Shown here piece after piece: positions 1 through 64,000 of a stretch of 64,000 bases of DNA. The notes under the pieces were generated by a model. The model saw nothing but the letters and a program-made list of their open reading frames with translations, was not told the origin of the DNA and did no database searches. The stretch is from Anaeroplasma bactoclasticum (lineage in GTDB: Bacteria > Bacillota_I > Bacilli_A > Acholeplasmatales > Anaeroplasmataceae). Made by a program: the position numbers and the translations under genes. Location: positions 62,001 to 126,000 of the forward strand of contig NZ_QXEV01000003.1 in the NCBI RefSeq assembly GCF_003550015.1, written 5' to 3'. Every line of letters starts with the position of its first letter. Positions within the stretch are counted from its first letter, which is position 1.

Positions 1-1
1 A

Positions 2-301
2 GATGTTATCGAGGAAAAGAATGGATATAAGGTATATGCCGAAATCCCAGGAGTAAAGAAAGAGGATATCAAGGTAACATTCTTAGATGGTACATTAAGT
101 ATTTCTGCAAATGTAGAGGGCAAGAAGGATTTAAAGTATATCATCCGTGAAAGAAATCAGGTTAAGTATGCAAGAGATATTTACTTTGGAGATATTTTAG
201 AGGATACAATAGCTGCAAAATATGAAGGTGGTGTACTTACTGTTACCATTACAACTAAGGCACCAGAGGAAAAGCCTCGTAAGGTAATTGAGATTCAATA
301 A
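2..301 (+). CDS. Small heat-shock protein Hsp20 (5' end cut by window)
   Basis: The last 99 residues of an alpha-crystallin/Hsp20 chaperone are readable from base 2, with the true start outside the window. The A-x-x-x-N-G-V-L-like core is seen as AAKYEGGVLTVTI, and the protein ends in K-V-I-E-I-Q, carrying the C-terminal I-x-I type motif that links dimers into oligomers. Family role: ATP-independent holdase that keeps unfolding proteins soluble in the cytoplasm. It is the first of three tandem paralogues with short gaps, very likely one operon. Confidence 0.9.
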   Translation, partial: DVIEEKNGYKVYAEIPGVKKEDIKVTFLDGTLSISANVEGKKDLKYIIRERNQVKYARDIYFGDILEDTIAAKYEGGVLTVTITTKAPEEKPRKVIEIQ

Positions 302-321
302 ATGGAAAGGAGATGAGAATT

Positions 322-678
322 ATGATGCATGGATATTTAGATAGCAAGAACAATCATGAGTATTACATAGGATTTCCGCTTGATGTAACTGAAGATGATA
401 CTTCGTATACTGTTACTGCTGATTTACCAGGTGTAGAGAAGGAAAATATTAAGGTTGGCTTCTTAGATGGTGTTTTGACAATAACCGCTAAAAAGGATTA
501 TCCAAAGGATCATAATAAATATCTTATTCATGAAAGAAGCTTTATGAATATGAAGCGTGAAATCAACTTTGGCGATGTAGAAGAGGATACAATTTCTGCA
601 AAGCTTAATGATGGTGTATTAACTATTGTTATTGCTAAGGAGCCAAAAAGAATGGAAAAAACCATTGAGATTCAATAG
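322..678 (+). CDS. Small heat-shock protein Hsp20, second copy
   Basis: Alpha-crystallin domain protein of about 118 residues. The core is recognisable from the YTVTADLPGV-x-K-E-N-I segment to the AKLNDGVLTIVI strand, and it ends TIEIQ (I-x-I type). The N-terminal arm is only about 20 residues, shorter than usual. In-frame ATGs lie at 313, 322 and 325; the Shine-Dalgarno GGAAAGGAG ends at 312, so 322 has the normal spacing of 9 nt and 313 has none. It starts 20 nt after the first copy and 14 nt before the third. Confidence 0.93.
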   Translation: MMHGYLDSKNNHEYYIGFPLDVTEDDTSYTVTADLPGVEKENIKVGFLDGVLTITAKKDYPKDHNKYLIHERSFMNMKREINFGDVEEDTISAKLNDGVLTIVIAKEPKRMEKTIEIQ

Positions 679-692
679 AGGAGGTAATGATT

Positions 693-1097
693 ATGATGAA
701 TCTAGATAAGAAGAATGAAAATAATTTGAGCTTGTGGGATTCCTTTAGTTCCCTATGGAATGATGCATTTACTAAGGAAATGAAAACAGATATCGAAGAA
801 AACGAGAATGAATATGTGTTAACTGTTGAGGTTCCTGGAATGAATAAGGAGAATGTATCTGTTACATTCTCGGATGAAACCTTAACTATTCATGTAGCTC
901 GTGAGGATAATAAGGATAACAAGGATAAATCCTATATTTGTAAGGAAAGAACATCCATTGATATGGAAAGAAGCTATTACTTAGAGAATGCAGATGAAAA
1001 CCAAATTACCGCAAAGATGGAAAATGGTATTCTTACATTAAATGTAGGTAAGCTTAAAGATATTGCTAACCCTAAAAAGGTTATTAATATAGAATAA
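693..1097 (+). CDS. Small heat-shock protein Hsp20, third copy
   Basis: Third tandem Hsp20, about 134 residues, more like typical bacterial Hsp20: an N-terminal arm with a W-D-S-F-x-x-L-W pattern, the VLTVEVPGMNKEN strand, and the AKMENGILTL motif. It ends V-I-N-I-E. ATGs at 687, 693 and 696 compete; GAGGAGG ends at 684, so 693 is preferred. A strong terminator follows at 1116, closing the operon. It diverges enough from the other two copies that a recent duplication is unlikely; hetero-oligomers are possible (inference). Confidence 0.93.
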   Translation: MMNLDKKNENNLSLWDSFSSLWNDAFTKEMKTDIEENENEYVLTVEVPGMNKENVSVTFSDETLTIHVAREDNKDNKDKSYICKERTSIDMERSYYLENADENQITAKMENGILTLNVGKLKDIANPKKVINIE

Positions 1098-1115
1098 ACA
1101 CTCTCCTTATTTGCT

Positions 1116-1144
1116 GGAGGCCAAAAAGGCCTCCTTTGTTTTTT
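1116..1144 (+). terminator. Rho-independent terminator of the Hsp20 operon
   Basis: A perfect 7-bp GC-rich stem GGAGGCC/GGCCTCC with a loop of five A, followed by a T-rich run (TTTGTTTTTT). Confidence 0.95.
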
Positions 1145-1169
1145 AAAAACGCTATTTTCAAAGTTATTG

Positions 1170-1198
1170 TTTCCATTAAATAAATTTAATGGTACAAT
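1170..1198 (+). promoter_or_regulatory. Putative promoter of the aminotransferase gene
   Basis: A TTTCCA -35-like box and a TACAAT -10 box are separated by 17 nt, about 27 nt upstream of the start codon. The -35 is weak (4 of 6). Confidence 0.5.
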
Positions 1199-1224
1199 AT
1201 ACAAGAATTATTGTGAGGTAGAAT

Positions 1225-2463
1225 ATGACATTATTAGCCAAGAGAAGTATTATCAAGGAAGATAAAAGTAATATTATAACCTTAGGTGCAATTGCAAAGG
1301 AAGAAAAAATGAAGGATCCTTCCGTTACAAACGCAACTATTGGTATGCTTTATGGAGAGGATTCCAAGTTATTCGCATTTAAGAGTGTAGATAATGCCTT
1401 AAATGGATTATCTACAGATGAAAAATATGCTTATGGTGCAACACCAGGTTCTAAAGCATTTCATGAAGCAGTAAAAATGTGGGTATTTAGAAATTATTAT
1501 GAAGAAATGAAGGATAATTCTAAGGTAATGGCAACACCAGGTGGTACAGGTGCCTTATCCAATACATTTTCCAATTACTTAAATGAAGATGATAAAGCAT
1601 TACTTCCAAATTATATGTGGGGAAATTATAAACAATGCTTATATGAAAATCATCAAGGCTTTGAAACCTATAAGTTATTTGATGATAAGGGTGGATTTAA
1701 TGTAGCAGATTTAAAAGAAAAAATGCTACTTATGAAAAAAAGCCAAGGTAGAGTATTATTTGTAATTAATGATCCTTGTCATAATCCAACAGGTTATACA
1801 ATGACTAGTACAGAATGGGACTTAGTTATTGATTTAATGAATGAGGTATCTAGTGATGGAACGCCAGTAATCCTACTTCATGATATGGCCTATATTGATT
1901 ATGCAAAGGAAGGCTTTGAATATACTAGAGATAATATTTATAAATATAAGAGATTAAATGAGAATTGCTTAGTAATTATGGCATTCTCTGGTTCTAAGAC
2001 TTTAGCATTATATGGTGTTAGAATTGGTGCTCAGGTCGCTTATGCAAACAATCAAGAAACCCTTACAGATTTTGCAAAAGCCAATAAGTTCTCTAGCCGT
2101 TCTAAATGGAGTAATCCATCCAATCTTGGCCAAAATATCATTATTAAATGCTTCACAGATGAAGCATATAAAAAATCATTTGAAGAAGAATTAAAGATGG
2201 CTTCTAATACCTTAGTAGAAAGAGCTGAAATCTTCTTAAATGAATGTAAGAATGTCAAGCTTGAAACCTTACCATTTAAATGTGGATTCTTTATTACAAT
2301 TCCTTGTAAAAATCCAGATTTAGTTTATCAAAAATTGGTTGAAAAGAAAGTACACATTATCCCTATGGGAAATGTTGTAAGAGTTACAATTTCTGCAATC
2401 TCTAAGGAAGAATGCAAGAAGCTTCCAAAAATGATTAAAGAAGCTATTTTAGCTTCAGAATAA
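1225..2463 (+). CDS. PLP-dependent aminotransferase, class I/II
   Basis: Fold-type I aminotransferase of 412 residues, the usual length. The pyridoxal-phosphate lysine is in S-G-S-K-T near residue 257, followed by L-x-x-Y-G-x-R-I-G. The cofactor Asp/Tyr region D-x-A-Y-I-D-Y lies near 220, and N-D-P-C-H-N-P-T-G near 185 is the Asn-Pro segment typical of aspartate/aromatic aminotransferases. It transfers an amino group between an amino acid and a 2-oxo acid in the cytosol; the substrate cannot be read from sequence, with aspartate or aromatic amino acids the likeliest. GTGAGGT precedes the ATG. The gene stands alone between terminators. Confidence 0.9.
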   Translation: MTLLAKRSIIKEDKSNIITLGAIAKEEKMKDPSVTNATIGMLYGEDSKLFAFKSVDNALNGLSTDEKYAYGATPGSKAFHEAVKMWVFRNYYEEMKDNSKVMATPGGTGALSNTFSNYLNEDDKALLPNYMWGNYKQCLYENHQGFETYKLFDDKGGFNVADLKEKMLLMKKSQGRVLFVINDPCHNPTGYTMTSTEWDLVIDLMNEVSSDGTPVILLHDMAYIDYAKEGFEYTRDNIYKYKRLNENCLVIMAFSGSKTLALYGVRIGAQVAYANNQETLTDFAKANKFSSRSKWSNPSNLGQNIIIKCFTDEAYKKSFEEELKMASNTLVERAEIFLNECKNVKLETLPFKCGFFITIPCKNPDLVYQKLVEKKVHIIPMGNVVRVTISAISKEECKKLPKMIKEAILASE

Positions 2464-2476
2464 AAATAAAAAAGTA

Positions 2477-2500
2477 GGATCTGTCTTCAGGTCCCCTTTT
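2477..2500 (+). terminator. Weak terminator-like hairpin between aminotransferase and mfd
   Basis: GGATCTG pairs with CAGGTCC (7 bp, one G-T) across a TCTT loop and is followed by CCTTTT. The short T run makes it leaky at best. Confidence 0.5.
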
Positions 2501-2522
2501 ATGCTTAAGGAGGTATTTTTAA

Positions 2523-5500
2523 GTGGATTATTTAGAATATTTTTATAAATTAAATGAACGTATATTTAAAACACCTAAGGTAAAGCTTGGAAATACCTGT
2601 GATGAATATAATATTCATTTAATTGCTTCAGACTTTTACATGGGAAATAAAACAATATTTGTTGTTTTACCAACCCTATATTTAGCTCAAAAATATTATG
2701 ATTCCTTAGCTTCTATATTAAAGGAAGAGGATGTATTATTCTTCCCTGCAGATGAGCTTGTTTCTGCTGAAATGATTTCTGCAACTGGTGATTTCTTATT
2801 TGAAAGAATTCAAACCCTATATACATTAATGGGTAGTGAAAAGAAGCTAGTTATTGCCAATATGCATGGAGCTATTAAATATGAAATGAATAAAGATAAA
2901 TGGCAAAAAAGCTGTTTTACAATTCATTTAGGTGATTCCTTTGATATTAAAGAATTATGTAAGAAATTAGTAAGCCTAGGCTATGAAATGGTATATACAA
3001 CAGTAAAAACAGGTCAGTTTTCTAGACGTGGCTCTATTGTTGATATTTTCCCTTTAGGAATGCTAAATCCCATAAGACTAGATTTCTTTGGGGATGAGCT
3101 TGATACTATGAAGCTATATGATGTAGAGACTCAAAGATCGAAAGAAAAAATAGATGAGGTCACTATATTACCTGTATCTGAGTTTATTTATAATGAAGAA
3201 GAATTTGAATTAGCCAAAAGAAAAATATCAAGCTTTCTAGCCCCATTTAATTTATCTTCCTTAGAAGATGATATGTATAAAAGAGATATAGAGAATTTAT
3301 CCTTACATAAATCCTTAAATACATTATCTAGATATTTGAGATTCTTTGAAAATCAAAGCTTTACTTTATTTGATTTTAAAGAAACGAAAAAGATCTATTT
3401 TGTAGATCCTGTAAAATCAAAGGAAAGCTATGATCATTTATTGTTAGATTTAGAGGATTCTTGTGGTAGACTTGGTGGATATTCCTTATCTAAAATGGAT
3501 ATGTTTTTACCGATAAAGGAAGCACTTAAGTGCGCTGATGTTGAAATAGAAGGCTTAAGAAGTATAGGGGAATGTGATTATTTAATCAATGCGAAGCCTA
3601 TAGAGCCTTATAAGGGAAATCCTAAATTAATATTACAGGATTTATTAGATTATAGATGTAGGAAAAAGCTTGTATTAAGTATTTCTTCTAAAGAAAGAAG
3701 AGAAAAGATTAATTCTATTTTAGAAGAACATGGATTAGTTTTAGTTAATATTAATGATGTATCTAAAATGAGTGTAGGTCAAATACATTATATGGATGGT
3801 GGATATCCATCATTTGATGTAACTGTAGGTGAATTAATGGTAATTAGTGAATCTACAATATTTGATACTACCTATACTCCTAAAAAGATTAAATATAAAT
3901 CCATCTATAAGAATGCATCTAAAATATCTCATTATGATGAATTAACTATTGGAGATTATGTTGTTCATTATGATTATGGTATTGGTAAATATATGGGTAT
4001 TCGTACCATAACTCAAAAGGATATTACTAGAGACTTTATTTATATTATGTATGCGAATAATAGTGCATTAATGCTGCCACTTGAAAAAATATCCTCACTT
4101 ATGAAATATGCAAGTGCGGATACAGAAGGTGTAACATTACATGAGCTTGGTGGTACTGCTTGGGCAAGACAAAAGGCTAAGGTAAGAAAAAGAGTACATG
4201 ATATATCTGACCAATTAATTTCTTTATATGCACAGCGTCAAGCTGCAGAAGGCTTTAGCTTCCCTAAGGATTCTGATTTACAATATCAATTTGAAGAGGA
4301 TTTCCAATATGATTTAACACCAGACCAAAAAAAGGCTGTTGATGACGTTAAAAGAGATATGGAATCAAGTAGGCCTATGGATAGACTTATTTGTGGTGAT
4401 GTTGGTTATGGTAAAACAGAGGTTGCTCTTCGTGCTGCCTTCAAGGCAGTTATGGGTGGTAAGCAGGTTGCAGTACTTGCTCCAACGACTATTTTAGCGC
4501 GCCAGCATTATTATACTTTTAAAGAAAGAATGGAAGAATATGGTGCTAAGGTTGAACTTTTAAATAGATTTATTCCTCAAAAGAAACAAAAGGAAATTAT
4601 TGAAGGGCTTGCCTTAGGTAGTGTTGATGTAGTTATTGGTACACATAGGCTATTATCTAAGGAAGTAGAATATTACGATTTAGGCTTATTAATTGTAGAT
4701 GAGGAACAAAGATTTGGTGTTACTCACAAAGAAAAGATTAAGGCATTAAAAGTAAATGTGGATTGTATTACATTATCTGCAACACCTATTCCTAGAACCT
4801 TACAAATGTCTGTAATGGGGATTAAGGATTTATCTATGATTGAAACACCACCTAAAAATAGATATCCAATTCAAACATATGTATTGGAAAGAAATGATAG
4901 AATCATAAGAGATGCGATAGAGCGTGAGCTTGCAAGAGGAGGCCAGGTATTCTATTTATACAATAGAGTAGACACCATTATGGATATGGCCGCTCACTTA
5001 CATGATTTAGTTCCAGAGGCTAGAATTTGTGTTGGTCATGGCAAATTATCAAGAGAAGAACTTGAGGATGTAATTACAAGCTTTATTAATAAGGAATATG
5101 ATGTATTACTTTGTACTACAATTATTGAAACTGGTATTGATATGCCAGATACAAATACATTATTAATTCATGATGCAGATAGACTAGGTCTATCTCAAAT
5201 GTATCAGATTAGAGGTAGAGTTGGTAGATCTTCTAAAATTGCTTATGCATATTTAATGTATGAGCCAAGAAAGGTTTTAACTCCGGAGGCTGAAAAGAGA
5301 CTTGAAACCATTAAGGAATTTAATGAGCTAGGCTCTGGATTCAAGATTGCAATGAGGGATTTATCTATAAGAGGCTCTGGAGATTTACTTGGAGAAGAAC
5401 AATCTGGCTTTGTAGAATCTGTTGGTATTGATATTTATTTAAAAATATTAGAAGAAGAGCTAGAAAAGAAAAAGCATCCAGAAAAGATATCCTTTGATAT

Positions 5501-5966
5501 CGAAAAGCCTAAGGAGGATATTTCTATAGTTACCCCAATGGTATCTAGAACCATCAAGTCCGACTACATCAACAATGATGATATTAGAATTGAGGTTCAT
5601 AAAAAGATAGATGCAATAAATTCTATTGCAGGTCTTCACCAGCTTGAAGCAGAGCTTATTGACCGTTTTGGTCAAATCTCTGAAGAATTATATTTATATA
5701 TGTATGAAAAGCTTATGAAGTCTTATTGTAAGCAATTAAACATTTATAAAATTGATACAAAAAGACAAAATGAAATCATCTATTATATGGAGCATGAGGC
5801 AAGCCAGCATAAGGATGGGAATCATTTATTCCAAGAGGCTTATAAGGCCAAGGTAGTTAAGCTTGGCTATAAGGATGGAGAGATTAGCTTTACACAAACA
5901 GTTGACCCTAAGAAAAAGCTTTTAGGATTCCAACAGATTTGTGATTATTTTTCTAAGATTTTATAG
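2523..5966 (+). CDS. mfd: Transcription-repair coupling factor Mfd
   Basis: 1147 residues, the normal Mfd length. The UvrB-like N-terminal region is followed by the RNA polymerase-interacting module (G-D-Y-V-V-H-x-D-Y-G-I-G near residue 480) and a RecG-type SF2 translocase with Walker A G-D-V-G-Y-G-K-T-E near 625, a D-E-E-Q box near 725 and S-A-T-P-I-P-R-T-L. The C-terminal TRCF domain carries the R-G-S-G-D-L-L-G-E-E-Q-S-G segment. Mfd pushes stalled RNA polymerase off damaged DNA and recruits UvrA. The start is GTG, with AAGGAGG about 9 nt upstream. Confidence 0.97.
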   Translation: MDYLEYFYKLNERIFKTPKVKLGNTCDEYNIHLIASDFYMGNKTIFVVLPTLYLAQKYYDSLASILKEEDVLFFPADELVSAEMISATGDFLFERIQTLYTLMGSEKKLVIANMHGAIKYEMNKDKWQKSCFTIHLGDSFDIKELCKKLVSLGYEMVYTTVKTGQFSRRGSIVDIFPLGMLNPIRLDFFGDELDTMKLYDVETQRSKEKIDEVTILPVSEFIYNEEEFELAKRKISSFLAPFNLSSLEDDMYKRDIENLSLHKSLNTLSRYLRFFENQSFTLFDFKETKKIYFVDPVKSKESYDHLLLDLEDSCGRLGGYSLSKMDMFLPIKEALKCADVEIEGLRSIGECDYLINAKPIEPYKGNPKLILQDLLDYRCRKKLVLSISSKERREKINSILEEHGLVLVNINDVSKMSVGQIHYMDGGYPSFDVTVGELMVISESTIFDTTYTPKKIKYKSIYKNASKISHYDELTIGDYVVHYDYGIGKYMGIRTITQKDITRDFIYIMYANNSALMLPLEKISSLMKYASADTEGVTLHELGGTAWARQKAKVRKRVHDISDQLISLYAQRQAAEGFSFPKDSDLQYQFEEDFQYDLTPDQKKAVDDVKRDMESSRPMDRLICGDVGYGKTEVALRAAFKAVMGGKQVAVLAPTTILARQHYYTFKERMEEYGAKVELLNRFIPQKKQKEIIEGLALGSVDVVIGTHRLLSKEVEYYDLGLLIVDEEQRFGVTHKEKIKALKVNVDCITLSATPIPRTLQMSVMGIKDLSMIETPPKNRYPIQTYVLERNDRIIRDAIERELARGGQVFYLYNRVDTIMDMAAHLHDLVPEARICVGHGKLSREELEDVITSFINKEYDVLLCTTIIETGIDMPDTNTLLIHDADRLGLSQMYQIRGRVGRSSKIAYAYLMYEPRKVLTPEAEKRLETIKEFNELGSGFKIAMRDLSIRGSGDLLGEEQSGFVESVGIDIYLKILEEELEKKKHPEKISFDIEKPKEDISIVTPMVSRTIKSDYINNDDIRIEVHKKIDAINSIAGLHQLEAELIDRFGQISEELYLYMYEKLMKSYCKQLNIYKIDTKRQNEIIYYMEHEASQHKDGNHLFQEAYKAKVVKLGYKDGEISFTQTVDPKKKLLGFQQICDYFSKIL

Positions 5967-5975
5967 GATTTGAAA

Positions 5976-6004
5976 TAGACATTTCTTGTAATAATATGTA
6001 TAAT
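5976..6004 (+). promoter_or_regulatory. Promoter of the DUF2188 gene
   Basis: TAGACA and a perfect TATAAT are separated by 17 nt, directly after mfd. Confidence 0.75.
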
Positions 6005-6043
6005 ATTATAAAAGGCTAACTGTGTTATTTTTGGAGGTAAGAT

Positions 6044-6955
6044 ATGGCATTATTTAATTCTATTCCTGCAGTATCCACACAAAAGGATACTACAAAACCA
6101 ATAGGTAAAAAACCTTCTAGTAAGGTAACCAAAGAAGACTTAGAAGTTAAAGCCCCACTAACAGTAGAAGAAGAGGATTTAATTCTAAAGGATCGAATTA
6201 AAGAGCTTGATGAAGAAGCATCTGAGCCAATCTATTTTGAGGATGACGAGGATTTACCTAAGGTAGAAGAGAAAAAGGTTATTGAAAAGAAAGAAGTAAA
6301 GGAAGAACCAAAAAAGGCTAATGAAGCTAAAGCTCCATCAAAGCCATTAAAGGTGGCTAAGGCAGAGGAAAAGCCTGAGGTAAAAAAAGAACCTGAACCA
6401 AAGAAAGAGGAAAAGCCTATTAAAAAGGTAGTAGCTCCTAAGCCTTTGGTAAAGGAAGAACCTAAAGTAGAAGAAAAACCAGAAGAAAAGCCAATTGTAG
6501 AAGAAAAGGTAGAACAAAAAATGGAAGAAAAAGAACCTGAAAGACCTCTTACTTTAGAAGAAAAGAAAGCAAGGCAAATGGAAAACCTAAGAAAAGCAAG
6601 ACTTGCTCGCCAAGCACAACAAGCAAAGGAGAATGATAATATGGCAACTAAGAAAGAAGAAAAACCAAAGAAGCTAGTAACAGAAACTAAAAAGCCAGTA
6701 GATATGTCTAAAATGATAATGACAGCTAAACCTAAAAAGGATACTAGTGGTAAGACTGTTTATCATGTATCTAAGCGTGGCGAAACAAGAGAAGACCGTG
6801 TATGGAAGGTGTTTATCCAAGAATCTAATAAGGTAATTAAGCTATTTGATTATCAAGAGGAAGCATTAGATTATGCTAAGCAATTAGCTAAGAATAAGAA
6901 TGATGGCTCGTATGTAATCTTACATGGCTTAAATGGTAAGATTAGAAAATTCTAA
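6044..6955 (+). CDS. Lys/Glu/Pro-rich protein with C-terminal DUF2188 domain
   Basis: 303 residues. Residues 1 to about 230 are low complexity, dominated by K, E and P with repeated E-E-K-P and K-K-E-E-type units, predicted disordered or coiled. Residues about 238-303 form a compact domain (Y-H-V-S-K-R, W-K-V-F, E-A-L-D-Y-A-K, V-I-L-H-G-x-x-G-K-I) that matches the small DUF2188 family, whose function is unknown. No signal peptide or membrane segment is visible. An in-frame ATG at 6641 with its own ribosome site could yield the last 104 residues alone. It is a single-gene unit with its own promoter and terminator. Confidence 0.85.
   Translation: MALFNSIPAVSTQKDTTKPIGKKPSSKVTKEDLEVKAPLTVEEEDLILKDRIKELDEEASEPIYFEDDEDLPKVEEKKVIEKKEVKEEPKKANEAKAPSKPLKVAKAEEKPEVKKEPEPKKEEKPIKKVVAPKPLVKEEPKVEEKPEEKPIVEEKVEQKMEEKEPERPLTLEEKKARQMENLRKARLARQAQQAKENDNMATKKEEKPKKLVTETKKPVDMSKMIMTAKPKKDTSGKTVYHVSKRGETREDRVWKVFIQESNKVIKLFDYQEEALDYAKQLAKNKNDGSYVILHGLNGKIRKF
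6625..6643 (+). promoter_or_regulatory. Internal ribosome binding site and in-frame start
   Basis: AAAGGAG at 6625-6631 lies 9 nt before an in-frame ATG at 6641 (codon 200 of the DUF2188 gene). The product would be a 104-residue basic linker plus the DUF2188 domain. This is a sequence inference only; in a Lys/Glu-rich gene AAAGGAG can occur by chance. Confidence 0.4.
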
Positions 6956-6962
6956 ATTATTC

Positions 6963-6994
6963 AAAACTAAGAGTATCCGCTCTTAGTTTTTTTG
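6963..6994 (+). terminator. Rho-independent terminator after the DUF2188 gene
   Basis: An 11-bp stem AAAACTAAGAG/CTCTTAGTTTT with a TATCCG loop and a T run. A TATAAT at 6996-7001 just beyond it probably serves the next gene. Confidence 0.9.
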
Positions 6995-7026
6995 TTATAA
7001 TAGAGAGGTGTAAAAGGAGAGTTAAA

Positions 7027-7401
7027 ATGATTAAATTAGTAAAAGCAAAATATTCAGATGATGTTATCGAATGCTATCCCTTAGCAAGATTCTTATATTC
7101 TTCAAGTGAAAAAGAAGAACCACATTATTTAGTTTATGTTCCAGAAGAAGAAACTATTGCTGCAATTTTAGTTGAAGAAATCTTAGAACCAATGGATGAG
7201 ATTACAGCATCCTGGGTTAAAGCTGATGATTTCACAAGCCATCTTCCAGAGGATTATTGTCCATCAGAATTTTTAGTTAAACAATTCTTTGGTGAAAAGT
7301 TTATTTTAGACCGTAGTGAATTTATGTGCTTATGGGAAGAAATGGAAGAAGAGGAATGCTTAGAAATTTTACGTGAGGAAAAACCTGAATTATTTAGATA
7401 A
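7027..7401 (+). CDS. Small acidic protein of unknown function
   Basis: 124 residues, strongly acidic, with an E-rich C-terminus (W-E-E-M-E-E-E-E). I do not recognise the family. There is no signal peptide, membrane segment or cysteine motif; it looks like a soluble alpha/beta protein. AAAGGAG precedes the ATG by about 8 nt, codon use is native, and terminators flank it on both sides, so it is a real single-gene unit. Confidence 0.75.
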   Translation: MIKLVKAKYSDDVIECYPLARFLYSSSEKEEPHYLVYVPEEETIAAILVEEILEPMDEITASWVKADDFTSHLPEDYCPSEFLVKQFFGEKFILDRSEFMCLWEEMEEEECLEILREEKPELFR

Positions 7402-7410
7402 GCACTTATA

Positions 7411-7437
7411 AAAGACATCCGTTTGGATGTTTTTTTA
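7411..7437 (+). terminator. Rho-independent terminator
   Basis: ACATCC/GGATGT stem with a GTTT loop and seven T, just after the small acidic gene. Confidence 0.88.
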
Positions 7438-7452
7438 TTTCTAATATTAATG

Positions 7453-7604
7453 TATAATAGTAGTGATGGAAAGTTATTTAATCATTGAGACACATATGTG
7501 ATCTCGTTAAAACCATTTAGAGCTTTGACTCTTTATTCAATGGTCTTTCCATCGCTATCGAAATAAGCTAGTTGAGAGAATATTTGGCTCTCAGCTTTTC
7601 TTTT
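7453..7604 (+). ncRNA. Candidate structured small RNA (or cis-leader) upstream of prs
   Basis: A TATAAT at 7453-7458 is followed by a closed three-way junction. P1 pairs 7463-7473 with 7545-7555 (11 bp, extendable by 2-3). P2 pairs 7487-7493 with the segment ending at 7505 (7 bp with one bulge, loop ATAT). P3 pairs 7512-7517 with 7539-7544, with an inner AGAG/CTCT stem and loop CTTTGA. It ends in a terminator hairpin (7565-7604). No ORF or tRNA lies here. I do not recognise it as a known riboswitch, 6S, SRP or RNase P RNA. CATTGA (7483-7488) can instead pair with TCAATG (7537-7542), so a switch is possible. Either a free RNA of about 145 nt or a prs attenuator. Confidence 0.55.
7565..7604 (+). 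terminator. Terminator ending the 7460-7600 RNA
   Basis: TGAGAG/CTCTCA is extended by AAGC/GCTT around a 4-nt bulge and followed by TTTTCTTTT. Confidence 0.8.
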
Positions 7605-7726
7605 ACTTTAAAAAAGTAATGATATTCTATATTCCTTATGTTAAAATAGAATTGGTAGAAGCGATTATTTATTAAATTATTTTTCTTTTAAATAGTAAGA
7701 TGACAATTATTAAGAAATCTATTTAA

Positions 7727-7764
7727 AGGGGAATGTCAGGCCTTGTCACCCTGATGGTTTTTAT
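7727..7764 (+). promoter_or_regulatory. Unusual prs translation-initiation region
   Basis: The only good Shine-Dalgarno (AAAGGGG, ending 7731) is 33 nt from the prs ATG. Between them TCAGG (7736-7740) can pair with CCTGA (7750-7754), which would bring the site nearer the ATG; alternatively GGGG can pair with CACCC and be hidden. Upstream ATGs at 7733 and 7754 are out of frame. This suggests structure-dependent translation (inference). Confidence 0.4.
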
Positions 7765-8772
7765 ATGTATCGAGTACTTATATTAGAAGAAAGCAATTTA
7801 GGAAGAAATGTAGAAAAGGCATTTAAAAAGGAAGATATTATATCTTATAAGTTTTCTCATTTTAAAGATGGAGAAATGCTTGTTGAATTATTAGAGCCTG
7901 TACGTGGAGATGATGTTATTTTACTAGCATCCGTATCTCACCCTGTAAATGAGAATTTAGTTAAGATAATGATTTGTGCTGACGCCTTAAGAAGAGCATC
8001 TGCAAAATCCGTTTGTCTATTTACGCCATATTTAGGCTATGCAAGACAAGATAGAAGAATGAATCCTTGGCAGCCAATTACTGCAAGATTAGTTGCGGAT
8101 TTACTTCAAACCTCAGGCATAACTAGGGTTATTACCTTCGATTTACATGCACCGCAGATTGAGGGATTCTATAGTATTCCTATTGATAATATTCCAGTTT
8201 CTGCCATTTTAGGCTCTATTTGGAGAAAGTCCTGTCCTCCAACATTTAACCCAAATGACGATGTTGTCGTTTCCCCAGACCATGGTGGAGTCGTTCGTGC
8301 TAGAGCGTTTATGAACGCTGCAGGAATCCCTAATTTAGTTGTTGTTAATAAATATAGAGAAAAGGCCAACGAGGTTGCTTCTATGCAGGTTATCGGTAAT
8401 GTAGAAAATAAAAATGCCATCATAGTAGATGATTTAGTCGATACCGGTGGAACATTAATGAAGGCTTCGTCTGAGCTTAAGATGCTTGGAGCTAAGGATA
8501 TTTATATTTTCTGTACGCATGGAGTATTTTCAGATAATTCTATAAAGAAATTAAGTGAATATCCTGATATTACTAAAGTCATTATTACGAATACTATAGA
8601 TAAATCTAATGAGCTTATTAATGATAAGATTGAATATCTAGATTTATCTAGAGTAGTTATAGGTATTATTAAAACCTTCCAGGAGGGTAAGCATTTGATT
8701 GATTTCTTACATGCAATGCTTGCTTATGACCCAAATAAGGATGAGGAATTAAAGAAGCAAAGAAAAAATTAA
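7765..8772 (+). CDS. prs: Ribose-phosphate pyrophosphokinase (PRPP synthetase)
   Basis: 335 residues, slightly longer than the usual 315. It makes PRPP from ribose 5-phosphate and ATP for purine, pyrimidine, NAD, His and Trp synthesis. Visible motifs: A-R-Q-D-R-R near 92, the D-L-H-A-P-Q-I-E-G-F-Y signature near 126, the ribose-phosphate loop V-D-D-L-V-D-T-G-G-T near 221, and S-P-D-H-G-G-V near 170. A Lys-rich C-terminal tail accounts for the extra length. The start lacks a nearby Shine-Dalgarno site (see 7727-7764). A terminator follows at once. Confidence 0.95.
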   Translation: MYRVLILEESNLGRNVEKAFKKEDIISYKFSHFKDGEMLVELLEPVRGDDVILLASVSHPVNENLVKIMICADALRRASAKSVCLFTPYLGYARQDRRMNPWQPITARLVADLLQTSGITRVITFDLHAPQIEGFYSIPIDNIPVSAILGSIWRKSCPPTFNPNDDVVVSPDHGGVVRARAFMNAAGIPNLVVVNKYREKANEVASMQVIGNVENKNAIIVDDLVDTGGTLMKASSELKMLGAKDIYIFCTHGVFSDNSIKKLSEYPDITKVIITNTIDKSNELINDKIEYLDLSRVVIGIIKTFQEGKHLIDFLHAMLAYDPNKDEELKKQRKN

Positions 8773-8777
8773 AATAG

Positions 8778-8799
8778 GGAAGGCATGCGCCTTCCTTTT
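8778..8799 (+). terminator. Rho-independent terminator of prs
   Basis: Perfect 7-bp GGAAGGC/GCCTTCC stem with ATGC loop and TTTT. Confidence 0.9.
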
Positions 8800-8800
8800 A

Positions 8801-8851
8801 ATATATATGCACATACATATGTATACATATATGCGTGCATACGCGCACGCG
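8801..8851. repeat. 51-nt perfect alternating purine-pyrimidine tract
   Basis: Every base from 8801 to 8851 alternates purine/pyrimidine: an AT/AC-rich first half and a GC-rich second half (ATGCGTGCAT then ACGCGCACGC). Overlapping palindromes ATACATATGTAT and TATGTATACATA lie inside. Such tracts can adopt Z-DNA or cruciforms under negative supercoiling. It sits between the prs terminator and the ribosomal operon, about 180 bp before the S10 promoter. GC-alternating DNA like this is otherwise rare in this AT-rich window. Confidence 0.9.
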
Positions 8852-8951
8852 ATAGGGGAACAAATTCTTTTACATAATCCCTATGAAAGTGAAGTTTTCA
8901 TTAAAAAAAGATTAAAATATAGATCCTATAGTATAACTTAGGGTCTTTTTG
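8852..8951 (+). terminator. Hairpin region ending in a second terminator before the S10 promoter
   Basis: AGATCCTA (8921-8928) pairs with TAGGGTCT (8939-8946) and is followed by TTTTTG. Upstream, ATAGGG (8852-8857) can pair with CCCTAT (8879-8884), and the same CCCTA could instead pair with TAGGG at 8939. The mutually exclusive pairings look like an attenuator, though no gene lies between here and the S10 promoter. Confidence 0.5.
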
Positions 8952-9029
8952 TTATCTGGATAGATTATTTTTAATAAATTACCCCCTATTATATATTTAT
9001 ATATAATAAAGAAAATAATAAAAAAGAAC

Positions 9030-9058
9030 TTGCATTGACAAAACTTTTCCTGTATAAT
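9030..9058 (+). promoter_or_regulatory. Promoter of the S10 ribosomal operon
   Basis: TTGCAT and TATAAT are separated by 17 nt. A better-looking TTGACA at 9035-9040 is only 12 nt from the -10 and cannot be its partner. Confidence 0.75.
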
Positions 9059-9064
9059 AGAGAA

Positions 9065-9191
9065 GGCTCTATATCGAGCAAGAAGTGGCTGTGAAGTGGG
9101 AGGTTGCTGACACACCGAAGAGCGTTGTCATTAACCGTGTGTTAGGTTTTCCCATGGAGCAAGTCTATACGCAGATTATAGGCGAAAGGAG
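9065..9191 (+). promoter_or_regulatory. S10 operon 5' leader (ribosomal-protein leader-like RNA)
   Basis: The 135-nt untranslated leader folds strongly: GTGGGA (9096-9101) with TCCCAT (9150-9155) encloses TGACACAC (9108-9115) with GTGTGTTA (9137-9144). It is flanked by GCTC/GAGC (9066-9079) and CTATA/TATAG (9165-9181) next to the GAAAGGAG ribosome site. The T-G-C-T-G-A-C-A-C-A-C-C and C-C-C-A-T-G-G-A-G-C stretches resemble leaders I recall before rpsJ in other Bacillota. In well-studied bacteria S10 leaders respond to L4; that role is inferred here. Confidence 0.75.
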
Positions 9192-9200
9192 CAATTAAAA

Positions 9201-9509
9201 ATGGCAAAAGAAAAAATTAAAATTCGTTTAAAGTCTTATGATCACAGATTATTAGACCAGTCAGCAAAGAAGATTGTTGACAGTGTTAAGAAGACAGGTT
9301 CTGTTGTAAACGGACCAATCCCTCTTCCAACAGAGAAGGAAGTTTTCACAATCTTAAGATCTGTTCATGTTAACAAGGATTCTCGTGAGCAGTTCGAAAG
9401 AAGAACTCATAAGAGATTAATCGAAATTGTGGATCCAACTCCACAGACAATTGACGCTTTAATGCACATTGATCTACCTTCTGGTGTAGATATCGTATTA
9501 AAGAAGTAA
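9201..9509 (+). CDS. rpsJ: 30S ribosomal protein S10
   Basis: 102 residues, full length. The [12 protein letters not shown] start and the [10 protein letters not shown]-x-R-T-H-K-R loop that reaches into the 30S head are present. In other bacteria it also acts with NusB in antitermination. First gene of the S10-spc-alpha block; GAAAGGAG lies 8 nt upstream. Confidence 0.98.
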
Positions 9510-9554
9510 TTAAAACAAAAAATCAAAAAATATTAGAAAAGAGGAAAATTTCAA

Positions 9555-10199
9555 ATGGCTAAGGGAATCTTAGGTAGAAAATTGGGCATGACTCAAATTT
9601 TCGATGCAGCTGGAAATTTAGTTCCAGTTACCATTGTTGACTGTTCTGAAAATGTAGTATTACAGCAGAAGACAGTTGAAAACGATGGTTATGTTGCTGT
9701 CCAGGTTGGTGTTGCAAACAAGAAGGTAAATCTTTCTAACAAGCCTGAACAGGGTCACGTAGCTAAGGCTAACACTGCTCCTAAGCGCTTCATCAGAGAA
9801 TTCCGTTTCTCCGAAGCACAGGGAAATGATTTGTTATCTTACAACGTAGGCCAAGAAATTAAATGTGATATTTTTGCAGCAGGTGATATCGTAGATGTTA
9901 CTGGTACTTCCAAGGGTAAGGGATTTGCTGGTACAATCAAGAGATATAACCATGCTAGACTTAGAATGACTCACGGTGTATCTGCTTGTCACCGCGAAGT
10001 TGGTTCTTTAGGCGCAATTAAGGGTAACTTAAAAGGTAAGAAGTTACCAGGACATATGGGTTCCGAGACTGTTACATTACAGAACCTTACAATTGCTAAG
10101 GTTGATGCTGAAAGAGAGTTAATCTTAATCCGTGGTAATGTTCCAGGTCCTAAGAAGGGATTCGTAGTAATCAAGACAGCTGTAAAGGCTGTTAAGTAA
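9555..10199 (+). CDS. rplC: 50S ribosomal protein L3
   Basis: 214 residues. It begins [13 protein letters not shown] and carries the F-R-E-V-G-S-L-G-like loop ([10 protein letters not shown]) near the peptidyl-transferase centre and G-H-M-G-S-E-T-V-T. It is an early assembly protein binding the 3' end of 23S rRNA. Standard position after rpsJ. Confidence 0.98.
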
Positions 10200-10217
10200 T
10201 AGGGAAGGAGATTTATT

Positions 10218-10847
10218 ATGCCAACAATCGCAGTATTAAATCAGTCCGGTGAAAAAGTTAAGGATTTAGAATTAAGCGAAGCAGTATTCGGCGTTGAAAT
10301 CAATAAGCAGGTTGTATACGATGTAGTAAACGCACAGAGAGCTGCTATGAGACAGGGTACTCATGACACTAAGGGCCGTAGCGAAGTTCGCGGCGGTGGT
10401 AAGAAGCCTTGGAGACAGAAGGGTACAGGACGTGCTCGTCAGGGATCCACTCGTGCACCACAGTGGGTTGGTGGTGGAACAGTATTTGGTCCTACACCAA
10501 GAAGCTATGCTTTCAAGTTAAACAAGAAGGTTAAGCAGTTAGGTATGAAGAATACCTTAACATATTTCGTTAATGAGAATAAGCTAATCGCAGTTGAGAA
10601 CGTTACATTAGCTGATGCAAAGACTAAGAACTTTGTTAAGTTATTAGCTAACATCAAGGCTGATGGTAAGACAGTTGTAGTTGTAGCTCCAGAAGAGTTC
10701 AACGAGACTCAGGTTTTAGCATCTCGTAACATCAATGGTGTATATTTAACACCAGCAAACAATGCATCTGTTTATGAGTTATTATGCTATAAGAACTTAG
10801 TATTAACAGAAGCAGCAGTTAAGTATTTCGAGGAGGTATTGAAGTAA
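10218..10847 (+). CDS. rplD: 50S ribosomal protein L4
   Basis: 209 residues. The extended loop with [18 protein letters not shown] lines the exit tunnel and is intact. In gamma-proteobacteria L4 represses its own operon by binding the S10 leader; the structured leader at 9065-9191 makes similar feedback possible here. Confidence 0.98.
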
Positions 10848-10848
10848 T

Positions 10849-11136
10849 ATGACTAAGGCATTCGATATTATCCAGGGCCCAATCATTACAGAAAAGTCAA
10901 TGGCTCTAAAGGAAAACTATAACAAGTACACATTCAAGGTTCTTAAGTCAGCTAATAAGGTTGAAATCAAGAATGCTGTTGAAGAAATTTTTAAGGTAAA
11001 GGTTGTATCTGTAGCAACAGTTAACGTATTACCTAAGCATACAAGAGTTGGTCAGCATGAAGGCTTCAAGCCAGCATACAAGAAGGCAATCTGCAAGTTA
11101 GCAGAAGGCAACAAGATCGACGCTTTCGAGATTTAA
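10849..11136 (+). CDS. rplW: 50S ribosomal protein L23
   Basis: 95 residues. I-I-T-E-K-S at the N-terminus and Y-T-F-K-V-x-x-x-A-N-K-x-E-I-K are typical. L23 sits at the tunnel exit and docks trigger factor and SRP. It starts one base after the rplD stop, so translation is coupled. Confidence 0.98.
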
Positions 11137-11154
11137 TAGGAGGAAATATTAACT

Positions 11155-11988
11155 ATGGCAGTTAGAAAATATAAGCCAACGTCTAATGGTAGACGTAACA
11201 TGTCAGTGTTAACTTTTGATGAAATCACAACTGACACTCCTGAAAAGTCATTATTAGCTCCTGCAAAGAAGAATGGTGGTCGTAACAACACTGGTAAGAT
11301 CACAGTTCGTCATCAGGGTGGTGGTGCTAAGAGACAGTACCGTATCATTGACTTCAAGAGAAATAAGGATGGTATTCCAGCAACAGTAAAGTCTATTGAA
11401 TACGATCCAAACCGTTCTGCAAATATCGCATTATTATTCTATGCAGATGGTGAAAAGAGATATATCTTAGCTCCTAAGGGATTAACAGTAGGAACTGTAT
11501 TAGTATCTGGTAAGGATGCTGATATCAAGGTTGGTAATGCACTTCCAATCGTAAACATTCCAGTAGGTAGCTTAATTCATAACATCGAGTTACATCCTGG
11601 TAAGGGTGGACAGCTAGCAAGATCTGCTGGTGTATCTGCTCAGATCCTAGGTCGTGAAGAAGGTTATGTATTAGTTCGTTTAGGTTCAGGCGAAGTTCGT
11701 AAGGTTTTAGCTACTTGTAAGGCTACAATCGGTGAAGTTGGTAATGAATCTCATGAGTTAGTAAGAATTGGTAAGGCTGGTAGAGCTCGTCATATGGGCT
11801 TAAGACCAGAGGTTCGTGGTTCTGTTATGAACCCTAATGATCACCCTCATGGAGGTGGTGAAGGTAAGTGTCCAGTAGGTCGTCCTTCTCCAATGACACC
11901 TTGGGGCAAGCCAGCATTAGGTTTAAAGACTCGTAAGCACAAGAAAGCTTCTGATAAGCTTATCGTTCGTAGAAGAAATGGTAAATAA
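11155..11988 (+). CDS. rplB: 50S ribosomal protein L2
   Basis: 277 residues, full length. The C-terminal G-V[14 protein letters not shown] segment with the His needed for peptidyl-transferase centre structure is complete ([10 protein letters not shown] near 224-233). AGGAGG lies upstream. Confidence 0.98.
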
Positions 11989-11999
11989 GGAGGAACAAT

Positions 12000-12275
12000 A
12001 TGGCTCGTTCAATTAAAAAAGGCCCATTCGTTGATGGCCACTTAATGAAGAAGGTTGAAGCAGCTCAGGCTGGAGATAAGAAGGTTATTCAGACTTGGTC
12101 TCGTAGATCTACAATTTTCCCAGCATTCGTTGGTTTAACTATTGCAGTATATAACGGTCGTGAACATGTTCCGGTATATGTTACTGAGGATATGGTAGGT
12201 CATAAGTTAGGCGAATTCGCTCCAACTAGAACTTATCATGGACATGATGCAGACGATAAAAAAGCTAAGAAATAG
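12000..12275 (+). CDS. rpsS: 30S ribosomal protein S19
   Basis: 91 residues. [12 protein letters not shown] at the N-terminus and the [12 protein letters not shown] core are diagnostic. It forms the 30S head with S13. The gap to rplB is 11 nt, with GGAGGAA as ribosome site. Confidence 0.98.
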
Positions 12276-12295
12276 TATAAAGGAGAAAAATCATA

Positions 12296-12637
12296 ATGGA
12301 AGCAAAGGCTATTGCAAATACTGTTAGAATTACTCCTCGTAAGGCTCGTCTTGTTGTTGACCTAATCCGTAATAAGGATGTAGCTGAAGCAAAGGCTATT
12401 TTGAAGCTTACAAACAAGATGGCTACAGAAGTAGTTTTAAAGGTATTAGACTCTGCAGTCGCAAATGCAGAGCATAATTATAACATGGATGTTAATAACT
12501 TATATGTTAAGACATGCTATGTTACAGATGGTGTAAGAATGAAGAGAATGTTACCTCGTGCTAAGGGCCGTGGTGATGTTATTCAGAAAAGAACCTGCAA
12601 CGTTACAGTTGTTGTTGCAGAGAAAGAATCTAAGTAG
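12296..12637 (+). CDS. rplV: 50S ribosomal protein L22
   Basis: 113 residues. [14 protein letters not shown] is near the N-terminus, and the tunnel-lining beta hairpin (R-M-x-R-x-x-P-R-A-K-G-R-G) is near 82-96. Contacts all domains of 23S rRNA. AAAGGAG lies upstream. Confidence 0.98.
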
Positions 12638-12651
12638 GAGGTATATAACAC

Positions 12652-13389
12652 ATGGGTCAGAAAGTAAGTCCATTAGGATTACGTGTTGGTATCAACCGTG
12701 ATTGGGATGCTGCATGGTATGCAGAAAAGACAAAGGTAGCTGATTTATTACATGAGGATTTAGCAATCCGTAAGTATTTAGAGCAGAAGTATGCAAAGGC
12801 TAGCGTTTCACGTGTTATTATCGAACGTGTTAAGGGCAATAACAACAAGGATCGCGTTAAGATTACATTATATACTGCTAAGCCAGGTCAGGTAATCGGT
12901 AAGGACGCTGAAACTAAGAACGCTGTAGTAAAAGAATTAGCGTATAAGACAAAGAAGGAAATCATCTTCAACATCGTTGAAGTTAAGGTTCCTGAATTAG
13001 ATGCAACATTAGTTGCAAAATCAATTGCTGAACAGTTAGAGGCTCGTGCTTCTTTCCGTAGAGTTCAGAAGGTTGCAATCCAAAGAGCCATGAAGCGTGG
13101 CGCTAAGGGTGCAAAGACATTAATTTCCGGTCGTTTAGGTGGAGCTGAAATGGCAAGATCTGAAGGCTATAGAGAGGGCCAGGTTCCTCTAGCAACTTTA
13201 AGAGCTGATGTTGATTATGCAGTTGCTGAAGCACATACAACTTATGGTAAGTTAGGTATTAAGGTTTGGATTTACAAGGGCGAATTATTCGAAATCCCTT
13301 CAAGAGAGGTTGCTGACAACAAGCGTCCTGTTCGTAAGCCAAGACCAGCAAAGAAAGAAACTGCTGAAGGCTCTAAGGGAGGTAAATAA
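12652..13389 (+). CDS. rpsC: 30S ribosomal protein S3
   Basis: 245 residues. [11 protein letters not shown] at the start, a KH domain with G-Q-V-I-G-K-D-A, and the C-terminal [12 protein letters not shown]. The KH loop has G-K-D rather than the common G-x-x-G form G-K-G/G-R-G. S3 forms the mRNA entry tunnel. A Lys-rich tail follows residue 215. Confidence 0.98.
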
Positions 13390-13391
13390 TT

Positions 13392-13805
13392 ATGTTAATG
13401 CCTAAGAGAGTAAAGTTCCGTCGTCCACATAGAGTTTACTACCATGGACATGCTAAGGGTGGTACTGATTTCGCATTCGGTGAATTCGGATTAGTAGCAA
13501 CTGAAGGCTGCTGGTTAACTTCTCAGCAGATTGAGGCTGCCAGAGTAGCAATCACTCGTAAGATGAACCGTCAGGGACAGGTATGGATTAAAGTATTCCC
13601 ACATGTAAGTAAGACTAAGAAGCCTCTAGCAGTACGTATGGGTTCTGGTAAGGGTGCTCCTGAAGTTTGGGTAGCAGTAGCAAAGAAGGATGTTATCTTA
13701 TTTGAAGTAGCTGGTGTTCCAGAGGATATCGCTCGTGAAGCACTACGTTTAGCTTCTCATAAGTTACCTTGTTCTACTAAGATTATTAAAAGAGTAGGTG
13801 AGTAG
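13392..13805 (+). CDS. rplP: 50S ribosomal protein L16
   Basis: 137 residues. [10 protein letters not shown] start and [12 protein letters not shown], the segment reaching the A-site region. It starts 2 nt after rpsC and 2 nt before rpmC, so coupled translation. Confidence 0.98.
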
Positions 13806-13807
13806 TC

Positions 13808-14008
13808 ATGAAGGCAAAAGATATTCGTAATTTAACTGAAGATCAGATCAACAAAAAGATCGCTGACTTAAAGGAAGAATTATTCAACTTAAAGTTCCAG
13901 GCTGCTCTTGGTAACATTGAAAAGCCTGCTCGTATGAACGAAATCAAGAGAGATATTGCTAGATTAAAGACTGTTTTAACAGAAAAGTCTGCTAGCAAGG
14001 CTGAGTAA
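13808..14008 (+). CDS. rpmC: 50S ribosomal protein L29
   Basis: 66 residues, a two-helix hairpin. [11 protein letters not shown] and the [10 protein letters not shown] segment are typical. Located at the tunnel exit near L23. Confidence 0.97.
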
Positions 14009-14022
14009 GGAGGAAGCAACAT

Positions 14023-14283
14023 ATGGAGCGTAATGTTCGTAAGTTTTTCACAGGAACAGTAGTTTCTGATAAGATGGAAAAGACAATCGTTGTTTCCGTT
14101 GACACATTTGGTGTTCATCCAATCTACAAGAAGAGAGTTAAAAAATCTTCTAAGTTCCATGTACATGATGAAAACAATGTAGCTAAGACTGGCGATGTTG
14201 TTAAATTCATGGAGACTAGACCTCTATCTAAGACTAAGAAGTATATCTTAGTTGAAGTAGTTAAGGCTAAGGAAACTATTTAA
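14023..14283 (+). CDS. rpsQ: 30S ribosomal protein S17
   Basis: 86 residues, OB fold. [14 protein letters not shown] is near the start and E-T-R-P-L-S-K-T-K near 66. Primary 16S rRNA binder. GGAGGAA upstream. Confidence 0.97.
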
Positions 14284-14305
14284 TGAAGGATCAGGAGGTA
14301 ATATC

Positions 14306-14674
14306 ATGGTTCAGCAGGAAACAAGATTAGCAGTCGCTGATAATAGCGGTGCTCGTGAATTATTAATTATTAAGGTATTAGGTGGTGCATTACACAGATA
14401 TGCAAACGTTGGTGACATCGTTGTATGTTCTGTTAAGGATGCTGCTCCTAATGGACAGGTAAAGAAGGGTGACGTAGTTAAGGCAGTTATTGTACGTACA
14501 AAGGCTGGCTTACACAGAGCTGATGGTTCTTACATTAAGTTTGATGAGAACGCAGCTGTTATCATCCGTGAAGACAAGACTCCAAGAGGTACTCGTATCT
14601 TTGGCCCAGTAGCACGTGAGCTACGTGACAAGGATTTCATGAAAATCGTATCCTTGGCGCCAGAAGTACTTTAA
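14306..14674 (+). CDS. rplN: 50S ribosomal protein L14
   Basis: 122 residues. [19 protein letters not shown] and [13 protein letters not shown] are the family signature. Subunit-interface protein contacting L19 and 16S rRNA. First gene of the spc-type segment. Confidence 0.98.
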
Positions 14675-14691
14675 GAGGAGGTAAACTTAGT

Positions 14692-15051
14692 ATGCAGATT
14701 AAGACTGGAGATACAGTAGTTGTCATTGCTGGTAAAGATAAGTTTACAAAGGACAAAAAAGGAAATCTTACCCCTACAACAGGTAAGGTATTAAGAGTTT
14801 ACCCAGCTACAAACAAGGTTGTTGTAGAGGGTGTAAACAAGGTTAAGAAGCACAAGAAGCCAACTCAGGCTAATCCTGATGGTGGAATCGTTGAGGAGGA
14901 AGCTCCAATCGATGCTTCTAATGTTATGTTATTAAACCCTAAGACTAACAAGGCAGTAAGAGTTGGTATTAAGGTTGTTACAGACAAGAACGGCAAGACT
15001 AAGAAGATTAGAGTTGCTAAGGACGAAACTCAGTATGAGTTCGATAAGTAA
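14692..15051 (+). CDS. rplX: 50S ribosomal protein L24
   Basis: 119 residues, about 15 longer than usual. The KOW motif is near the start ([15 protein letters not shown]). An insertion [10 protein letters not shown] at 21-30 lengthens the first loop. Assembly initiator protein of 50S. Confidence 0.97.
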
Positions 15052-15075
15052 AATTTAGGGTAAGGAGAAAGAATT

Positions 15076-15615
15076 ATGAATCGTTTACAGGAAAAATACA
15101 ATACTTCCGTTAGAACAGAGTTAGCAAACAAGTTTGCTTATAAGTCTTCTATGCAGATCCCTAGACTTGAAAAGATCGTTATCAACATGGGTGTAGGTGA
15201 TGCAGTAGCAAATTCTAAGGTATTAGATGATGCTGTTGAAGAATTAACATTAATTGCAGGTCAGAAGCCAGTTGTTACAAAAGCTAAGAAGTCTATCGCT
15301 AACTTCAAGCTTCGTGAAGGTATGCCAATCGGTTGCAAGGTTACATTAAGAGGAGAAAGAATGTATGAGTTCTTTGATAAGTTAGTATCTATTTCTCTTC
15401 CACGTGTACGTGACTTCCGTGGTATCAATCCAAATGCATTTGATGGTCGTGGAAATTATACTTTAGGTGTTAAGGAACAGTTAATCTTCCCTGAAATTAA
15501 TTTCGATAAGGTTAAGAAGGTTCGTGGTATGGATATCGTTATCGTAACTACAGCTGCAACAGATGAAGAAGGTCGTGCTCTATTAACTTTAATGGGTATG
15601 CCTTTCAGAAAGTAA
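15076..15615 (+). CDS. rplE: 50S ribosomal protein L5
   Basis: 179 residues, full length. [11 protein letters not shown], the 5S rRNA-contact region, and L-P-R-V-R-D-F-R-G are present. Part of the central protuberance. Confidence 0.98.
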
Positions 15616-15634
15616 TAAGGAAGGATAATAAACT

Positions 15635-15820
15635 ATGGCAAAGACATCAATGATTGTTAAGAATCATAGAAAACCAAAATATAGTGCTCGTGAATATACT
15701 AGATGTGAGCGTTGTGGTCGTCCACATGCTGTAATCAGTAAGTTCAAGTTATGCCGTATTTGTTTCCGTGAATTAGCATACAAGGGTCAGATTCCAGGCG
15801 TTAAAAAGGCTTCCTGGTAA
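15635..15820 (+). CDS. rpsZ: 30S ribosomal protein S14, zinc-binding type
   Basis: 61 residues, the short type Z form. Cysteines C24-x2-C27 and C40-x2-C43 form a zinc ribbon. A zinc-independent paralogue, if any, lies outside the window. Confidence 0.97.
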
Positions 15821-15851
15821 TCTGAAAGTTTAATAAGGAGGAATATCAATA

Positions 15852-16244
15852 ATGATGACAGATCCAATTGCAGATATGTTAACTCGTATTAAGAACGCAA
15901 ATGCTATGCGTCATGAAACAGTTGTAGTTCCAAGTTCCAAGACTAAAAGTGCAATTTTAGATGTACTTAAGGCAGAAGGATTCATTGCTGACTACACAGT
16001 TTCAAGCGATGTTAAGAGTAATACAACAATTACATTAAAGTACACTGAGAATAACTCAAGAGTAATCAAGGGTTTAAAGAGAATCTCTAAGCCATCCTTA
16101 CATGTATACTCTACAGCAGAGGATTTACCAAAGGTATTAAATGGTTTAGGTGTTGCAATCATCTCTACATCTCAGGGTATTATGTCTGATAAACAGGCTC
16201 GTAAGCTAAAGATCGGTGGAGAAGTATTAGCTTACGTTTGGTAA
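15852..16244 (+). CDS. rpsH: 30S ribosomal protein S8
   Basis: 130 residues. [13 protein letters not shown] at the N-terminus and [13 protein letters not shown] at the C-terminus are diagnostic. Two ATGs (15852, 15855) follow AAGGAGG. S8 is a translational repressor of the spc operon in E. coli; no such site was recognised here. Confidence 0.98.
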
Positions 16245-16285
16245 TATAAAACCAACATACAAAAATTTTTAAGGAGAAAATTAAA

Positions 16286-16828
16286 ATGTCCAGAATAGGA
16301 AATAAGGCTATTCCACTTCCTGCAGGCGTTACAGTCAGCGTTGCTGAGGGTAATCTAGTTACCGTAAAGGGCCCTAAGGGAGAGCTTGTTAATAAGTTCA
16401 ATAGCGCACTAGAAATTGACGTTCAGGCAACAGAAATCGTTGTTAAGCGTCCAAATGATTCAAAAGAAATGAAGACATTCCATGGTACAACTCGTGCATT
16501 ATTACACAACATGGTTGTCGGTGTATCCGAAGGCTTCAAGAAGACTCTTGAAATCAACGGTGTAGGTTACCGTGCTGCACTTCAGGGCGGTAAGCTAGTT
16601 GTATCCGCAGGTTATTCTCATACAGTAGATATGGAAGTTCCTGCAGGATTAAAGGTAGAATTACCAAAGAATACTCAGATTATTATTTCTGGTATTGATA
16701 AGCAGTTAGTTGGTCAGTTTGCGGCTGAGATTCGTGAAATCAGAAAGCCTGAACCTTACAAGGGCAAGGGTATTAAGTATGATTACGAGCATATCCGTCG
16801 TAAGGAAGGTAAGACTGCTAAGAAGTAG
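16286..16828 (+). CDS. rplF: 50S ribosomal protein L6
   Basis: 180 residues. S-R-I-G-N-K-A-I start, and the C-terminal [14 protein letters not shown] that packs near the GTPase centre. Two-fold repeated alpha/beta domains by family. Confidence 0.98.
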
Positions 16829-16848
16829 TTGAAAGGAGTACATAACAT

Positions 16849-17211
16849 ATGATTAGTAAAGTATCAAAGAACGTTACACGTCAGAAGAGACATTTACGTC
16901 TTCGTCAGACACTAAAGGGCACAGCTGCTAAGCCTAGATTAGTTGTATTTAGATCTAACAAGCAGATTTATGCTCAGGTTATTGATGATTTATCTGGTAA
17001 GACATTAGTTAGTGCTTCTTCACTAGATAAGGAAATTTCTTTAAATAACGGCTCTAATGTAGAGGCAGCTAAGGCAGTAGGTGAATTAGTTGCAAAGCGT
17101 GCATTAGCAGCTAAGATTGAAGCTGTAGTATTTGACCGTGGTGGTTATTTATACCATGGACGTGTTGCAGCATTAGCTGATGCAGCAAGAGCTGCAGGCT
17201 TAAAATTCTAA
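16849..17211 (+). CDS. rplR: 50S ribosomal protein L18
   Basis: 120 residues. R-x-R-R-x-R-like basic N-terminus (K-R-H-L-R-L-R-Q), [11 protein letters not shown] and the C-terminal F-D-R-G-G-Y-x-Y-H-G-R. Binds 5S rRNA with L5. Confidence 0.98.
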
Positions 17212-17226
17212 GGAGGTATAGACTTT

Positions 17227-17748
17227 ATGCGTACAGATCGTGATCAGCGTAAGGAAGAAGTTGTTGCTGAACCAGAGTTCGAAGAGCGTGTTGTAACTAT
17301 CAACCGTGTAACTAAGGTTGTTAAGGGTGGTAGACGTTACCGCTTTGCTGCACTAGTAGTTATTGGTGACAGAAAAGGAAGAGTAGGATTCGGTACAGGT
17401 AAGGCTAACGAAGTTCCTGATGCAATTAAGAAGGCAGTTGAATCTGCAAAGAAGAATATGATTACTGTTGCTACAGTAAAGACAACTATTCCTCACGAAG
17501 TAACTGGTGTATACGGCGCTGGCCGTGTATTCTTAGCACCTGCTGCTGAAGGTACCGGTGTTATCGCTGGTGGTCCAGTTCGTGCAGTTGTAGAATTAGC
17601 TGGTATTTCAGATATTCTTTCAAAATCACTTGGTTCTTCAACACCTATCAATGTTGTAAGAGCTACAGTAGAAGGGTTAAAGAGCTTAGAGACTGTTGAG
17701 CAGATCGCTGCAAGACGTGGTTTAACAGTTGAAGAGATCTTAGGTTAA
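17227..17748 (+). CDS. rpsE: 30S ribosomal protein S5
   Basis: 173 residues. The double-stranded RNA-binding fold carries V-K-G-G-R-R-Y-R-F and G-D-x-x-G-x-V-G-x-G-x-G-K-A-x-E. The loop residues linked to ram and spectinomycin phenotypes in other species are in the normal region. AAGGAGG lies upstream. Confidence 0.98.
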
Positions 17749-17752
17749 TATC

Positions 17753-17926
17753 ATGTATAAGATTACACTAGTAAAGAGTTTAATTGGCAAGAAGCCAAAC
17801 CAGGTTGCTACTGCAAAGGCATTAGGCTTAACTAAGATTGGCCAGACAGTAACAAAAGAGGAAAATGAAGCTATTAAGGGTATGATCGTTACCATTGCAC
17901 ATATGGTAAAGGTTGTACAGGAATAA
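17753..17926 (+). CDS. rpmD: 50S ribosomal protein L30
   Basis: 57 residues from ATG 17753 to TAA 17924-17926. It starts M-Y-K-I-T-L-V-K-S-L-I-G-K-K-P-N-Q and contains the L-G-L-x-K-I-G-Q-T-V segment of L30. It lies in the expected position between rpsE and rplO and begins 4 nt after the rpsE stop, so probably uses coupled translation. Confidence 0.96.
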   Translation: MYKITLVKSLIGKKPNQVATAKALGLTKIGQTVTKEENEAIKGMIVTIAHMVKVVQE

Positions 17927-17944
17927 TAAAGGAGGTACCTAGAA

Positions 17945-18385
17945 ATGTTAAATAATTTAAGTCCAGTTCAGGGTGCTAGACATTATAAGAAGAGATTAGG
18001 CCGTGGTATCGGTTCTGGTATCGGTCATACTTCAGGTAAAGGTACTAAGGGTCAGAACGCACGTTCTGGCGGTGGCGTTCGTCCAGGTTTCGAAGGTGGA
18101 CAGTTACCATTATTCCAGCGTTTACCTAAGAGAGGTTTCCACAACCATAACAAGGTAGAATATGCTGTTGTTAACGTTGAGAAGCTTAACGTATTTGAGG
18201 ATGGTGCTGTAGTTGATGCAGAAGCATTAGTTAAGGCAGCCCTAATCAAGGATGTAAAAGATGGTGTTAAGGTATTAGGTAATGGCGAATTAACAAAGAA
18301 ATTAACAGTAAAGGCAAACAAGTTCTCAGAAGCTGCAAAGAAGGCTATCGAAGCTAAGGGCGGCTCTGTTGAAGAGGTAAAGTAA
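17945..18385 (+). CDS. rplO: 50S ribosomal protein L15
   Basis: 146 residues. The N-terminal G-R-G[16 protein letters not shown] extension penetrates 23S rRNA, and R-L-P-K-R-G-F follows. AAAGGAGG lies upstream. Confidence 0.98.
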
Positions 18386-18386
18386 T

Positions 18387-19700
18387 TTGTTTAATAAAGC
18401 AAAACTTATCTTAAGCAACCGTGAGGTTGTTCTTAAGATATTAATTACATTTGCTTTGCTGTTGGTGTTTAAGGCTGGAACATATATTCCAATCCCTTTG
18501 ATTGATACGTCAACCATTACGAATTTAATTTCGGGAAATGATTTCTTAACAGTTTTGAATGCCTTTTCTGGTGGAGGTTTATCACATTTCTCCATTCTAG
18601 CATTAGGTATTTCGCCATACATTACTGCATCTATCGTAGTCCAAATGTTACAGATGGTTATCCCAACATTAAAGGACTGGGGTGAGCAGGGAGAAAACGG
18701 TAAGGAAAAGCTTAACCGTGTAACAAGATATTTAACAATTGTTATTTCTATGGTTCAAGCTTTACTAATCATTTTCAGTTTAGGTTCTAAACCTGAAAAT
18801 GTATTAGGAAATTCCTTAATTCAATATAGAGGTGCCTTCTGGGTATTCTATATTTATATGGCAGTTGTAATTACAGCAGGTTCTGCATTTACTATGTGGT
18901 TAGCTGATTTAATTACACGTCATGGTATTGGTAATGGTTCATCTATTATCATTGCCGCAGGTATCATTTCATCTATCCCAAGAATGTTTACAACATTAAA
19001 TGGTAAGTATTTAGGAGATGCCTACTCAGGCTTGAATTTATTCTTATACATTTTAATTATCGTTTTATATGTAGCGATGATTCTAGCAGTTGTATACTTC
19101 GAAGGAGCTGTAAGAAAGGTTCCTGTTCAATATGCAAACCGTCAGGCAGGTCAGCAGGGTTCAGATATTCCTATTAAGCTTAATAGTGCATCCGTAATCC
19201 CAGTAATCTTTGCATCAACAATTATGTCAATTCCAATGACAATTATTGGTGTATTAGGATTACAGACTGAGACATCTACAGGTGCTTATTGGATTAATCA
19301 GATATTCTCAACTTCTGAGCCAATCGGTATTGCAATTTATATTATCTTTATTGTATTCTTCAGCTTCTTCTATAGCTTTATGCAGCTTGATCCTGAAAAG
19401 ATTGCAGACAACCTTGAAAAACAGGGTGCCTACATTCCTGGTTACCGTCCAGGTGAGGAAACAAAGCATCAGCTATCTAAGATGTTGTTCAGAATTACAG
19501 AAATCGGTGCTTTATATCTAGTAGTTTTAGCTATGGTACCAATTATTGTATCAAAAGCATTCCAATTTTCTAGTAGCGAAGCTTCTAGTATTACAGTTGG
19601 TGGTACATCCTTAATCATTATTGTCGGTGTTGCTATTGAAACATTCCGTCAGATTGAGACTGCATCCGAGACTAAGGAATACAAAGGCTTCTTAGATTAA
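18387..19700 (+). CDS. secY: Protein translocase subunit SecY
   Basis: 437 residues with about ten hydrophobic segments. G-I-S-P-Y-I-T-A-S-I-V-V-Q plus the A-x-R-Q-A-G-Q-Q cytoplasmic loop and the P-G-Y-R-P-G-E-x-T loop are typical. Central channel of the Sec translocon in the membrane. The start is TTG at 18387, 2 nt after rplO, with GAGGTAA inside the end of rplO as ribosome site: translationally coupled. Confidence 0.97.
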   Translation: MFNKAKLILSNREVVLKILITFALLLVFKAGTYIPIPLIDTSTITNLISGNDFLTVLNAFSGGGLSHFSILALGISPYITASIVVQMLQMVIPTLKDWGEQGENGKEKLNRVTRYLTIVISMVQALLIIFSLGSKPENVLGNSLIQYRGAFWVFYIYMAVVITAGSAFTMWLADLITRHGIGNGSSIIIAAGIISSIPRMFTTLNGKYLGDAYSGLNLFLYILIIVLYVAMILAVVYFEGAVRKVPVQYANRQAGQQGSDIPIKLNSASVIPVIFASTIMSIPMTIIGVLGLQTETSTGAYWINQIFSTSEPIGIAIYIIFIVFFSFFYSFMQLDPEKIADNLEKQGAYIPGYRPGEETKHQLSKMLFRITEIGALYLVVLAMVPIIVSKAFQFSSSEASSITVGGTSLIIIVGVAIETFRQIETASETKEYKGFLD

Positions 19701-19715
19701 TCAGGAGGAAACATA

Positions 19716-20360
19716 ATGAAATTATTAATTATGGGTCGCCCAGGTGCTGGTAAAGGCACACAGGCAGCAAATATCAAAGAGTATTATAATATCCCACATA
19801 TTTCTACAGGAGATATGTTCCGTCAAGCAATGAAGAACGAGACTAAATTAGGTCTTGAGGCTAAGAGCTATATGGAAAAGGGAGCATTAGTACCAGATGA
19901 AGTTACAATTGGTATTGTAGAAGAAAGACTTTTAGAGGATGATTGTAAGAACGGATTCCTATTAGATGGATTCCCAAGAACAATCGCTCAGGCTGAAGCA
20001 TTAGATGCATTCTTAGCTAAGAATGGTGTTAAGCTTGACGCTGTATTAGATGTTAACGTTCCAGCTGAAATTTTAGTAAGACGTATGGTTGGTCGTAGAG
20101 TTTGTAAGACTTGCGGTGCAACATTCCATGTTGAATTCAATGCACCAAAGGTTGAAGGAATCTGTGACAACTGTGGTGCTAAGTTAATTCAGCGTCCAGA
20201 CGATACAGAAGAAACAGCGGTTAATCGTTTAGCAGTATATGATCAAAATACTGCACCATTATTAGATTTCTATGCTAAAAAGAATTTATTAAAGACAGTA
20301 AATGGTGACCAGCCATTAGACAAGGTCTTCGAGGATATTAAAGAGGTTTTAGGAAAGTAA
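19716..20360 (+). CDS. adk: Adenylate kinase
   Basis: 214 residues, long-lid form. P-loop G-R-P-G-A-G-K-G-T at 7-15, D-G-F-P-R-T near 84-89. The lid holds four cysteines (C-K-T-C near 130 and C-D-N-C near 149), so it binds zinc as in many Gram-positives. Catalyses ATP + AMP to 2 ADP. The usual next gene map is absent. Confidence 0.97.
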
Positions 20361-20490
20361 TCGGAAGATTCTTTCCCTAAAGCTTAAAGCATGTATAGCA
20401 TGGGAACTAAATGTTTCATTTAGATAATAGTTGAGTTCATGGTATTCCTTATTATAAGGGATATCATGGAGATTCAGCTAAGCTTTAGGA
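20352..20490 (+). promoter_or_regulatory. Branched RNA structure between adk and infA (candidate cis-regulator)
   Basis: The 159-nt gap has no ORF but folds tightly. An 11-bp perfect closing stem pairs 20376-20386 with 20479-20489. Inside are CTAAATG/CATTTAG (7 bp, 20407-20423), CATG/CATG (20390-20402), and a 14-bp helix 20438-20451 with 20455-20468 (loop TTA, two G-T pairs) continued by GTTGA/TCAGC (20430-20434 with 20474-20478). GGAAAG at the adk end can pair with CTTTCC (20371-20376). The infA ribosome site AAAAGGAGG follows 12 nt later. It could control the downstream infA-rpmJ-rpsM-rpsK-rpoA genes; the ligand is unknown. Confidence 0.6.
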
Positions 20491-20519
20491 CCTACAAAAT
20501 AAAAGGAGGATCATAATAA

Positions 20520-20741
20520 ATGGCAAAAGAAGATGACGTTATAAAGATGGAAGGCGTTGTACAAGAAGTACTTCCAAACACACAGTTCATTGTTACACTA
20601 GACAATGGCCACCAAGTTAAAGCCCACGTTTCTGGTAAAATCCGCATGAACAACATACGCATTTTACCAGGTGATAAGGTAACCATTGAGTTATCAACCT
20701 ATGATTTAACACGTGGAAGAATTACTTACAGACATAAATAG
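20520..20741 (+). CDS. infA: Translation initiation factor IF-1
   Basis: 73 residues, OB fold: M-A-K-E-D-D-V-I start, the V[21 protein letters not shown] core and the R-G-R-I-T-Y-R end. Blocks the ribosomal A site during initiation. It follows the structured segment 20352-20490. Confidence 0.98.
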
Positions 20742-20758
20742 TATGGAGGATAAAGACT

Positions 20759-20872
20759 ATGAAAGTAAGACCAAGTGTAAAGCCAATTTGCTCTCAGTGC
20801 AAAGTTATTAAGCGTAAGGGTCGCGTAATGGTTATTTGTGAAAACCCTAAACATAAACAGAGACAAGGATAA
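20759..20872 (+). CDS. rpmJ: 50S ribosomal protein L36
   Basis: 37 residues. [11 protein letters not shown] start; zinc ligands C11, C14, C27 and H32 (zinc-binding form). Position between infA and rpsM is standard; TGGAGGAT is the ribosome site. Confidence 0.97.
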
Positions 20873-20898
20873 AATAGAAAGTAGGAGGGTGCATTAAA

Positions 20899-21264
20899 AT
20901 GGCACGTATTTCAGGAGTAGATATTCCAAATGAAAAAAGAATCGTAATCTCTTTACAGTACATCTATGGTATTGGTGAGACTACATCTAAAAATATTTTA
21001 AAGGCTGCGAATGTATCTGAGGACATTCGTACAAAGGATTTAACTGAAGATCAGTTAAGTGCAATCCGTACACAGGTTGCAAAGTATAAGGTTGAGGGTG
21101 ACCTTCGTAGAGAAGTTGCTCTTAACATTAAGAGATTAATGGAAATTGGTTGCTATAGAGGTATGCGTCACAGAAAGGGATTACCTGTTCGTGGCCAGAG
21201 AACTAAGACTAACGCTCGTACTCGTAAGGGACCAAAGCGTACTATCGCTAACCATAAGAAGTAA
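20899..21264 (+). CDS. rpsM: 30S ribosomal protein S13
   Basis: 121 residues. I-S-G-V-D-I-P, the H2TH core with Y-G-I-G-x-[26 protein letters not shown]-type tail (R-G-Q-R-T-K seen). Contacts S19 and P-site tRNA. Confidence 0.98.
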
Positions 21265-21281
21265 TAAGGAGGAAATGAGAT

Positions 21282-21668
21282 ATGGCACAGAAGAAAGTTA
21301 CTAAGCGTAGAGTAAAAAAGAACGTACCTGTTGGTGTTGCTCACATTCATTCTACATTTAACAATACAATTGTTACCATCACTGACCCTCAGGGAAATGT
21401 AATTTCTTGGTCAAGTGCAGGTGCATTAGGATTCAAGGGTAGTCGTAAGTCAACTCCTTTTGCCGCACAGCAGGCAGCTGAGGCTGCAGCAAAGGCTGCA
21501 GTAGACCAGGGTGTTGCTAAGGTTGAAGTTACAGTTAAGGGTCCTGGACAGGGCCGTGAAAGTGCAATTCGTTCTTTAGCAGTTGCAGGTCTTGAAATCA
21601 CAGCAATTACAGACGTAACACCAATCGCTCATAACGGTTGTCGTCCACCAAAGCGTCCTCGTGGATAA
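21282..21668 (+). CDS. rpsK: 30S ribosomal protein S11
   Basis: 128 residues. [13 protein letters not shown][12 protein letters not shown] and the C-terminal [11 protein letters not shown]. 30S platform protein. AAGGAGG upstream. Confidence 0.98.
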
Positions 21669-21744
21669 TATTTTGGTATTGATTTAGCAGTATATTGACA
21701 ATTGAATATATTTCAAACAAACGAAAAATATAGGAGGACCATTA

Positions 21745-22704
21745 ATGAAAGATTTAAAATTTGAAAAACCAAGAACTAATGTTGAAGAAATCTCTGAACA
21801 GGGCCGTTATGGCAAGTTTGTCATTTCCCCACTTGAAAGAGGATTCGGTATCACATTAGGAAACGCATTACGTAGAACATTATTATCTTCTTTACCAGGC
21901 GCAGCAATCGTTAATGTTAAGATTGATGGTGCTGAGCATGAGTTCCAGAACGTTGATGGTGTTGTTGAAGATGTTATCACAATTATCTTAAATTTAAAGA
22001 GAATTGTTTTAACAGTTGATTCTGAAGATCCTAATTATGAAAAGACAATCGAAATCAACCGTGGTGAAGGTGAAGTAACTGCAGCTGATATCATTCATGA
22101 CAATGATATTAAGGTAATTAATCCTGATCAGCACATTGCTACTGTTATGGCTGGTGGTGCACTTCATATGTTCTTAACAGTTCGTCGTGGAGTTGGTTTT
22201 GTAAGTTCCGTTGCTAACAAAGAATATAGTAGATCTGTTGGCGTTATCGCTATTGACTCTATTTATACTCCTATTGTTAATGTAGCATTCAATGTTGAGA
22301 AGACTCGTGTTGAGGGTGTAAATGTTGCATCCTTCGACAAGCTAGAGATTGAGGTTACAACAAATGGCTCAATCACTGCTAAGGAAGCATTAGCTGTAGC
22401 ATCCAAAATGATGATTGAACACTTAAATGTTGTAGTTGAGCTTTCTGAAAAGGCTACTGAAACTGATTATATGATCGAAACAGAGGATGATAATCAGAGC
22501 CGTAAGTTCGATATGACAATCGATGAATTGGATTTAACAGTCCGTTCTTACAACTGCTTAAAGAGAGCAGGTATCAATACTGTTGGTGAATTAACAGAGA
22601 AGTCCGAAGAGGATATGATTAAGGTTCGTAACCTTGGTAGAAAGTCCTTAAAGGAAATCAAGGAAAAGCTAGAGACATTAGGCCTAGGCTTTAAGAAAAA
22701 CTAA
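21745..22704 (+). CDS. rpoA: DNA-directed RNA polymerase alpha subunit
   Basis: 319 residues. N-terminal dimerisation domain to about 230 (G-R-Y-G-K-F, G-x-T-L-G-N-A-L-R-R-T-L-L-S-S), a linker, and the C-terminal DNA-binding domain about 250-312 (L-x-L-T-V-R-S-Y-N-C-L-K-R-A-G-I, R-N-L-G-R-K-S-L-x-E-I). The 76-nt gap after rpsK contains TTGATT and TTGAAT 17 nt apart, a possible weak internal promoter. Confidence 0.98.
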   Translation: MKDLKFEKPRTNVEEISEQGRYGKFVISPLERGFGITLGNALRRTLLSSLPGAAIVNVKIDGAEHEFQNVDGVVEDVITIILNLKRIVLTVDSEDPNYEKTIEINRGEGEVTAADIIHDNDIKVINPDQHIATVMAGGALHMFLTVRRGVGFVSSVANKEYSRSVGVIAIDSIYTPIVNVAFNVEKTRVEGVNVASFDKLEIEVTTNGSITAKEALAVASKMMIEHLNVVVELSEKATETDYMIETEDDNQSRKFDMTIDELDLTVRSYNCLKRAGINTVGELTEKSEEDMIKVRNLGRKSLKEIKEKLETLGLGFKKN

Positions 22705-22722
22705 TTAAAGGAGATATTTATC

Positions 22723-23082
22723 ATGGCATATAGTAGATTACGCCGTAGCTCCGATCAGAGAAAGGCATTACTTCGTGACTTAGTTACTGATTTAATCCTT
22801 AATGGAAAGATCGAAACTACATTAGCAAAGGCAAAAGAGCTTAAGAGACTTGCTGACAAGATGGTTACTTTAGGTAAGGCTAACACATTAGCTTCCCGTC
22901 GTCAGGCAGCTGAGTTCATCCGTTTCGAAAAGGATGAGGAAGGCAAGTTCGCTATTCAGAAGTTATTCAGCGAGATTGCTCCTAAGTTCGCTAATCGTAA
23001 TGGTGGTTACACTCGTGTAATCAAGACTGGTTTCCGTCGTGGAGATGCAGCACCATTAGCAATTATCGAGTGGGTTGAATAA
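22723..23082 (+). CDS. rplQ: 50S ribosomal protein L17
   Basis: 119 residues. R-L-x-R-x-S-x-Q-R-K-A-L-L-R near the start, and the C-terminal [12 protein letters not shown]-x-G-D-A-A-P. Last gene of the alpha segment; a terminator follows. Confidence 0.98.
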
Positions 23083-23104
23083 TCTATAATTTAAACAAAT
23101 AAGA

Positions 23105-23127
23105 GGCAGAGGGTTCTGCCTTTTTTT
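23105..23127 (+). terminator. Terminator of the ribosomal block
   Basis: GGCAGA/TCTGCC stem, loop GGGT, seven T. Flanking AAACAAA and TTTGTTT extend the symmetry, so it may also work on the other strand. Confidence 0.93.
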
Positions 23128-23181
23128 GTTTAAATAAGAGTCTTTATCGTTTATAATATATAAAACGAATGAGGAATATAT

Positions 23182-23553
23182 ATGGAAAAGATAATTAATG
23201 GTTATAAATCAAATATAAGTGAGCTTAATGAATTATATGAGAAAAGAAATAGTAATCTAAGATTTGATACAGTTTATGTTTATGATAATTCGAAAGAGAA
23301 TCCCATTTTTGTATTAGAAGGAGAAGAATTATATAGAACATCATTTAACACTGAAATAATAAAAAAAGATAATGGAACAATCGATTTTAATTCTTTAGAG
23401 GCAAAGGATGTATTAATCATTTGTTATGATATGAAGAGTCAAACAAGGCAAATGCCAGCTAAGATAAATGTTATGAATGTATATTATTTAGGTGTTAAAA
23501 CAACTAAGGATTTATCTAAATATAAACCATTTTGGTATGATAACAAGAGATAG
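23182..23553 (+). CDS. Small protein of unknown function
   Basis: 123 residues; I do not recognise it. It has a charged N-terminal helix (residues 1-22) and then beta-rich segments (F-D-T-V-Y-V-Y, P-I-F-V-L-E-G, D-V-L-I-I-C-Y-D), and no signal or membrane segment. AATGAGGAA precedes the ATG. The stop lies inside a terminator hairpin and codon use (CAA, AAA) is that of a weakly expressed native gene. Confidence 0.7.
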   Translation: MEKIINGYKSNISELNELYEKRNSNLRFDTVYVYDNSKENPIFVLEGEELYRTSFNTEIIKKDNGTIDFNSLEAKDVLIICYDMKSQTRQMPAKINVMNVYYLGVKTTKDLSKYKPFWYDNKR

Positions 23554-23574
23554 AAGGAATCTTCTATCTTTTTT
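23548..23574 (+). terminator. Rho-independent terminator
   Basis: Perfect 9-bp AGATAGAAG/CTTCTATCT stem, GAAT loop, T run; overlaps the stop codon of the preceding gene. Confidence 0.93.
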
Positions 23575-23669
23575 GTATGCATTCCACGAACAAAATTACT
23601 CCATTTTCCAAAGAAAACGTATTATTTATGGAATGAGAAATCCTAAGGTGTATTTTCCAAAATCTATGT

Positions 23670-23700
23670 TATAATAATATCAATAGGGCCATGGCCCCTA
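23670..23700 (+). promoter_or_regulatory. glyA -10 box and leader hairpin
   Basis: TATAAT at 23670-23675 has no clear -35. It is followed by a near-palindrome ATAGGGC/GCCCCTAT around CATG (23683-23701), with one bulged C. The hairpin stands about 28 nt before the glyA start; no known riboswitch core was recognised. Confidence 0.45.
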
Positions 23701-23728
23701 TAAACTTTTGGGATAACGGAGACTATTT

Positions 23729-24985
23729 ATGAATTTAAGAGATTTTGACAAGGAGTTAGCAGAAGCTATCGACAACGAATTAGTTAGACAGAGAACTAAC
23801 ATTGAGCTAATTGCTTCCGAGAACTTTGTTTCTCGTGCAGTACTTGAAGCACAGGGCTCTATTTTAACTAACAAGTATGCAGAGGGTTACAGTGGTAAAA
23901 GATACTATGGTGGATGCGAATATGTAGATGTTGCTGAAACTTTAGCTATTGAACGTGCTAAGGAATTATTCCATGCAGGATTTGCTAATGTACAGCCACA
24001 TTCAGGTGCATCTGCGAACTTATGCGCATACAATGCGATTTTAATGCCAGGCGATACAATTATGGGTATGTCACTAGATGCAGGTGGACATCTTACTCAT
24101 GGTTATTCTGTAAATTTCTCTGGTAAGATTTATAAGGCAGTTAATTATGGTTTAACCGATGATGGTTATATTGATTATGATGCTGCAGAAGCATTAGCAC
24201 TAGATGTATTACCTAACGTTATTGTTGCAGGTGCTTCCGCATATTCTAGAATCATTGATTTCAAGAGATTTAAGGAAATGGCTGATAAGGTAACAGAAAA
24301 AGCTGGTAGAAAGTGCTTCTTCATGGTGGATATGGCACACATTGCTGGTTTAGTTGCTGCTGGATTACATCCAAATCCACTTGAATACGCAGATATTGTT
24401 ACAACAACTACTCATAAGACATTAAGAGGACCTAGAGGTGGTATGATTTTAACTAATGATGAAGCATTAGCCAAGAAAATCAATTCCTCAGTATTCCCAG
24501 GTTGCCAGGGTGGCCCACTTATGCATGTTATTGCTGCAAAGGCAGTATGCTTTAAAGAAGCATTACAGCCAGAATTCAAGGAATATGCAGCTCAGGTTAT
24601 CAAAAACTGTAAGGCTTTAGCTGAAGAATTAAAGAAACTTGGCTATAAGCTTGTTTCAGGTGGTACAGATAATCATTTAGTTTTAGTAGATATTTATGGT
24701 TCTGTTGGTGTAACAGGAAAGAAAGCAGAGAATATTTTACATTCTGTAAGTATTACATGTAATAAGAATGCTATTCCTAATGACACACAAAAGCCAACAA
24801 TTACATCTGGCGTACGTTTAGGTGCTGCAGCTATTACAACAAGAGGCTTCAAGGAAGAAGATATGATCAAGGTTGCACATTGGATTGATGAGGCTTTAAG
24901 AAACCAAGAGAACGAAGAAGTTTTAGCTAGAATCAAACAAGAAGTTATTGATATTATGGCTAAGCATCCATATTTAGAATATTAA
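23729..24985 (+). CDS. glyA: Serine hydroxymethyltransferase
   Basis: 418 residues. Interconverts serine and glycine with tetrahydrofolate, the main source of one-carbon units. Y-A-E-G-Y-x-G-K-R-Y-Y-G-G near 50, the substrate/PLP region H-x-x-G-L (H-I-A-G-L) near 205, and the PLP lysine in [12 protein letters not shown] near 230. Codon use leans to CAG/AAG, indicating high expression. Confidence 0.97.
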
Positions 24986-25028
24986 TTAAATTTTATATAA
25001 ATTTACGATACACAAAGGGGTGTATAGT

Positions 25029-25592
25029 ATGAAAAAGGTATTTATTTTTTCAAATGACAAGACATTCGAAAGAGGAGTTATGGAAATATTGCCTATGTCG
25101 GAGTACAACGTTAGTACTCCTACGGTAGAACCACAAAGCTTATATTCCTATATGCTTCAGTTTCATCCGGATGTCATAATAATTCACAATTCCTACATAC
25201 ATGGCTATTATAGATTGTTTGATATGCTATTACAATCAAGACGCTGCTATGTAATATATGGCTCGGCACTTTTAGAGGAAGGTGCCCTATATAACGCCTT
25301 ATCCTCTTCACGCTTTTTTATGTTGGATGATCGCTTTTTAATGGGAATTCCAATGATAATAAAGATTATGGAGCGTGACACCTTGTTAATAGAAGCATTG
25401 TCTTCAGAAAATGATAAGTTAAAAGCGAAGGTTTTAGAAGGTGGCTTAGTAAAAAAAGCTAAGACCTATTTAATGGAAAATGATCATATGAGTGAGGATG
25501 AAGCATATAAATACATCCTTAAGCTTTCCATGGATAAGAGAACCTCTAAAGCGGAAATCGCAAAACAAATATTAAACGGGGTGGTTAAATGA
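25029..25592 (+). CDS. ANTAR-domain regulator with degenerate receiver-like domain
   Basis: 187 residues from ATG 25029 (AAAGGGG at 25014-25020 sets the start). The C-terminal residues, about 130-187, fit ANTAR: L-V-K-K-A-K-x-Y-L-M-E, then S-E-D-E-A-Y-K-Y-I-L-K-L-S-M and A-E-I-A-K-Q-I-L. ANTAR domains bind paired RNA hairpins and prevent termination. The N-terminal part looks like a response-regulator fold (V-F-I-F-S-N-D, P-D-V-I-I-I-H-N-S), but the usual phosphorylated Asp position reads H/N, so it is probably not phosphorylated. Its stop overlaps the rnfC start (ATGA), tying it to the Rnf operon; it may regulate Rnf or its own transcript. Confidence 0.8.
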   Translation: MKKVFIFSNDKTFERGVMEILPMSEYNVSTPTVEPQSLYSYMLQFHPDVIIIHNSYIHGYYRLFDMLLQSRRCYVIYGSALLEEGALYNALSSSRFFMLDDRFLMGIPMIIKIMERDTLLIEALSSENDKLKAKVLEGGLVKKAKTYLMENDHMSEDEAYKYILKLSMDKRTSKAEIAKQILNGVVK

Positions 25593-26899
25593 TCGAAAAG
25601 ACTAAGGAAATTGCGAACGTTCGTAATCTTACTGTAAGTCTACCAACCATTCGTTATGTTGACCCAGACTATATTTATATGGGTGTAACGAATGCGAGAT
25701 GCTCAACCGGAGAAATTTGGGTTAAGGTTGGTGACCATGTCAAAGTAGGACAAACGATTGGTATGCGTAAGGGTCCGTTTTTTGATCAACCGATTCAGTC
25801 AACCGTTAGCGGTGAGGTTGTCGGAGTCGTTAAAAAGTTTCACCGTAGTGGAAAACTCTTAGACTTCTATAAGATTAAAAATGATAAGAAGGATGAGTTT
25901 GTTGAAACAGCTATAGAAAGAACGAAGGAAGAGATTAAAAAGCTAACACGGGAGGACTTTGTCCAAATTACGAAGGACATGGCTCTTGTTGGCTTGGGAG
26001 GCTCTTCCTTTCCTACTTATATAAAGTTTCAAACTAAAGATAAAATCGATACTATTTTAATTAATGCAGTAGAATGTGAGCCATACCTTTCTGCAGACCA
26101 TAGATTAGTTATGGAGTTTCCATATCGTATCTATAATGGTATATCTTATGCTATGCAAGCCTTTGGCGCAAAAAAGGCTTATATATGTATAAAGAAGAAG
26201 TATCAGGATTTATATGATTGCTTATCTATTGCGAAGACTAGGTTTCCAGATTTAAATTGTGATATTAAAAGAGTAGGTAATTATTATCCTCAAGGCTGGG
26301 AAATTGAACTTATTCATAGTGCACTTGGTATTCGTGTACCTTCTGGTGTTTTACCAGCTAAATTAGGAGTAATGGTATTTAATGTTTCAACAATAGTAGG
26401 ATTATATAAAGCGATAAGATATAATATTCCAGTTGTAAAAAGGAATTTTACATTAACTGGAGATGGTATTACTGTTCCACAAAATTATAGAGTAAGGCTT
26501 GGTACATCCTTACAAGAATTAATCGAGATGAGTGGGGGATATAAGGATGATAGTAATAAGGTATTAATCTTAGGTGGACCTATGATGGGTGCAAACCTAG
26601 TAAGAGATGATGCAGTTATTACGAAAACCTGTACATCCTGTATTATTCTAAATGAACATAAATTTAAAGAAGAACCATGTGTTAGATGTGCTTCTTGTGT
26701 ATATTCTTGTCCTGTTGGATTACAGCCTGTTCAAATTATGCAAGCTGTAAAGAATAAGGATAAGGAAGCATTAGAAAAGAAGTTAAATATTAAAGCCTGT
26801 ATTTTATGTGGTATGTGTACATATACATGTACTTCAAAAATTCATTTAACAGAGTATTGTCGTAAGGCGAAAAAGATGGTTCAAGGAGGTGGAAAGTAA
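25589..26899 (+). CDS. rnfC: Rnf electron transport complex subunit RnfC
   Basis: 436 residues, standard for clostridial-type RnfC. A biotinyl/lipoyl-like N-terminal segment, the G-L-G-G-S-S-F-P-T glycine loop near 132 and the N-A-V-E-C-E-P-Y NADH/FMN-binding region are followed by two [4Fe-4S] motifs: C-V-R-C-A-S-C-V-Y-S-C-P and C-I-L-C-G-M-C-T-Y-T-C. It carries the NAD-side site of the ferredoxin:NAD+ oxidoreductase that pumps Na+ or H+. First of a tightly overlapping rnfCDGEA-x-B operon. Confidence 0.96.
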   Translation: MIEKTKEIANVRNLTVSLPTIRYVDPDYIYMGVTNARCSTGEIWVKVGDHVKVGQTIGMRKGPFFDQPIQSTVSGEVVGVVKKFHRSGKLLDFYKIKNDKKDEFVETAIERTKEEIKKLTREDFVQITKDMALVGLGGSSFPTYIKFQTKDKIDTILINAVECEPYLSADHRLVMEFPYRIYNGISYAMQAFGAKKAYICIKKKYQDLYDCLSIAKTRFPDLNCDIKRVGNYYPQGWEIELIHSALGIRVPSGVLPAKLGVMVFNVSTIVGLYKAIRYNIPVVKRNFTLTGDGITVPQNYRVRLGTSLQELIEMSGGYKDDSNKVLILGGPMMGANLVRDDAVITKTCTSCIILNEHKFKEEPCVRCASCVYSCPVGLQPVQIMQAVKNKDKEALEKKLNIKACILCGMCTYTCTSKIHLTEYCRKAKKMVQGGGK

Positions 26900-28002
26900 T
26901 GAAGCTAGTTCCACAAAGCGCTCCTTATATCAGAAAGAATGTTTCTGTATCTAGAATGATGCTAGATGTATTAGTAGCATTATTTCCTGTTACTCTTTTT
27001 GCGATGATACAAAATGGCTGGAACGGAATATATGTTATACTAATTTCCTCTATTACAATGGTATTTTTTGAGCTTTTTATACATATGCTAATCAAATGGC
27101 CTAAGGATATGAAAATAAAAGAATTCTTCACAAAAGAAGGATTTAAAAAGGTCAAAGAAACATATACGATTAATAATATTTATGCACCCTTAATTAGTGC
27201 AATTATTTATTCCTTAATTTTACCTGCAGGCACTAGAGGATATGTTGTATTTATTGGTGCAGCATTTGGTATTATTATTGGAAAAATGGTATTTGGTGGA
27301 TTAGGTCAAAACATATTTAATCCTGCAGCAGCAGGAAGAATCTTTGTTTCTATATGCTTTAGTCTATCCTATGATAATGGTGGGGTTGATTTAGTTAGTG
27401 GTGCAACTCCACTAGGATTAGTAAAGGGCAATTTATCCAATATAAATTCCTATGGTATTTTAGATTTATTTATTGGTAATGCCCCAGGCGCAATGGGAGA
27501 AGTATGTGTATTATTAATCTTAATAGGCGCCTTATATTTATTAATCCGAAGAAGTGCCGATTTTAGAGCAATGTTTGGATATATAATTACATTTACTCTA
27601 ATTATGCTTATTGTATCTATTACATATTATTTTGGAGTATCTAAGGAAGCATCTATCGGTGAAATGCTATTTTATCAGTTATTCTCTGGTGGTGTTATGT
27701 TTGCTGGAGTATTCATGATTACAGACCCAGTAACAAGTCCTACATCAAAATTTGGTAGAGTATTTTATGCCGCCTCTGCAGGCGCCATAACTGTATTAAT
27801 TAGAATTTGTGGCTCTTACCCTGAAGGTGCAGCATTCTCCATTTTGATTATGAATATGTTTACTCCTGCGATTGATTATTTCATGAGAGGAAAGCCAAAT
27901 AAATATACATGGAAGGAACTATTAATTTTATTTGGAATGATTCTTGTTATAAGTGGAATATTGATTGCATATATTTTAGTTAAGGTAGGAGGTGCAAGCT
28001 AA
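26899..28002 (+). CDS. rnfD: Rnf complex subunit RnfD
   Basis: 367 residues with about ten membrane segments. The covalent FMN motif S-G-A-T-P-L is at about 166-171, so the Thr near 169 should carry FMN through ApbE (not in this window). Starts on the last base of rnfC. Part of the ion-translocating core. Confidence 0.95.
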   Translation: MKLVPQSAPYIRKNVSVSRMMLDVLVALFPVTLFAMIQNGWNGIYVILISSITMVFFELFIHMLIKWPKDMKIKEFFTKEGFKKVKETYTINNIYAPLISAIIYSLILPAGTRGYVVFIGAAFGIIIGKMVFGGLGQNIFNPAAAGRIFVSICFSLSYDNGGVDLVSGATPLGLVKGNLSNINSYGILDLFIGNAPGAMGEVCVLLILIGALYLLIRRSADFRAMFGYIITFTLIMLIVSITYYFGVSKEASIGEMLFYQLFSGGVMFAGVFMITDPVTSPTSKFGRVFYAASAGAITVLIRICGSYPEGAAFSILIMNMFTPAIDYFMRGKPNKYTWKELLILFGMILVISGILIAYILVKVGGAS

Positions 28003-28583
28003 TGAAAAGATACGCTTATGTTTCTTTAGTATTAGGTGCTATTGCCTTAATTTGTGCTTTATTGATTGCTGGATTTTATATGATGACAAATCCATTTGTA
28101 AAAATGAATGAAGAAAATAAAGTAAGAGATACCTATACTAAAATATATAGTGAATATTATAGTAGTGAAGATGTAGGATTTATCGAAGACGAAAAAGGCT
28201 ATATAAAGAAAAAAGATATAGCATATGATAAAGATGGCAATGTATTAGGATATATATACACAACAAGTGGAAAGAATTCCTATGGAGAAGTATCTTTAAT
28301 GATAGGTATTAAAGATGAAAAAGTAGTTGATGTTGAATTCTTAGTAAATACAGAATCTTTTGCATCTACAGTAAATTCTTATGTAAAATCAAATTATCCA
28401 TCATCTTCGGATTCTGTCATAATATTAAATCCTTATCAAGGAAATGAAGAAATTTATGTAGATAGCTTATCTATGGATGAATTAGATATGATTGATACAA
28501 AATGTGGTGCAACCTTTGGTGCAACCTTAGTTAAATCTATGGTTTTAGCTGCAATTACAGAAGCGAAAGGAGAAATAATATGA
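28002..28583 (+). CDS. rnfG: Rnf complex subunit RnfG
   Basis: 193 residues. One N-terminal membrane helix (about 7-30), then an FMN-binding domain. The flavinylation motif reads C-G-A-T-F-G near 168-173 (Cys in place of the usual Ser of S-G-A-T), with Thr 171 the likely attachment site. Starts on the last base of rnfD; its TGA stop overlaps rnfE. Confidence 0.93.
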   Translation: MKRYAYVSLVLGAIALICALLIAGFYMMTNPFVKMNEENKVRDTYTKIYSEYYSSEDVGFIEDEKGYIKKKDIAYDKDGNVLGYIYTTSGKNSYGEVSLMIGIKDEKVVDVEFLVNTESFASTVNSYVKSNYPSSSDSVIILNPYQGNEEIYVDSLSMDELDMIDTKCGATFGATLVKSMVLAAITEAKGEII

Positions 28584-29281
28584 AAAAGTTCTCCTATAAA
28601 AAAACATTAATCGCTGGCATTATTACAGAAAACCCAGTATTTGTTTCGCTTCTTGGAATGTGTTCTACACTAGCAACTACAAAATCTTTAGAGGCCGCAT
28701 TTGGTATGGGAATATTAGTTATTTTAGTTTTAATTGGATCAAATGTATTAATATCCTTCTTAAGAAATATCATACCAAGCGAGGCTAAAATTCCATGCTA
28801 TATCATAATCATTGCAACATTTGTAACCATTGTTAAAATGCTTTGTGAAGCATTTATCCCAGCCCTTTATACAGGTCTTGGAGTATTTATTTCTTTAATA
28901 GTTGTTAATTGTATTATTTTAGGTAGAGCAGAAGCATATGCTTCTAAAAATGGTGTTAGAGCATCCTTTGTTGATGCAATTGGTACAGGTTTAGGCTTTA
29001 CCATGGCAATATGTATTGTTGCGATTATAAGAGAAATATTAGGTACAGGAGCAATTACTATTGGGCAGTATTTTCCACTACCTTCTAAGATAATTATTCA
29101 AATAATTCCTTCAAATATTGCAATTTCATTATTTGTAGAACCTGCAGGTGGCTTTTTAACACTAGGTTTAGTTTTAGCATTCTTAGCTTGGAATAAAAAT
29201 AGAAAAGAAACTAAAAATATTGCAAAAGAAAAAGAAGCAAAGGTAAAAGAAATGAAACTAAAAGAGGAGGTAACAAAATAG
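28580..29281 (+). CDS. rnfE: Rnf complex subunit RnfE
   Basis: 233 residues, about six membrane helices. N-P-V-F-V-S-L-L-G-M-C near the start and N-C-I-I-L-G-R-A-E carry the cysteines that in RnfA/RnfE homologues hold an intramembrane [2Fe-2S] cluster. A charged Lys/Glu-rich C-terminal tail of about 30 residues extends into the cytoplasm. Overlaps rnfG by 4 nt. Confidence 0.95.
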   Translation: MKKFSYKKTLIAGIITENPVFVSLLGMCSTLATTKSLEAAFGMGILVILVLIGSNVLISFLRNIIPSEAKIPCYIIIIATFVTIVKMLCEAFIPALYTGLGVFISLIVVNCIILGRAEAYASKNGVRASFVDAIGTGLGFTMAICIVAIIREILGTGAITIGQYFPLPSKIIIQIIPSNIAISLFVEPAGGFLTLGLVLAFLAWNKNRKETKNIAKEKEAKVKEMKLKEEVTK

Positions 29282-29282
29282 T

Positions 29283-29870
29283 ATGAATTATATTATTATG
29301 TTTTTACTAGTAATTGTAAATTATGCAATTATAAATAATGTTATCCTATCTCAATTTTATGGTATATGTCCATTCCTAGGAGTATCTAAAAAGCCTACAG
29401 CTTCTTTAGGTATGGGTGTTGCAGTTATCTTTGTAATTGTGCTTGCAAGTGCGATTTGCTGGCCAATATATCAGTTACTTGCACTTGCAGGAATACAGTT
29501 TATGGATACAATAACTTATATTTTAGTTATCGCATCCTTAGTTCAGCTAATTGAAATGATTATTAAAAAATATTCTCCTTCCTTATATAAAGCCTTAGGA
29601 GTATATTTACCGCTTATTACAACAAACTGTGCAGTACTTGGCGTTGTCCAAGGAAATACAGATCAAGGATTAGATTTTGGTTCATCTATGGCAACAGCCT
29701 TAGGTACATCACTAGGCTTTGCAATTATTATCTTCATATTTTCTACTATTCGTTATAAATTAGATGCATCGGATTGTCCTAAGGCATTTAAAGGAATTCC
29801 AATTGCCTTAATTACTGCAGCATTAATGGCTATGGCATTCTTAGGATTTTCTGGGATGATTAGCTTATAA
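29283..29870 (+). CDS. rnfA: Rnf complex subunit RnfA
   Basis: 195 residues, six membrane helices, paralogue of RnfE with inverted topology. N-N-V-I-L-S-Q-F-Y-G-I-C-P-F-L-G and T-N-C-A-V-L-G-V-V-Q-G-N carry the cluster cysteines. Its last base is the first base of the next gene. Confidence 0.96.
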   Translation: MNYIIMFLLVIVNYAIINNVILSQFYGICPFLGVSKKPTASLGMGVAVIFVIVLASAICWPIYQLLALAGIQFMDTITYILVIASLVQLIEMIIKKYSPSLYKALGVYLPLITTNCAVLGVVQGNTDQGLDFGSSMATALGTSLGFAIIIFIFSTIRYKLDASDCPKAFKGIPIALITAALMAMAFLGFSGMISL

Positions 29871-30100
29871 TGAATCCTTATTTAATTTTAGGGCTTGGAA
29901 TCATAGCCTTGCTTGTTGCTATATTCTTTATCACCTTCTTTTTAAATAAAAAAACTCCTATTCCTAAGGAGTGCGTAAATTTAAGAATAGGTGAAGAAGG
30001 ATGTAGTGGCTGTAAAAATTATAGCTGCAGTATGAAGGATAAATATAATTTAAAGAAAATAGAAGAAGATATTGAAAAAGATTTAAAGGAGGAGAATTGA
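29870..30100 (+). CDS. Small Cys-rich membrane protein within the Rnf operon (possible assembly factor)
   Basis: 76 residues: one N-terminal membrane helix (about 4-25), then a cytoplasmic tail with four cysteines C35, C45, C48 and C53 and a charged helix. I do not recognise it as a standard Rnf subunit. It is translationally fused on both sides, sharing one base with rnfA and one with rnfB. Its architecture (short helix plus four Cys) resembles NqrM, which is needed to mature the related Na+-NQR, and also FeoB-associated Cys-rich proteins. An iron-insertion role for RnfA/RnfE is an inference. Confidence 0.75.
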   Translation: MNPYLILGLGIIALLVAIFFITFFLNKKTPIPKECVNLRIGEEGCSGCKNYSCSMKDKYNLKKIEEDIEKDLKEEN

Positions 30101-30420
30101 TGGAATTATTATGGGCAGTATTAATACTCGCAGGTCTTGGTTTAATTTTAGGTCTTGGTCTTGCAGTTGCATCAAAAATCTTCCATGTAGAACAAGATAC
30201 TAGAATTGAAGATATTACAAAGATTTTACCTAATGCGAATTGTGGTGCTTGTGGTTACCCTGGTTGTCAGGGCTTTGCAGAAGCAATTGTAACTGGTGCT
30301 GCAGAAAGCTTAAGCCAATGTAAGCCAGGAGCTAAAGCGGGTAAACCAGAAGAAATAAGAGAATATTTAGATAAAAATCCTAATCCTGATGGTTCAATTA
30401 ATCCAATTAAGATAAAGTAA
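30100..30420 (+). CDS. rnfB: Rnf complex subunit RnfB, short form without ferredoxin domains
   Basis: 106 residues from ATG 30100 (AAGGAGG 8 nt upstream; a TTG at 30097 is less likely). One membrane helix (3-24), then the RnfB-type [4Fe-4S] domain with C48-x2-C51-x4-C56 and C74-K-P-G. It stops at residue 106, whereas clostridial RnfB usually exceeds 250 residues and adds one or more ferredoxin-type 8-Cys domains. The next 60 bases hold a consensus promoter rather than a decayed extension, so this is a genuine short form and not a frameshift. Ferredoxin input must use another protein or this cluster alone. Confidence 0.9.
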   Translation: MELLWAVLILAGLGLILGLGLAVASKIFHVEQDTRIEDITKILPNANCGACGYPGCQGFAEAIVTGAAESLSQCKPGAKAGKPEEIREYLDKNPNPDGSINPIKIK

Positions 30421-30424
30421 GCTT

Positions 30425-30452
30425 TTGACAGCGAGTAAAAATGGTATATAAT
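30425..30452 (+). promoter_or_regulatory. Consensus promoter after the Rnf operon
   Basis: TTGACA and TATAAT, both perfect, with a 16-nt spacer, starting 4 nt after the rnfB stop. Confidence 0.88.
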
Positions 30453-30484
30453 TGAATAAAGGGAGTAAGAAAGAAGGGATTTAT

Positions 30485-30874
30485 ATGAAAAATAATAAAA
30501 AAAGAAATATAGTTGCTTATGTATTTGCTGGATTAACTGTCCCCCTAGGATTTATAACCATTCTCTTTTTAAATGCTCTTCAGCAACTTTTAAATAGCAG
30601 TGGTGAACAAACTGCTTCTAATTTTGGTGAAGCTTTAGGTGGTGCCTTAGGTGCAGCATTTGCAGCAGTATTTTTAATTGTTATTATTTTTGCGGCAGGT
30701 CTTGGAACATTTGTTTTAGGTGGAATATCAATTTCTATATTAGGTACTTGTATAAAACAAACAGAACAAAAAAGAAAAACAGCAAATATTGTTATTTTGA
30801 TATGTGTTTCTTTATTACTCGTTGCTGTTATAGTTGGTATCATATTGGTATTATTTGTATTAAATCGTGGATAG
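30485..30874 (+). CDS. Small multi-pass membrane protein of unknown function
   Basis: 129 residues from ATG 30485 (GAAGGGA upstream; an in-frame TTG at 30452 overlaps the -10 box and cannot be the start). Hydrophobic stretches at about 10-32, 48-82 (a Gly/Ala-rich pair) and 100-125 suggest three or four helices, with a cytoplasmic K-Q-T-E-Q-K-R-K loop. No recognised domain. Confidence 0.72.
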   Translation: MKNNKKRNIVAYVFAGLTVPLGFITILFLNALQQLLNSSGEQTASNFGEALGGALGAAFAAVFLIVIIFAAGLGTFVLGGISISILGTCIKQTEQKRKTANIVILICVSLLLVAVIVGIILVLFVLNRG

Positions 30875-30883
30875 TATAGTATA

Positions 30884-30907
30884 GGAAGCTTATAGGCTTC
30901 CTTTTTT
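30884..30907 (+). terminator. Rho-independent terminator
   Basis: GGAAGC/GCTTCC stem, TTATAG loop, six T. Confidence 0.92.
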
Positions 30908-30965
30908 ATTGTTTAAAAATTCGACAAGTGTTAAAATAATAATGATGGAAAGTAGGTGTCTTTTT

Positions 30966-31865
30966 ATGAAGACAAAGAACAACTTAAAAGCCTGGCTTTA
31001 TCTACTACCTGCTATTTTATTTTTAGCTTTTTTTACAGTTTATCCTCTGATTGATATTTTTGTTTATTCCTTTGAGGAAAACTATCAATTTACTAAAGAA
31101 GCTACAGGAATAGGTTTTGGTAATTATGGCTTTGTACTTAACGATGAGAAATTTTTATCAGCAGTAAAAAATACGATTCTATTAGTAATTATTACTGTAC
31201 CATTATCTACACTTATTGCCTTATTAATCTCTGTTGGATTAAATGCAATAAAGCCATTAAGAAAAGTATTAGAAACAATATTTTTCTTGCCATATGTTAC
31301 AAATACATTGGCTGTAGGTATGGTATTTATGCTATTGTTTAATAAGGATTCCCAAGAAAATGTAGGTTTGGTGAATTCTATATTAGGATTATTTGGTATA
31401 AATGCTATAGATTGGGTTGGACCTACATCTAGTTATATAGCAAAGCTATTTGTATTATGCTTTTACACTATTTGGTATGTAATGCCATTTAAGATTTTAG
31501 TACTTACTGGAGCTATTGCTTCTGTAAGAAAGATATATTATCAAGCTGCAGCAGTAGATGGTGCATCAAGGTTTACAGTATTTAGAAAAATCACTGTACC
31601 TCAAATATCTCCTATGATATCTTATTTGATTATTACAGGCTTTATTGGAGCTTTTAAATCTTATAGTGATGCAGTTGCATTATTTGGAGAAAACTTAGAT
31701 GATGCTGGAATGAATACTATTGTTGGATATGTTTATGGACAGCTATATTCTAATTCTGGAGGATATCCATCTAGAGCTTCTGCAGCCGCAATTATTTTAT
31801 TCTTTATTATTTTGGCGATTACGTGCATTAATCTACTAGTAAGTAGAAAGCACGTATATTATTAG
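30966..31865 (+). CDS. ABC sugar transporter permease, MalF/UgpA type
   Basis: 299 residues from ATG 30966 (GTAGGTG upstream; longer readings lack a ribosome site). Six membrane helices; the EAA loop reads Y-Q-A-A-A-V-D-G-A-S-R-F near 195-206, the docking site for the ATPase. With the next gene it forms the channel of a CUT1-family carbohydrate importer. The substrate cannot be assigned. Confidence 0.93.
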   Translation: MKTKNNLKAWLYLLPAILFLAFFTVYPLIDIFVYSFEENYQFTKEATGIGFGNYGFVLNDEKFLSAVKNTILLVIITVPLSTLIALLISVGLNAIKPLRKVLETIFFLPYVTNTLAVGMVFMLLFNKDSQENVGLVNSILGLFGINAIDWVGPTSSYIAKLFVLCFYTIWYVMPFKILVLTGAIASVRKIYYQAAAVDGASRFTVFRKITVPQISPMISYLIITGFIGAFKSYSDAVALFGENLDDAGMNTIVGYVYGQLYSNSGGYPSRASAAAIILFFIILAITCINLLVSRKHVYY

Positions 31866-31876
31866 GAGGCGTTCAT

Positions 31877-32776
31877 ATGGTATCTTCTAATAAATTAGAC
31901 GAAAAGAAAATGAAGAAATCGATAAGAGCGTTTAAAACTCTTAGAATCATATTAAAGGTTGTTGTTTATACATTCTTAATATTATGGGCTATTGTTGTAT
32001 TATTCCCATTCTATTTTATGGTAATTACATCTTTTAAGGATTTTGCTACTTATGCATATACATCTACAGAGATATATATTACCTACCCAACATTCGATAA
32101 TTATATTAGTGCCTGGGTTGATGTAGATATGATTGGTTATTTAATGAATACCTTAGTATTTGCGCTTGTTACAACCTCTATAATGCTTGTTGTATCTATT
32201 CTTGCAGCATTCGCCTTTGCAAGATTAGAGTTTAGAGGAAAGAATTTAGTATTCACATTATTCTTAGCTATGATGATGATTCCAAATGAGCTTGTAATCA
32301 TTACAAACTTTGTTACAATTACAAATTCAGGATTAACAAATTCTTATACCGGCTTAATATTACCATCTGTATTATCTGTATTTTATATTTATTTATTAAG
32401 ACAAAACTTTATGCAGGTTCCAGATTCCTTATATTATGCAGCTAAGGTAGATGGACTATCTGATATGAATTACTTAATTAAGGTTTTGATTCCATTATCT
32501 AAGCCAACAATTATTACAATTATTATTTTAAAATTAATTGAATGCTGGAATTCTTATGTATGGCCAAGATTAATTACTTCCGAAGTAGAAGGTCAAAAGA
32601 GCTATTTCTTAGTAAGTAATGCAATTGAAGCTATGAGAAATTCAGGCTTTGGTAAATCTAATATGCCAGCTATGATGTCTGCGGTTGTTATTGTTTCTAT
32701 ACCATTATTGTTATTATTTGCAATATTTAGAAACCAAATAATGAGTGGCGTTGTAAGAACAGGTACGAAGGGATAG
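31877..32776 (+). CDS. ABC sugar transporter permease, MalG/UgpE type
   Basis: 299 residues, six membrane helices. EAA loop Y-Y-A-A-K-V-D-G-L-S near 186-195, and a C-terminal basic G-V-V-R-x-G-x-K-G end typical of the family. It is 11 nt after the first permease with AGGAGG. No MalK-type ATPase is encoded nearby; a shared one elsewhere is likely. Confidence 0.93.
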   Translation: MVSSNKLDEKKMKKSIRAFKTLRIILKVVVYTFLILWAIVVLFPFYFMVITSFKDFATYAYTSTEIYITYPTFDNYISAWVDVDMIGYLMNTLVFALVTTSIMLVVSILAAFAFARLEFRGKNLVFTLFLAMMMIPNELVIITNFVTITNSGLTNSYTGLILPSVLSVFYIYLLRQNFMQVPDSLYYAAKVDGLSDMNYLIKVLIPLSKPTIITIIILKLIECWNSYVWPRLITSEVEGQKSYFLVSNAIEAMRNSGFGKSNMPAMMSAVVIVSIPLLLLFAIFRNQIMSGVVRTGTKG

Positions 32777-32783
32777 TGATATT

Positions 32784-34340
32784 ATGAGAAAAGTGTTACT
32801 AGCTCTTTTAGGGGTATTATCTATTGTAGGCATAACTAGCTGTCATCATGTAACAAAACATAATGAATTTCATGTGCCTGAAGAATTTGATATGAATAAA
32901 AACTATACAATTTCTTTCTGGGCTAAAAATGATTCGGATCAAAGACAAATTGACGTTTACAAAAAAGCAATTTCTGATTTTAATACTTATTATCCTAATA
33001 TAACTGTTGAACTTAGAAATTTTACATCTTATCCAGATATTTATAGAGAGGTATTGGTTAATCTAAATACAAATACTGCACCTAATGTTTGCATTTCTTA
33101 TCCGGATAATGTAGCAACATATTTAGAAAGTCCTAATTCAGTTATCCCATTAGATAATTTATTGACTGATGCAAAATATGGTCTTCAAGGCAGTTGTGTA
33201 AAATACAAAACAATTGGTGATGATGGTATTGTAAAAACCTTTTTAGATGAAGGAATTTTATATGATAATTATTATACAATTCCATTTATGAGATCCACAG
33301 AAGCTCTATATATTAATAAAACATATGTAGAAAGATTGGGCTATACAATTCCAGATATCCCAACTTGGGATTGGCTTTTTGAGGTATGTCAAAAAGGCGT
33401 AGAAGAGAGAAAAGAGGGGAAAACAAGTATTACTTCTTTAGTAGACCCTAGTAAGGATTTTAAAGGAATGGTTTATAAATCAAGTGATAATTGGTTTATT
33501 CAATATGTATTTCAAGCAAATATGCCTTATACTAATTCATCTGGTGAAGTATTCATATTTAACGATAAAACAACATCCTTTTTATTGGATTTAAAATCAA
33601 AATGTAAAAAGGATTATTATGAATCGTTTGCAGTAAGTTCTCATTATCCAGGGGATTTGATTAATGTTTGGGATGCAATCTTTGGTATTGATTCTACGGC
33701 AGGTGCTACATGGATTGGTTATGATTCCTTACAAGGTACATCATCCTTAGGCTATGAAGAATTTGAACTTGAATTAAGAATTATACCACAGTTGGATATA
33801 AATAATCCAAAGATGATTTCTCAAGGACCGTCTATTTGTATTTTTAATAAAGACGATGAAGAAGAGGTGTTAGCCTCTTGGTTGTTTGCACAATTTTTAT
33901 TAACTGATGATGTTCAAATGGCTTATCAAAAGACGGAAGGATATTTACCTGTTACAAATTCATTATTAAATTCAAAAGAATTTAAGGAATATTTGAATGG
34001 TACAGAAATATATTCTGGAGCTAAAAAGGCTAAAGAATTATTATTAAATAATTTAGATAATACTTTTATTACACCTGTGTTTAATGGTTCAGCAAATGTA
34101 AGAAGTGCAGCAGGATATTTAATTAATTCTGTATCGACAAAAACAGATTCTTTTAGCACAAAAGAAGGAATAGATAAACTATACGCGAGATGTAAAACAA
34201 ATTATTTGGATACATCAAGCAAAATGTCTTTAGGTGGAATATTAATTATTACAGGTATTTCTTTAGCCTGGGTTGGTATTGGAGTATATGTAATATTACA
34301 AAAAGTATTAAAAAATAAGAAACAGATGAAAAAATCATAA
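32784..34340 (+). CDS. Extracellular sugar-binding lipoprotein with extra C-terminal membrane anchor
   Basis: 518 residues, CUT1-type substrate-binding protein. Signal peptide with lipobox I-T-S-C (Cys20). The bilobed binding domain spans about 35-470 (Y-T-I-S-F-W near 41, A-L-Y-I-N-K near 175, W-D-W-L-F-E). Unlike ordinary binding proteins of about 430 residues, it ends with a hydrophobic helix (about 480-503) and a Lys-rich tail, so it would be fixed to the membrane at both ends. It starts 7 nt after the second permease, in the same operon. Confidence 0.9.
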   Translation: MRKVLLALLGVLSIVGITSCHHVTKHNEFHVPEEFDMNKNYTISFWAKNDSDQRQIDVYKKAISDFNTYYPNITVELRNFTSYPDIYREVLVNLNTNTAPNVCISYPDNVATYLESPNSVIPLDNLLTDAKYGLQGSCVKYKTIGDDGIVKTFLDEGILYDNYYTIPFMRSTEALYINKTYVERLGYTIPDIPTWDWLFEVCQKGVEERKEGKTSITSLVDPSKDFKGMVYKSSDNWFIQYVFQANMPYTNSSGEVFIFNDKTTSFLLDLKSKCKKDYYESFAVSSHYPGDLINVWDAIFGIDSTAGATWIGYDSLQGTSSLGYEEFELELRIIPQLDINNPKMISQGPSICIFNKDDEEEVLASWLFAQFLLTDDVQMAYQKTEGYLPVTNSLLNSKEFKEYLNGTEIYSGAKKAKELLLNNLDNTFITPVFNGSANVRSAAGYLINSVSTKTDSFSTKEGIDKLYARCKTNYLDTSSKMSLGGILIITGISLAWVGIGVYVILQKVLKNKKQMKKS

Positions 34341-34353
34341 AACACATAATTAT

Positions 34354-34382
34354 TTGACTATTTTTTTATTGGGAACTATAAT
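34354..34382 (+). promoter_or_regulatory. Promoter of the 34.4 kb lipoprotein
   Basis: TTGACT, 17-nt spacer, TATAAT; about 31 nt before the start codon. Confidence 0.85.
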
Positions 34383-34413
34383 TTAATTAGCAAAACAGGA
34401 GGACAAATTAAAA

Positions 34414-35145
34414 ATGAAATTAACAAAGATTTTTGCGACAACTGCAGCATTAGGCCTATTTACTCTTGCCAGCTGTGGTGCTGAAAGCTTAGGTGGTATG
34501 AGCTATAAGGAGTATATGGATGCAGAACTTCAGGCAGAAGTTAAGATTGACGCTTATATCCAGGATAGATGTACTTGGTATAATGGTGCAGCATCCTTCT
34601 ATTTACAGGATGAAGAAGGCGGATATTATGTTTATAATCTAAAGTGTAGTAGAGATGATTATGATAATAAACTTTCTGTTGGTAAGTTCATCTCTGTTAC
34701 AGGATCAAAAGCTGAATGGCGTGGAGAAGTTGAGATTAATGGAGATGTTGCAACAGAAAACCAGGGCTTTACAGTTGGATCTTCTAGCAAGATTTATAAG
34801 GCAACACAGGTTGCAAACATTGCTAAGGATACATTAGATCAGCATAAGAATACTAAGGTTATGGTTACAGATTTAACTGTAACTAAAGCACCTTATACAA
34901 GTTTTGATGACTTCTCATTATCTCCAAATTCTGGTGTTGATGTTTATTTTGCAGTAAAGGATTCTAATGATAATGAATTAACATTTGTAGTTGAAGCTTA
35001 TTTAGAGTCTACACAATTTGGTAGCCCAACTTATACAACAGTTACATCTTTAGCTTTAGGCGATAAGATTAATCTCGAAGGATTTGTTTATTATTGGGAT
35101 GTTCCACAGCTTCAAGTAACTAAGGTTGTAAAAGCTGATAATTAA
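34414..35145 (+). CDS. Lipoprotein of unknown function, OB-fold-like
   Basis: 243 residues. Signal peptide with lipobox L-A-S-C (Cys21). The rest is beta-rich, in two similar halves (about 40-110 and 130-240) that each resemble secreted OB-fold modules: D-A-Y-I-Q-D, G-K-F-I-S-V-T-G, then M-V-T-D-L-T-V, G-D-K-I-N-L-E-G-F-V. Gln is mostly CAG, as in highly expressed genes here. It has its own promoter and terminator; partner and ligand unknown. Confidence 0.8.
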   Translation: MKLTKIFATTAALGLFTLASCGAESLGGMSYKEYMDAELQAEVKIDAYIQDRCTWYNGAASFYLQDEEGGYYVYNLKCSRDDYDNKLSVGKFISVTGSKAEWRGEVEINGDVATENQGFTVGSSSKIYKATQVANIAKDTLDQHKNTKVMVTDLTVTKAPYTSFDDFSLSPNSGVDVYFAVKDSNDNELTFVVEAYLESTQFGSPTYTTVTSLALGDKINLEGFVYYWDVPQLQVTKVVKADN

Positions 35146-35154
35146 TTATAATTA

Positions 35155-35181
35155 GGAAGGAATTTTTTTCCTTCCTTTTTT
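35155..35181 (+). terminator. Rho-independent terminator
   Basis: Perfect 8-bp GGAAGGAA/TTCCTTCC stem, five-T loop and six T. Confidence 0.93.
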
Positions 35182-35266
35182 CTTGCTCACATTTTGCAAC
35201 ACTCGTTTTATATACTATAGGTGCATTAGATAGATGCAAGATAAAAATAGAAATGAGGTTATGAAT

Positions 35267-35368
35267 ATGAGATGGTTTATGAGATTTAGCATATTTAAAA
35301 GGAATAATAGAGAAGGCTATCGTAAGAGCCTATATAGTGGATCTAGTCGAATACGAGAGTCTTATTAA
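35267..35368 (+). CDS. Possible 33-residue Arg-rich peptide
   Basis: ATG 35267 is 8 nt after GAGG and opens 33 codons rich in Arg, Ser and Phe (start M-R-W-F-M-R-F-S). It overlaps the AGGCT/AGCCT hairpin, so it may be a leader peptide or chance. No family recognised. Confidence 0.25.
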   Translation: MRWFMRFSIFKRNNREGYRKSLYSGSSRIRESY

Positions 35369-35694
35369 GGAATAATAAAATAAATACCACCTTACTGTTT
35401 CTAAGGATGGGTATTATAAAGAGGGTGAAATATGAAGGATAAGAAAAGGAATAAATCATAGGAAATAAAAATGGTTCAATAGATATGGGTAAGAAAGTCT
35501 TAGGACTTACGCTTTTGTATTAAGCGATAATTAGGTGCTTATATCCATATCGTTAAGGGGTATATATAAAAAGAAAGAGGGAATCTTTATAGGTAAAGCC
35601 AAGGAAAGAAATAAATAAGATTAATGTATAAGTGATTGGGAACCGGCAAAAAAATGTATAAAAATAAGTTAATCGCATAAATAGTTAAAAAAGA

Positions 35695-35722
35695 AATCCA
35701 GCAAGCAGCTGGATTCTTTTTT
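35695..35722. terminator. Bidirectional terminator
   Basis: AATCCAGC/GCTGGATT 8-bp stem with T run on the + strand and a matching A run on the left, which is a T run for the minus-strand lysS operon. Confidence 0.93.
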
Positions 35723-36359
35723 ACGCTATAAATTTTTCTATTTTTCTATCTTTTTCAATCTGACGATTGATTACTTCATTAAACATATCAAAGTCATCTT
35801 CTTGATAAATATTGTATTCTAACGCAATTTCATAGAAGATTTCTTCAACAGTATGAACCTCCATATTATTTGAAATAAAGATGTCATCTGTAATATCGTT
35901 TAATAAAGCGAAATATTCATCTGGAGCATTTTCTTTTCTTTCTAGATATTGATTCACCTTTTCATCTAAATCAGTAAGCTTTTTTAATTCTTTTTTAACA
36001 TTATCATCAGAAGAAGAAGTGATTTCACTTTCAAAGTCATTGATGTAAAGAAGAAGATTAATCGTTTGGGAACATTTTTCCATTTCATTAATATCTCCCT
36101 TGAAATCACTTTGTAATATGTTATCAATCATCATAAATGAATCATAAACATAATCAAAGCCTGTAGAAAAGATAACCTCCTCATCCTCAGATAGCTTTTT
36201 GCCCTTTTCATGTTGTAAATATAAATAATCTACTACCGCAAGGACACATGCGAATCTTTGGATGGATTTACTTTTATTTTTTACTAATGTTTGAATAAGA
36301 GTGCTATTTTCTTTTTTCCAAGAAGCATAGTCCTCATAAATTGTCATAACGTCTTCCAT
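35721..36359 (-). CDS. Protein of unknown function downstream of lysS
   Basis: 212 residues, acidic and helix-rich with no cysteine motif, signal peptide or membrane segment. I do not recognise it. The start overlaps the lysS stop (TAATG), so it is translated with lysS; an ATG four codons in (36347) is an alternative with GGAAG before it. Stop lies at the bidirectional terminator. Confidence 0.75.
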   Translation of the reverse strand: MEDVMTIYEDYASWKKENSTLIQTLVKNKSKSIQRFACVLAVVDYLYLQHEKGKKLSEDEEVIFSTGFDYVYDSFMMIDNILQSDFKGDINEMEKCSQTINLLLYINDFESEITSSSDDNVKKELKKLTDLDEKVNQYLERKENAPDEYFALLNDITDDIFISNNMEVHTVEEIFYEIALEYNIYQEDDFDMFNEVINRQIEKDRKIEKFIA

Positions 36360-37858
36360 TATCTTGTCTTCATCTGAGGGAATAGGATAACATCACGAAT
36401 AGTAGTAGATTCAGTTAAGAAAATAACTAAACGGTCTACACCAATACCAATACCACCTGCAGGAGGCATACCATATTCTAGAGACTCTAAGAAGTCAACA
36501 TCCATACCATTAGCTTCGTCGTTACCTAATTCCTTTTCCTTCATTTGTTCTTCAAATCTTTCTCTTTGATCAATTGGGTCATTTAATTCTGTATATGCAT
36601 TAGAGAATTCATGTCCACCAATGAATAGCTCAAATCTTTGAACAAATCTTGGGTCCTCTGGATCCTTCTTTGTTAATGGAGAAATTTCAATTGGGTGACC
36701 CATTAAGAATGTAGGCTGGATTAATGTTTCTTCACAGAATTCCTCAAAGAAGGCATTAATGATATGGCCAACTGTGAAGTGTGGCTCAACAGGTACATTA
36801 TGCTCCTTAGCTAAAGCCTTAGCTTCTTCTAAGGTATAATTATTTGCCTTGAAATCTACACCAGTCTTTTCCTTGATTAATTCGCACATTGTAACTCTTC
36901 TAAATGGTTTAGAAATATCAATTAAATCTCCTTCTGGATTGAAAGGATTCTTAAACTGCTCTTTTCCAATAACCTTATTTGCAGCAAAACGAATTACACC
37001 TTCGTTTAAATTCATCATGCTAGATAAATCACCATATGCTTCATATAATTCAACAGTAGTGAATTCTGGGTTATGAGTCTTATCCATACCCTCATTACGG
37101 AAGATACGACCAATTTCATAAACTCTTTCAAGACCACCAACAAGTAATCTTTTTAGGTGTAATTCTGTTGCGATTCTTAAATAGAAATCAGAATCAAGTG
37201 CATTATGATGAGTAATGAACGGTCTTGCAGAAGCGCCACCCTGGATGTTTTGTAATACTGGAGTTTCAACCTCGATGAATCCTGCATTATCGAAATATTC
37301 CTGCATAGCACGAATAATTCTAGGTCTTAGAATTGCAACTCTTTTTGCATCCTCATTCATGATTAAATCAACATATCTACGTCTATATCTTTCCTCAACA
37401 TCTGTTAAGCCATGGAACTTTTCAGGAAGAGGTCTTAAAGCCTTAACAAGGTGAGTATATTCTTCACACTTAACTGTAACCTCACCAGTCTGAGTCTTCA
37501 TTACAGTACCCTTAACACCAACGATATCTCCGATATCTGCCATCTTGAATAAGTCATATTGTTCCTCTCCAACAACATCCTTACGGATATATACTTGGAT
37601 TTTTCCTTCCTTATCCTGAATAGCGAAGAAGGATGCCTTACCCATCTTACGGATAAACATAATACGTCCTGCAATTTGAACAGAAACATTCATTTCCTCT
37701 AACTGCTCATGTGTATACTCCTGATATTTTGTTTTTATATCGCTACTTTTATCTTTCTGGTTATAAGCCTGTCCAAATGGATCAAGACCTAGCTCTCTAT
37801 ATTTTTCTAATTTGTTTCTTCTAACAATTTCCTGTTCGGATAAATTTAAATCTGCCAT
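36359..37858 (-). CDS. lysS: Lysyl-tRNA synthetase, class II
   Basis: 499 residues from ATG 37858; GGAGG lies between this ATG and an upstream in-frame one at 37870. N-terminal OB-fold anticodon domain to about 150 (V-Q-I-A-G-R-I-M), then the class II catalytic domain: motif 1 around V-E-T-P-V-L, motif 2 F-R-N-E-G-M-D-x-T-H-N-P-E-F-T, motif 3 G-I-G-I-G-V-D-R-L near 475. Charges tRNA-Lys. Its promoter is at 37889-37917. Confidence 0.97.
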   Translation of the reverse strand: MADLNLSEQEIVRRNKLEKYRELGLDPFGQAYNQKDKSSDIKTKYQEYTHEQLEEMNVSVQIAGRIMFIRKMGKASFFAIQDKEGKIQVYIRKDVVGEEQYDLFKMADIGDIVGVKGTVMKTQTGEVTVKCEEYTHLVKALRPLPEKFHGLTDVEERYRRRYVDLIMNEDAKRVAILRPRIIRAMQEYFDNAGFIEVETPVLQNIQGGASARPFITHHNALDSDFYLRIATELHLKRLLVGGLERVYEIGRIFRNEGMDKTHNPEFTTVELYEAYGDLSSMMNLNEGVIRFAANKVIGKEQFKNPFNPEGDLIDISKPFRRVTMCELIKEKTGVDFKANNYTLEEAKALAKEHNVPVEPHFTVGHIINAFFEEFCEETLIQPTFLMGHPIEISPLTKKDPEDPRFVQRFELFIGGHEFSNAYTELNDPIDQRERFEEQMKEKELGNDEANGMDVDFLESLEYGMPPAGGIGIGVDRLVIFLTESTTIRDVILFPQMKTR

Positions 37859-37888
37859 ATAAACCTCCATTAATTTAAATACTTTTAA

Positions 37889-37917
37889 ATTATATCAAAG
37901 GCGGTGGTAAAAAACAA
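37889..37917 (-). promoter_or_regulatory. Promoter of lysS
   Basis: Reading the minus strand: TTGTTT, 17-nt spacer, TATAAT, about 30 nt before the lysS start. Confidence 0.8.
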
Positions 37918-37982
37918 GTAGAGTTCACCTATGGTAAGCACTTGCAAAAGGAGATTTATTATCATTTTCTTTAAAAAAATGA

Positions 37983-38047
37983 TATAATGGTCTTGTTCAA
38001 GGAATTAAACCTAAGAAATAAGGATGATGTTATCCCTTTGACATCAT
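37983..38047 (+). promoter_or_regulatory. -10 box and leader hairpin of the rlmB-like gene
   Basis: TATAAT at 37983-37988 has a poor -35. The leader contains ATGATGT/ACATCAT (38024-38030 with 38041-38047) immediately before the weak ribosome site TTGGTG. Confidence 0.5.
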
Positions 38048-38063
38048 ATAAGTTGGTGATAAA

Positions 38064-38771
38064 ATGATTAAAATATACGGCAAAAATTGTGTTTATGAAG
38101 CCATTCGTAAAAAAGCAAGAATGGAAGTATTTATAGAAGATAACCAAGTAAAGAAGGATAAGAATATCCTCTCTTTATTAAACGATAAGGGTTATAAATA
38201 TGAAGTATTAACAAAACGTGATATGGATAAGAAATTTGGAATGTCTCATCAAGGATATGGAGCATTAAGAGAAGATTATGAAATCTATGATGAGGAATTT
38301 TTAAATACATTTAAAAAGGAACAAGGTAGAGTTTTAATTTTAGATGGTATACAGGACCCACATAATTTAGGTGCTATATTAAGAAGTGTAGATGCCTTTG
38401 GCTTTGATTTAGTAATATTACCTAAAAACAGAAGTGTTATGGTAACTGAGGTTGTAGCCCATGTATCTACAGGAGCTATTGAATATACAAAGATTGTATA
38501 TGTAAATTCTTTAAATAATGCAGTTTCCAAGCTAAAAGAAAATGGTTTTTGGATTTGTGGAACAGATGCTAAAGGTACTGTAAGAAGCCAAGATATTGAT
38601 CCTAGTCTATCCTTAGCAGTAATTATTGGTTCTGAAGGATTTGGAATGTCAAAGACATTAGTTAAGCAATCCGATTATTTAATTACCATTCCAATGGTTG
38701 GTCACGTGAATTCATTAAACGCAAGTGTAAGTGCAGGTATAGTATTACATGATCTTTGTTTAACAAAGTAA
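38064..38771 (+). CDS. rlmB: 23S rRNA 2'-O-ribose methyltransferase, RlmB/TrmH family
   Basis: 235 residues. N-terminal substrate-binding segment (about 1-75), then the SPOUT knot: motif 1 D-P-H-N-L-G-A-I-L-R-S near 98, motif 2 I-I-G-S-E-G-F-G-M-S near 193, motif 3 N-S-L-N-A-S-V-S-A-G near 214. RlmB methylates G2251 in E. coli; the exact target here is inferred. It is followed directly by the sigma factor gene, as rlmB neighbours sigH in Bacillus. Confidence 0.9.
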   Translation: MIKIYGKNCVYEAIRKKARMEVFIEDNQVKKDKNILSLLNDKGYKYEVLTKRDMDKKFGMSHQGYGALREDYEIYDEEFLNTFKKEQGRVLILDGIQDPHNLGAILRSVDAFGFDLVILPKNRSVMVTEVVAHVSTGAIEYTKIVYVNSLNNAVSKLKENGFWICGTDAKGTVRSQDIDPSLSLAVIIGSEGFGMSKTLVKQSDYLITIPMVGHVNSLNASVSAGIVLHDLCLTK

Positions 38772-39289
38772 TGATGGATTTAAAATTATATAATGATTAT
38801 GAAATTTTATATTTAATCAAAGAAGGAAATGAGGTTGCCCTATCTTTTATCTTTAAGAAGTATGAGCCATATATATGGAAGATTGCATCTGCTTATCATA
38901 GATACAATGATAAAAGAGAGGATTTAGTACAAGAAGGAAGAATTATTCTTTTCAATTGTATTAAAGCTTTTAATGAGGATTTAGGCATTTCCTTTTTTTC
39001 ATTTTTTACTTTATGTATTAAAAGAGATTTTTTAAAAAGAGTTTCTAATGATTATTATAAAATAAATATTTATTTAAAAGAGGATATTATTGGGACCATG
39101 GATTATTCTAAAAATATCGTCTATACATCAGAAGCCTTACTTGAGGATTTAGAAGAAAAGGAAATGTATCAGTTTGTTATATTAGACGGTATGAGCTTAC
39201 GTCTTTATGCAGAAAAAAAACACCTAGACTATCCTAAGGTGTATTACAAATATGGAATGTTAATTAAAAAATTAAAGAAATTATTATAA
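38771..39289 (+). CDS. RNA polymerase sigma factor, SigH-like
   Basis: 172 residues; start ATG 38771 overlaps the rlmB TAA (38774 is an alternative). Region 2 is clear (Y-H-R-Y-N-D-K-R-E-D-L-V-Q-E-G-R-I-I-L near 45-65), and region 4 is a shorter HTH (D-G-M-S-L-R-L-Y-A-E-K near 140 to a Lys-rich end). The neighbourhood rlmB-sigH matches Bacillus, although here SigH may control a non-sporulation regulon. Very AT-rich codon use suggests low expression. Confidence 0.82.
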   Translation: MMDLKLYNDYEILYLIKEGNEVALSFIFKKYEPYIWKIASAYHRYNDKREDLVQEGRIILFNCIKAFNEDLGISFFSFFTLCIKRDFLKRVSNDYYKINIYLKEDIIGTMDYSKNIVYTSEALLEDLEEKEMYQFVILDGMSLRLYAEKKHLDYPKVYYKYGMLIKKLKKLL

Positions 39290-39309
39290 TTTTTTGCCCT
39301 ATAAAAAGC

Positions 39310-39331
39310 AAAAAAACAGGCTTGGCCTGTT
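39310..39331 (-). terminator. Terminator of rpmB
   Basis: On the minus strand AACAGGC/GCCTGTT with a CAA loop is followed by a T run. There is no T run on the + side. Confidence 0.88.
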
Positions 39332-39353
39332 AAATGCGCAATAATTTTTGAGC

Positions 39354-39542
39354 TTATGCTCTTTCAATGTTTCCCTTCTTTAAAGCTCTAGCAGAAATCT
39401 TAACCTTCTTAACATTTCCGTTCTCGTCTTTAATATGTACTGTCTGAAGGTTAGCCTTCCAAGTACGGCGAGTAGCGTTTAAAGCGTGAGATCTTTTGTT
39501 ACCTGTAACAGTTGTCTTGCCTGTAACATAACATCTTGCCAT
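39354..39542 (-). CDS. rpmB: 50S ribosomal protein L28
   Basis: 62 residues. M-A-R-C-Y-V-T-G-K start, G-N[18 protein letters not shown]. TAAGGAGGG is the ribosome site. Only C4 remains of the two C-x-x-C pairs of zinc-type L28, so zinc-free. Confidence 0.97.
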
Positions 39543-39688
39543 AGTCTTTCCCTCCTTAGACTTAATTTAATCAGCCTTAATAATTTACCATATATATTAT
39601 ATGAATTCAAGTTTTTTTTGAAATTATTTAAAACTTATTTTTAAAATATATGGACAAATTGAAAATGTTTGCCCATTTTCTCATTTCA

Positions 39689-39717
39689 TTGACAATAACG
39701 ACAAAAAGTGCTATAAA
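39689..39717 (+). promoter_or_regulatory. Promoter of fakA
   Basis: TTGACA, 17-nt spacer, TATAAA. It lies 188 nt before the fakA start and defines a long leader. Confidence 0.85.
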
Positions 39718-39723
39718 TGTTAG

Positions 39724-39898
39724 TACTGATAGTATGTACATTCTTTGGTAGTTTTGGGATTGTAAATATCAGAATAAAAATTGAAAGGATGATAAAGACT
39801 ACTGAATATTTTTCGTGATTTTAGTAAAAATCACAAATATTAAATAAGAAGGAAACGCAGAAATTTTCTGCTAGAATATATAGTTATAATATAGGAGG
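39724..39898 (+). promoter_or_regulatory. Structured 5' leader of fakA
   Basis: The 180-nt leader has CTGATA/TATCAG (39726-39731 with 39767-39772), a long hairpin AATATTT-TTC-GTGATTTT with AAAATCAC-AAATATT (39805-39841, 15 bp with a 3-nt bulge), and GCAGAA/TTCTGC (39857-39871), ending at TATAGGAGG. No T run follows the hairpins, so translational rather than transcriptional control would be expected if it is regulatory. The rest of the 39543-39904 gap is AT-rich and shows nothing else. Confidence 0.45.
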
Positions 39899-39904
39899 AA
39901 AAAC

Positions 39905-41557
39905 ATGAGTGTTAAAGAAATAGATGTTGATCTGTTTAAGAAAATGGTGATTAACGGAGCAATTAATCTTAAAAACAATCATGCTGAGGTTGACGCATTA
40001 AACGTATTCCCAGTACCAGATGGAGATACAGGAACAAATATGTCTATGACAATCACTTCTGGTGTTAGAGAATTAGAAAACTGTGAGTCAAGCTCAATCA
40101 TTGAAAACGCAAAGGTATTATCTCGTGGTGCATTAATGGGAGCTAGAGGTAATTCAGGAGTTATTTTATCCCAGTTCTTTAGAGGTATTTATGTTGGACT
40201 TAAGGAAATTCAGCATAACTATTTAACAATCGAAGATTTTATGAATTGTTTACTTTCTGGTAGAAAGATTGCCTATAAGGCAGTTATGGCTCCAGTTGAA
40301 GGTACAATTCTTACTGTAGTAAGAGAGGCAGCTGAAAATACAGAATCTCATCTACAAGAGTTTGATACAATTGATGCATTATTAGAGTTCTATTATAATG
40401 AGGCTGAAAAGACTTTAGCTAATACACCTGAGCTATTACCAGTATTAAAGGAAGCTGGAGTAGTAGACTCTGGTGGAGCTGGCTTCTGTAAAATTATTGA
40501 AGGTATGCTAATGGCATTAAAGGGTGAAATCCTTGAAGCTCATGAAGCAAAGCCACAGGATGAGGATAGCCAGGATGCATCTCAAGAAATTAAGTTTGCA
40601 TACTGCACTGAATTCATTTTAGAATTAAGAAAGCCTGAAACATTTGAAGAAAGAGAGCTTACAGCTACATTATCCTTACTTGGTGATTCTTTAGTTGTAG
40701 TTAGAGATGGCAAGGAAATTAAGGTTCATATCCATACAAACCGTCCTGGCCGTGTACTTGAAATCGCTCAGAAGTCTGGTGAGTTCCAGACATTAAAAAT
40801 TGAAAACATGCATTTACAGCATTCTCATTTAGAGGATGGTGCTAAGAATGGCAACCAGCCAAAGAATAATGATGCTCCAAAGGCAAATGAGCCAAAGAAG
40901 GAATTTGCATTAATTGCTGTATGCTTCGGTGAAGGTATCGTAAATACATTTAAGGAATTAGGTGTAGATTATGTTATCGAAGGTGGTCAGACAATGAACC
41001 CATCTACAGAGGCATTCGTTTCTGCAATTAAGGCTGTAAACGCAAAGAATGTTATCATTATTCCTAATAATGGTAATGTAGTTATGGCTGCTAAGCAGGC
41101 TGCATCCATGGTTAGAGGATCTAAAGTAGAAGTAATCCTTGCAAAAACTATTGCACAGGGCTACGCTTCTTTAATCAACTATAACCCAGAGGCTTCCATG
41201 GAAGAAAACCTTGCAGCAATGGGTGAATCTATCGCTCATGTTAAGTCTGGTGAGGTTACATACTCTGTACGTGATACTGAAATCAATGGTGTAAAGATTG
41301 TTGCTGGCGATTATATGGGTATTGCCGATGGTGAAATCATCGTATCTGTTAAGGAAGAAAAGGATGCTGTTAAGGGCTTACTTGAAAAGATGATTGATGA
41401 TGAATCTGAAATTGCTACTTTCTTCTGTGGTAAGGATGTAACTGAAGAAGAAAAGGCACTAGTAGAAGAAATGTGTCTTGCTATTAACAAAAACCTTGAT
41501 GTTGAAATCATCGATGGTAATCAAGATATTTATTCTTACATTATTGCAGTTGAATAA
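39905..41557 (+). CDS. fakA: Fatty acid kinase FakA-type DAK2 protein
   Basis: 550 residues. The N-terminal DhaL-like nucleotide domain (about 1-200) has N-V-F-P-V-P-D-G-D-T-G-T-N-M with the Mg-binding aspartates and G-A-R-G-N-S-G-V-I-L-S-Q. The middle and DegV-like C-terminal part follow (Y-V-I-E-G-G-Q-T-M-N-P-S-T near 360, I-I-P-N-N-G-N-V). It phosphorylates fatty acids presented by FakB; acyl-phosphate then feeds PlsX/PlsY (plsX lies at 46.2 kb). Gln mostly CAG: well expressed. The asp23-like partner usually upstream is absent. Confidence 0.9.
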   Translation: MSVKEIDVDLFKKMVINGAINLKNNHAEVDALNVFPVPDGDTGTNMSMTITSGVRELENCESSSIIENAKVLSRGALMGARGNSGVILSQFFRGIYVGLKEIQHNYLTIEDFMNCLLSGRKIAYKAVMAPVEGTILTVVREAAENTESHLQEFDTIDALLEFYYNEAEKTLANTPELLPVLKEAGVVDSGGAGFCKIIEGMLMALKGEILEAHEAKPQDEDSQDASQEIKFAYCTEFILELRKPETFEERELTATLSLLGDSLVVVRDGKEIKVHIHTNRPGRVLEIAQKSGEFQTLKIENMHLQHSHLEDGAKNGNQPKNNDAPKANEPKKEFALIAVCFGEGIVNTFKELGVDYVIEGGQTMNPSTEAFVSAIKAVNAKNVIIIPNNGNVVMAAKQAASMVRGSKVEVILAKTIAQGYASLINYNPEASMEENLAAMGESIAHVKSGEVTYSVRDTEINGVKIVAGDYMGIADGEIIVSVKEEKDAVKGLLEKMIDDESEIATFFCGKDVTEEEKALVEEMCLAINKNLDVEIIDGNQDIYSYIIAVE

Positions 41558-41568
41558 GACGAATGAAT

Positions 41569-41592
41569 GGGGCATTTTAAATGCCCCTTTTA
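41569..41592 (+). terminator. Terminator of fakA
   Basis: GGGGCATT/AATGCCCC 8-bp stem, TTA loop, TTTTATT. Confidence 0.92.
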
Positions 41593-41611
41593 TTATGCTT
41601 TGGATAGAAAT

Positions 41612-41640
41612 TTGACAATTTCTAATGAATTTTATAAAAT
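41612..41640 (+). promoter_or_regulatory. Promoter of the lipase-like gene
   Basis: TTGACA, 17-nt spacer, TAAAAT; 25 nt before the start codon. Confidence 0.85.
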
Positions 41641-41665
41641 CTTTAATGTTTAGGGAGAGAGTATT

Positions 41666-42448
41666 ATGAAAACGAAATATCCAATTATATTGGTTCATGG
41701 TATAGCGATTAAAGATTTATTTTTTATAAAATCCTTTGGTAAGATAGATAGGCATCTAAAAGATGAAGGCTATAAGGTATATAAGAGTAATATCGATGGA
41801 TTTGGGACTATTGAAAATAATGCCGCTATCTTAAAAGAGGAAATATTAAAAATATTAGAAGATGAAAAAACGACTAAGGTCAATATTATCGCACACTCTA
41901 AGGGAGGATTAGATGCGAAATATATGATTGAGAAGCTCGGTATGGAGGATTATGTACAAAGCTTAACTACATTATGTACTCCTCATAAGGGAAGCCCTAT
42001 TGCCTCAAGTATCTTAAAATTACCAAAATGGATGTTAAAAATAATCGCATTTTGGATTAATTTTTGGTATAGAATTTTTGGGGATAAAAAGCCAGATTCC
42101 TTAACGGTTTGCAAGGAGCTTGCTTTAGTCGATGATATTGAAAAGGAAACCTTCAAGATATCCAAAAGAATTTATTGCCAAAGCTATTCTACTAAAATGG
42201 ATAAGGCCAAGGATGATTTTATTATGGGAATACCACTTGTATTCTTCCACCATTTTTCTAAGGACACAGAAACGGATGGCTTAGTTGGAATTGATTCCAC
42301 TAAATTTGGGGAATACAAGGGATGTGCATTTGAAGAATCTATATCTCATTCTGAGATTATTGATTTTTTTGTAACTAAAAAGAAAAGAGAAAGAATTTAT
42401 AAATTCTATAGTTCAGTCTGTGCTGATTTATCCAAAAGAGGATTTTAA
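41666..42448 (+). CDS. Alpha/beta hydrolase, lipase/esterase-like
   Basis: 260 residues. Oxyanion-region L-V-H-G-I near residue 11; nucleophile elbow A-H-S-K-G-G with Ser78; candidate Asp in the T-D-G-L segment near 200 and His in S-H-S-E near 230. This triad order fits triacylglycerol lipase-type hydrolases. No signal peptide, so cytoplasmic. The substrate is unknown. It is 12 nt before the zinc-ribbon gene and shares its promoter. Confidence 0.82.
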   Translation: MKTKYPIILVHGIAIKDLFFIKSFGKIDRHLKDEGYKVYKSNIDGFGTIENNAAILKEEILKILEDEKTTKVNIIAHSKGGLDAKYMIEKLGMEDYVQSLTTLCTPHKGSPIASSILKLPKWMLKIIAFWINFWYRIFGDKKPDSLTVCKELALVDDIEKETFKISKRIYCQSYSTKMDKAKDDFIMGIPLVFFHHFSKDTETDGLVGIDSTKFGEYKGCAFEESISHSEIIDFFVTKKKRERIYKFYSSVCADLSKRGF

Positions 42449-42460
42449 GGGGAGGCTATT

Positions 42461-44104
42461 ATGGAAGGAACTACTTTTATATGTCCATCCTGTGGTGGAA
42501 AGCTTAGCTATGATGCTAAAGAAAAGAAGCTTTTATGTATAAATTGTAATAATACATACACTACAGTAGATTTAATGAAAATTGATAGAAGTATTGATGA
42601 TATTGATGATGAATTAGAGGCTGATTACTTCAACAAGGAGGATAATACTATAGAATACACATGCTCTAGCTGTGGTGGAAGTATTATTGTTGAGGATTCT
42701 ATCGCATCCTCAGCTTGCCCATTTTGTGGAAACAATGTCCTATTAAAGAATTCCTTAGTAGGAGCTTTTAGACCAAAATACATCGTTCCTTTTTCAAAGA
42801 AAAAAGAGGATGCAGAGGCTATTAAAAGGCATTATTTAAATAAGAATCCTTTTTTACCATTTGGATTTAAAAATGTAGTTAAAGAAAAAAGACCAAATGA
42901 TATTTATATTCCTTTATATTCTTTAAGAGGAAAGGTTAGCTTTGATTTTTCTGTAATCCAATCACAAAATGCTTTTGTTAGCATAGTTGCTGCAGATAAA
43001 GAGGAAACCGATAGAACGATTATGATAACTCTATTTGGTAAAGTTTCCTTTAATCATTTTCCTATGCATGCCCTAAAGCATGACTATGATGATATTATTA
43101 AAGCGATTGGACCATTTGATTTAAAGGGAATCAAGCAATTTGATACACCATATTTGGCAGGTCACATGGCAAAAAGATTAGAGATTCCATTTAGAGATTT
43201 AAAGAACCATGCAACCCTCCAAATTGAATCCGATATTAGAGAATATTTCCAAAACCCTGAAACTCTAAGAAATTTATATATTGAAAGTGGAAAATTAAAG
43301 AGGGATTCTACAGAGGGTGAAGCCTTACATGCTACTAATTTTAATGTGATTAAAATGGAATCCTCCTATACATTCTATCCTATGTGGTTTATAGAGCCTA
43401 CATTTAAGGATAAGAAGTATACGATTATCATAAATGATCAAAATGGTGCTATTTATGGTAATATTCCATTATCTAAATTAAAGGTATTTGGCTTTACTGT
43501 ATTCTTCTTAGCTTTATTTGAACAAATATCCTATTGGCTAGTATTTTTAATGAATAAAAGCTGGTTGCCTTCTTTAATTATTTCTCTATGCATAAGTGCT
43601 TTATTAACTACTATAGTAATGGTATCCTTATATAAATCCAATTATTCCTATAAGAAGCGTATTGAGGATTATATTGTTCCAAATAGCTGTAGTTTAAGTA
43701 ATATAAAGGAAGTTAATGAAAGAAAAAGTAAGGTTAGAAGCTTTGAAAATGAAATGGAAGAGCTTAGTGCTAAAATTAGAGAACAAAAGAAATATATCTC
43801 TACGGGTGTAGATATTAGAAGGGAACAGGAAAAATATCAGAACCTATTAATTCAATATCAAGGCTTAATTAATGTTTCTGAGCAATTCTATAAGAGAAGA
43901 TATGAAGAAGAGATTCAAAAGGTAGATACCTATACTAAAGAAGACTTAGAAAATCTAATTACTGCAGTAATGTCTGAAAAAAGTGTTGCCGATGGTAGAT
44001 TATTAGTTGGTAAGATTAATAAGCAATATCGTGATGTAATAATAAAGTATTGTGATAAAAGAATAGAATTATATCAAAATAGACTTAAGAAATTAGAGGA
44101 GTAA
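42461..44104 (+). CDS. Zinc-ribbon membrane protein with C-terminal coiled coil
   Basis: 547 residues. Two zinc ribbons at the N-terminus: C-P-S-C (near 8-11) with C-I-N-C (near 27-30), then C-S-S-C (near 64) with C-P-F-C (near 83). A beta-rich central domain follows, two membrane helices at about 345-400, and a cytoplasmic coiled coil (about 415-547). This arrangement occurs in uncharacterised TFIIB-type zinc-ribbon proteins of Bacillota. Function unknown; a membrane-scaffold role is a guess. Confidence 0.82.
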   Translation: MEGTTFICPSCGGKLSYDAKEKKLLCINCNNTYTTVDLMKIDRSIDDIDDELEADYFNKEDNTIEYTCSSCGGSIIVEDSIASSACPFCGNNVLLKNSLVGAFRPKYIVPFSKKKEDAEAIKRHYLNKNPFLPFGFKNVVKEKRPNDIYIPLYSLRGKVSFDFSVIQSQNAFVSIVAADKEETDRTIMITLFGKVSFNHFPMHALKHDYDDIIKAIGPFDLKGIKQFDTPYLAGHMAKRLEIPFRDLKNHATLQIESDIREYFQNPETLRNLYIESGKLKRDSTEGEALHATNFNVIKMESSYTFYPMWFIEPTFKDKKYTIIINDQNGAIYGNIPLSKLKVFGFTVFFLALFEQISYWLVFLMNKSWLPSLIISLCISALLTTIVMVSLYKSNYSYKKRIEDYIVPNSCSLSNIKEVNERKSKVRSFENEMEELSAKIREQKKYISTGVDIRREQEKYQNLLIQYQGLINVSEQFYKRRYEEEIQKVDTYTKEDLENLITAVMSEKSVADGRLLVGKINKQYRDVIIKYCDKRIELYQNRLKKLEE

Positions 44105-44117
44105 TCCTCTTTTTTTC
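44095..44117 (+). terminator. Rho-independent terminator
   Basis: AGAGGA/TCCTCT stem, loop GTAA formed by the stop codon region, then T run. Confidence 0.85.
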
Positions 44118-44165
44118 TTAAGTCTTTTCAAGTATAATAATTATAAATTATTATGGAGACTATTT

Positions 44166-46160
44166 ATGGAACTTAAGGATATCAAGGGTGTAGGTAAGGC
44201 TACCTTAGAACAATTGAATAATGAAGGTATTACTACCATTGATGAGCTATTATTTACTTATCCAAATTCCTATGAAATTTATGAATTTGATAAGGAGAAA
44301 ATATTTAGTGGAGATTATGTATGTATAAATGCTATATGTGATACAAAGCCTGCATTTATAAAATATAGATCTAATGTTTATTCTGTAATATTTTATGTAT
44401 TAGTTGATGGTATAAGAGTAAAATGTATTTTCTTTTCTTCAGATTATTTAAGATATAAGCTATTTAAGGGAGTGTCTTGTATTTTATATGGTAGATATAA
44501 AAAGGAAGAAAAGGAGTTCTATATTAAAAGAGTATTTTTTGATGATTTTGAAAAGAAAATTAATGTTTCTTATAAATATAAAAATATAAAGGCATATCAA
44601 ATTCAAAAAATTGTATCGAATATCTATGATTTAGGCTATAGGGTAGGAGAAACTATTCCAAAGGAATTACTGACAAAATATAAGCTATATTCTATGAATG
44701 AGCTTGTATATAAATCTCATTTACCTATAGATAAAATGGATATTATTCAAATAAATAGAAGAAGAAAATATGAGGAATTCTTTTGGTATGCAATGTCTTT
44801 TAATATTTTAAGAAATATGAGAAGCAAAAGTGAAAAGCCAATGCGTCATATGGATGAAGAATTTATGAAATTCTTTATTAATGGATTATCATTTAAGCTT
44901 ACCGATGGACAAAAGAGTGCTATTAAGGATGTCACAAGAGATATCTTAGGAAAATATCCAATGAACCGTTTAGTTCAAGGAGATGTTGGTTGTGGAAAAA
45001 GCATTGTATCTATATTTGCAATACTTGCCCTAGTTACATCAAATTATCAGGCAGCATTAATGCTTCCAACAGAAATACTGGCTAACCAGCAATATGAATT
45101 AATTAAAGAGCATTTTAATAAATTCGGTATTAAGGTTCGCTTATTAACCTCATCTGTCAAGAAAAAGGAAAGAACTGAAATATTAGAGGGCTTAGAGGAT
45201 GGGTCTATCCAAGTATTAGTTGGTACACATTCTTTAATTCAAGCTGATGTTAAATTTAAAAGACTTGGTATTGCAGTAATTGATGAGCAGCATAAATTTG
45301 GTGTAAATCAAAGAAAGGCATTGATTGAAAAATATCCAAATACGGATGCCTTATATTTAACTGCAACACCAATCCCAAGAACCCTAGGCTTAACCTTCTT
45401 TGGAGATTTAGATATATCCTCGATTAAGGATATGCCAAAGGGAAGAATGCCTGTAGATACTAAGATTATTTCTTATACAAAATTAAAAAGCCTAATGCAT
45501 TTTATTGAAGGAAAGATTAGTCTTGGGGAGCAGGCTTATGTTGTTGTACCATTAGTTATAGAAAATGAGGACTATGATGCAATACCAATTGATGAGGCAG
45601 AGCGCATTTTTAAAGAGGAATTACCAAATATAGAAATTAAATCTATCCATGGAAAGATGGCTATAGATAAAAAGAATATGATTATGGAATCCTTTAGAAA
45701 TGGTGAAACTAAGATATTAATATCTACAACCGTAATTGAGGTTGGAGTAAATGTACCAAACGCCACTATGATGGTAATCTTAGACGCAGATAGATTTGGT
45801 CTTGCTCAAATTCATCAGCTAAGAGGTAGAGTAGGAAGAGGTAATAAGCAATCCTACTGTGCACTAGTTACTAAAAAACTAGACAACGAAAGGTTAAGAA
45901 TATTAGAAAGTACGACGGATGGCTTTGGAATAGCAGAAGAGGATTTTAGATTAAGAGGTCCTGGTAATTATTTTGGGGAAGAGCAATCTGGCTTTTTGCA
46001 GCTAGAATATGCGGATTTTGAATCCGATTATAGGATTTGGGAGGCTGCAAAGAAGGATGCAGAGGAATACTATCCAAAATATTTAAGTGGAGAGGAAGCC
46101 TCAATTCGTTTTACAAATATGATAATTGAAAATGCCAAGAATGGCTTTAAAAGTAACTAG
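44166..46160 (+). CDS. recG: ATP-dependent DNA helicase RecG
   Basis: 664 residues. N-terminal wedge OB domain (about 1-150), then SF2 helicase: Q-G-D-V-G-C-G-K-S near 272, D-E-Q-H-K-F-G near 372, T-A-T-P-I-P-R-T-L, and the RecG C-terminal R-L-R-G-P-G-N-Y-F-G-E-E-Q-S-G. Remodels stalled forks and branch-migrates Holliday junctions. A TATAAT lies at 44133-44138 without a clear -35. Confidence 0.96.
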   Translation: MELKDIKGVGKATLEQLNNEGITTIDELLFTYPNSYEIYEFDKEKIFSGDYVCINAICDTKPAFIKYRSNVYSVIFYVLVDGIRVKCIFFSSDYLRYKLFKGVSCILYGRYKKEEKEFYIKRVFFDDFEKKINVSYKYKNIKAYQIQKIVSNIYDLGYRVGETIPKELLTKYKLYSMNELVYKSHLPIDKMDIIQINRRRKYEEFFWYAMSFNILRNMRSKSEKPMRHMDEEFMKFFINGLSFKLTDGQKSAIKDVTRDILGKYPMNRLVQGDVGCGKSIVSIFAILALVTSNYQAALMLPTEILANQQYELIKEHFNKFGIKVRLLTSSVKKKERTEILEGLEDGSIQVLVGTHSLIQADVKFKRLGIAVIDEQHKFGVNQRKALIEKYPNTDALYLTATPIPRTLGLTFFGDLDISSIKDMPKGRMPVDTKIISYTKLKSLMHFIEGKISLGEQAYVVVPLVIENEDYDAIPIDEAERIFKEELPNIEIKSIHGKMAIDKKNMIMESFRNGETKILISTTVIEVGVNVPNATMMVILDADRFGLAQIHQLRGRVGRGNKQSYCALVTKKLDNERLRILESTTDGFGIAEEDFRLRGPGNYFGEEQSGFLQLEYADFESDYRIWEAAKKDAEEYYPKYLSGEEASIRFTNMIIENAKNGFKSN

Positions 46161-46214
46161 GCTTTTAGCACCATAAATGGTATAATATGGAAAAAGTGTA
46201 TTTTGGAGGTCGCT

Positions 46215-47225
46215 ATGATTAGAATTGCAGTAGACGCAAACGGCGGAGATAATGGAGTAAATACTACAGTTCCTGCAGCAATGATGGCTGTTAAGGAATT
46301 TGATGATATTGAAATTGTATTATTTGGTGATGAGGAAAAGATTAAGCCTTTATTAACAAATAGTGAAAGAATTTCTATTGTTCATACAAAAGAAACCTTA
46401 TCTATGGGAGAAAAAGATCCTGTTCGTGCGGTAAGAAAGCAAAAGGAGGCTTCCTTAGTTAAGGCATTATATGCAGCGAAAAATGGAGAGGTAGATGCAG
46501 TTGTAACCAATGGTCCTACACAGTGTGTAGTTATGGGTGCTCATTTAATCATAAGAAGAATTAAGGAAATGGAAAGAGTTGCCCTATGCCCTATTATTCC
46601 TAATTTTGATGGTCATCCAAGATTATTACTTGATGTTGGCGCAAATGTAGAATTAAAAGCAAATCATTATGCTGAATTCGCAATTTTCGCAACCGTTACA
46701 GCAAAAGAAATTTTAGGTATTAAAAATCCTACAGTAGGATTATTAAATATTGGTTCAGAACCAGGTAAGGGTAGAGAAATAGATAAAGAGGCATATGAAT
46801 TATTAGAGTCCTTAGAGGGTATTAATTTTAAGGGTAATGTAGAACCGGATAAATTAATTGATTGCCCTACAGATATTGTTGTTTCTGATGGATATTGTGG
46901 AAATATTGCCCTAAAGAGCTTTGAAGGTACTGCAAAGGGTATGGGTAGAATGCTAAAGCAGGAAATTAAAGCATCCTTAGGTGGCAAGATTGGATACTTA
47001 TTCATGAGAAAGAATTTAAAAAGATTTGCCGGAAGAATGGATGCTTCTGAGGTTGGTGGAGCTATGATTTTAGGTATTGGTAAGCCTGTAGTTAAAGCTC
47101 ATGGTAATGCAGATAGTAAAACATTCAAAAGCGCAATTCGCCAAGTAAGAAATATGGTTAAGGCCGATTTAATAAATAAAGTAGTAGAAGCACTACCAAA
47201 AAAGAGTGGTGAGGAAGTTGAATAA
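46215..47225 (+). CDS. plsX: Phosphate acyltransferase PlsX
   Basis: 336 residues from ATG 46215, with GGAGG 5 nt upstream; a TTG at 46203 is part of that site. I-A-V-D-A-N-G-G-D at the start (A-N-G-G-D in place of the common A-M-G-G-D), and G-N-x-A-L-K-S-F-E-G-T. Converts acyl-ACP to acyl-phosphate for PlsY in phospholipid synthesis. A -10 TATAAT lies at 46181-46186. Followed by rnc; the usual acpP between them is missing. Confidence 0.95.
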   Translation: MIRIAVDANGGDNGVNTTVPAAMMAVKEFDDIEIVLFGDEEKIKPLLTNSERISIVHTKETLSMGEKDPVRAVRKQKEASLVKALYAAKNGEVDAVVTNGPTQCVVMGAHLIIRRIKEMERVALCPIIPNFDGHPRLLLDVGANVELKANHYAEFAIFATVTAKEILGIKNPTVGLLNIGSEPGKGREIDKEAYELLESLEGINFKGNVEPDKLIDCPTDIVVSDGYCGNIALKSFEGTAKGMGRMLKQEIKASLGGKIGYLFMRKNLKRFAGRMDASEVGGAMILGIGKPVVKAHGNADSKTFKSAIRQVRNMVKADLINKVVEALPKKSGEEVE

Positions 47226-47886
47226 TATTGAAGAATTTGAAGGCGTTATTGGCTATACCTTCAAAGATAAAAGCTTATTAGAAACAGCACTAACACATTC
47301 TTCTTATGCCAATGAGCATGGAAAGGAATGTAATGAAAGAATGGAATTCTTAGGAGATGCTGTTTTAGAGCTTGCAATGTCAAAATATTTATATGCAGTA
47401 ATTTCCCTAGATGAGGGTGTATTAACTAAAACACGTGCTAAGGCAGTATGTGAGGGTGCACTTGATTATTATGCTGCAAAAATCAATTTACCAAAGTATT
47501 TATACTTAGGTAAGGGGGAAGAAATATCTGGAGGAAGATTCCGCCCTGCCATTATTGCAGATGCCATGGAGGCTGTACTAGGTGCAGTATTCTTAGATTC
47601 TGGGTTTGATGAGGCATATAAGATTGTTAAAACATTCTTTATTCCATATATTGATGAGGTAACTAAGCTTAAGGATTATAAGTCCTTGCTTCAAGAAAAG
47701 CTTCAAAGTGAAAAAAGAACGATTCGTTATGAAATCGTTAGGGATGAAGGTCCTGCAAATGATAAGGAATTTGAAGCTGTTGTTTATATGGATGAGATCC
47801 TTATGGGAAGAGGAATTGGTAAGACAAAGAAGGAAGCACAACAAAATGCTGCGAAAAATGCATTAGAAAAGGAAGCTAAGATATGA
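47218..47886 (+). CDS. rnc: Ribonuclease III
   Basis: About 222 residues. Signature N-E-R-M-E-F-L-G-D-A-V-L-E and the second catalytic patch D-A-M-E-A-V-L-G-A near 112 are complete; a dsRNA-binding domain occupies about 150-220 (G-x-G-x-x-K-K-E-A-x-x-x-A-A). Cleaves dsRNA in rRNA maturation. The start is uncertain: TTG 47218 (after GTGAGG, overlapping plsX by 8 nt) or GTG 47206/47209. Confidence 0.95.
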   Translation: MNNIEEFEGVIGYTFKDKSLLETALTHSSYANEHGKECNERMEFLGDAVLELAMSKYLYAVISLDEGVLTKTRAKAVCEGALDYYAAKINLPKYLYLGKGEEISGGRFRPAIIADAMEAVLGAVFLDSGFDEAYKIVKTFFIPYIDEVTKLKDYKSLLQEKLQSEKRTIRYEIVRDEGPANDKEFEAVVYMDEILMGRGIGKTKKEAQQNAAKNALEKEAKI

Positions 47887-48488
47887 TAAAAAAATTATAT
47901 GAATCTGGATGCTTCAAATATGAAAAATTCATTCTTGTTCATCAAAAGGAATTATTATTATCTCCAGTGGCATGTGTTGTATTAATTCAAATGCTAAAGG
48001 AATATGAAACAAATAAATTCTTTTCTGTTGCTTCCCTAAAGGAAAGAATGATGATTACTGATTCTGATTTTGATGAGGCAGTAACTAATCTACTTGAAAG
48101 AGAATTCTATTCCATTTATATTCAATATGAGGATGGTATAGGTAGAGAAGCAGTATCCCTTGATGGATTTTTTGATCGAGTAAAGGATATTTTATCTGGA
48201 GTTAATTCTAAGGATTTTGAAAATGATTTTTTCCATGTTACTCAGCTTATTCAAAAGGAAATTGGCAGAGTATTAACTGCAGACGAGCTTGAAATTGTAT
48301 CTAGCTTAATTACAGAAGATAGAGTAACCGTTTCTGATATGGAAGAAGCATTAGAATATATGAAGTCTCATTACAAGGTTTTAAATGTTAAAAACCTTGT
48401 CACTAGCTTAAATCGTTTTAGAGGAGAAGCTCGTGAGGTAGAGGCTGTACCAGACTTTGTTAAGGATTTCTTGGATAATATCAAATAA
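47883..48488 (+). CDS. DnaD-like replication protein
   Basis: 201 residues. An N-terminal winged-helix-like region (about 25-90: L-S-P-V-A-C-V-V-L-I-Q, S-D-F-D-E-A-V) and a C-terminal helical DnaD-type domain (R-V-L-T-A-D-E-L-E-I, V-K-N-L-V-T-S-L-N). It starts on the rnc stop (ATGA) and abuts nth; dnaD-nth is a conserved Bacillus pair. DnaD helps load helicase at the origin and restart sites. Assignment rests partly on context. Confidence 0.78.
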   Translation: MIKKLYESGCFKYEKFILVHQKELLLSPVACVVLIQMLKEYETNKFFSVASLKERMMITDSDFDEAVTNLLEREFYSIYIQYEDGIGREAVSLDGFFDRVKDILSGVNSKDFENDFFHVTQLIQKEIGRVLTADELEIVSSLITEDRVTVSDMEEALEYMKSHYKVLNVKNLVTSLNRFRGEAREVEAVPDFVKDFLDNIK

Positions 48489-49114
48489 TGAATAAAGAAA
48501 AATCAAAAGAAATAGTAGATATTTTAAAGGAGATTATTACAAATCCAGCTCCTGAGCTTGATTTTAAAAATCCTTTTGAATTAATCATAGCTGTTGTATT
48601 AAGTGCTCAAACAACAGATAAAAGAGTAAATATAGTTACGAAAGAATTATTTTTAAAATATCCTGATGCGAAAAGCTTAAGTATGGCAGATTATGATACC
48701 ATTTATAATATTATTACGCCACTTGGCTTAGCTAAAACGAAGGCTAAAAATATTATTGCTTTAGCCAAGACCTTAGATGAAAAATATTTAGGAATCGTTC
48801 CTAATGATTTTGAATCCTTAGTAGAATTACCTGGAGTAGGAAGAAAAACAGCTAGCGTTGTATTAGCCGTAGGCTTTAATATTCCTGCAATGCCTGTAGA
48901 TACTCACTTATATCGTATGGCTAAAAGATTAGGGTATATTAAAGAAGATGAGGATATTCTTAAAGCAGAAGAAGTTTATAAAAAATATATCCCTAAAAAT
49001 GAATGGGCCAATGCTCATCACTTATTCTTACTCTTTGGAAGATATCACTGCACAGCAAAGAATCCTCTTTGCAAAGATTGTAAACTTAAGATTTATTGTA
49101 AGTACAAAGGGTAA
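48488..49114 (+). CDS. nth: Endonuclease III
   Basis: 208 residues. Helix-hairpin-helix L-P-G-V-G-R-K-T-A near 114-122 with catalytic Lys in the helix; V-D-T-H-L near 138 with the catalytic Asp; [4Fe-4S] ligands C-x6-C-x2-C-x5-C at the C-terminus. Removes oxidised pyrimidines. Starts on the last base of the dnaD-like gene. Confidence 0.96.
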   Translation: MNKEKSKEIVDILKEIITNPAPELDFKNPFELIIAVVLSAQTTDKRVNIVTKELFLKYPDAKSLSMADYDTIYNIITPLGLAKTKAKNIIALAKTLDEKYLGIVPNDFESLVELPGVGRKTASVVLAVGFNIPAMPVDTHLYRMAKRLGYIKEDEDILKAEEVYKKYIPKNEWANAHHLFLLFGRYHCTAKNPLCKDCKLKIYCKYKG

Positions 49115-49127
49115 CTTTGTACTTTTT
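49100..49127 (+). terminator. Terminator of the plsX-nth operon
   Basis: AAGTACAAAG/CTTTGTACTT 10-bp stem, 5-nt loop, T run; overlaps the end of nth. Confidence 0.9.
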
Positions 49128-49143
49128 AATTTTCGGAGGTTAG

Positions 49144-49656
49144 ATGATATTCGTTGGCTTTTCTCCACTGTATTCACTTGATGAAAATTTAATACTTTAT
49201 GAAAAATTAAAAGATAGTATGATTCCATGGAGCTTATTTCAATTAATTGATAAGAACTCAATTTTAACAAGAAATGGAACAAGAAATAAAACCTATTTAC
49301 GAAAGGGTGGTAAAAAGCATATTCGGATTCAAAGAATGGTATTAAACCATAGGAATTATTTCGATTTGTTTCCAACGTTTTTAATTCCAAATTCAACATT
49401 ACTTACCTATGATATGGGAATATATGAAAAAGAAGAATATATCATAGAAAAAAAGAGGAGAAATTCTAGCTTTGAAAAATGGCTAATGGAACAAGATTTA
49501 GATAAGGATATCTTTTCAAAATTAATAGAAATTGGTTCAAAGGATAATGCTATTTTTTATAAAACTAAGGATAAATATTACTCCTATAAGGAATGGATAA
49601 GTACTAAAAAAGAAAAGAAAAAGGTATTTTTTTATCTTATCTATTATGAAAAATAG
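49144..49656 (+). CDS. Lys-rich protein of unknown function
   Basis: 170 residues; not recognised. Basic, aromatic-rich, no signal peptide or clear membrane helix, ends in a Lys-rich segment and F-Y-L-I-Y-Y-E-K. CGGAGG is 5 nt before the ATG. It follows the nth terminator by 17 nt with no good promoter, so probably expressed by readthrough. Confidence 0.68.
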   Translation: MIFVGFSPLYSLDENLILYEKLKDSMIPWSLFQLIDKNSILTRNGTRNKTYLRKGGKKHIRIQRMVLNHRNYFDLFPTFLIPNSTLLTYDMGIYEKEEYIIEKKRRNSSFEKWLMEQDLDKDIFSKLIEIGSKDNAIFYKTKDKYYSYKEWISTKKEKKKVFFYLIYYEK

Positions 49657-49684
49657 GAAAATAAATTCATCAGCATACTCATCA

Positions 49685-49713
49685 TTTTCATAAAAAGGTT
49701 ATTTTCATATAAT
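49685..49713 (+). promoter_or_regulatory. Putative promoter of the HTH gene
   Basis: TTTTCA, 17-nt spacer, TATAAT; 150 nt before the start. A second TATAAT at 49822-49827 lies closer but lacks a clear -35. Confidence 0.55.
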
Positions 49714-49778
49714 ATTTTCGAAAAGGAACCCTCGTTTGCATAGTAAAAAGGGAAAAACAAGGAGGTTTTAAAGCATTC

Positions 49779-49807
49779 TTGAAACATTTCTTTTCAGTTT
49801 CAATTTT
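49779..49807 (+). terminator. Terminator-like hairpin in the HTH gene leader
   Basis: TTGAAAC/GTTTCAA 7-bp stem, 11-nt loop, TTTT. It stands behind an orphan AAGGAGGT (49759-49766) that serves no visible ORF of note. Confidence 0.4.
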
Positions 49808-49862
49808 GCTCAAAAAGAACATATAATGAATGTAGGGCCCTTTTTAGAAAGGATAATTGAAA

Positions 49863-51050
49863 ATGAGTGTTATGTTAGACATTTTGTCACAAAGAAAAAT
49901 TGAGGGAGCTATACATGCATCAAATCAAGAAATCATTGGTATTGAAATAAGAAGAAAGCGTATTGAGCTTTCTTATACCTTAAGCGGGCTATGCTTTGAC
50001 ATATGCTCACCATCTTATTTATGTAAAATTGAGAGGAATCAAATACAAGCCAATAATTACATATTACAAGAGATTTGTACTCGCGTTGCAATTACAGTAG
50101 AACAACAGGAGCTTCTATTTCATTCCTACGAAGTATTATTACAATCGATCGAAGCCTATTTAAAGGATGATATGGATACCATATTAAAAATCGTTAAGCA
50201 GGGAGAAGGCTTTGAAAACTATAGATATAGAATTATCCAATTAATGAAGTATATCAGAGAGGATGATCTATATTTAGCTAAAAAGACATGCAATGAACTT
50301 TTAAAATTATTATCTACTATGCAGGATTTAGATATGGTAGTTTTTTCTATATTCACTGCAATCTTAGAATATAAAGAAAAGAATTATTTAGAGGCTATAG
50401 CTATTTTAAATAAGCTAGATGGAATCAATATGGATTTATCTCTATCTATTTTATATTCTAAGTATTTATTCTTAACTTCAGCTATTTTACTTCGTGGAGA
50501 TACATTAATTTATTACACAGACATCAAAGAAAAGCTTGTGAAGGCTGGATATTATTTAAATTTAGAAGAAATGGATTATGCGTTAGCTATTTATGCACTT
50601 AAAGTAAAATCTACATATTTATTTGATTATTCCACAAAGCTAATTCATAATGAGGTTTACTTAAATTCTTTAAAATTCATTCAAGGCTATCAAAATAAAG
50701 ATATGGATTTAATAAATACATATAAAGATAAACCATTAAATGATTTTTGTAAGCTTTTATTTGAAATATTAGAAGGTAATGAAGCTAAAATTGAAATGAT
50801 TATGCATTTAACCTCTAGTCGTGATGATTTTGATTTTAGTGCGAATTTATTAAAATATTTAGCATTATCAGATACGGAAGAAAAAAGAAGGTTTATTTTA
50901 AATTCTTGTGAATATTATAAAAAAGCCAAGGATATGTATGTTGCTAATTATTTTATGATGGAATTATTAAGAATCAATCAAGAAAAGCCTAAAAATAAAG
51001 AAACTGTTGCCACCTTATATGATTATTTTATAAAAAATGAAAATAAGTAA
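49863..51050 (+). CDS. HTH (XRE-type) regulator with TPR-like helical C-terminal part
   Basis: 395 residues from ATG 49863 (AAAGGA 9 nt upstream). Residues about 25-85 form an HTH: I-G-I-E-I-R-R-K-R-I-E-L-S, S-P-S-Y-L-C-K-I-E-R-N-Q. The remaining 300 residues are helical with TPR-like spacing, the build of RNPP/Rgg-like regulators that bind peptides. No peptide gene was recognised nearby. It overlaps the next gene by 14 nt, so the surface protein is a likely partner or target. Confidence 0.75.
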   Translation: MSVMLDILSQRKIEGAIHASNQEIIGIEIRRKRIELSYTLSGLCFDICSPSYLCKIERNQIQANNYILQEICTRVAITVEQQELLFHSYEVLLQSIEAYLKDDMDTILKIVKQGEGFENYRYRIIQLMKYIREDDLYLAKKTCNELLKLLSTMQDLDMVVFSIFTAILEYKEKNYLEAIAILNKLDGINMDLSLSILYSKYLFLTSAILLRGDTLIYYTDIKEKLVKAGYYLNLEEMDYALAIYALKVKSTYLFDYSTKLIHNEVYLNSLKFIQGYQNKDMDLINTYKDKPLNDFCKLLFEILEGNEAKIEMIMHLTSSRDDFDFSANLLKYLALSDTEEKRRFILNSCEYYKKAKDMYVANYFMMELLRINQEKPKNKETVATLYDYFIKNENK

Positions 51051-52473
51051 AATAATACTATTCTTTCAGCTTTTAGCTATATTCCTTTTTCTCCCTTTTA
51101 CGGTATTCGCTGCAAGCTGGAAATTTATGTGGGTAAACACAACAGTAAATGTTCCTGTAGGGGCATCTATTGAGGATTATAAAAATATTCCTAAGGCATA
51201 TTTATATAAGAATGATGTTTGCTTAACAGATTCTACTATAACCTATAACACAGAAGGAGATTGGCTTTATTATTTTAAGGATATTGATACATATACTGTA
51301 GGTCAATATCATGTTTGGTATAAGGCATATGATGCTAAATATTCTCCTGGTACATGTACTGGGTATAAGGCATTAGTCACATTTAATGTTGTAGATAAAA
51401 AACCTCCAGAGATTAAAATTAATCAAAACTATTTTTATATCAAAAGAGGTAATGATTTTGATTTATCTAAAAATTATAATGTGAAGGATAATTATAAGCT
51501 GGAACCTGTAGAGGTATTGCATGAAATCAATAATAAAAAAACAGGAACCTATTTAGTTTCTGTAATTGCGAAGGATTCCAGTGGTAATCAAGCAATATCT
51601 AAGTTTAATGCGGTTGTATATGAAAATGAATCTCCAGTAATATCTTGTGATGCACCTGGAGATATCATCCAAATTCCATTAAATAAGGAAGTAGATATAA
51701 GCTCTCATTTTACTGCAGTAGATTCTTATGAAGGAGATATTTCAGATAGAATTGAATATCCAATAATAAAGAATGATACTGTTTCGGAATACCCCTATAC
51801 AGTGACAGTAAAAAATGAAGCCAATCTATCTAGTACTTATAAAGTAACTATTAAGGTAATAGATGATGTAGAGCCAACCTTAGAATTATCTTGCCATAAT
51901 TTGGTATTAGATTATAGCTTAGATTTTTATTTGATTGATTATAGAAGATATATCAAAAGAATAAGTGATAATCTACCAATTAATTATGATAATTTAATTA
52001 TTACTCATGATTTAGAAAATAGAGTAGGATCTTATACCATATGGTATAGCTACAGTGATGGAATATTTACTGTTTCAGATTCTATTGAGGTATCTTTAGT
52101 CTCTTATGATAAACCAGAAGTATATGTGGACGATATAGAATTAACTGTAGATAATCCAATTGATTTATATGATTTTGTTTCAGTATATGATAAATCAGAT
52201 ATGAATGTTTCATCTACTATAGAAATATATGATGAGAATGTGGATTATACAAAGGCTGGTACTTATTATGCTGAAGTCTATTGTATTAATTCTTCTGGAT
52301 TATCTACTACCAAAAGATTTAAGGTTATTGTTAAAGAAGAGGCAGTAGAAAGTGAATCTTTTAATTATTACTTTTTAGGGTTAATTTTAGCTTTTGTATT
52401 AATTTTTGGACTTCTTATATTTATTGTCCTTTATATCGTTTTAAATAAAAGAAAACTCAAGAAATCTATGTAA
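51037..52473 (+). CDS. Membrane-anchored surface protein with Ig-like repeats
   Basis: 478 residues. Signal peptide (cleavage near V-F-A-A-S, residue 26), then about four beta-sandwich repeats of 80-100 residues with the pattern D-x-x-P-x-I ... K-x-G-T-Y-x-V-x-V-x-A-x-D-x-S-G-N, typical of bacterial Ig-like/HYR modules. One C-terminal membrane helix (about 446-470) and a K-R-K-L-K-K-S tail fix it outside the cell. Start lies within the end of the HTH gene, implying coupled translation. Adhesion or wall-structural role is inferred. Confidence 0.82.
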   Translation: MKISKIILFFQLLAIFLFLPFTVFAASWKFMWVNTTVNVPVGASIEDYKNIPKAYLYKNDVCLTDSTITYNTEGDWLYYFKDIDTYTVGQYHVWYKAYDAKYSPGTCTGYKALVTFNVVDKKPPEIKINQNYFYIKRGNDFDLSKNYNVKDNYKLEPVEVLHEINNKKTGTYLVSVIAKDSSGNQAISKFNAVVYENESPVISCDAPGDIIQIPLNKEVDISSHFTAVDSYEGDISDRIEYPIIKNDTVSEYPYTVTVKNEANLSSTYKVTIKVIDDVEPTLELSCHNLVLDYSLDFYLIDYRRYIKRISDNLPINYDNLIITHDLENRVGSYTIWYSYSDGIFTVSDSIEVSLVSYDKPEVYVDDIELTVDNPIDLYDFVSVYDKSDMNVSSTIEIYDENVDYTKAGTYYAEVYCINSSGLSTTKRFKVIVKEEAVESESFNYYFLGLILAFVLIFGLLIFIVLYIVLNKRKLKKSM

Positions 52474-52475
52474 TT

Positions 52476-52505
52476 AGATTCGGCTCACATGAGTCGAATC
52501 TTTTT
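52476..52505 (+). terminator. Rho-independent terminator
   Basis: AGATTCG/CGAATCT stem with an inner CTC/GAG and T run. Confidence 0.88.
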
Positions 52506-52561
52506 CCAATATTTGAGTGAATTTATGAATACTTTGCTATATAATGAAAGAAGGTGGTACT

Positions 52562-55504
52562 ATGAAAGGATTCTTATATGGACAAACTGAATATAATATC
52601 TTAAAGAATTCAGCAAGGCTTAAGGATTATTTATCTATGGCTAAAACCAATGGCTTTGATTTCCTTTCTTTAACAGATTCATCAATGTATGCTTGTTATA
52701 AGTTCTATATGGGATGTCAAGAGATGGGTATAAAGCCCATTATAGGATTAGAATACCAAATGCTAGATGAGGATAATTTCTATTCGAAATGCTTATTATA
52801 TGCAAAGAATAATGAAGGATATAAGGAATTATCTAGGATTTCTTCTTTAGTTAAGCTTAAGAATATTAATTCCTTTTTAGATATAAAAGATTATAAAAAT
52901 ATTTATTTTGTTTTCCCTTTCTTTGAATCTATTTTAGAAAGATTATTTAAACAAAAGAACAATGATTCTAATGCTTTAAATATATTAAATGAATATCTAG
53001 ATAAGATTAATAAAATTGGTGGTTATATTGGTTTATCTTATACAAATAAATTAGAATCCATTCCTCTTGTAAGAGAATTTAGTGAATATATAAGTAAGTT
53101 TAATGTTAAGACTCTTCCCCTTCATCAAATGAAATATATAAAGCCTGAGGATTCTATTGTTTATGAATGCTTAACTAAAATTGATGGTAAGCCAGAGAAA
53201 ATATCTGAATTTGATGATTATTCCTTTTTGACAAATCCAAAGGAAGATAATAATTTAAATGATTTTATTAATTCCATAAATTTGAATCTATTTCAAAACA
53301 AAATAGCATTACCTCATTATCCAAATACTAAGGGAAAGAGTGCTTATGAATACTTAGGCATTTTATGCCATAAGGGATTAGAAAAAAGAGGTTTTTATTT
53401 TGAGCCTTATCTTTCTAGATTAAAATATGAATTATCCATCATTCATAAAATGGGATATGATGATTATTTTTTAATTGTTTGGGATTTTATTTGTTATTCA
53501 AAAAAGAATCATATTTTAGTTGGCCCAGGAAGAGGTAGTGCCGTTGGATCTTTAGTTGCATATACCTTGGGCATTACTGAAATTAATCCATTAGAATATG
53601 ATTTATTATTTGAAAGATTCTTAAACCCAGAAAGAGTTACTATGCCAGATATCGATACCGATTTCCCAGATAAGGATAGGGATAAGGTATTAAATTATGT
53701 TAAGGAATTCTATGGAGAAAAACATGTATGTAGTATCACTACCTTTGGTACATTCCAAGTAAAATCTTCTGTAAATGAGCTTGCTAAAATCTTTGGAATT
53801 GATAATGAAAGAATTAAAAAGATTTTAGATATGATTCAAGAAAGAGGCTATGATAGTTTACTTGAAGCTTATAAGGGTGATGAATTATATGACTTTTTAT
53901 ATTGTGCAAAGAACTTAGAGAATTTGCCAAAGCATATTGGAACACATGCTTCTGGAATTATTTTTTCAGAAGATAATCTAGAAGATATAGTTCCTTTATC
54001 TTATGGAGCTGGAGATTTATACCAATCTCAATTTGAAGCAGAGGACTTGGAAAGTATTGGCTTATTAAAAATGGATTTTCTAGTTGTATCCCATCTATCT
54101 TTAATTGATCAAATGATTCATGATATTAAAGATTACAGTATAGATCAATTTAGAAAGATTCCATTAGATGATAAAGAAGTATTTAAGCTATTAAGAGCAG
54201 GAGATACCTTAGGTATTTTCCAAATGGAAAGACAGGGATTCAGAAATGCATTAAAGGAGGTATTACCAACCTCATTTAATGATATAGTAGCCCTAAATGC
54301 ATTATATAGACCGGGACCTATGCAATCTATTCCAGAATATGCCAAAAGAAAGCATGGCGAAAAATTTGAATATTTACATAAGAATTTAGAACCTATATTA
54401 AAAGAAACCTATGGTGTTATTGTATACCAAGAGCAAATCATGAAAATTGGTCAAAAATTTGCGAGCTATTCTTTGGCTGAGGCAGATATCTTAAGAAGAG
54501 CTGTAGCTAAGAAAAAGGCAGATGTATTAAAACAAATGAGCTCAGATTTTATTTTAAGAGCTATGAAGAATGGCTATTCTAAAGATATTGCAGAAGAAAT
54601 ATTTGAACTGATTTATAGATTTTCAGATTATGGCTTTAATAAATCTCATTCCGTTGCTTATGCATTATTCGCATATAAGATGTTATATATAAAAGCTCAT
54701 TATTTTAATGTGTTTATGTCGAACATAATGAATCATGCAATTTCAAATAAAACTACTTTAGTAAGCTATATATCCTATGCAAAATCTCATGGCTTGTTAA
54801 CTCAAAAGCCAAATATTAATGTATCTAAGGATACGTTTGTATTCTTAGACAATTGGTTATATTTACCACTTAAAACAATTAAAGGCATTGGAGATAATAT
54901 TGTTAATGATATTGTAAAAGAAAGAGATGCAAATGGTTTATTTAGAAGCTTTGAGGATTTTATAGATAGATGTCATCCAGATAAGAATGTACTTGAGGGA
55001 TTAGTATTCTCAGGAGCCCTTGATATCTTTGGTAAAACAAAGAAGGAAATGATAGAAAGCCAGGATAAGCAGCAACAAATATATTTAAAATATATTAAGG
55101 GTGCTAAAACTAAAGAAGAATATGATTTTGATACATTAAAGGAAAAAGAATATCAATTCCTAGAAATGAATTTGGAATATAATTTATTTATTAATATTTC
55201 AGAATATTATCAAAAATATAAATGTATTCCATTATCTAAAATAGGCCAAAAGATATATGTAAATACTATAGCTTCCTTTAGTGATTTAAAAGAAATTAAA
55301 ACAAAAAAGGGAGATTTAATGCTACTAGGTAGTATTGAAGATGATATTACAACTATAAGATTTACTATTTTTCCTAAAGCATATGAGACTATTCCTTATG
55401 GTGCTATAACTAAAAATAAATTATATGCAATGAGAGGCATATTAGAAACTGATAATAAAGGTGAACCTTCATTTTCTATATCTAAGCTTGCCCCTATAGA
55501 GTAA
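52562..55504 (+). CDS. dnaE: DNA polymerase III alpha subunit DnaE
   Basis: 980 residues from ATG 52562 (AAGGTGG upstream). The N-terminal PHP domain has lost its metal-binding His residues (H-x-H-x-x-Y-S replaced by Y-G-Q-T-E-Y; T-D-H by T-D-S). Polymerase motif P-D-I-D-T-D-F-P-D near 363 keeps the catalytic aspartates, and G-P-G-R-G-S-A is near 322. HhH (I-K-G-I-G-D-N) and OB domains follow. Shorter than E. coli DnaE (1160), a common size in Bacillota where PolC does most synthesis; polC is not in the window. Confidence 0.95.
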   Translation: MKGFLYGQTEYNILKNSARLKDYLSMAKTNGFDFLSLTDSSMYACYKFYMGCQEMGIKPIIGLEYQMLDEDNFYSKCLLYAKNNEGYKELSRISSLVKLKNINSFLDIKDYKNIYFVFPFFESILERLFKQKNNDSNALNILNEYLDKINKIGGYIGLSYTNKLESIPLVREFSEYISKFNVKTLPLHQMKYIKPEDSIVYECLTKIDGKPEKISEFDDYSFLTNPKEDNNLNDFINSINLNLFQNKIALPHYPNTKGKSAYEYLGILCHKGLEKRGFYFEPYLSRLKYELSIIHKMGYDDYFLIVWDFICYSKKNHILVGPGRGSAVGSLVAYTLGITEINPLEYDLLFERFLNPERVTMPDIDTDFPDKDRDKVLNYVKEFYGEKHVCSITTFGTFQVKSSVNELAKIFGIDNERIKKILDMIQERGYDSLLEAYKGDELYDFLYCAKNLENLPKHIGTHASGIIFSEDNLEDIVPLSYGAGDLYQSQFEAEDLESIGLLKMDFLVVSHLSLIDQMIHDIKDYSIDQFRKIPLDDKEVFKLLRAGDTLGIFQMERQGFRNALKEVLPTSFNDIVALNALYRPGPMQSIPEYAKRKHGEKFEYLHKNLEPILKETYGVIVYQEQIMKIGQKFASYSLAEADILRRAVAKKKADVLKQMSSDFILRAMKNGYSKDIAEEIFELIYRFSDYGFNKSHSVAYALFAYKMLYIKAHYFNVFMSNIMNHAISNKTTLVSYISYAKSHGLLTQKPNINVSKDTFVFLDNWLYLPLKTIKGIGDNIVNDIVKERDANGLFRSFEDFIDRCHPDKNVLEGLVFSGALDIFGKTKKEMIESQDKQQQIYLKYIKGAKTKEEYDFDTLKEKEYQFLEMNLEYNLFINISEYYQKYKCIPLSKIGQKIYVNTIASFSDLKEIKTKKGDLMLLGSIEDDITTIRFTIFPKAYETIPYGAITKNKLYAMRGILETDNKGEPSFSISKLAPIE

Positions 55505-55533
55505 GAAGACTTTCTAATTATAAAAAGTTTTTC

Positions 55534-55561
55534 TTGTTTTATTTTTGAATTTCATTATAAT
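55534..55561 (+). promoter_or_regulatory. Promoter of the SHOCT membrane protein
   Basis: TTGTTT, 16-nt spacer, TATAAT; 20 nt before the start codon. Confidence 0.75.
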
Positions 55562-55580
55562 ACTTTCGGGAGGGTTAAAT

Positions 55581-56135
55581 ATGAAAGCTTTAAAAATCAC
55601 TTATAAAATTCTTTTAATTCTATCTTTTTCTTTACTAGCATTTTCTATATTCTTGCATATTGTATGTTGGGCTTATGAAGAATTAGGCAGAGAATATGCA
55701 AGCCTAATTTTTGATTGGAGAATGAGACTTTATATCTTTGCAATCTTAGCATTATTCATTGGCTTTGGATTATGCTTTTTAAATAAAAAGCTTGCAAATG
55801 TATTAGGTTTATCTTTATTAGGTGCTAGTTTTTTAATATTCGTGATAGTTTATACTATAGGACATTATGCTGGATCTTATGGAAGCTTTGGTCCTTTTGA
55901 CTCCAATGTATTAATTGGAGCTAATCTAGTAATTATATTACTAAATTTAATTGCAGTAGCTGTTTTATCTGGTGTTATCGAAAAGATAGCAAATAAGCCA
56001 GTTAAGGAAAATAAAGAAGATGCAGTAATGGGCCAATTATTAAAGTGGAAGCAATTACAAGAAAAGAACATCATTACAGAAGAAGAATTTGAAGAAAAGA
56101 AAAAAGAAATTTTAACTAAATTAGTTGAAGAATAA
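55581..56135 (+). CDS. Four-helix membrane protein with C-terminal SHOCT domain
   Basis: 184 residues from ATG 55581 (GGGAGGG upstream). Membrane helices near 5-30, 48-68, 75-97 and 115-135, then a cytoplasmic SHOCT hairpin: L-L-K-W-K-Q-L-x-E-x-x-I-I-T-E-E-E-F-E-E-K-K-K-E-I-L. SHOCT domains mark uncharacterised membrane proteins and may mediate oligomerisation. Related in the C-terminal part to the 61.1 kb protein. Confidence 0.8.
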   Translation: MKALKITYKILLILSFSLLAFSIFLHIVCWAYEELGREYASLIFDWRMRLYIFAILALFIGFGLCFLNKKLANVLGLSLLGASFLIFVIVYTIGHYAGSYGSFGPFDSNVLIGANLVIILLNLIAVAVLSGVIEKIANKPVKENKEDAVMGQLLKWKQLQEKNIITEEEFEEKKKEILTKLVEE

Positions 56136-56141
56136 TGAATG

Positions 56142-56174
56142 AAAACTCTTATTTGAAAAAAATAGGAGTTTTTT
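56142..56174 (+). terminator. Rho-independent terminator
   Basis: 12-bp AAACTCTTATTT/AAATAGGAGTTT stem (one T-G), GAAAA loop, T run. Confidence 0.9.
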
Positions 56175-56175
56175 A

Positions 56176-56203
56176 TTGACATAAATATTAATTTGGGTAT
56201 AAT
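56176..56203 (+). promoter_or_regulatory. Promoter of the metal-resistance genes
   Basis: TTGACA, 16-nt spacer, TATAAT. Confidence 0.9.
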
Positions 56204-56206
56204 AAT

Positions 56207-56229
56207 AGTTGAACAGTTAATCAACTGTT
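56207..56229 (+). promoter_or_regulatory. Operator 1 (ArsR/SmtB-like)
   Basis: Nested dyads AGTTGA-N8-TCAACT and AACAGTT-AATC-AACTGTT cover the expected transcription start. The T-T-G-A-A-C-A core resembles ArsR/SmtB-family operators. No regulator gene is in the window. Confidence 0.65.
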
Positions 56230-56250
56230 TATATAAAAGGAGGGTCTATT

Positions 56251-56460
56251 ATGACTAAAACATATAAAATTGAAGTAGATTGTGCAGCTTGTGCATTAAA
56301 GTGCCAGGAGGCTATTAAGAAGGTAGATGGAATTAAGGATTGCAATATCAATTTTATGACTTTAAAGATGACTATTGATGCAGAAGATCCAGACGCATTA
56401 TTAAAGAAAGCATTAAAGGCTGCAAGAAAGGTTGAACCAGACTTTGAAATTGTTGAGTAA
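56251..56460 (+). CDS. Stand-alone HMA metallochaperone (Zn/Cd/Pb type)
   Basis: 69 residues, a single heavy-metal-associated fold. Metal site D10-C11-A-A-C14 follows the D-C-x-x-C form of CadA/ZntA N-terminal domains rather than the M-x-C-x-x-C of copper chaperones. It sits 73 nt before a P-type ATPase that lacks its own HMA domain, so the two look like a split transporter. Gln/Lys codons (CAG, AAG) indicate high expression. Confidence 0.88.
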   Translation: MTKTYKIEVDCAACALKCQEAIKKVDGIKDCNINFMTLKMTIDAEDPDALLKKALKAARKVEPDFEIVE

Positions 56461-56465
56461 TTTAG

Positions 56466-56490
56466 ATAGTGGTGACACTATTTAATTTTT
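56466..56490 (+). terminator. Weak hairpin between the chaperone and ATPase genes
   Basis: ATAGTG/CACTAT stem, GTGA loop, then TTAATTTTT. May partly terminate, lowering ATPase expression relative to the chaperone. Confidence 0.4.
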
Positions 56491-56498
56491 GAATAATG

Positions 56499-56516
56499 GT
56501 TGAATGGATGTTCAAC
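56499..56516 (+). promoter_or_regulatory. Operator 2 (ArsR/SmtB-like)
   Basis: Perfect GTTGAA-N6-TTCAAC dyad 17 nt before the ATPase start; shares its half-site with operator 1. The same bases contain an ATG (56504) that would otherwise be read as an earlier start. Confidence 0.65.
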
Positions 56517-56533
56517 TATTAGGGGGTGTTGTT

Positions 56534-58495
56534 ATGAGTAGAAAGCAAAAGAGGATGTTAAGAAATATAATCATTGCTTTAAGTTTATTTTTAATTGTAT
56601 TAATTTTAGATTTGGTATTAAAGAATGCTTATAAGGATACCTTCCCTTATGGAATTGCATCCTTTATTCCAAATGAGAATTATGGATGGCTATTACCGTT
56701 TGGATTATATTTCTTAATTTATATCTTTATTGGCCATAATGTGCTTAGAAAATCTGTGATAAATATAGCACATGGACAGGTATTTGATGAGAATTTCTTG
56801 ATGGCTATTGCAACACTTGGTGCATTTTCTTTAGGGATTTATACAGGTATTACGGAGCATTCACCTGAAGGCTTTGATGAGGCTTGTGCTGTATTACTTT
56901 TTTATCAGGTTGGAGAATGGTTTCAAAGCTATGCTGCAGGAAAGAGTAGAAAAAGTATTACAGAATTAATGGATATAAGACCAGATTATGCAAATTTAGT
57001 AAATGGGGATTTAGTGGAAAAGGTTGATCCATTTATAGTTTCTTTAGGCTCTATTATTCAAGTAAAACCAGGCGAAAAGATTCCCCTAGATGGTGTTATA
57101 GTTTTGGGTGAATCTAGCCTAGATACAAAAGCTTTAACAGGAGAATCCTTACCACAGGATGTATCTATTGGAGATAATGTTATTAGTGGTACTGTAAATT
57201 TAACTTCAACGATTTGTATTAAAACCACAAAGGAATTTAGTGAATCCACAGTATCTAAAATATTGGATTTAGTGGAAAATGCATCCTCTAAGAAATCGAA
57301 AAGTGAAGCATTTATTTCCAAATTTGCAAAGTATTATACACCAATTGTAGTATTCTTAGCTTTAGCATTAGCTATTATTCCACCACTTATTTATACATTT
57401 ATGGGCAATAATAATATGTGGACAACTTGGGTTTATAGAGCATTAAGCTTTTTAGTTGTATCTTGTCCTTGTGCATTAGTTATTTCTGTTCCTATGTCCT
57501 TTTTTGCAGGACTAGGTGGTGCAAGTAAGAATGGTATTTTAATTAAGGGCTCTATTCATTTAGAAAGATTTAATCAAGCAAATGTATTTGTTTTTGATAA
57601 AACAGGTACTTTAACTAAGGGTAATTTTAAAGTTGTAGAAGTAAATCCAATAGAGAAAAAGGATGAAATCTTAAAGCTTGCTAAAATAGCAGAGTATGAT
57701 TCTATTCACCCAATTGCTAAATCCATTTTAGAAGAATGTAAAGAAGAAATCCCTTTGGGATATACGCTTGAAAATGTTTCTGGTAAGGGTATTATAGCGA
57801 AGAAGGATTTAGATATTATTCTTTGTGGAAATCATAAGCTTATGGATGAATATCATATTACATATCCTACTGTAGAAGCAATTGGAACTATTGTATATGT
57901 TGCAAGAAATATGGAATATGTTGGCTATATTGTAATTTCTGATGAAATTAAGCCAGAGGCTTATAAGATGGTTAAGTATTTAAATTCTATTGGTGCTAGA
58001 ACTATTATGCTTACAGGAGATAATGAAAAAATAGCAACCCATGTTTCTAAATGCTTAGGCTTAAAGGAATTTAGGGCAAATCTTTTACCACAGGATAAGG
58101 TAGAAGAGGTAGATAAGATACTTGCAAGTAAAAAGGATAATGAATTATTATGCTTTGTTGGTGATGGTATTAATGATGCGCCTGTATTAATGAAGTCTGA
58201 CATTGGTATTTCTATGGGCGGAGTTGGATCTGATGCAGCAATTGAGGCATCTGATATTGTTTTAATGCATGATGATTTATCTAGTATAGAGGTTGCTAAA
58301 AAGATTTCAAAGAAAACAATGAAGATTGTATTTGAAAATATTGTTTTTGCATTATTTGTTAAAATTGTAATTTTAGCATTATCTGCCTTAGGCATAACTA
58401 ATATGTGGGTTGCTGTATTTGGAGATGTTGGAGTTGCTATTTTATGCATCCTAAATGCAATGAGAGCACGTGTTAAGGAGTACTCTAAGGAATGA
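56534..58495 (+). CDS. Heavy-metal-exporting P-type ATPase (Zn/Cd/Pb, P1B-2)
   Basis: 653 residues from ATG 56534 (AGGGGGT upstream). Actuator T-G-E-S near 200, metal site C-P-C-A-L near 311, phosphorylation D-K-T-G-T near 355, H-P locus (S-I-H-P-I-A-K) near 395, G-D-G-I-N-D-A-P near 543. The last helices contain F-V-K-I and G-D-V-G, the Lys and Asp marking Zn2+/Cd2+/Pb2+ pumps. The cytosolic N-terminal metal domain is missing; it is the separate HMA gene upstream. Ends in TGA. Confidence 0.93.
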   Translation: MSRKQKRMLRNIIIALSLFLIVLILDLVLKNAYKDTFPYGIASFIPNENYGWLLPFGLYFLIYIFIGHNVLRKSVINIAHGQVFDENFLMAIATLGAFSLGIYTGITEHSPEGFDEACAVLLFYQVGEWFQSYAAGKSRKSITELMDIRPDYANLVNGDLVEKVDPFIVSLGSIIQVKPGEKIPLDGVIVLGESSLDTKALTGESLPQDVSIGDNVISGTVNLTSTICIKTTKEFSESTVSKILDLVENASSKKSKSEAFISKFAKYYTPIVVFLALALAIIPPLIYTFMGNNNMWTTWVYRALSFLVVSCPCALVISVPMSFFAGLGGASKNGILIKGSIHLERFNQANVFVFDKTGTLTKGNFKVVEVNPIEKKDEILKLAKIAEYDSIHPIAKSILEECKEEIPLGYTLENVSGKGIIAKKDLDIILCGNHKLMDEYHITYPTVEAIGTIVYVARNMEYVGYIVISDEIKPEAYKMVKYLNSIGARTIMLTGDNEKIATHVSKCLGLKEFRANLLPQDKVEEVDKILASKKDNELLCFVGDGINDAPVLMKSDIGISMGGVGSDAAIEASDIVLMHDDLSSIEVAKKISKKTMKIVFENIVFALFVKIVILALSALGITNMWVAVFGDVGVAILCILNAMRARVKEYSKE

Positions 58496-58560
58496 GAGTT
58501 ATACTCTCAAATGTAGTAAAAAGGTTACTTAAAAGGGGTTAAAGTATATATTTTATAGAA

Positions 58561-58587
58561 AGACGCTAATAAAAGGCGTCTTTTTTT
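58561..58587 (+). terminator. Terminator after the metal ATPase
   Basis: AGACGC/GCGTCT stem, 9-nt loop, seven T. A smaller GAGAGT/ACTCTC hairpin overlaps the ATPase stop at 58496. Confidence 0.88.
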
Positions 58588-58661
58588 ATAAAAAAAGAAG
58601 AGATGAAAACGCTATAATGCACATCAAGGCCTAAAAACACTTTTTTCTTTTAAAATGTTTG

Positions 58662-58670
58662 TGATATAAT
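58662..58670 (+). promoter_or_regulatory. Extended -10 promoter of pgk
   Basis: TGATATAAT (extended TGn plus perfect -10) without a good -35, 40 nt before the pgk start. Confidence 0.65.
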
Positions 58671-58710
58671 ATTTTTAGTAAATAGTCAAATTTATGGAGG
58701 ATAATTGAAT

Positions 58711-59928
58711 ATGGCTAAAAAAATTGTTTCAGATTTAAATGTTAAAGGCAAGAAGGTTTTAATCCGTGTTGACTTTAATGTTCCAATGAAGGATGGAAAG
58801 GTTGCTGATGATACTCGTATCAAGGCTGCATTACCTACTATCCAGTATGTTATTGAGAATGGTGGTAGAGCTATCGTTTTCTCTCATTTAGGACGTGTTA
58901 AGAGTGCAGATGATATCAAGAAGAATGATATTACTCCTGTTGCAAAGCGTTTTGAGGAATTAATCGGTAAGCCTGTAAAATTTGTTAACGCTACTCGTGG
59001 TGCTGAGCTTGAGGCTGCAGCTGCTGCATTAAAGGATGGCGAAATCTTAATGTTCGCTAATACAAGAAATGAAGACTTCGATGTTGCACAGAACAAGGAA
59101 GTTAAGTTAGAGTCTAAGAACAACGCTGAATTAGGTGCTTATTGGGCATCTTTAGGTGATGTATTTGTTAACGATGCATTCGGTACTGCACACCGTGCTG
59201 CAGCATCTAATGTTGGTATTGCTTCTAACGTAAGCGAAACTGCATCTGGATTCTTACTAGCAAAGGAAATTAAGTTCATTGGTGGAGCTGTTGATGAGCC
59301 AGTTCGTCCATATGTTGCAATCTTAGGTGGTTCTAAGGTTTCTGATAAGATTGGTGTAATCAATGCATTATTAGACAAGGCTGATAAGGTTTTAGTTGGT
59401 GGTGCTATGATGTTCACATTCTTAAAGGCTGAAGGCTATGATGTTAAGGCTTCTCGTTGTGAGGATGAAGAATTTGTTAATTTAGCTAAGGAATTATTAG
59501 CTAAGGCAAATGGTAAGATTGTATTACCAGTTGATGCAGTTGTTAACAAGGCATTTGAGGATGTTCCTGGTACTGCTAAGGCTATCGATGCATTCGAAGA
59601 TGGCGATATGGGCTTAGATATCGGACCTAAGACATTAGAATTATTTGCTAAGGAATTAGCTGGTGCTAAGACTGTTGTATGGAATGGACCTATGGGTGTA
59701 TTCGAAATGAAGAACTACGCTGCTGGTACAGTAGGCGTTTGCGAATTATTAGCTAAGTTAACTGCTGAAGGCGCATCTACAATCATCGGTGGTGGTGATT
59801 CTGCTGCAGCTGCTGAACAGTTAGGCTATGCTTCTAAGGTATCTCACATCTCTACAGGTGGAGGAGCTTCCTTAGAGTACTTAGAGGGTAAGGTATTACC
59901 TGGTATTGCTTGCGTTGACGACAAGTAA
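58711..59928 (+). CDS. pgk: Phosphoglycerate kinase
   Basis: 405 residues from ATG 58711 (GGAGG upstream). R-V-D-F-N-V-P near 21, S-H-L-G-R near 60, [12 protein letters not shown] near 205, and the C-terminal G-G-G-D-S near 355. Makes ATP from 1,3-bisphosphoglycerate. First gene of pgk-HPr-tpiA; codon use is that of a very highly expressed gene. Confidence 0.97.
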
Positions 59929-59969
59929 GATTATTCGTATCAAATCTAAATTTTTCGGAGGATTGTAAT

Positions 59970-60215
59970 ATGCAAAAGATGATTGTTGTAAAAAGTACAG
60001 TGGGCTTACATGCAAGCCTTGCTGCAAAAATAGTAAAGGCTGCATCACAGTATTCTGTGGAGATCCTTTTGCATTACGACAATAAAACAATTGATGTTAA
60101 GTCTATTTTAGGTTTAATGTCTTTAGCCGTTCCAAGTGGTGAAAATGTTATTATTGAAGCTAACGGAGATCAGGCTGAAGCTGCAATTAATGAAATTGCT
60201 GCTATCTTAAGTTAA
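59970..60215 (+). CDS. HPr-family phosphocarrier-like protein, atypical
   Basis: 81 residues, HPr fold and length. Phosphorylatable His14 is in V-G-L-H-A-S-L-A, and the regulatory Ser45 is in V-K-S-I-L-G-L-M-S. The Arg-Pro that normally follows His-Ala (H-A-R-P-A) is replaced by Ser-Leu, although that Arg stabilises the phosphohistidine. So it may be a weak phosphocarrier or a Crh-like regulator. Lies between pgk and tpiA, in the same transcript. Confidence 0.85.
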   Translation: MQKMIVVKSTVGLHASLAAKIVKAASQYSVEILLHYDNKTIDVKSILGLMSLAVPSGENVIIEANGDQAEAAINEIAAILS

Positions 60216-60238
60216 AATTTTAAAAAGAGGATAAAAAA

Positions 60239-60994
60239 ATGAGAAAACCAATGCTTGCCGGAAACTGGAAGATGAACAAGACAAGAGATGAAGCTATCCA
60301 GTTTGTATTAGCAGTTGAAGGAAATCTTCCTGCTTCAATTGATTGCGTAGTTTGTGCTCCAGCAATCATTTTACGTGACATTGTTAAGAGAGCTGAGACT
60401 TTAAAGGTTGGCGCTCAGAACATGAACGAAAACGAAAGTGGTGCCTATACTGGTGAAATTTCTCCAGTTATGTTAAAGGACACTCAGGTTGAATATGTAA
60501 TTTTAGGTCATTCTGAAAGAAGAGCTTATTACAATGAGACAAACGAAAAGATCAATGCTAAGATTAAGAAGGCATTAGAATTTGAATTAAAGCCAATCGT
60601 ATGTGTTGGTGAAGTATTAGAAGAGCGTGAGACTGGTAAGACTTACGATGTATTAAAGGAGCAGGTTGTAAAGGCATTTGATGGCGTTACAATCAAGAAT
60701 CCTGCTGATGTAATCATCGCTTATGAACCAGTTTGGGCTATCGGTACTGGTAAGACTGCAACTACAGAGGTTGCTGAGGATGCATGTAAGTTCATCCGTG
60801 GCGTATTAGCTGATATCTTTGGTAAGGCTGTTGCTGACGAATTAAGAATCCTTTATGGTGGATCTATGAAGCCATCTAATGTTGGTGAATTAATGAGTGA
60901 GCCAGATATCGATGGTGGTTTAGTTGGTGGAGCTTCATTAAAGGCTGATTCCTTCATTGAACTTTGCACAACTGCTGCTAAGGTTACTGCTTAA
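60239..60994 (+). CDS. tpiA: Triosephosphate isomerase
   Basis: 251 residues. N-W-K-M-N-K near 9, catalytic His in I-L-G-H-S-E-R-R near 95, catalytic Glu in A-Y-E-P-V-W-A-I-G-T-G near 167, and the phosphate loop L-Y-G-G-S near 212. Interconverts DHAP and G3P. 23 nt after the HPr gene. Confidence 0.97.
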   Translation: MRKPMLAGNWKMNKTRDEAIQFVLAVEGNLPASIDCVVCAPAIILRDIVKRAETLKVGAQNMNENESGAYTGEISPVMLKDTQVEYVILGHSERRAYYNETNEKINAKIKKALEFELKPIVCVGEVLEERETGKTYDVLKEQVVKAFDGVTIKNPADVIIAYEPVWAIGTGKTATTEVAEDACKFIRGVLADIFGKAVADELRILYGGSMKPSNVGELMSEPDIDGGLVGGASLKADSFIELCTTAAKVTA

Positions 60995-61000
60995 TAATAG

Positions 61001-61032
61001 AAAAAGGAAATCCAGATGGGTTTCCTTTTTTT
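61001..61032 (+). terminator. Terminator of the glycolytic operon
   Basis: GGAAATCC/GGGTTTCC stem extended by A/T pairs, AGAT loop, T run. Confidence 0.9.
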
Positions 61033-61033
61033 C

Positions 61034-61081
61034 TTGTATTTTATAAAAAAATCAATTATAATAACGCTGTCAAATTTGACA
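61034..61081 (+). promoter_or_regulatory. Promoter and 14-bp palindromic operator
   Basis: TTGTAT, 17-nt spacer, TATAAT (61057-61062), followed by the perfect palindrome TGTCAAATTTGACA (61068-61081) on the predicted transcription start and just before the GGAGGAG ribosome site. The regulator is unknown. Confidence 0.7.
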
Positions 61082-61100
61082 TTGGAGGAGAGAAGAAAAA

Positions 61101-62075
61101 ATGAAAAAGGCATCAGATATTTTATGCGCATTATCTGTTATAGTAGCAGCATTTTTAGGTATTTGCTGTTTTAGTGGTTTTTTTGGTTTGATAGAAAGTG
61201 ATGTTTTTAGAGGAGTTGTGATTATTATAAGCGTACTAATAGGAGTATGTATTAGAGCCGCTATAGAAGATGAACATCCCATTGCAGCTGGAGTAATCAC
61301 TTTATTATTTATTAGTACTGGTGGATTTGGTTTAATATCTGCTATTTTGCTATTTGTTTATGGAGGACAGCAGAATTCAGGCGTTACTCCTGCAGCTTCT
61401 CAAACAGAATCAAAAGCACAATTTAATCAAAATAGAGAAGTTAGCATCCGCGCATTTTTTGAAAGATATGAAGCAATAATGAGAGAGAATAAAGACAACT
61501 ATTTATCTAGCGAAGAATACAGGAAGCAAATCAATATTCTTACTGAAGAGATGAAGGAATTTAATAGAGTTCTTGCAAATCAGCTTCGTTCCATTGAAAA
61601 TAGACTTAATAGAGGCGTATTATCTTTAGATGAAGCTAATAAGGAAGCAGCCCCAATTAAAGCACAATTATCTCGGGTTAATCAATTATTAGCTATGGTT
61701 CATGGAAGTGAAGAGTATATGGTACCAGCTGAGTATATGGAAAAGGCAAATGCACAAGCTGAAGCCCTTGAAGAAGGCATTAAGGAAGAAATAGCTAGAC
61801 TTGAATCAAAACTAGCATTAGATGAAAAAAAGAAGGCTCATTTTGAATCTTATAAAAAGTATTATGAGCAGGGTATTTATTCTGATGAGGAATATTTATC
61901 AAAATTAAGACAATTACGTTCTGATGAAAACATTAATGACGCTATTGAATCTTTAATAGAAAGATTACAAAAAAACGAAAAGAATAAAACGGATTTAGAG
62001 TTTTATAAGAATTGTTATGAACGTGGTATGTATACTTCAGAAGAATACTATCAGAAATTGAAAGAATTATTATAA
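61101..62075 (+). CDS. Membrane protein with coiled coil and repeated SHOCT-like modules
   Basis: 324 residues. Three hydrophobic segments within residues 5-90, then a long charged helical region. Two clear SHOCT-like hairpins near the end: Y-K-K-Y-Y-E-Q-G-I-Y-S-D-E-E-Y-L-S-K-L (about 250) and Y-K-N-C-Y-E-R-G-M-Y-T-S-E-E-Y-Y-Q-K-L (about 305); weaker units near 133 and 170. Function unknown; probably self-associating. Single-gene unit with its own promoter and palindrome. Confidence 0.78.
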   Translation: MKKASDILCALSVIVAAFLGICCFSGFFGLIESDVFRGVVIIISVLIGVCIRAAIEDEHPIAAGVITLLFISTGGFGLISAILLFVYGGQQNSGVTPAASQTESKAQFNQNREVSIRAFFERYEAIMRENKDNYLSSEEYRKQINILTEEMKEFNRVLANQLRSIENRLNRGVLSLDEANKEAAPIKAQLSRVNQLLAMVHGSEEYMVPAEYMEKANAQAEALEEGIKEEIARLESKLALDEKKKAHFESYKKYYEQGIYSDEEYLSKLRQLRSDENINDAIESLIERLQKNEKNKTDLEFYKNCYERGMYTSEEYYQKLKELL

Positions 62076-62083
62076 CCAAAAGT

Positions 62084-62118
62084 AAAAAAAGAGAAGCAAA
62101 TTTAGCTTCTCTTTTTCA
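62084..62118. terminator. Bidirectional terminator
   Basis: AGAGAAGC/GCTTCTCT 8-bp stem with an A run on the left and a T run on the right; serves both converging genes. Confidence 0.93.
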
Positions 62119-62884
62119 TATATACTTCATATGCAAGTATGCTTGCTGCAACACCAACATTTAATGAATTTTGATTTCCTTCCATCGGAATAAATACTTT
62201 TTTAGATTCATGATTGTACCAATCTGGATTAATTCCAAAACGTTCATTTCCGACAACTATTGCAGTTTTATCTTTATAATCATAGGATTTATAATCTAAT
62301 CCTAATTCTGGTTCACCTAAATATGGAGTAAATCCATATTTTTTTATGAACTCTAAAGCTTCTATATAGCTTAAAGAAAGAGTTGGAATTATTAAGCTAC
62401 ATCCTCTAGAGGATGATGTGATTTTTTCATTGTTTAATTTGGAAATGGAATCTACCAAAATAACACCCTCACATTTACAAGAATCTAATGTCCTATAAAT
62501 GGTACCAATATTTCCTGGGATTTCTAGGTGATCTAGTATCATAATAAAATTAAAATCCTTAAAATCATCCATTTTGTATTCCTTCAATTTTATTGCAGCA
62601 ATAATTCCTGCATGATTATCCTTTAAGGATAATGAAGAATAAGAAGCACTAGATATTTCATAAACCTCATTAGAGGCTAAAATAAGGGCATCTAATAGCT
62701 TTTTAGTTTCTTCTTTATAATTTTCCTCATAGCTATATAATAATAGCTCTATTTTTAGATTATATTCTAATGCCAAGGATAATACCTGTAAGTCATCTGA
62801 AACAGTAATATCCTTAAAGTGATTTGTTTTAATATAATCCTTCATTTGTTTAAATTTATCATGAGATTTTGATATTCTTTCCAT
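62102..62884 (-). CDS. TrmH/SpoU-family RNA 2'-O-methyltransferase
   Basis: 260 residues. SPOUT motifs: I-P-G-N-I-G-T-I-Y-R-T near 125, V-V-G-N-E-R-F-G-I near 208, N-S-L-N-V-G-V-A-A-S near 238. The N-terminal 100 residues are a diverged substrate-binding domain. Second SpoU enzyme in the window, distinct from RlmB; the target RNA cannot be named. The coding end runs into the bidirectional terminator. Confidence 0.88.
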   Translation of the reverse strand: MERISKSHDKFKQMKDYIKTNHFKDITVSDDLQVLSLALEYNLKIELLLYSYEENYKEETKKLLDALILASNEVYEISSASYSSLSLKDNHAGIIAAIKLKEYKMDDFKDFNFIMILDHLEIPGNIGTIYRTLDSCKCEGVILVDSISKLNNEKITSSSRGCSLIIPTLSLSYIEALEFIKKYGFTPYLGEPELGLDYKSYDYKDKTAIVVGNERFGINPDWYNHESKKVFIPMEGNQNSLNVGVAASILAYEVYMKKRS

Positions 62885-62901
62885 TTTTAATCACCAAAAG
62901 T

Positions 62902-62929
62902 ATTATATCATGGTTAATACTCATTTCAA
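62902..62929 (-). promoter_or_regulatory. Promoter of the SpoU methyltransferase gene
   Basis: Minus strand: TTGAAA, 16-nt spacer, TATAAT, 18 nt before the start. Confidence 0.75.
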
Positions 62930-62999
62930 ATAAAGTATTTATAATACTTTTTAGTTCAGTTTTGTTTTCTTTATTCTATGAAAAAAAACATTGTTCCCA

Positions 63000-63029
63000 T
63001 TGTCAAAAAGTATCAAGGTGTGTTATAAT
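63000..63029 (+). promoter_or_regulatory. Promoter of the TIR-like gene
   Basis: TTGTCA, 18-nt spacer, TATAAT with an extended TGT element; divergent from the methyltransferase promoter. Confidence 0.8.
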
Positions 63030-63079
63030 ACTAGAAAATAAGTAGTGCGTCTATTATATAATACTTGGAGGTTTCCAAA

Positions 63080-64000
63080 ATGAGAAAAAATTATGTAACA
63101 TTAGTTTATTTGCCTCAGGATGAGGAAAACGCAAACTATCTTGCTGAAATCCTTGAGGAAAAGCATGTAGAGGTTCATGCTTTTGAAAAAACTGAAGAAA
63201 GAGATCCGTTCCTAATGAAGGATATTAAGGATTCCTGCGGTTTAATCATTCTTCATATCTCTGATGATTTTGATTATGATTATTACATGCGTGAATTCAA
63301 TACAGCTGGAAAGAGATGTCAGATTATTTGTTGTTATGCAACAAAGGCTGTATATCAGAATAAATATCGTTTAAATGAAATCCAGATTGTAGAAGGATAT
63401 CCAATTGAAGCATTAGCTAATGATATTTGTGCAATTATCGTAGGTGGTTACAATAAGGTTCATGTAAACAGATTCAATCGTAAGAGAATCCGTCAGCAGT
63501 CCTTTGTGTTATTCTCTCAGGAGCACTATGTATGGGCATTATGCTTATTACTAAAGGTATTTAAGATTCATGATCTTGAAGTAAAGGAAAGAATTGCCGA
63601 TGCCTATGCATCTATCTTAGATTCAGATAAGGCAATTAACTATTATTCTATTTGTTTACCACTAGAAGGAAACAATGTACCAGGTGCAACAGACGAAGAT
63701 TCCCAGGGTATCATTTGTAACAACTTGGGTTACTTATATACTCAGACTAAGAACCTTGAATTTGCTGAAAAGTACTTAAAGATGGCAATCAACTTCAAGA
63801 ACCCAGATGCATTATATAACTTAGGTTATCTATATGAATCTTCTTGGGCATTTGATTCTAAGCTAAGAAGAACAAAGGAAGGTTATGACTTATACTGTAA
63901 GGTATTAAGTGAATCCTATACATCTGAAGCTTCTAAGGAAAGAGCAAGACAGAAGCTTAAGACTGCTGCAGATAGATTATTAAAGAGAAAGAACTATGCT
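63080..64000 (+). CDS. TIR-like domain protein with TPR/Sel1-like repeats (3' end cut by window)
   Basis: 307 codons from ATG 63080 (CTTGGAGG upstream), open at the window end. Residues 1 to about 130 read like a TIR-type flavodoxin fold: V-T-L-V-Y-L-P-Q-D-E-E-N-A strand and helix, I-K-D-S-C-G-L-I-I-L-H-I-S, then E72 in the Y-Y-M-R-E-F-N-T-A helix, where TIR NADases place the catalytic Glu. From about 200 on there are TPR/Sel1-like units (N-N-L-G-Y-L-Y, A-L-Y-N-L-G-Y-L-Y). All Gln codons counted are CAG, the ribosomal-protein pattern, so it is abundant. TIR assignment is by pattern only. Confidence 0.72.
   Translation, partial: MRKNYVTLVYLPQDEENANYLAEILEEKHVEVHAFEKTEERDPFLMKDIKDSCGLIILHISDDFDYDYYMREFNTAGKRCQIICCYATKAVYQNKYRLNEIQIVEGYPIEALANDICAIIVGGYNKVHVNRFNRKRIRQQSFVLFSQEHYVWALCLLLKVFKIHDLEVKERIADAYASILDSDKAINYYSICLPLEGNNVPGATDEDSQGIICNNLGYLYTQTKNLEFAEKYLKMAINFKNPDALYNLGYLYESSWAFDSKLRRTKEGYDLYCKVLSESYTSEASKERARQKLKTAADRLLKRKNYA

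Follow-up and report, generated by a model that had tools for sequence, protein, structure and literature searches.

Comparative evidence for a conserved structured small RNA in the left end of IS110-family elements, with a solo copy upstream of a prs-like gene in Anaeroplasma bactoclasticum

Introduction

The window analyzed here, the whole stretch of 64,000 nt from Anaeroplasma bactoclasticum (positions 62,001–126,000 of contig NZ_QXEV01000003.1), contains a short non-coding segment that an earlier note described as a three-way-junction RNA, with a TATAAT upstream and an intrinsic terminator behind it, and for which two readings were proposed: a free small RNA outside of the known families or a new sensor attenuating PRPP synthetase, whose gene, prs, follows. 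The locus thus raises the question of what this RNA, designated here RNA1, is, and of whether it belongs with the gene that it precedes.

Results

A conserved three-way junction between putative promoter and terminator signals

All the described parts were found (Table 1), and no ORF of at least 60 aa runs across positions 7453–7604 of the window. The folding energy of the window RNA had a z of −3.55, with none of 200 shuffles as good. Comparison of the Rfam covariance models with the window RNA returned no match at either the gathering or a permissive threshold, and RNA1 likewise had no curated covariance-model match to PRPP/purine riboswitches or to any other Rfam family.

Table 1. Position of RNA1 and of neighboring features in the window.
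Feature	Position	Strand	Basis and remarks
Intrinsic-terminator-like hairpin and T-run of the upstream 124-aa ORF	7415..7436	+	From sequence
Solo segment derived from IS110 left end	7429..7604	+	Blastn, 96% identity to full-IS positions 36–211 (G000:C2)
−10 box TATAAT of RNA1	7453..7458	+	Homologue comparison
RNA1 three-way-junction core (model R1/R2)	7460..7558	+	Covariation, homologues
P1, 5′ strand	7460..7473	+	Partner 7545–7558, 14 bp; A4 helix 1, 14/14 pairs with two-sided changes
P1, 3′ strand	7545..7558	+	Covariation (A4)
P2 arm	7487..7505	+	A4 helix 2; signature search; IS621 structure (PMC11208158)
P3 arm	7512..7544	+	A4 helices 3 and 4, two-sided changes in all pairs
P3 outer helix	7512–7517/7539–7544		
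P3 inner helix	7519–7522/7529–7532		
Terminator T2 of RNA1	7570..7604	+	Folding; stem 7570–7578/7588–7596, U-tract to 7604
prs-like gene (PRPP synthetase)	7765..8772	+	Pfam; neighbor only, outside the system

The covariance search suggested in the earlier note revealed abundant compensatory changes which, together with the shuffles, back the fold. In the alignment of 35 homologues (A4), which was fitted to the covariance model and so leans towards the model structure, 30 of the 31 pairs showed two-sided changes and 92.3% of the cells were paired, versus 9–17 pairs and 35–46% of the cells in slid controls; cells with two-sided changes numbered 272, versus 23–41 in the same controls. A MAFFT-aligned seed of seven sequences already showed 10 two-sided pairs, versus 0–1 when slid. 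The first MAFFT alignment (A1) misplaced the helices of distant members, and model-based alignments were used instead. An alternative pairing of CATTGA with TCAATG, put forward in the earlier note as breaking P3, was not conserved, being 72.7% paired in A3 with 2 two-sided pairs, versus 94.7% and 23 for the junction.

The transcription signals are also conserved. A −10 box with at least five of six matches occurs in all 35 homologues, between −4 and +4 relative to the start of P1, and is an exact TATAAT in 22 of them (background, 1.8% exact), while T2 follows RNA1 in 31 of the 35. Pairs 1–4 of P1 are poorly conserved and pairs 5–14 well conserved in A4, as would be expected if transcription started near 7464, around 6–7 nt after the −10 box. 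The fixed −10 box, the conserved start of P1 and the terminator support a discrete transcript of around 140 nt. Judged by these comparisons, RNA1 is a conserved structured RNA and a separate family, with a predicted −10 box and terminator of its own; the suggestion of a free small RNA outside of the known families was supported by the covariation, the −10 box directly 5′ of P1, the conserved terminator and the lack of an Rfam match.

The association of RNA1 with prs is accidental

Regulation of prs by a riboswitch or sensor in the host was suggested by the location of the RNA 160 nt upstream of this gene. Nevertheless, the check for homologues before prs showed no such RNA upstream of the three closest orthologues in the genus (G012, G001, and G026), and all the other copies of RNA1 are in the left ends of IS110-family elements, are left over from them, or lie beside unrelated genes. 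Moreover, RNA1 has its own terminator, so that termination precedes prs, and a separate sequence lies between both. We therefore regard a sensor attenuating PRPP synthetase as close to inconceivable, and as a conserved function it is refuted; an accidental local effect on prs is possible. A riboswitch or prs leader was accordingly rejected as a candidate, for want of an Rfam match and of a conserved position before prs in orthologues. The neighboring 124-aa ORF had no match in 35 relatives, hence there was no empty site to compare at the prs locus.

Two further features were seen nearby in the window: an alternating purine-pyrimidine stretch after prs (8805–8853; cacatacatatgtatacatatatgcgtgcatacgcgcacgcg) and, ahead of the S10 operon, a match to the S10-Clostridia ribosomal protein leader (9083–9185; RF03136, 38.2 bits).

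RNA1 is carried by IS110-family elements

DNA searches showed that the segment is multi-copy and patchy, with copies of 95–97% identity in other genomes, many of them at contig ends, as is usual for repeats. A second copy in the same genome is part of a complete insertion sequence of 1.77 kb (G000:C2:155652–157422). The recombinase of the carrier has 397–402 aa and Pfam domains DEDD_Tnp_IS110 and Transposase_20; these domains, the match between guide and target and the junctions read establish that it is an IS110-family element. A second and distant recombinase of this family, with 31% identity, occurs in the same genome (L031, G000:C34:362–1435), at a locus without a match to RNA1.

The covariance models built here detected RNA1 in 12, and then in 19, of the 160 genomes searched in the order, in 14 of 395 in the class and in 7 of 295 in another order. 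No fewer than 11 families of the class have it in IS110-family left ends. A search of viral contigs returned no relative, and a plasmid search gave one short and weak match only.

The order of the parts was constant in every element readable across its left end: the terminus (TTTCGTAT...), a short hairpin with a T-run (T1), the −10 box, RNA1, T2, the bridge RNA and the recombinase gene. We assign the non-coding DNA of around 215 nt between T2 and the recombinase gene to the bridge RNA because its variable guide matches the left target of each copy, as in L019 (ACCTCTTTT), L049 (GAGGTGTTT), L050 (GGTCTTTTT), and L165 (ATCCTTGTTT). Over 19 elements, the matches to the own target summed 141, versus a mean of 90.9 when permuted, with 0 of 20,000 permutations reaching this value; three elements (L020, L047, and L159) matched their own target poorly. 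The donor guides ATCTAAT and AACGAAAA are constant and match the right and left IS ends, and the insertion sites are mostly T-runs of intrinsic terminators. This arrangement of guides and targets agrees with the published guide rules (PMC11208160).

Among close copies (L019:5863–6079, L047, L049, L050, L053, L091–L095, and L165) the target guides vary, mostly matching the copy's own terminator, such that the carrier offers a natural series of reprogrammed guides. In genome G232, the element of L165 (1347–1446) lies near a match to the CRISPR-DR7 repeat, its left target TTTCAATCCTTGTTT matching the guide ATCCTTGTTT, so that a CRISPR repeat may have been its insertion site.

The promoter-RNA1-T2-bridge RNA-CDS order of all elements could also mean that RNA1 and T2 form the leader of a transcript comprising the bridge RNA and the recombinase gene, RNA1 being a by-product, and that binding of the recombinase to nascent RNA1, or the folding of RNA1, sets read-through at T2 for autoregulation. 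The 5′ stem-loop of the bridge RNA begins within the U-tract of T2, so that read-through would be needed, and the P2 arm could bind the recombinase. We nevertheless consider attenuation in cis rather unlikely: no conserved antiterminator was found, the only alternative helix proposed is the non-conserved one described above, and RNA1 is also intact in copies with nothing left to attenuate, two of which (L109 and L184) lack T2 and have a T-run right after P1.

Solo and partial copies of RNA1

The copy in the window comprises only positions 36–211 of the IS, having lost the bridge RNA, the recombinase gene and both IS ends, and blastn found no other IS parts near it. It is cut at T-runs on both sides. 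The left junction is inside the T-run of the terminator of the 124-aa ORF, whose hairpin takes the place that the IS's own T1 hairpin occupies in intact copies; the right junction is inside the T-run of T2, where homology to the IS stops.

Nine other solo copies lack the bridge RNA and the recombinase gene (L107, L109, L153, L154, L177, L182, L184, L185, and L186) and five further copies are broken off inside the bridge RNA (L106, L163, L166, L172, and L175), numbers that come from searches selecting for an intact RNA1 and so give no fair measure of selective retention. Six solo copies (the window copy, L153, L154, L177, L182, and L185) end at or just after the T-run of T2, which is consistent with loss of the DNA from T2 to the target T-run beyond the right IS end. 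L153 and L154 are solo copies that two species share at one host locus; their T2 ends differ slightly, and they stem either from one old deletion or from two events. In L109 and L184, where T2 is gone, P1 plus the T-run directly following it could act as a terminator of its own; L184 (1501–1620) contains a free-standing RNA1 in which P1 and then TTTTTT directly precede a GGAG ribosome site and an ORF.

The insertion of the IS in terminators and the ends of solo copies at T-runs could also suggest that only T1 and T2 matter, restoring the terminator split by the IS and keeping outside transcription off the recombinase, with RNA1 a spacer and the solo copies neutral scars. Relics of other IS parts (G034:C11 and L093) also speak for this; in L093 (G049:C1), other DNA stands in place of T1, RNA1 and the left end, and the recombinase gene and the greater part of the bridge RNA are still there. 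But this explanation is very improbable, given that 30 covarying pairs, the fixed −10 box and the hairpin described below would have been lost from a spacer.

RNA1 shares a hairpin with the bridge RNA

In both loops of the IS621 bridge RNA a flipped-out A precedes, by five nt, a syn-G followed by U, with contacts to the recombinase (PMC11208158). A bulged A7501 in P2, followed by TCTC and then G7506-U7507, gives RNA1 the same stem-A-N4-GU signature that is common to both bridge-RNA loops. A search for this signature (a 4-bp stem, loop, A, 4-nt strand, and G-U or G-C) found 51 occurrences in 19 left ends, whereas shuffling predicts 5.7; RNA1-P2, the target loop and the donor loop typically have one each. 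The apex of the P2 hairpin equals that of the target-loop hairpin of the same element in L095, and that of its donor-loop hairpin in L156. Additionally, model R2 matched the target-binding loop of the bridge RNAs from G430 and G260, with rough E-values from 2.6e-5 to 7e-4. UU replaces GU after P2 in L107, L109, and L184, the free copies that have diverged most.

RNA1 was rejected as the bridge RNA itself, since the target and donor guides lie downstream of it. It resembles one half of a guide loop and not a guide that works, because the equivalent A/G half-signature was not seen in its closing stem and J12 is constant across targets, being identical in L019, L020, and L047 although their target guides differ. 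RNA1 has the look of an incomplete copy of the bridge RNA that its element carries, and the shared hairpin could reflect duplication rather than function.

The shared loop signature and the deep covarying conservation across many families would also fit a positive cofactor, with RNA1 serving as a third loop-like RNA in excision, circle formation or synapsis, or as a chaperone of the recombinase. This we find improbable, as neither J12 nor J23 showed a match that changes along with the target or donor, and IS621 requires only its own bridge RNA and recombinase (PMC11208160).

Discussion

Our results indicate that the RNA seen in the window is a solo copy of RNA1, the second small RNA of a clade of IS110-family elements, and the likeliest reading, held with somewhat less than even confidence, is that RNA1 binds the recombinase and lowers transposition in trans, probably as a decoy. 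RNA1 would be transcribed from the inserted element and would use P2 to bind the IS110 recombinase, as one half of a bridge-RNA loop would; separate loop molecules of IS621 do function in vitro (PMC11208158). It would not be able to complete a guide loop, because J12 is constant where the target guides differ, and binding through P2 without completing the loop would make it a decoy that keeps transposition low. The solo copies would then be leftovers that may still make RNA1. The structure, the promoter and terminator signals, the position and the shared hairpin come from the sequence and its comparison, and all the steps of the mechanism beyond them are what we infer. A decoy is one of several roles that fit the same anatomy, and against it stands the closing stem of RNA1, without a matching A/G signature, such that binding may be weaker or different.

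A variant that we consider doubtful is that RNA1 is a bridge-RNA mimic inhibiting an RNA-guided recombinase in trans, and that solo copies, such as that of the window and the free-standing ones of L109 and L184, are retained by the host as immunity against IS110, or were co-opted for another role.

Programmable DNA-editing tools are being developed from bridge recombinases, about whose restraint in nature very little is known. A second RNA that is conserved across many genera and has a hairpin like those that bind the recombinase would serve as a natural control element or as a cofactor, and its role is directly testable in IS621-style assays.

An antisense action was also considered. Comparison of RNA1 with the bridge RNA and tnp gave no signal, with duplex energies of z −1.7 to +0.7 in 12 elements and no common site, and antisense action is disfavored by these predictions.

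RNA-OUT of IS10 is an IS-borne small RNA antisense to the transposase mRNA. RNA1 is likewise IS-borne and could lower transposition in trans, but differs in not being antisense. Within the IS110 family, ISPpu9 encodes Asr9, antisense to the tnp 5′-UTR, and Ssr9, downstream, which both tune expression of the recombinase (PMC8450116). Like them, RNA1 is a small RNA of an IS110-family element; unlike them, it is sense, lies upstream and has no significant pairing to the downstream transcript. In the open literature and Rfam, which our survey covered, no second structured sense RNA of this kind turned up for IS110 elements. The bridge RNAs of IS110 and the small RNAs of ISPpu9 are already known (PMC11208160, PMC8450116, PMC11187229), and RNA1 is a previously unlisted second small RNA.

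The closest likeness is to the bridge RNA of IS110/IS621, or seekRNA (PMC11208160, PMC11208158, PMC11187229). Both are encoded in the non-coding left end of IS110 elements, as seen in the IS-borne copies of RNA1, the window copy itself being solo; the RNA1 hairpin has, as the guide loops do, an A five nt before G-U/C; and, in some elements, the target-binding loop gives a hit with the RNA1 model. Conversely, RNA1 is a separate upstream unit with its own putative −10 box and terminator, and has a single signature hairpin, no target or donor guides and an extra arm, P3.
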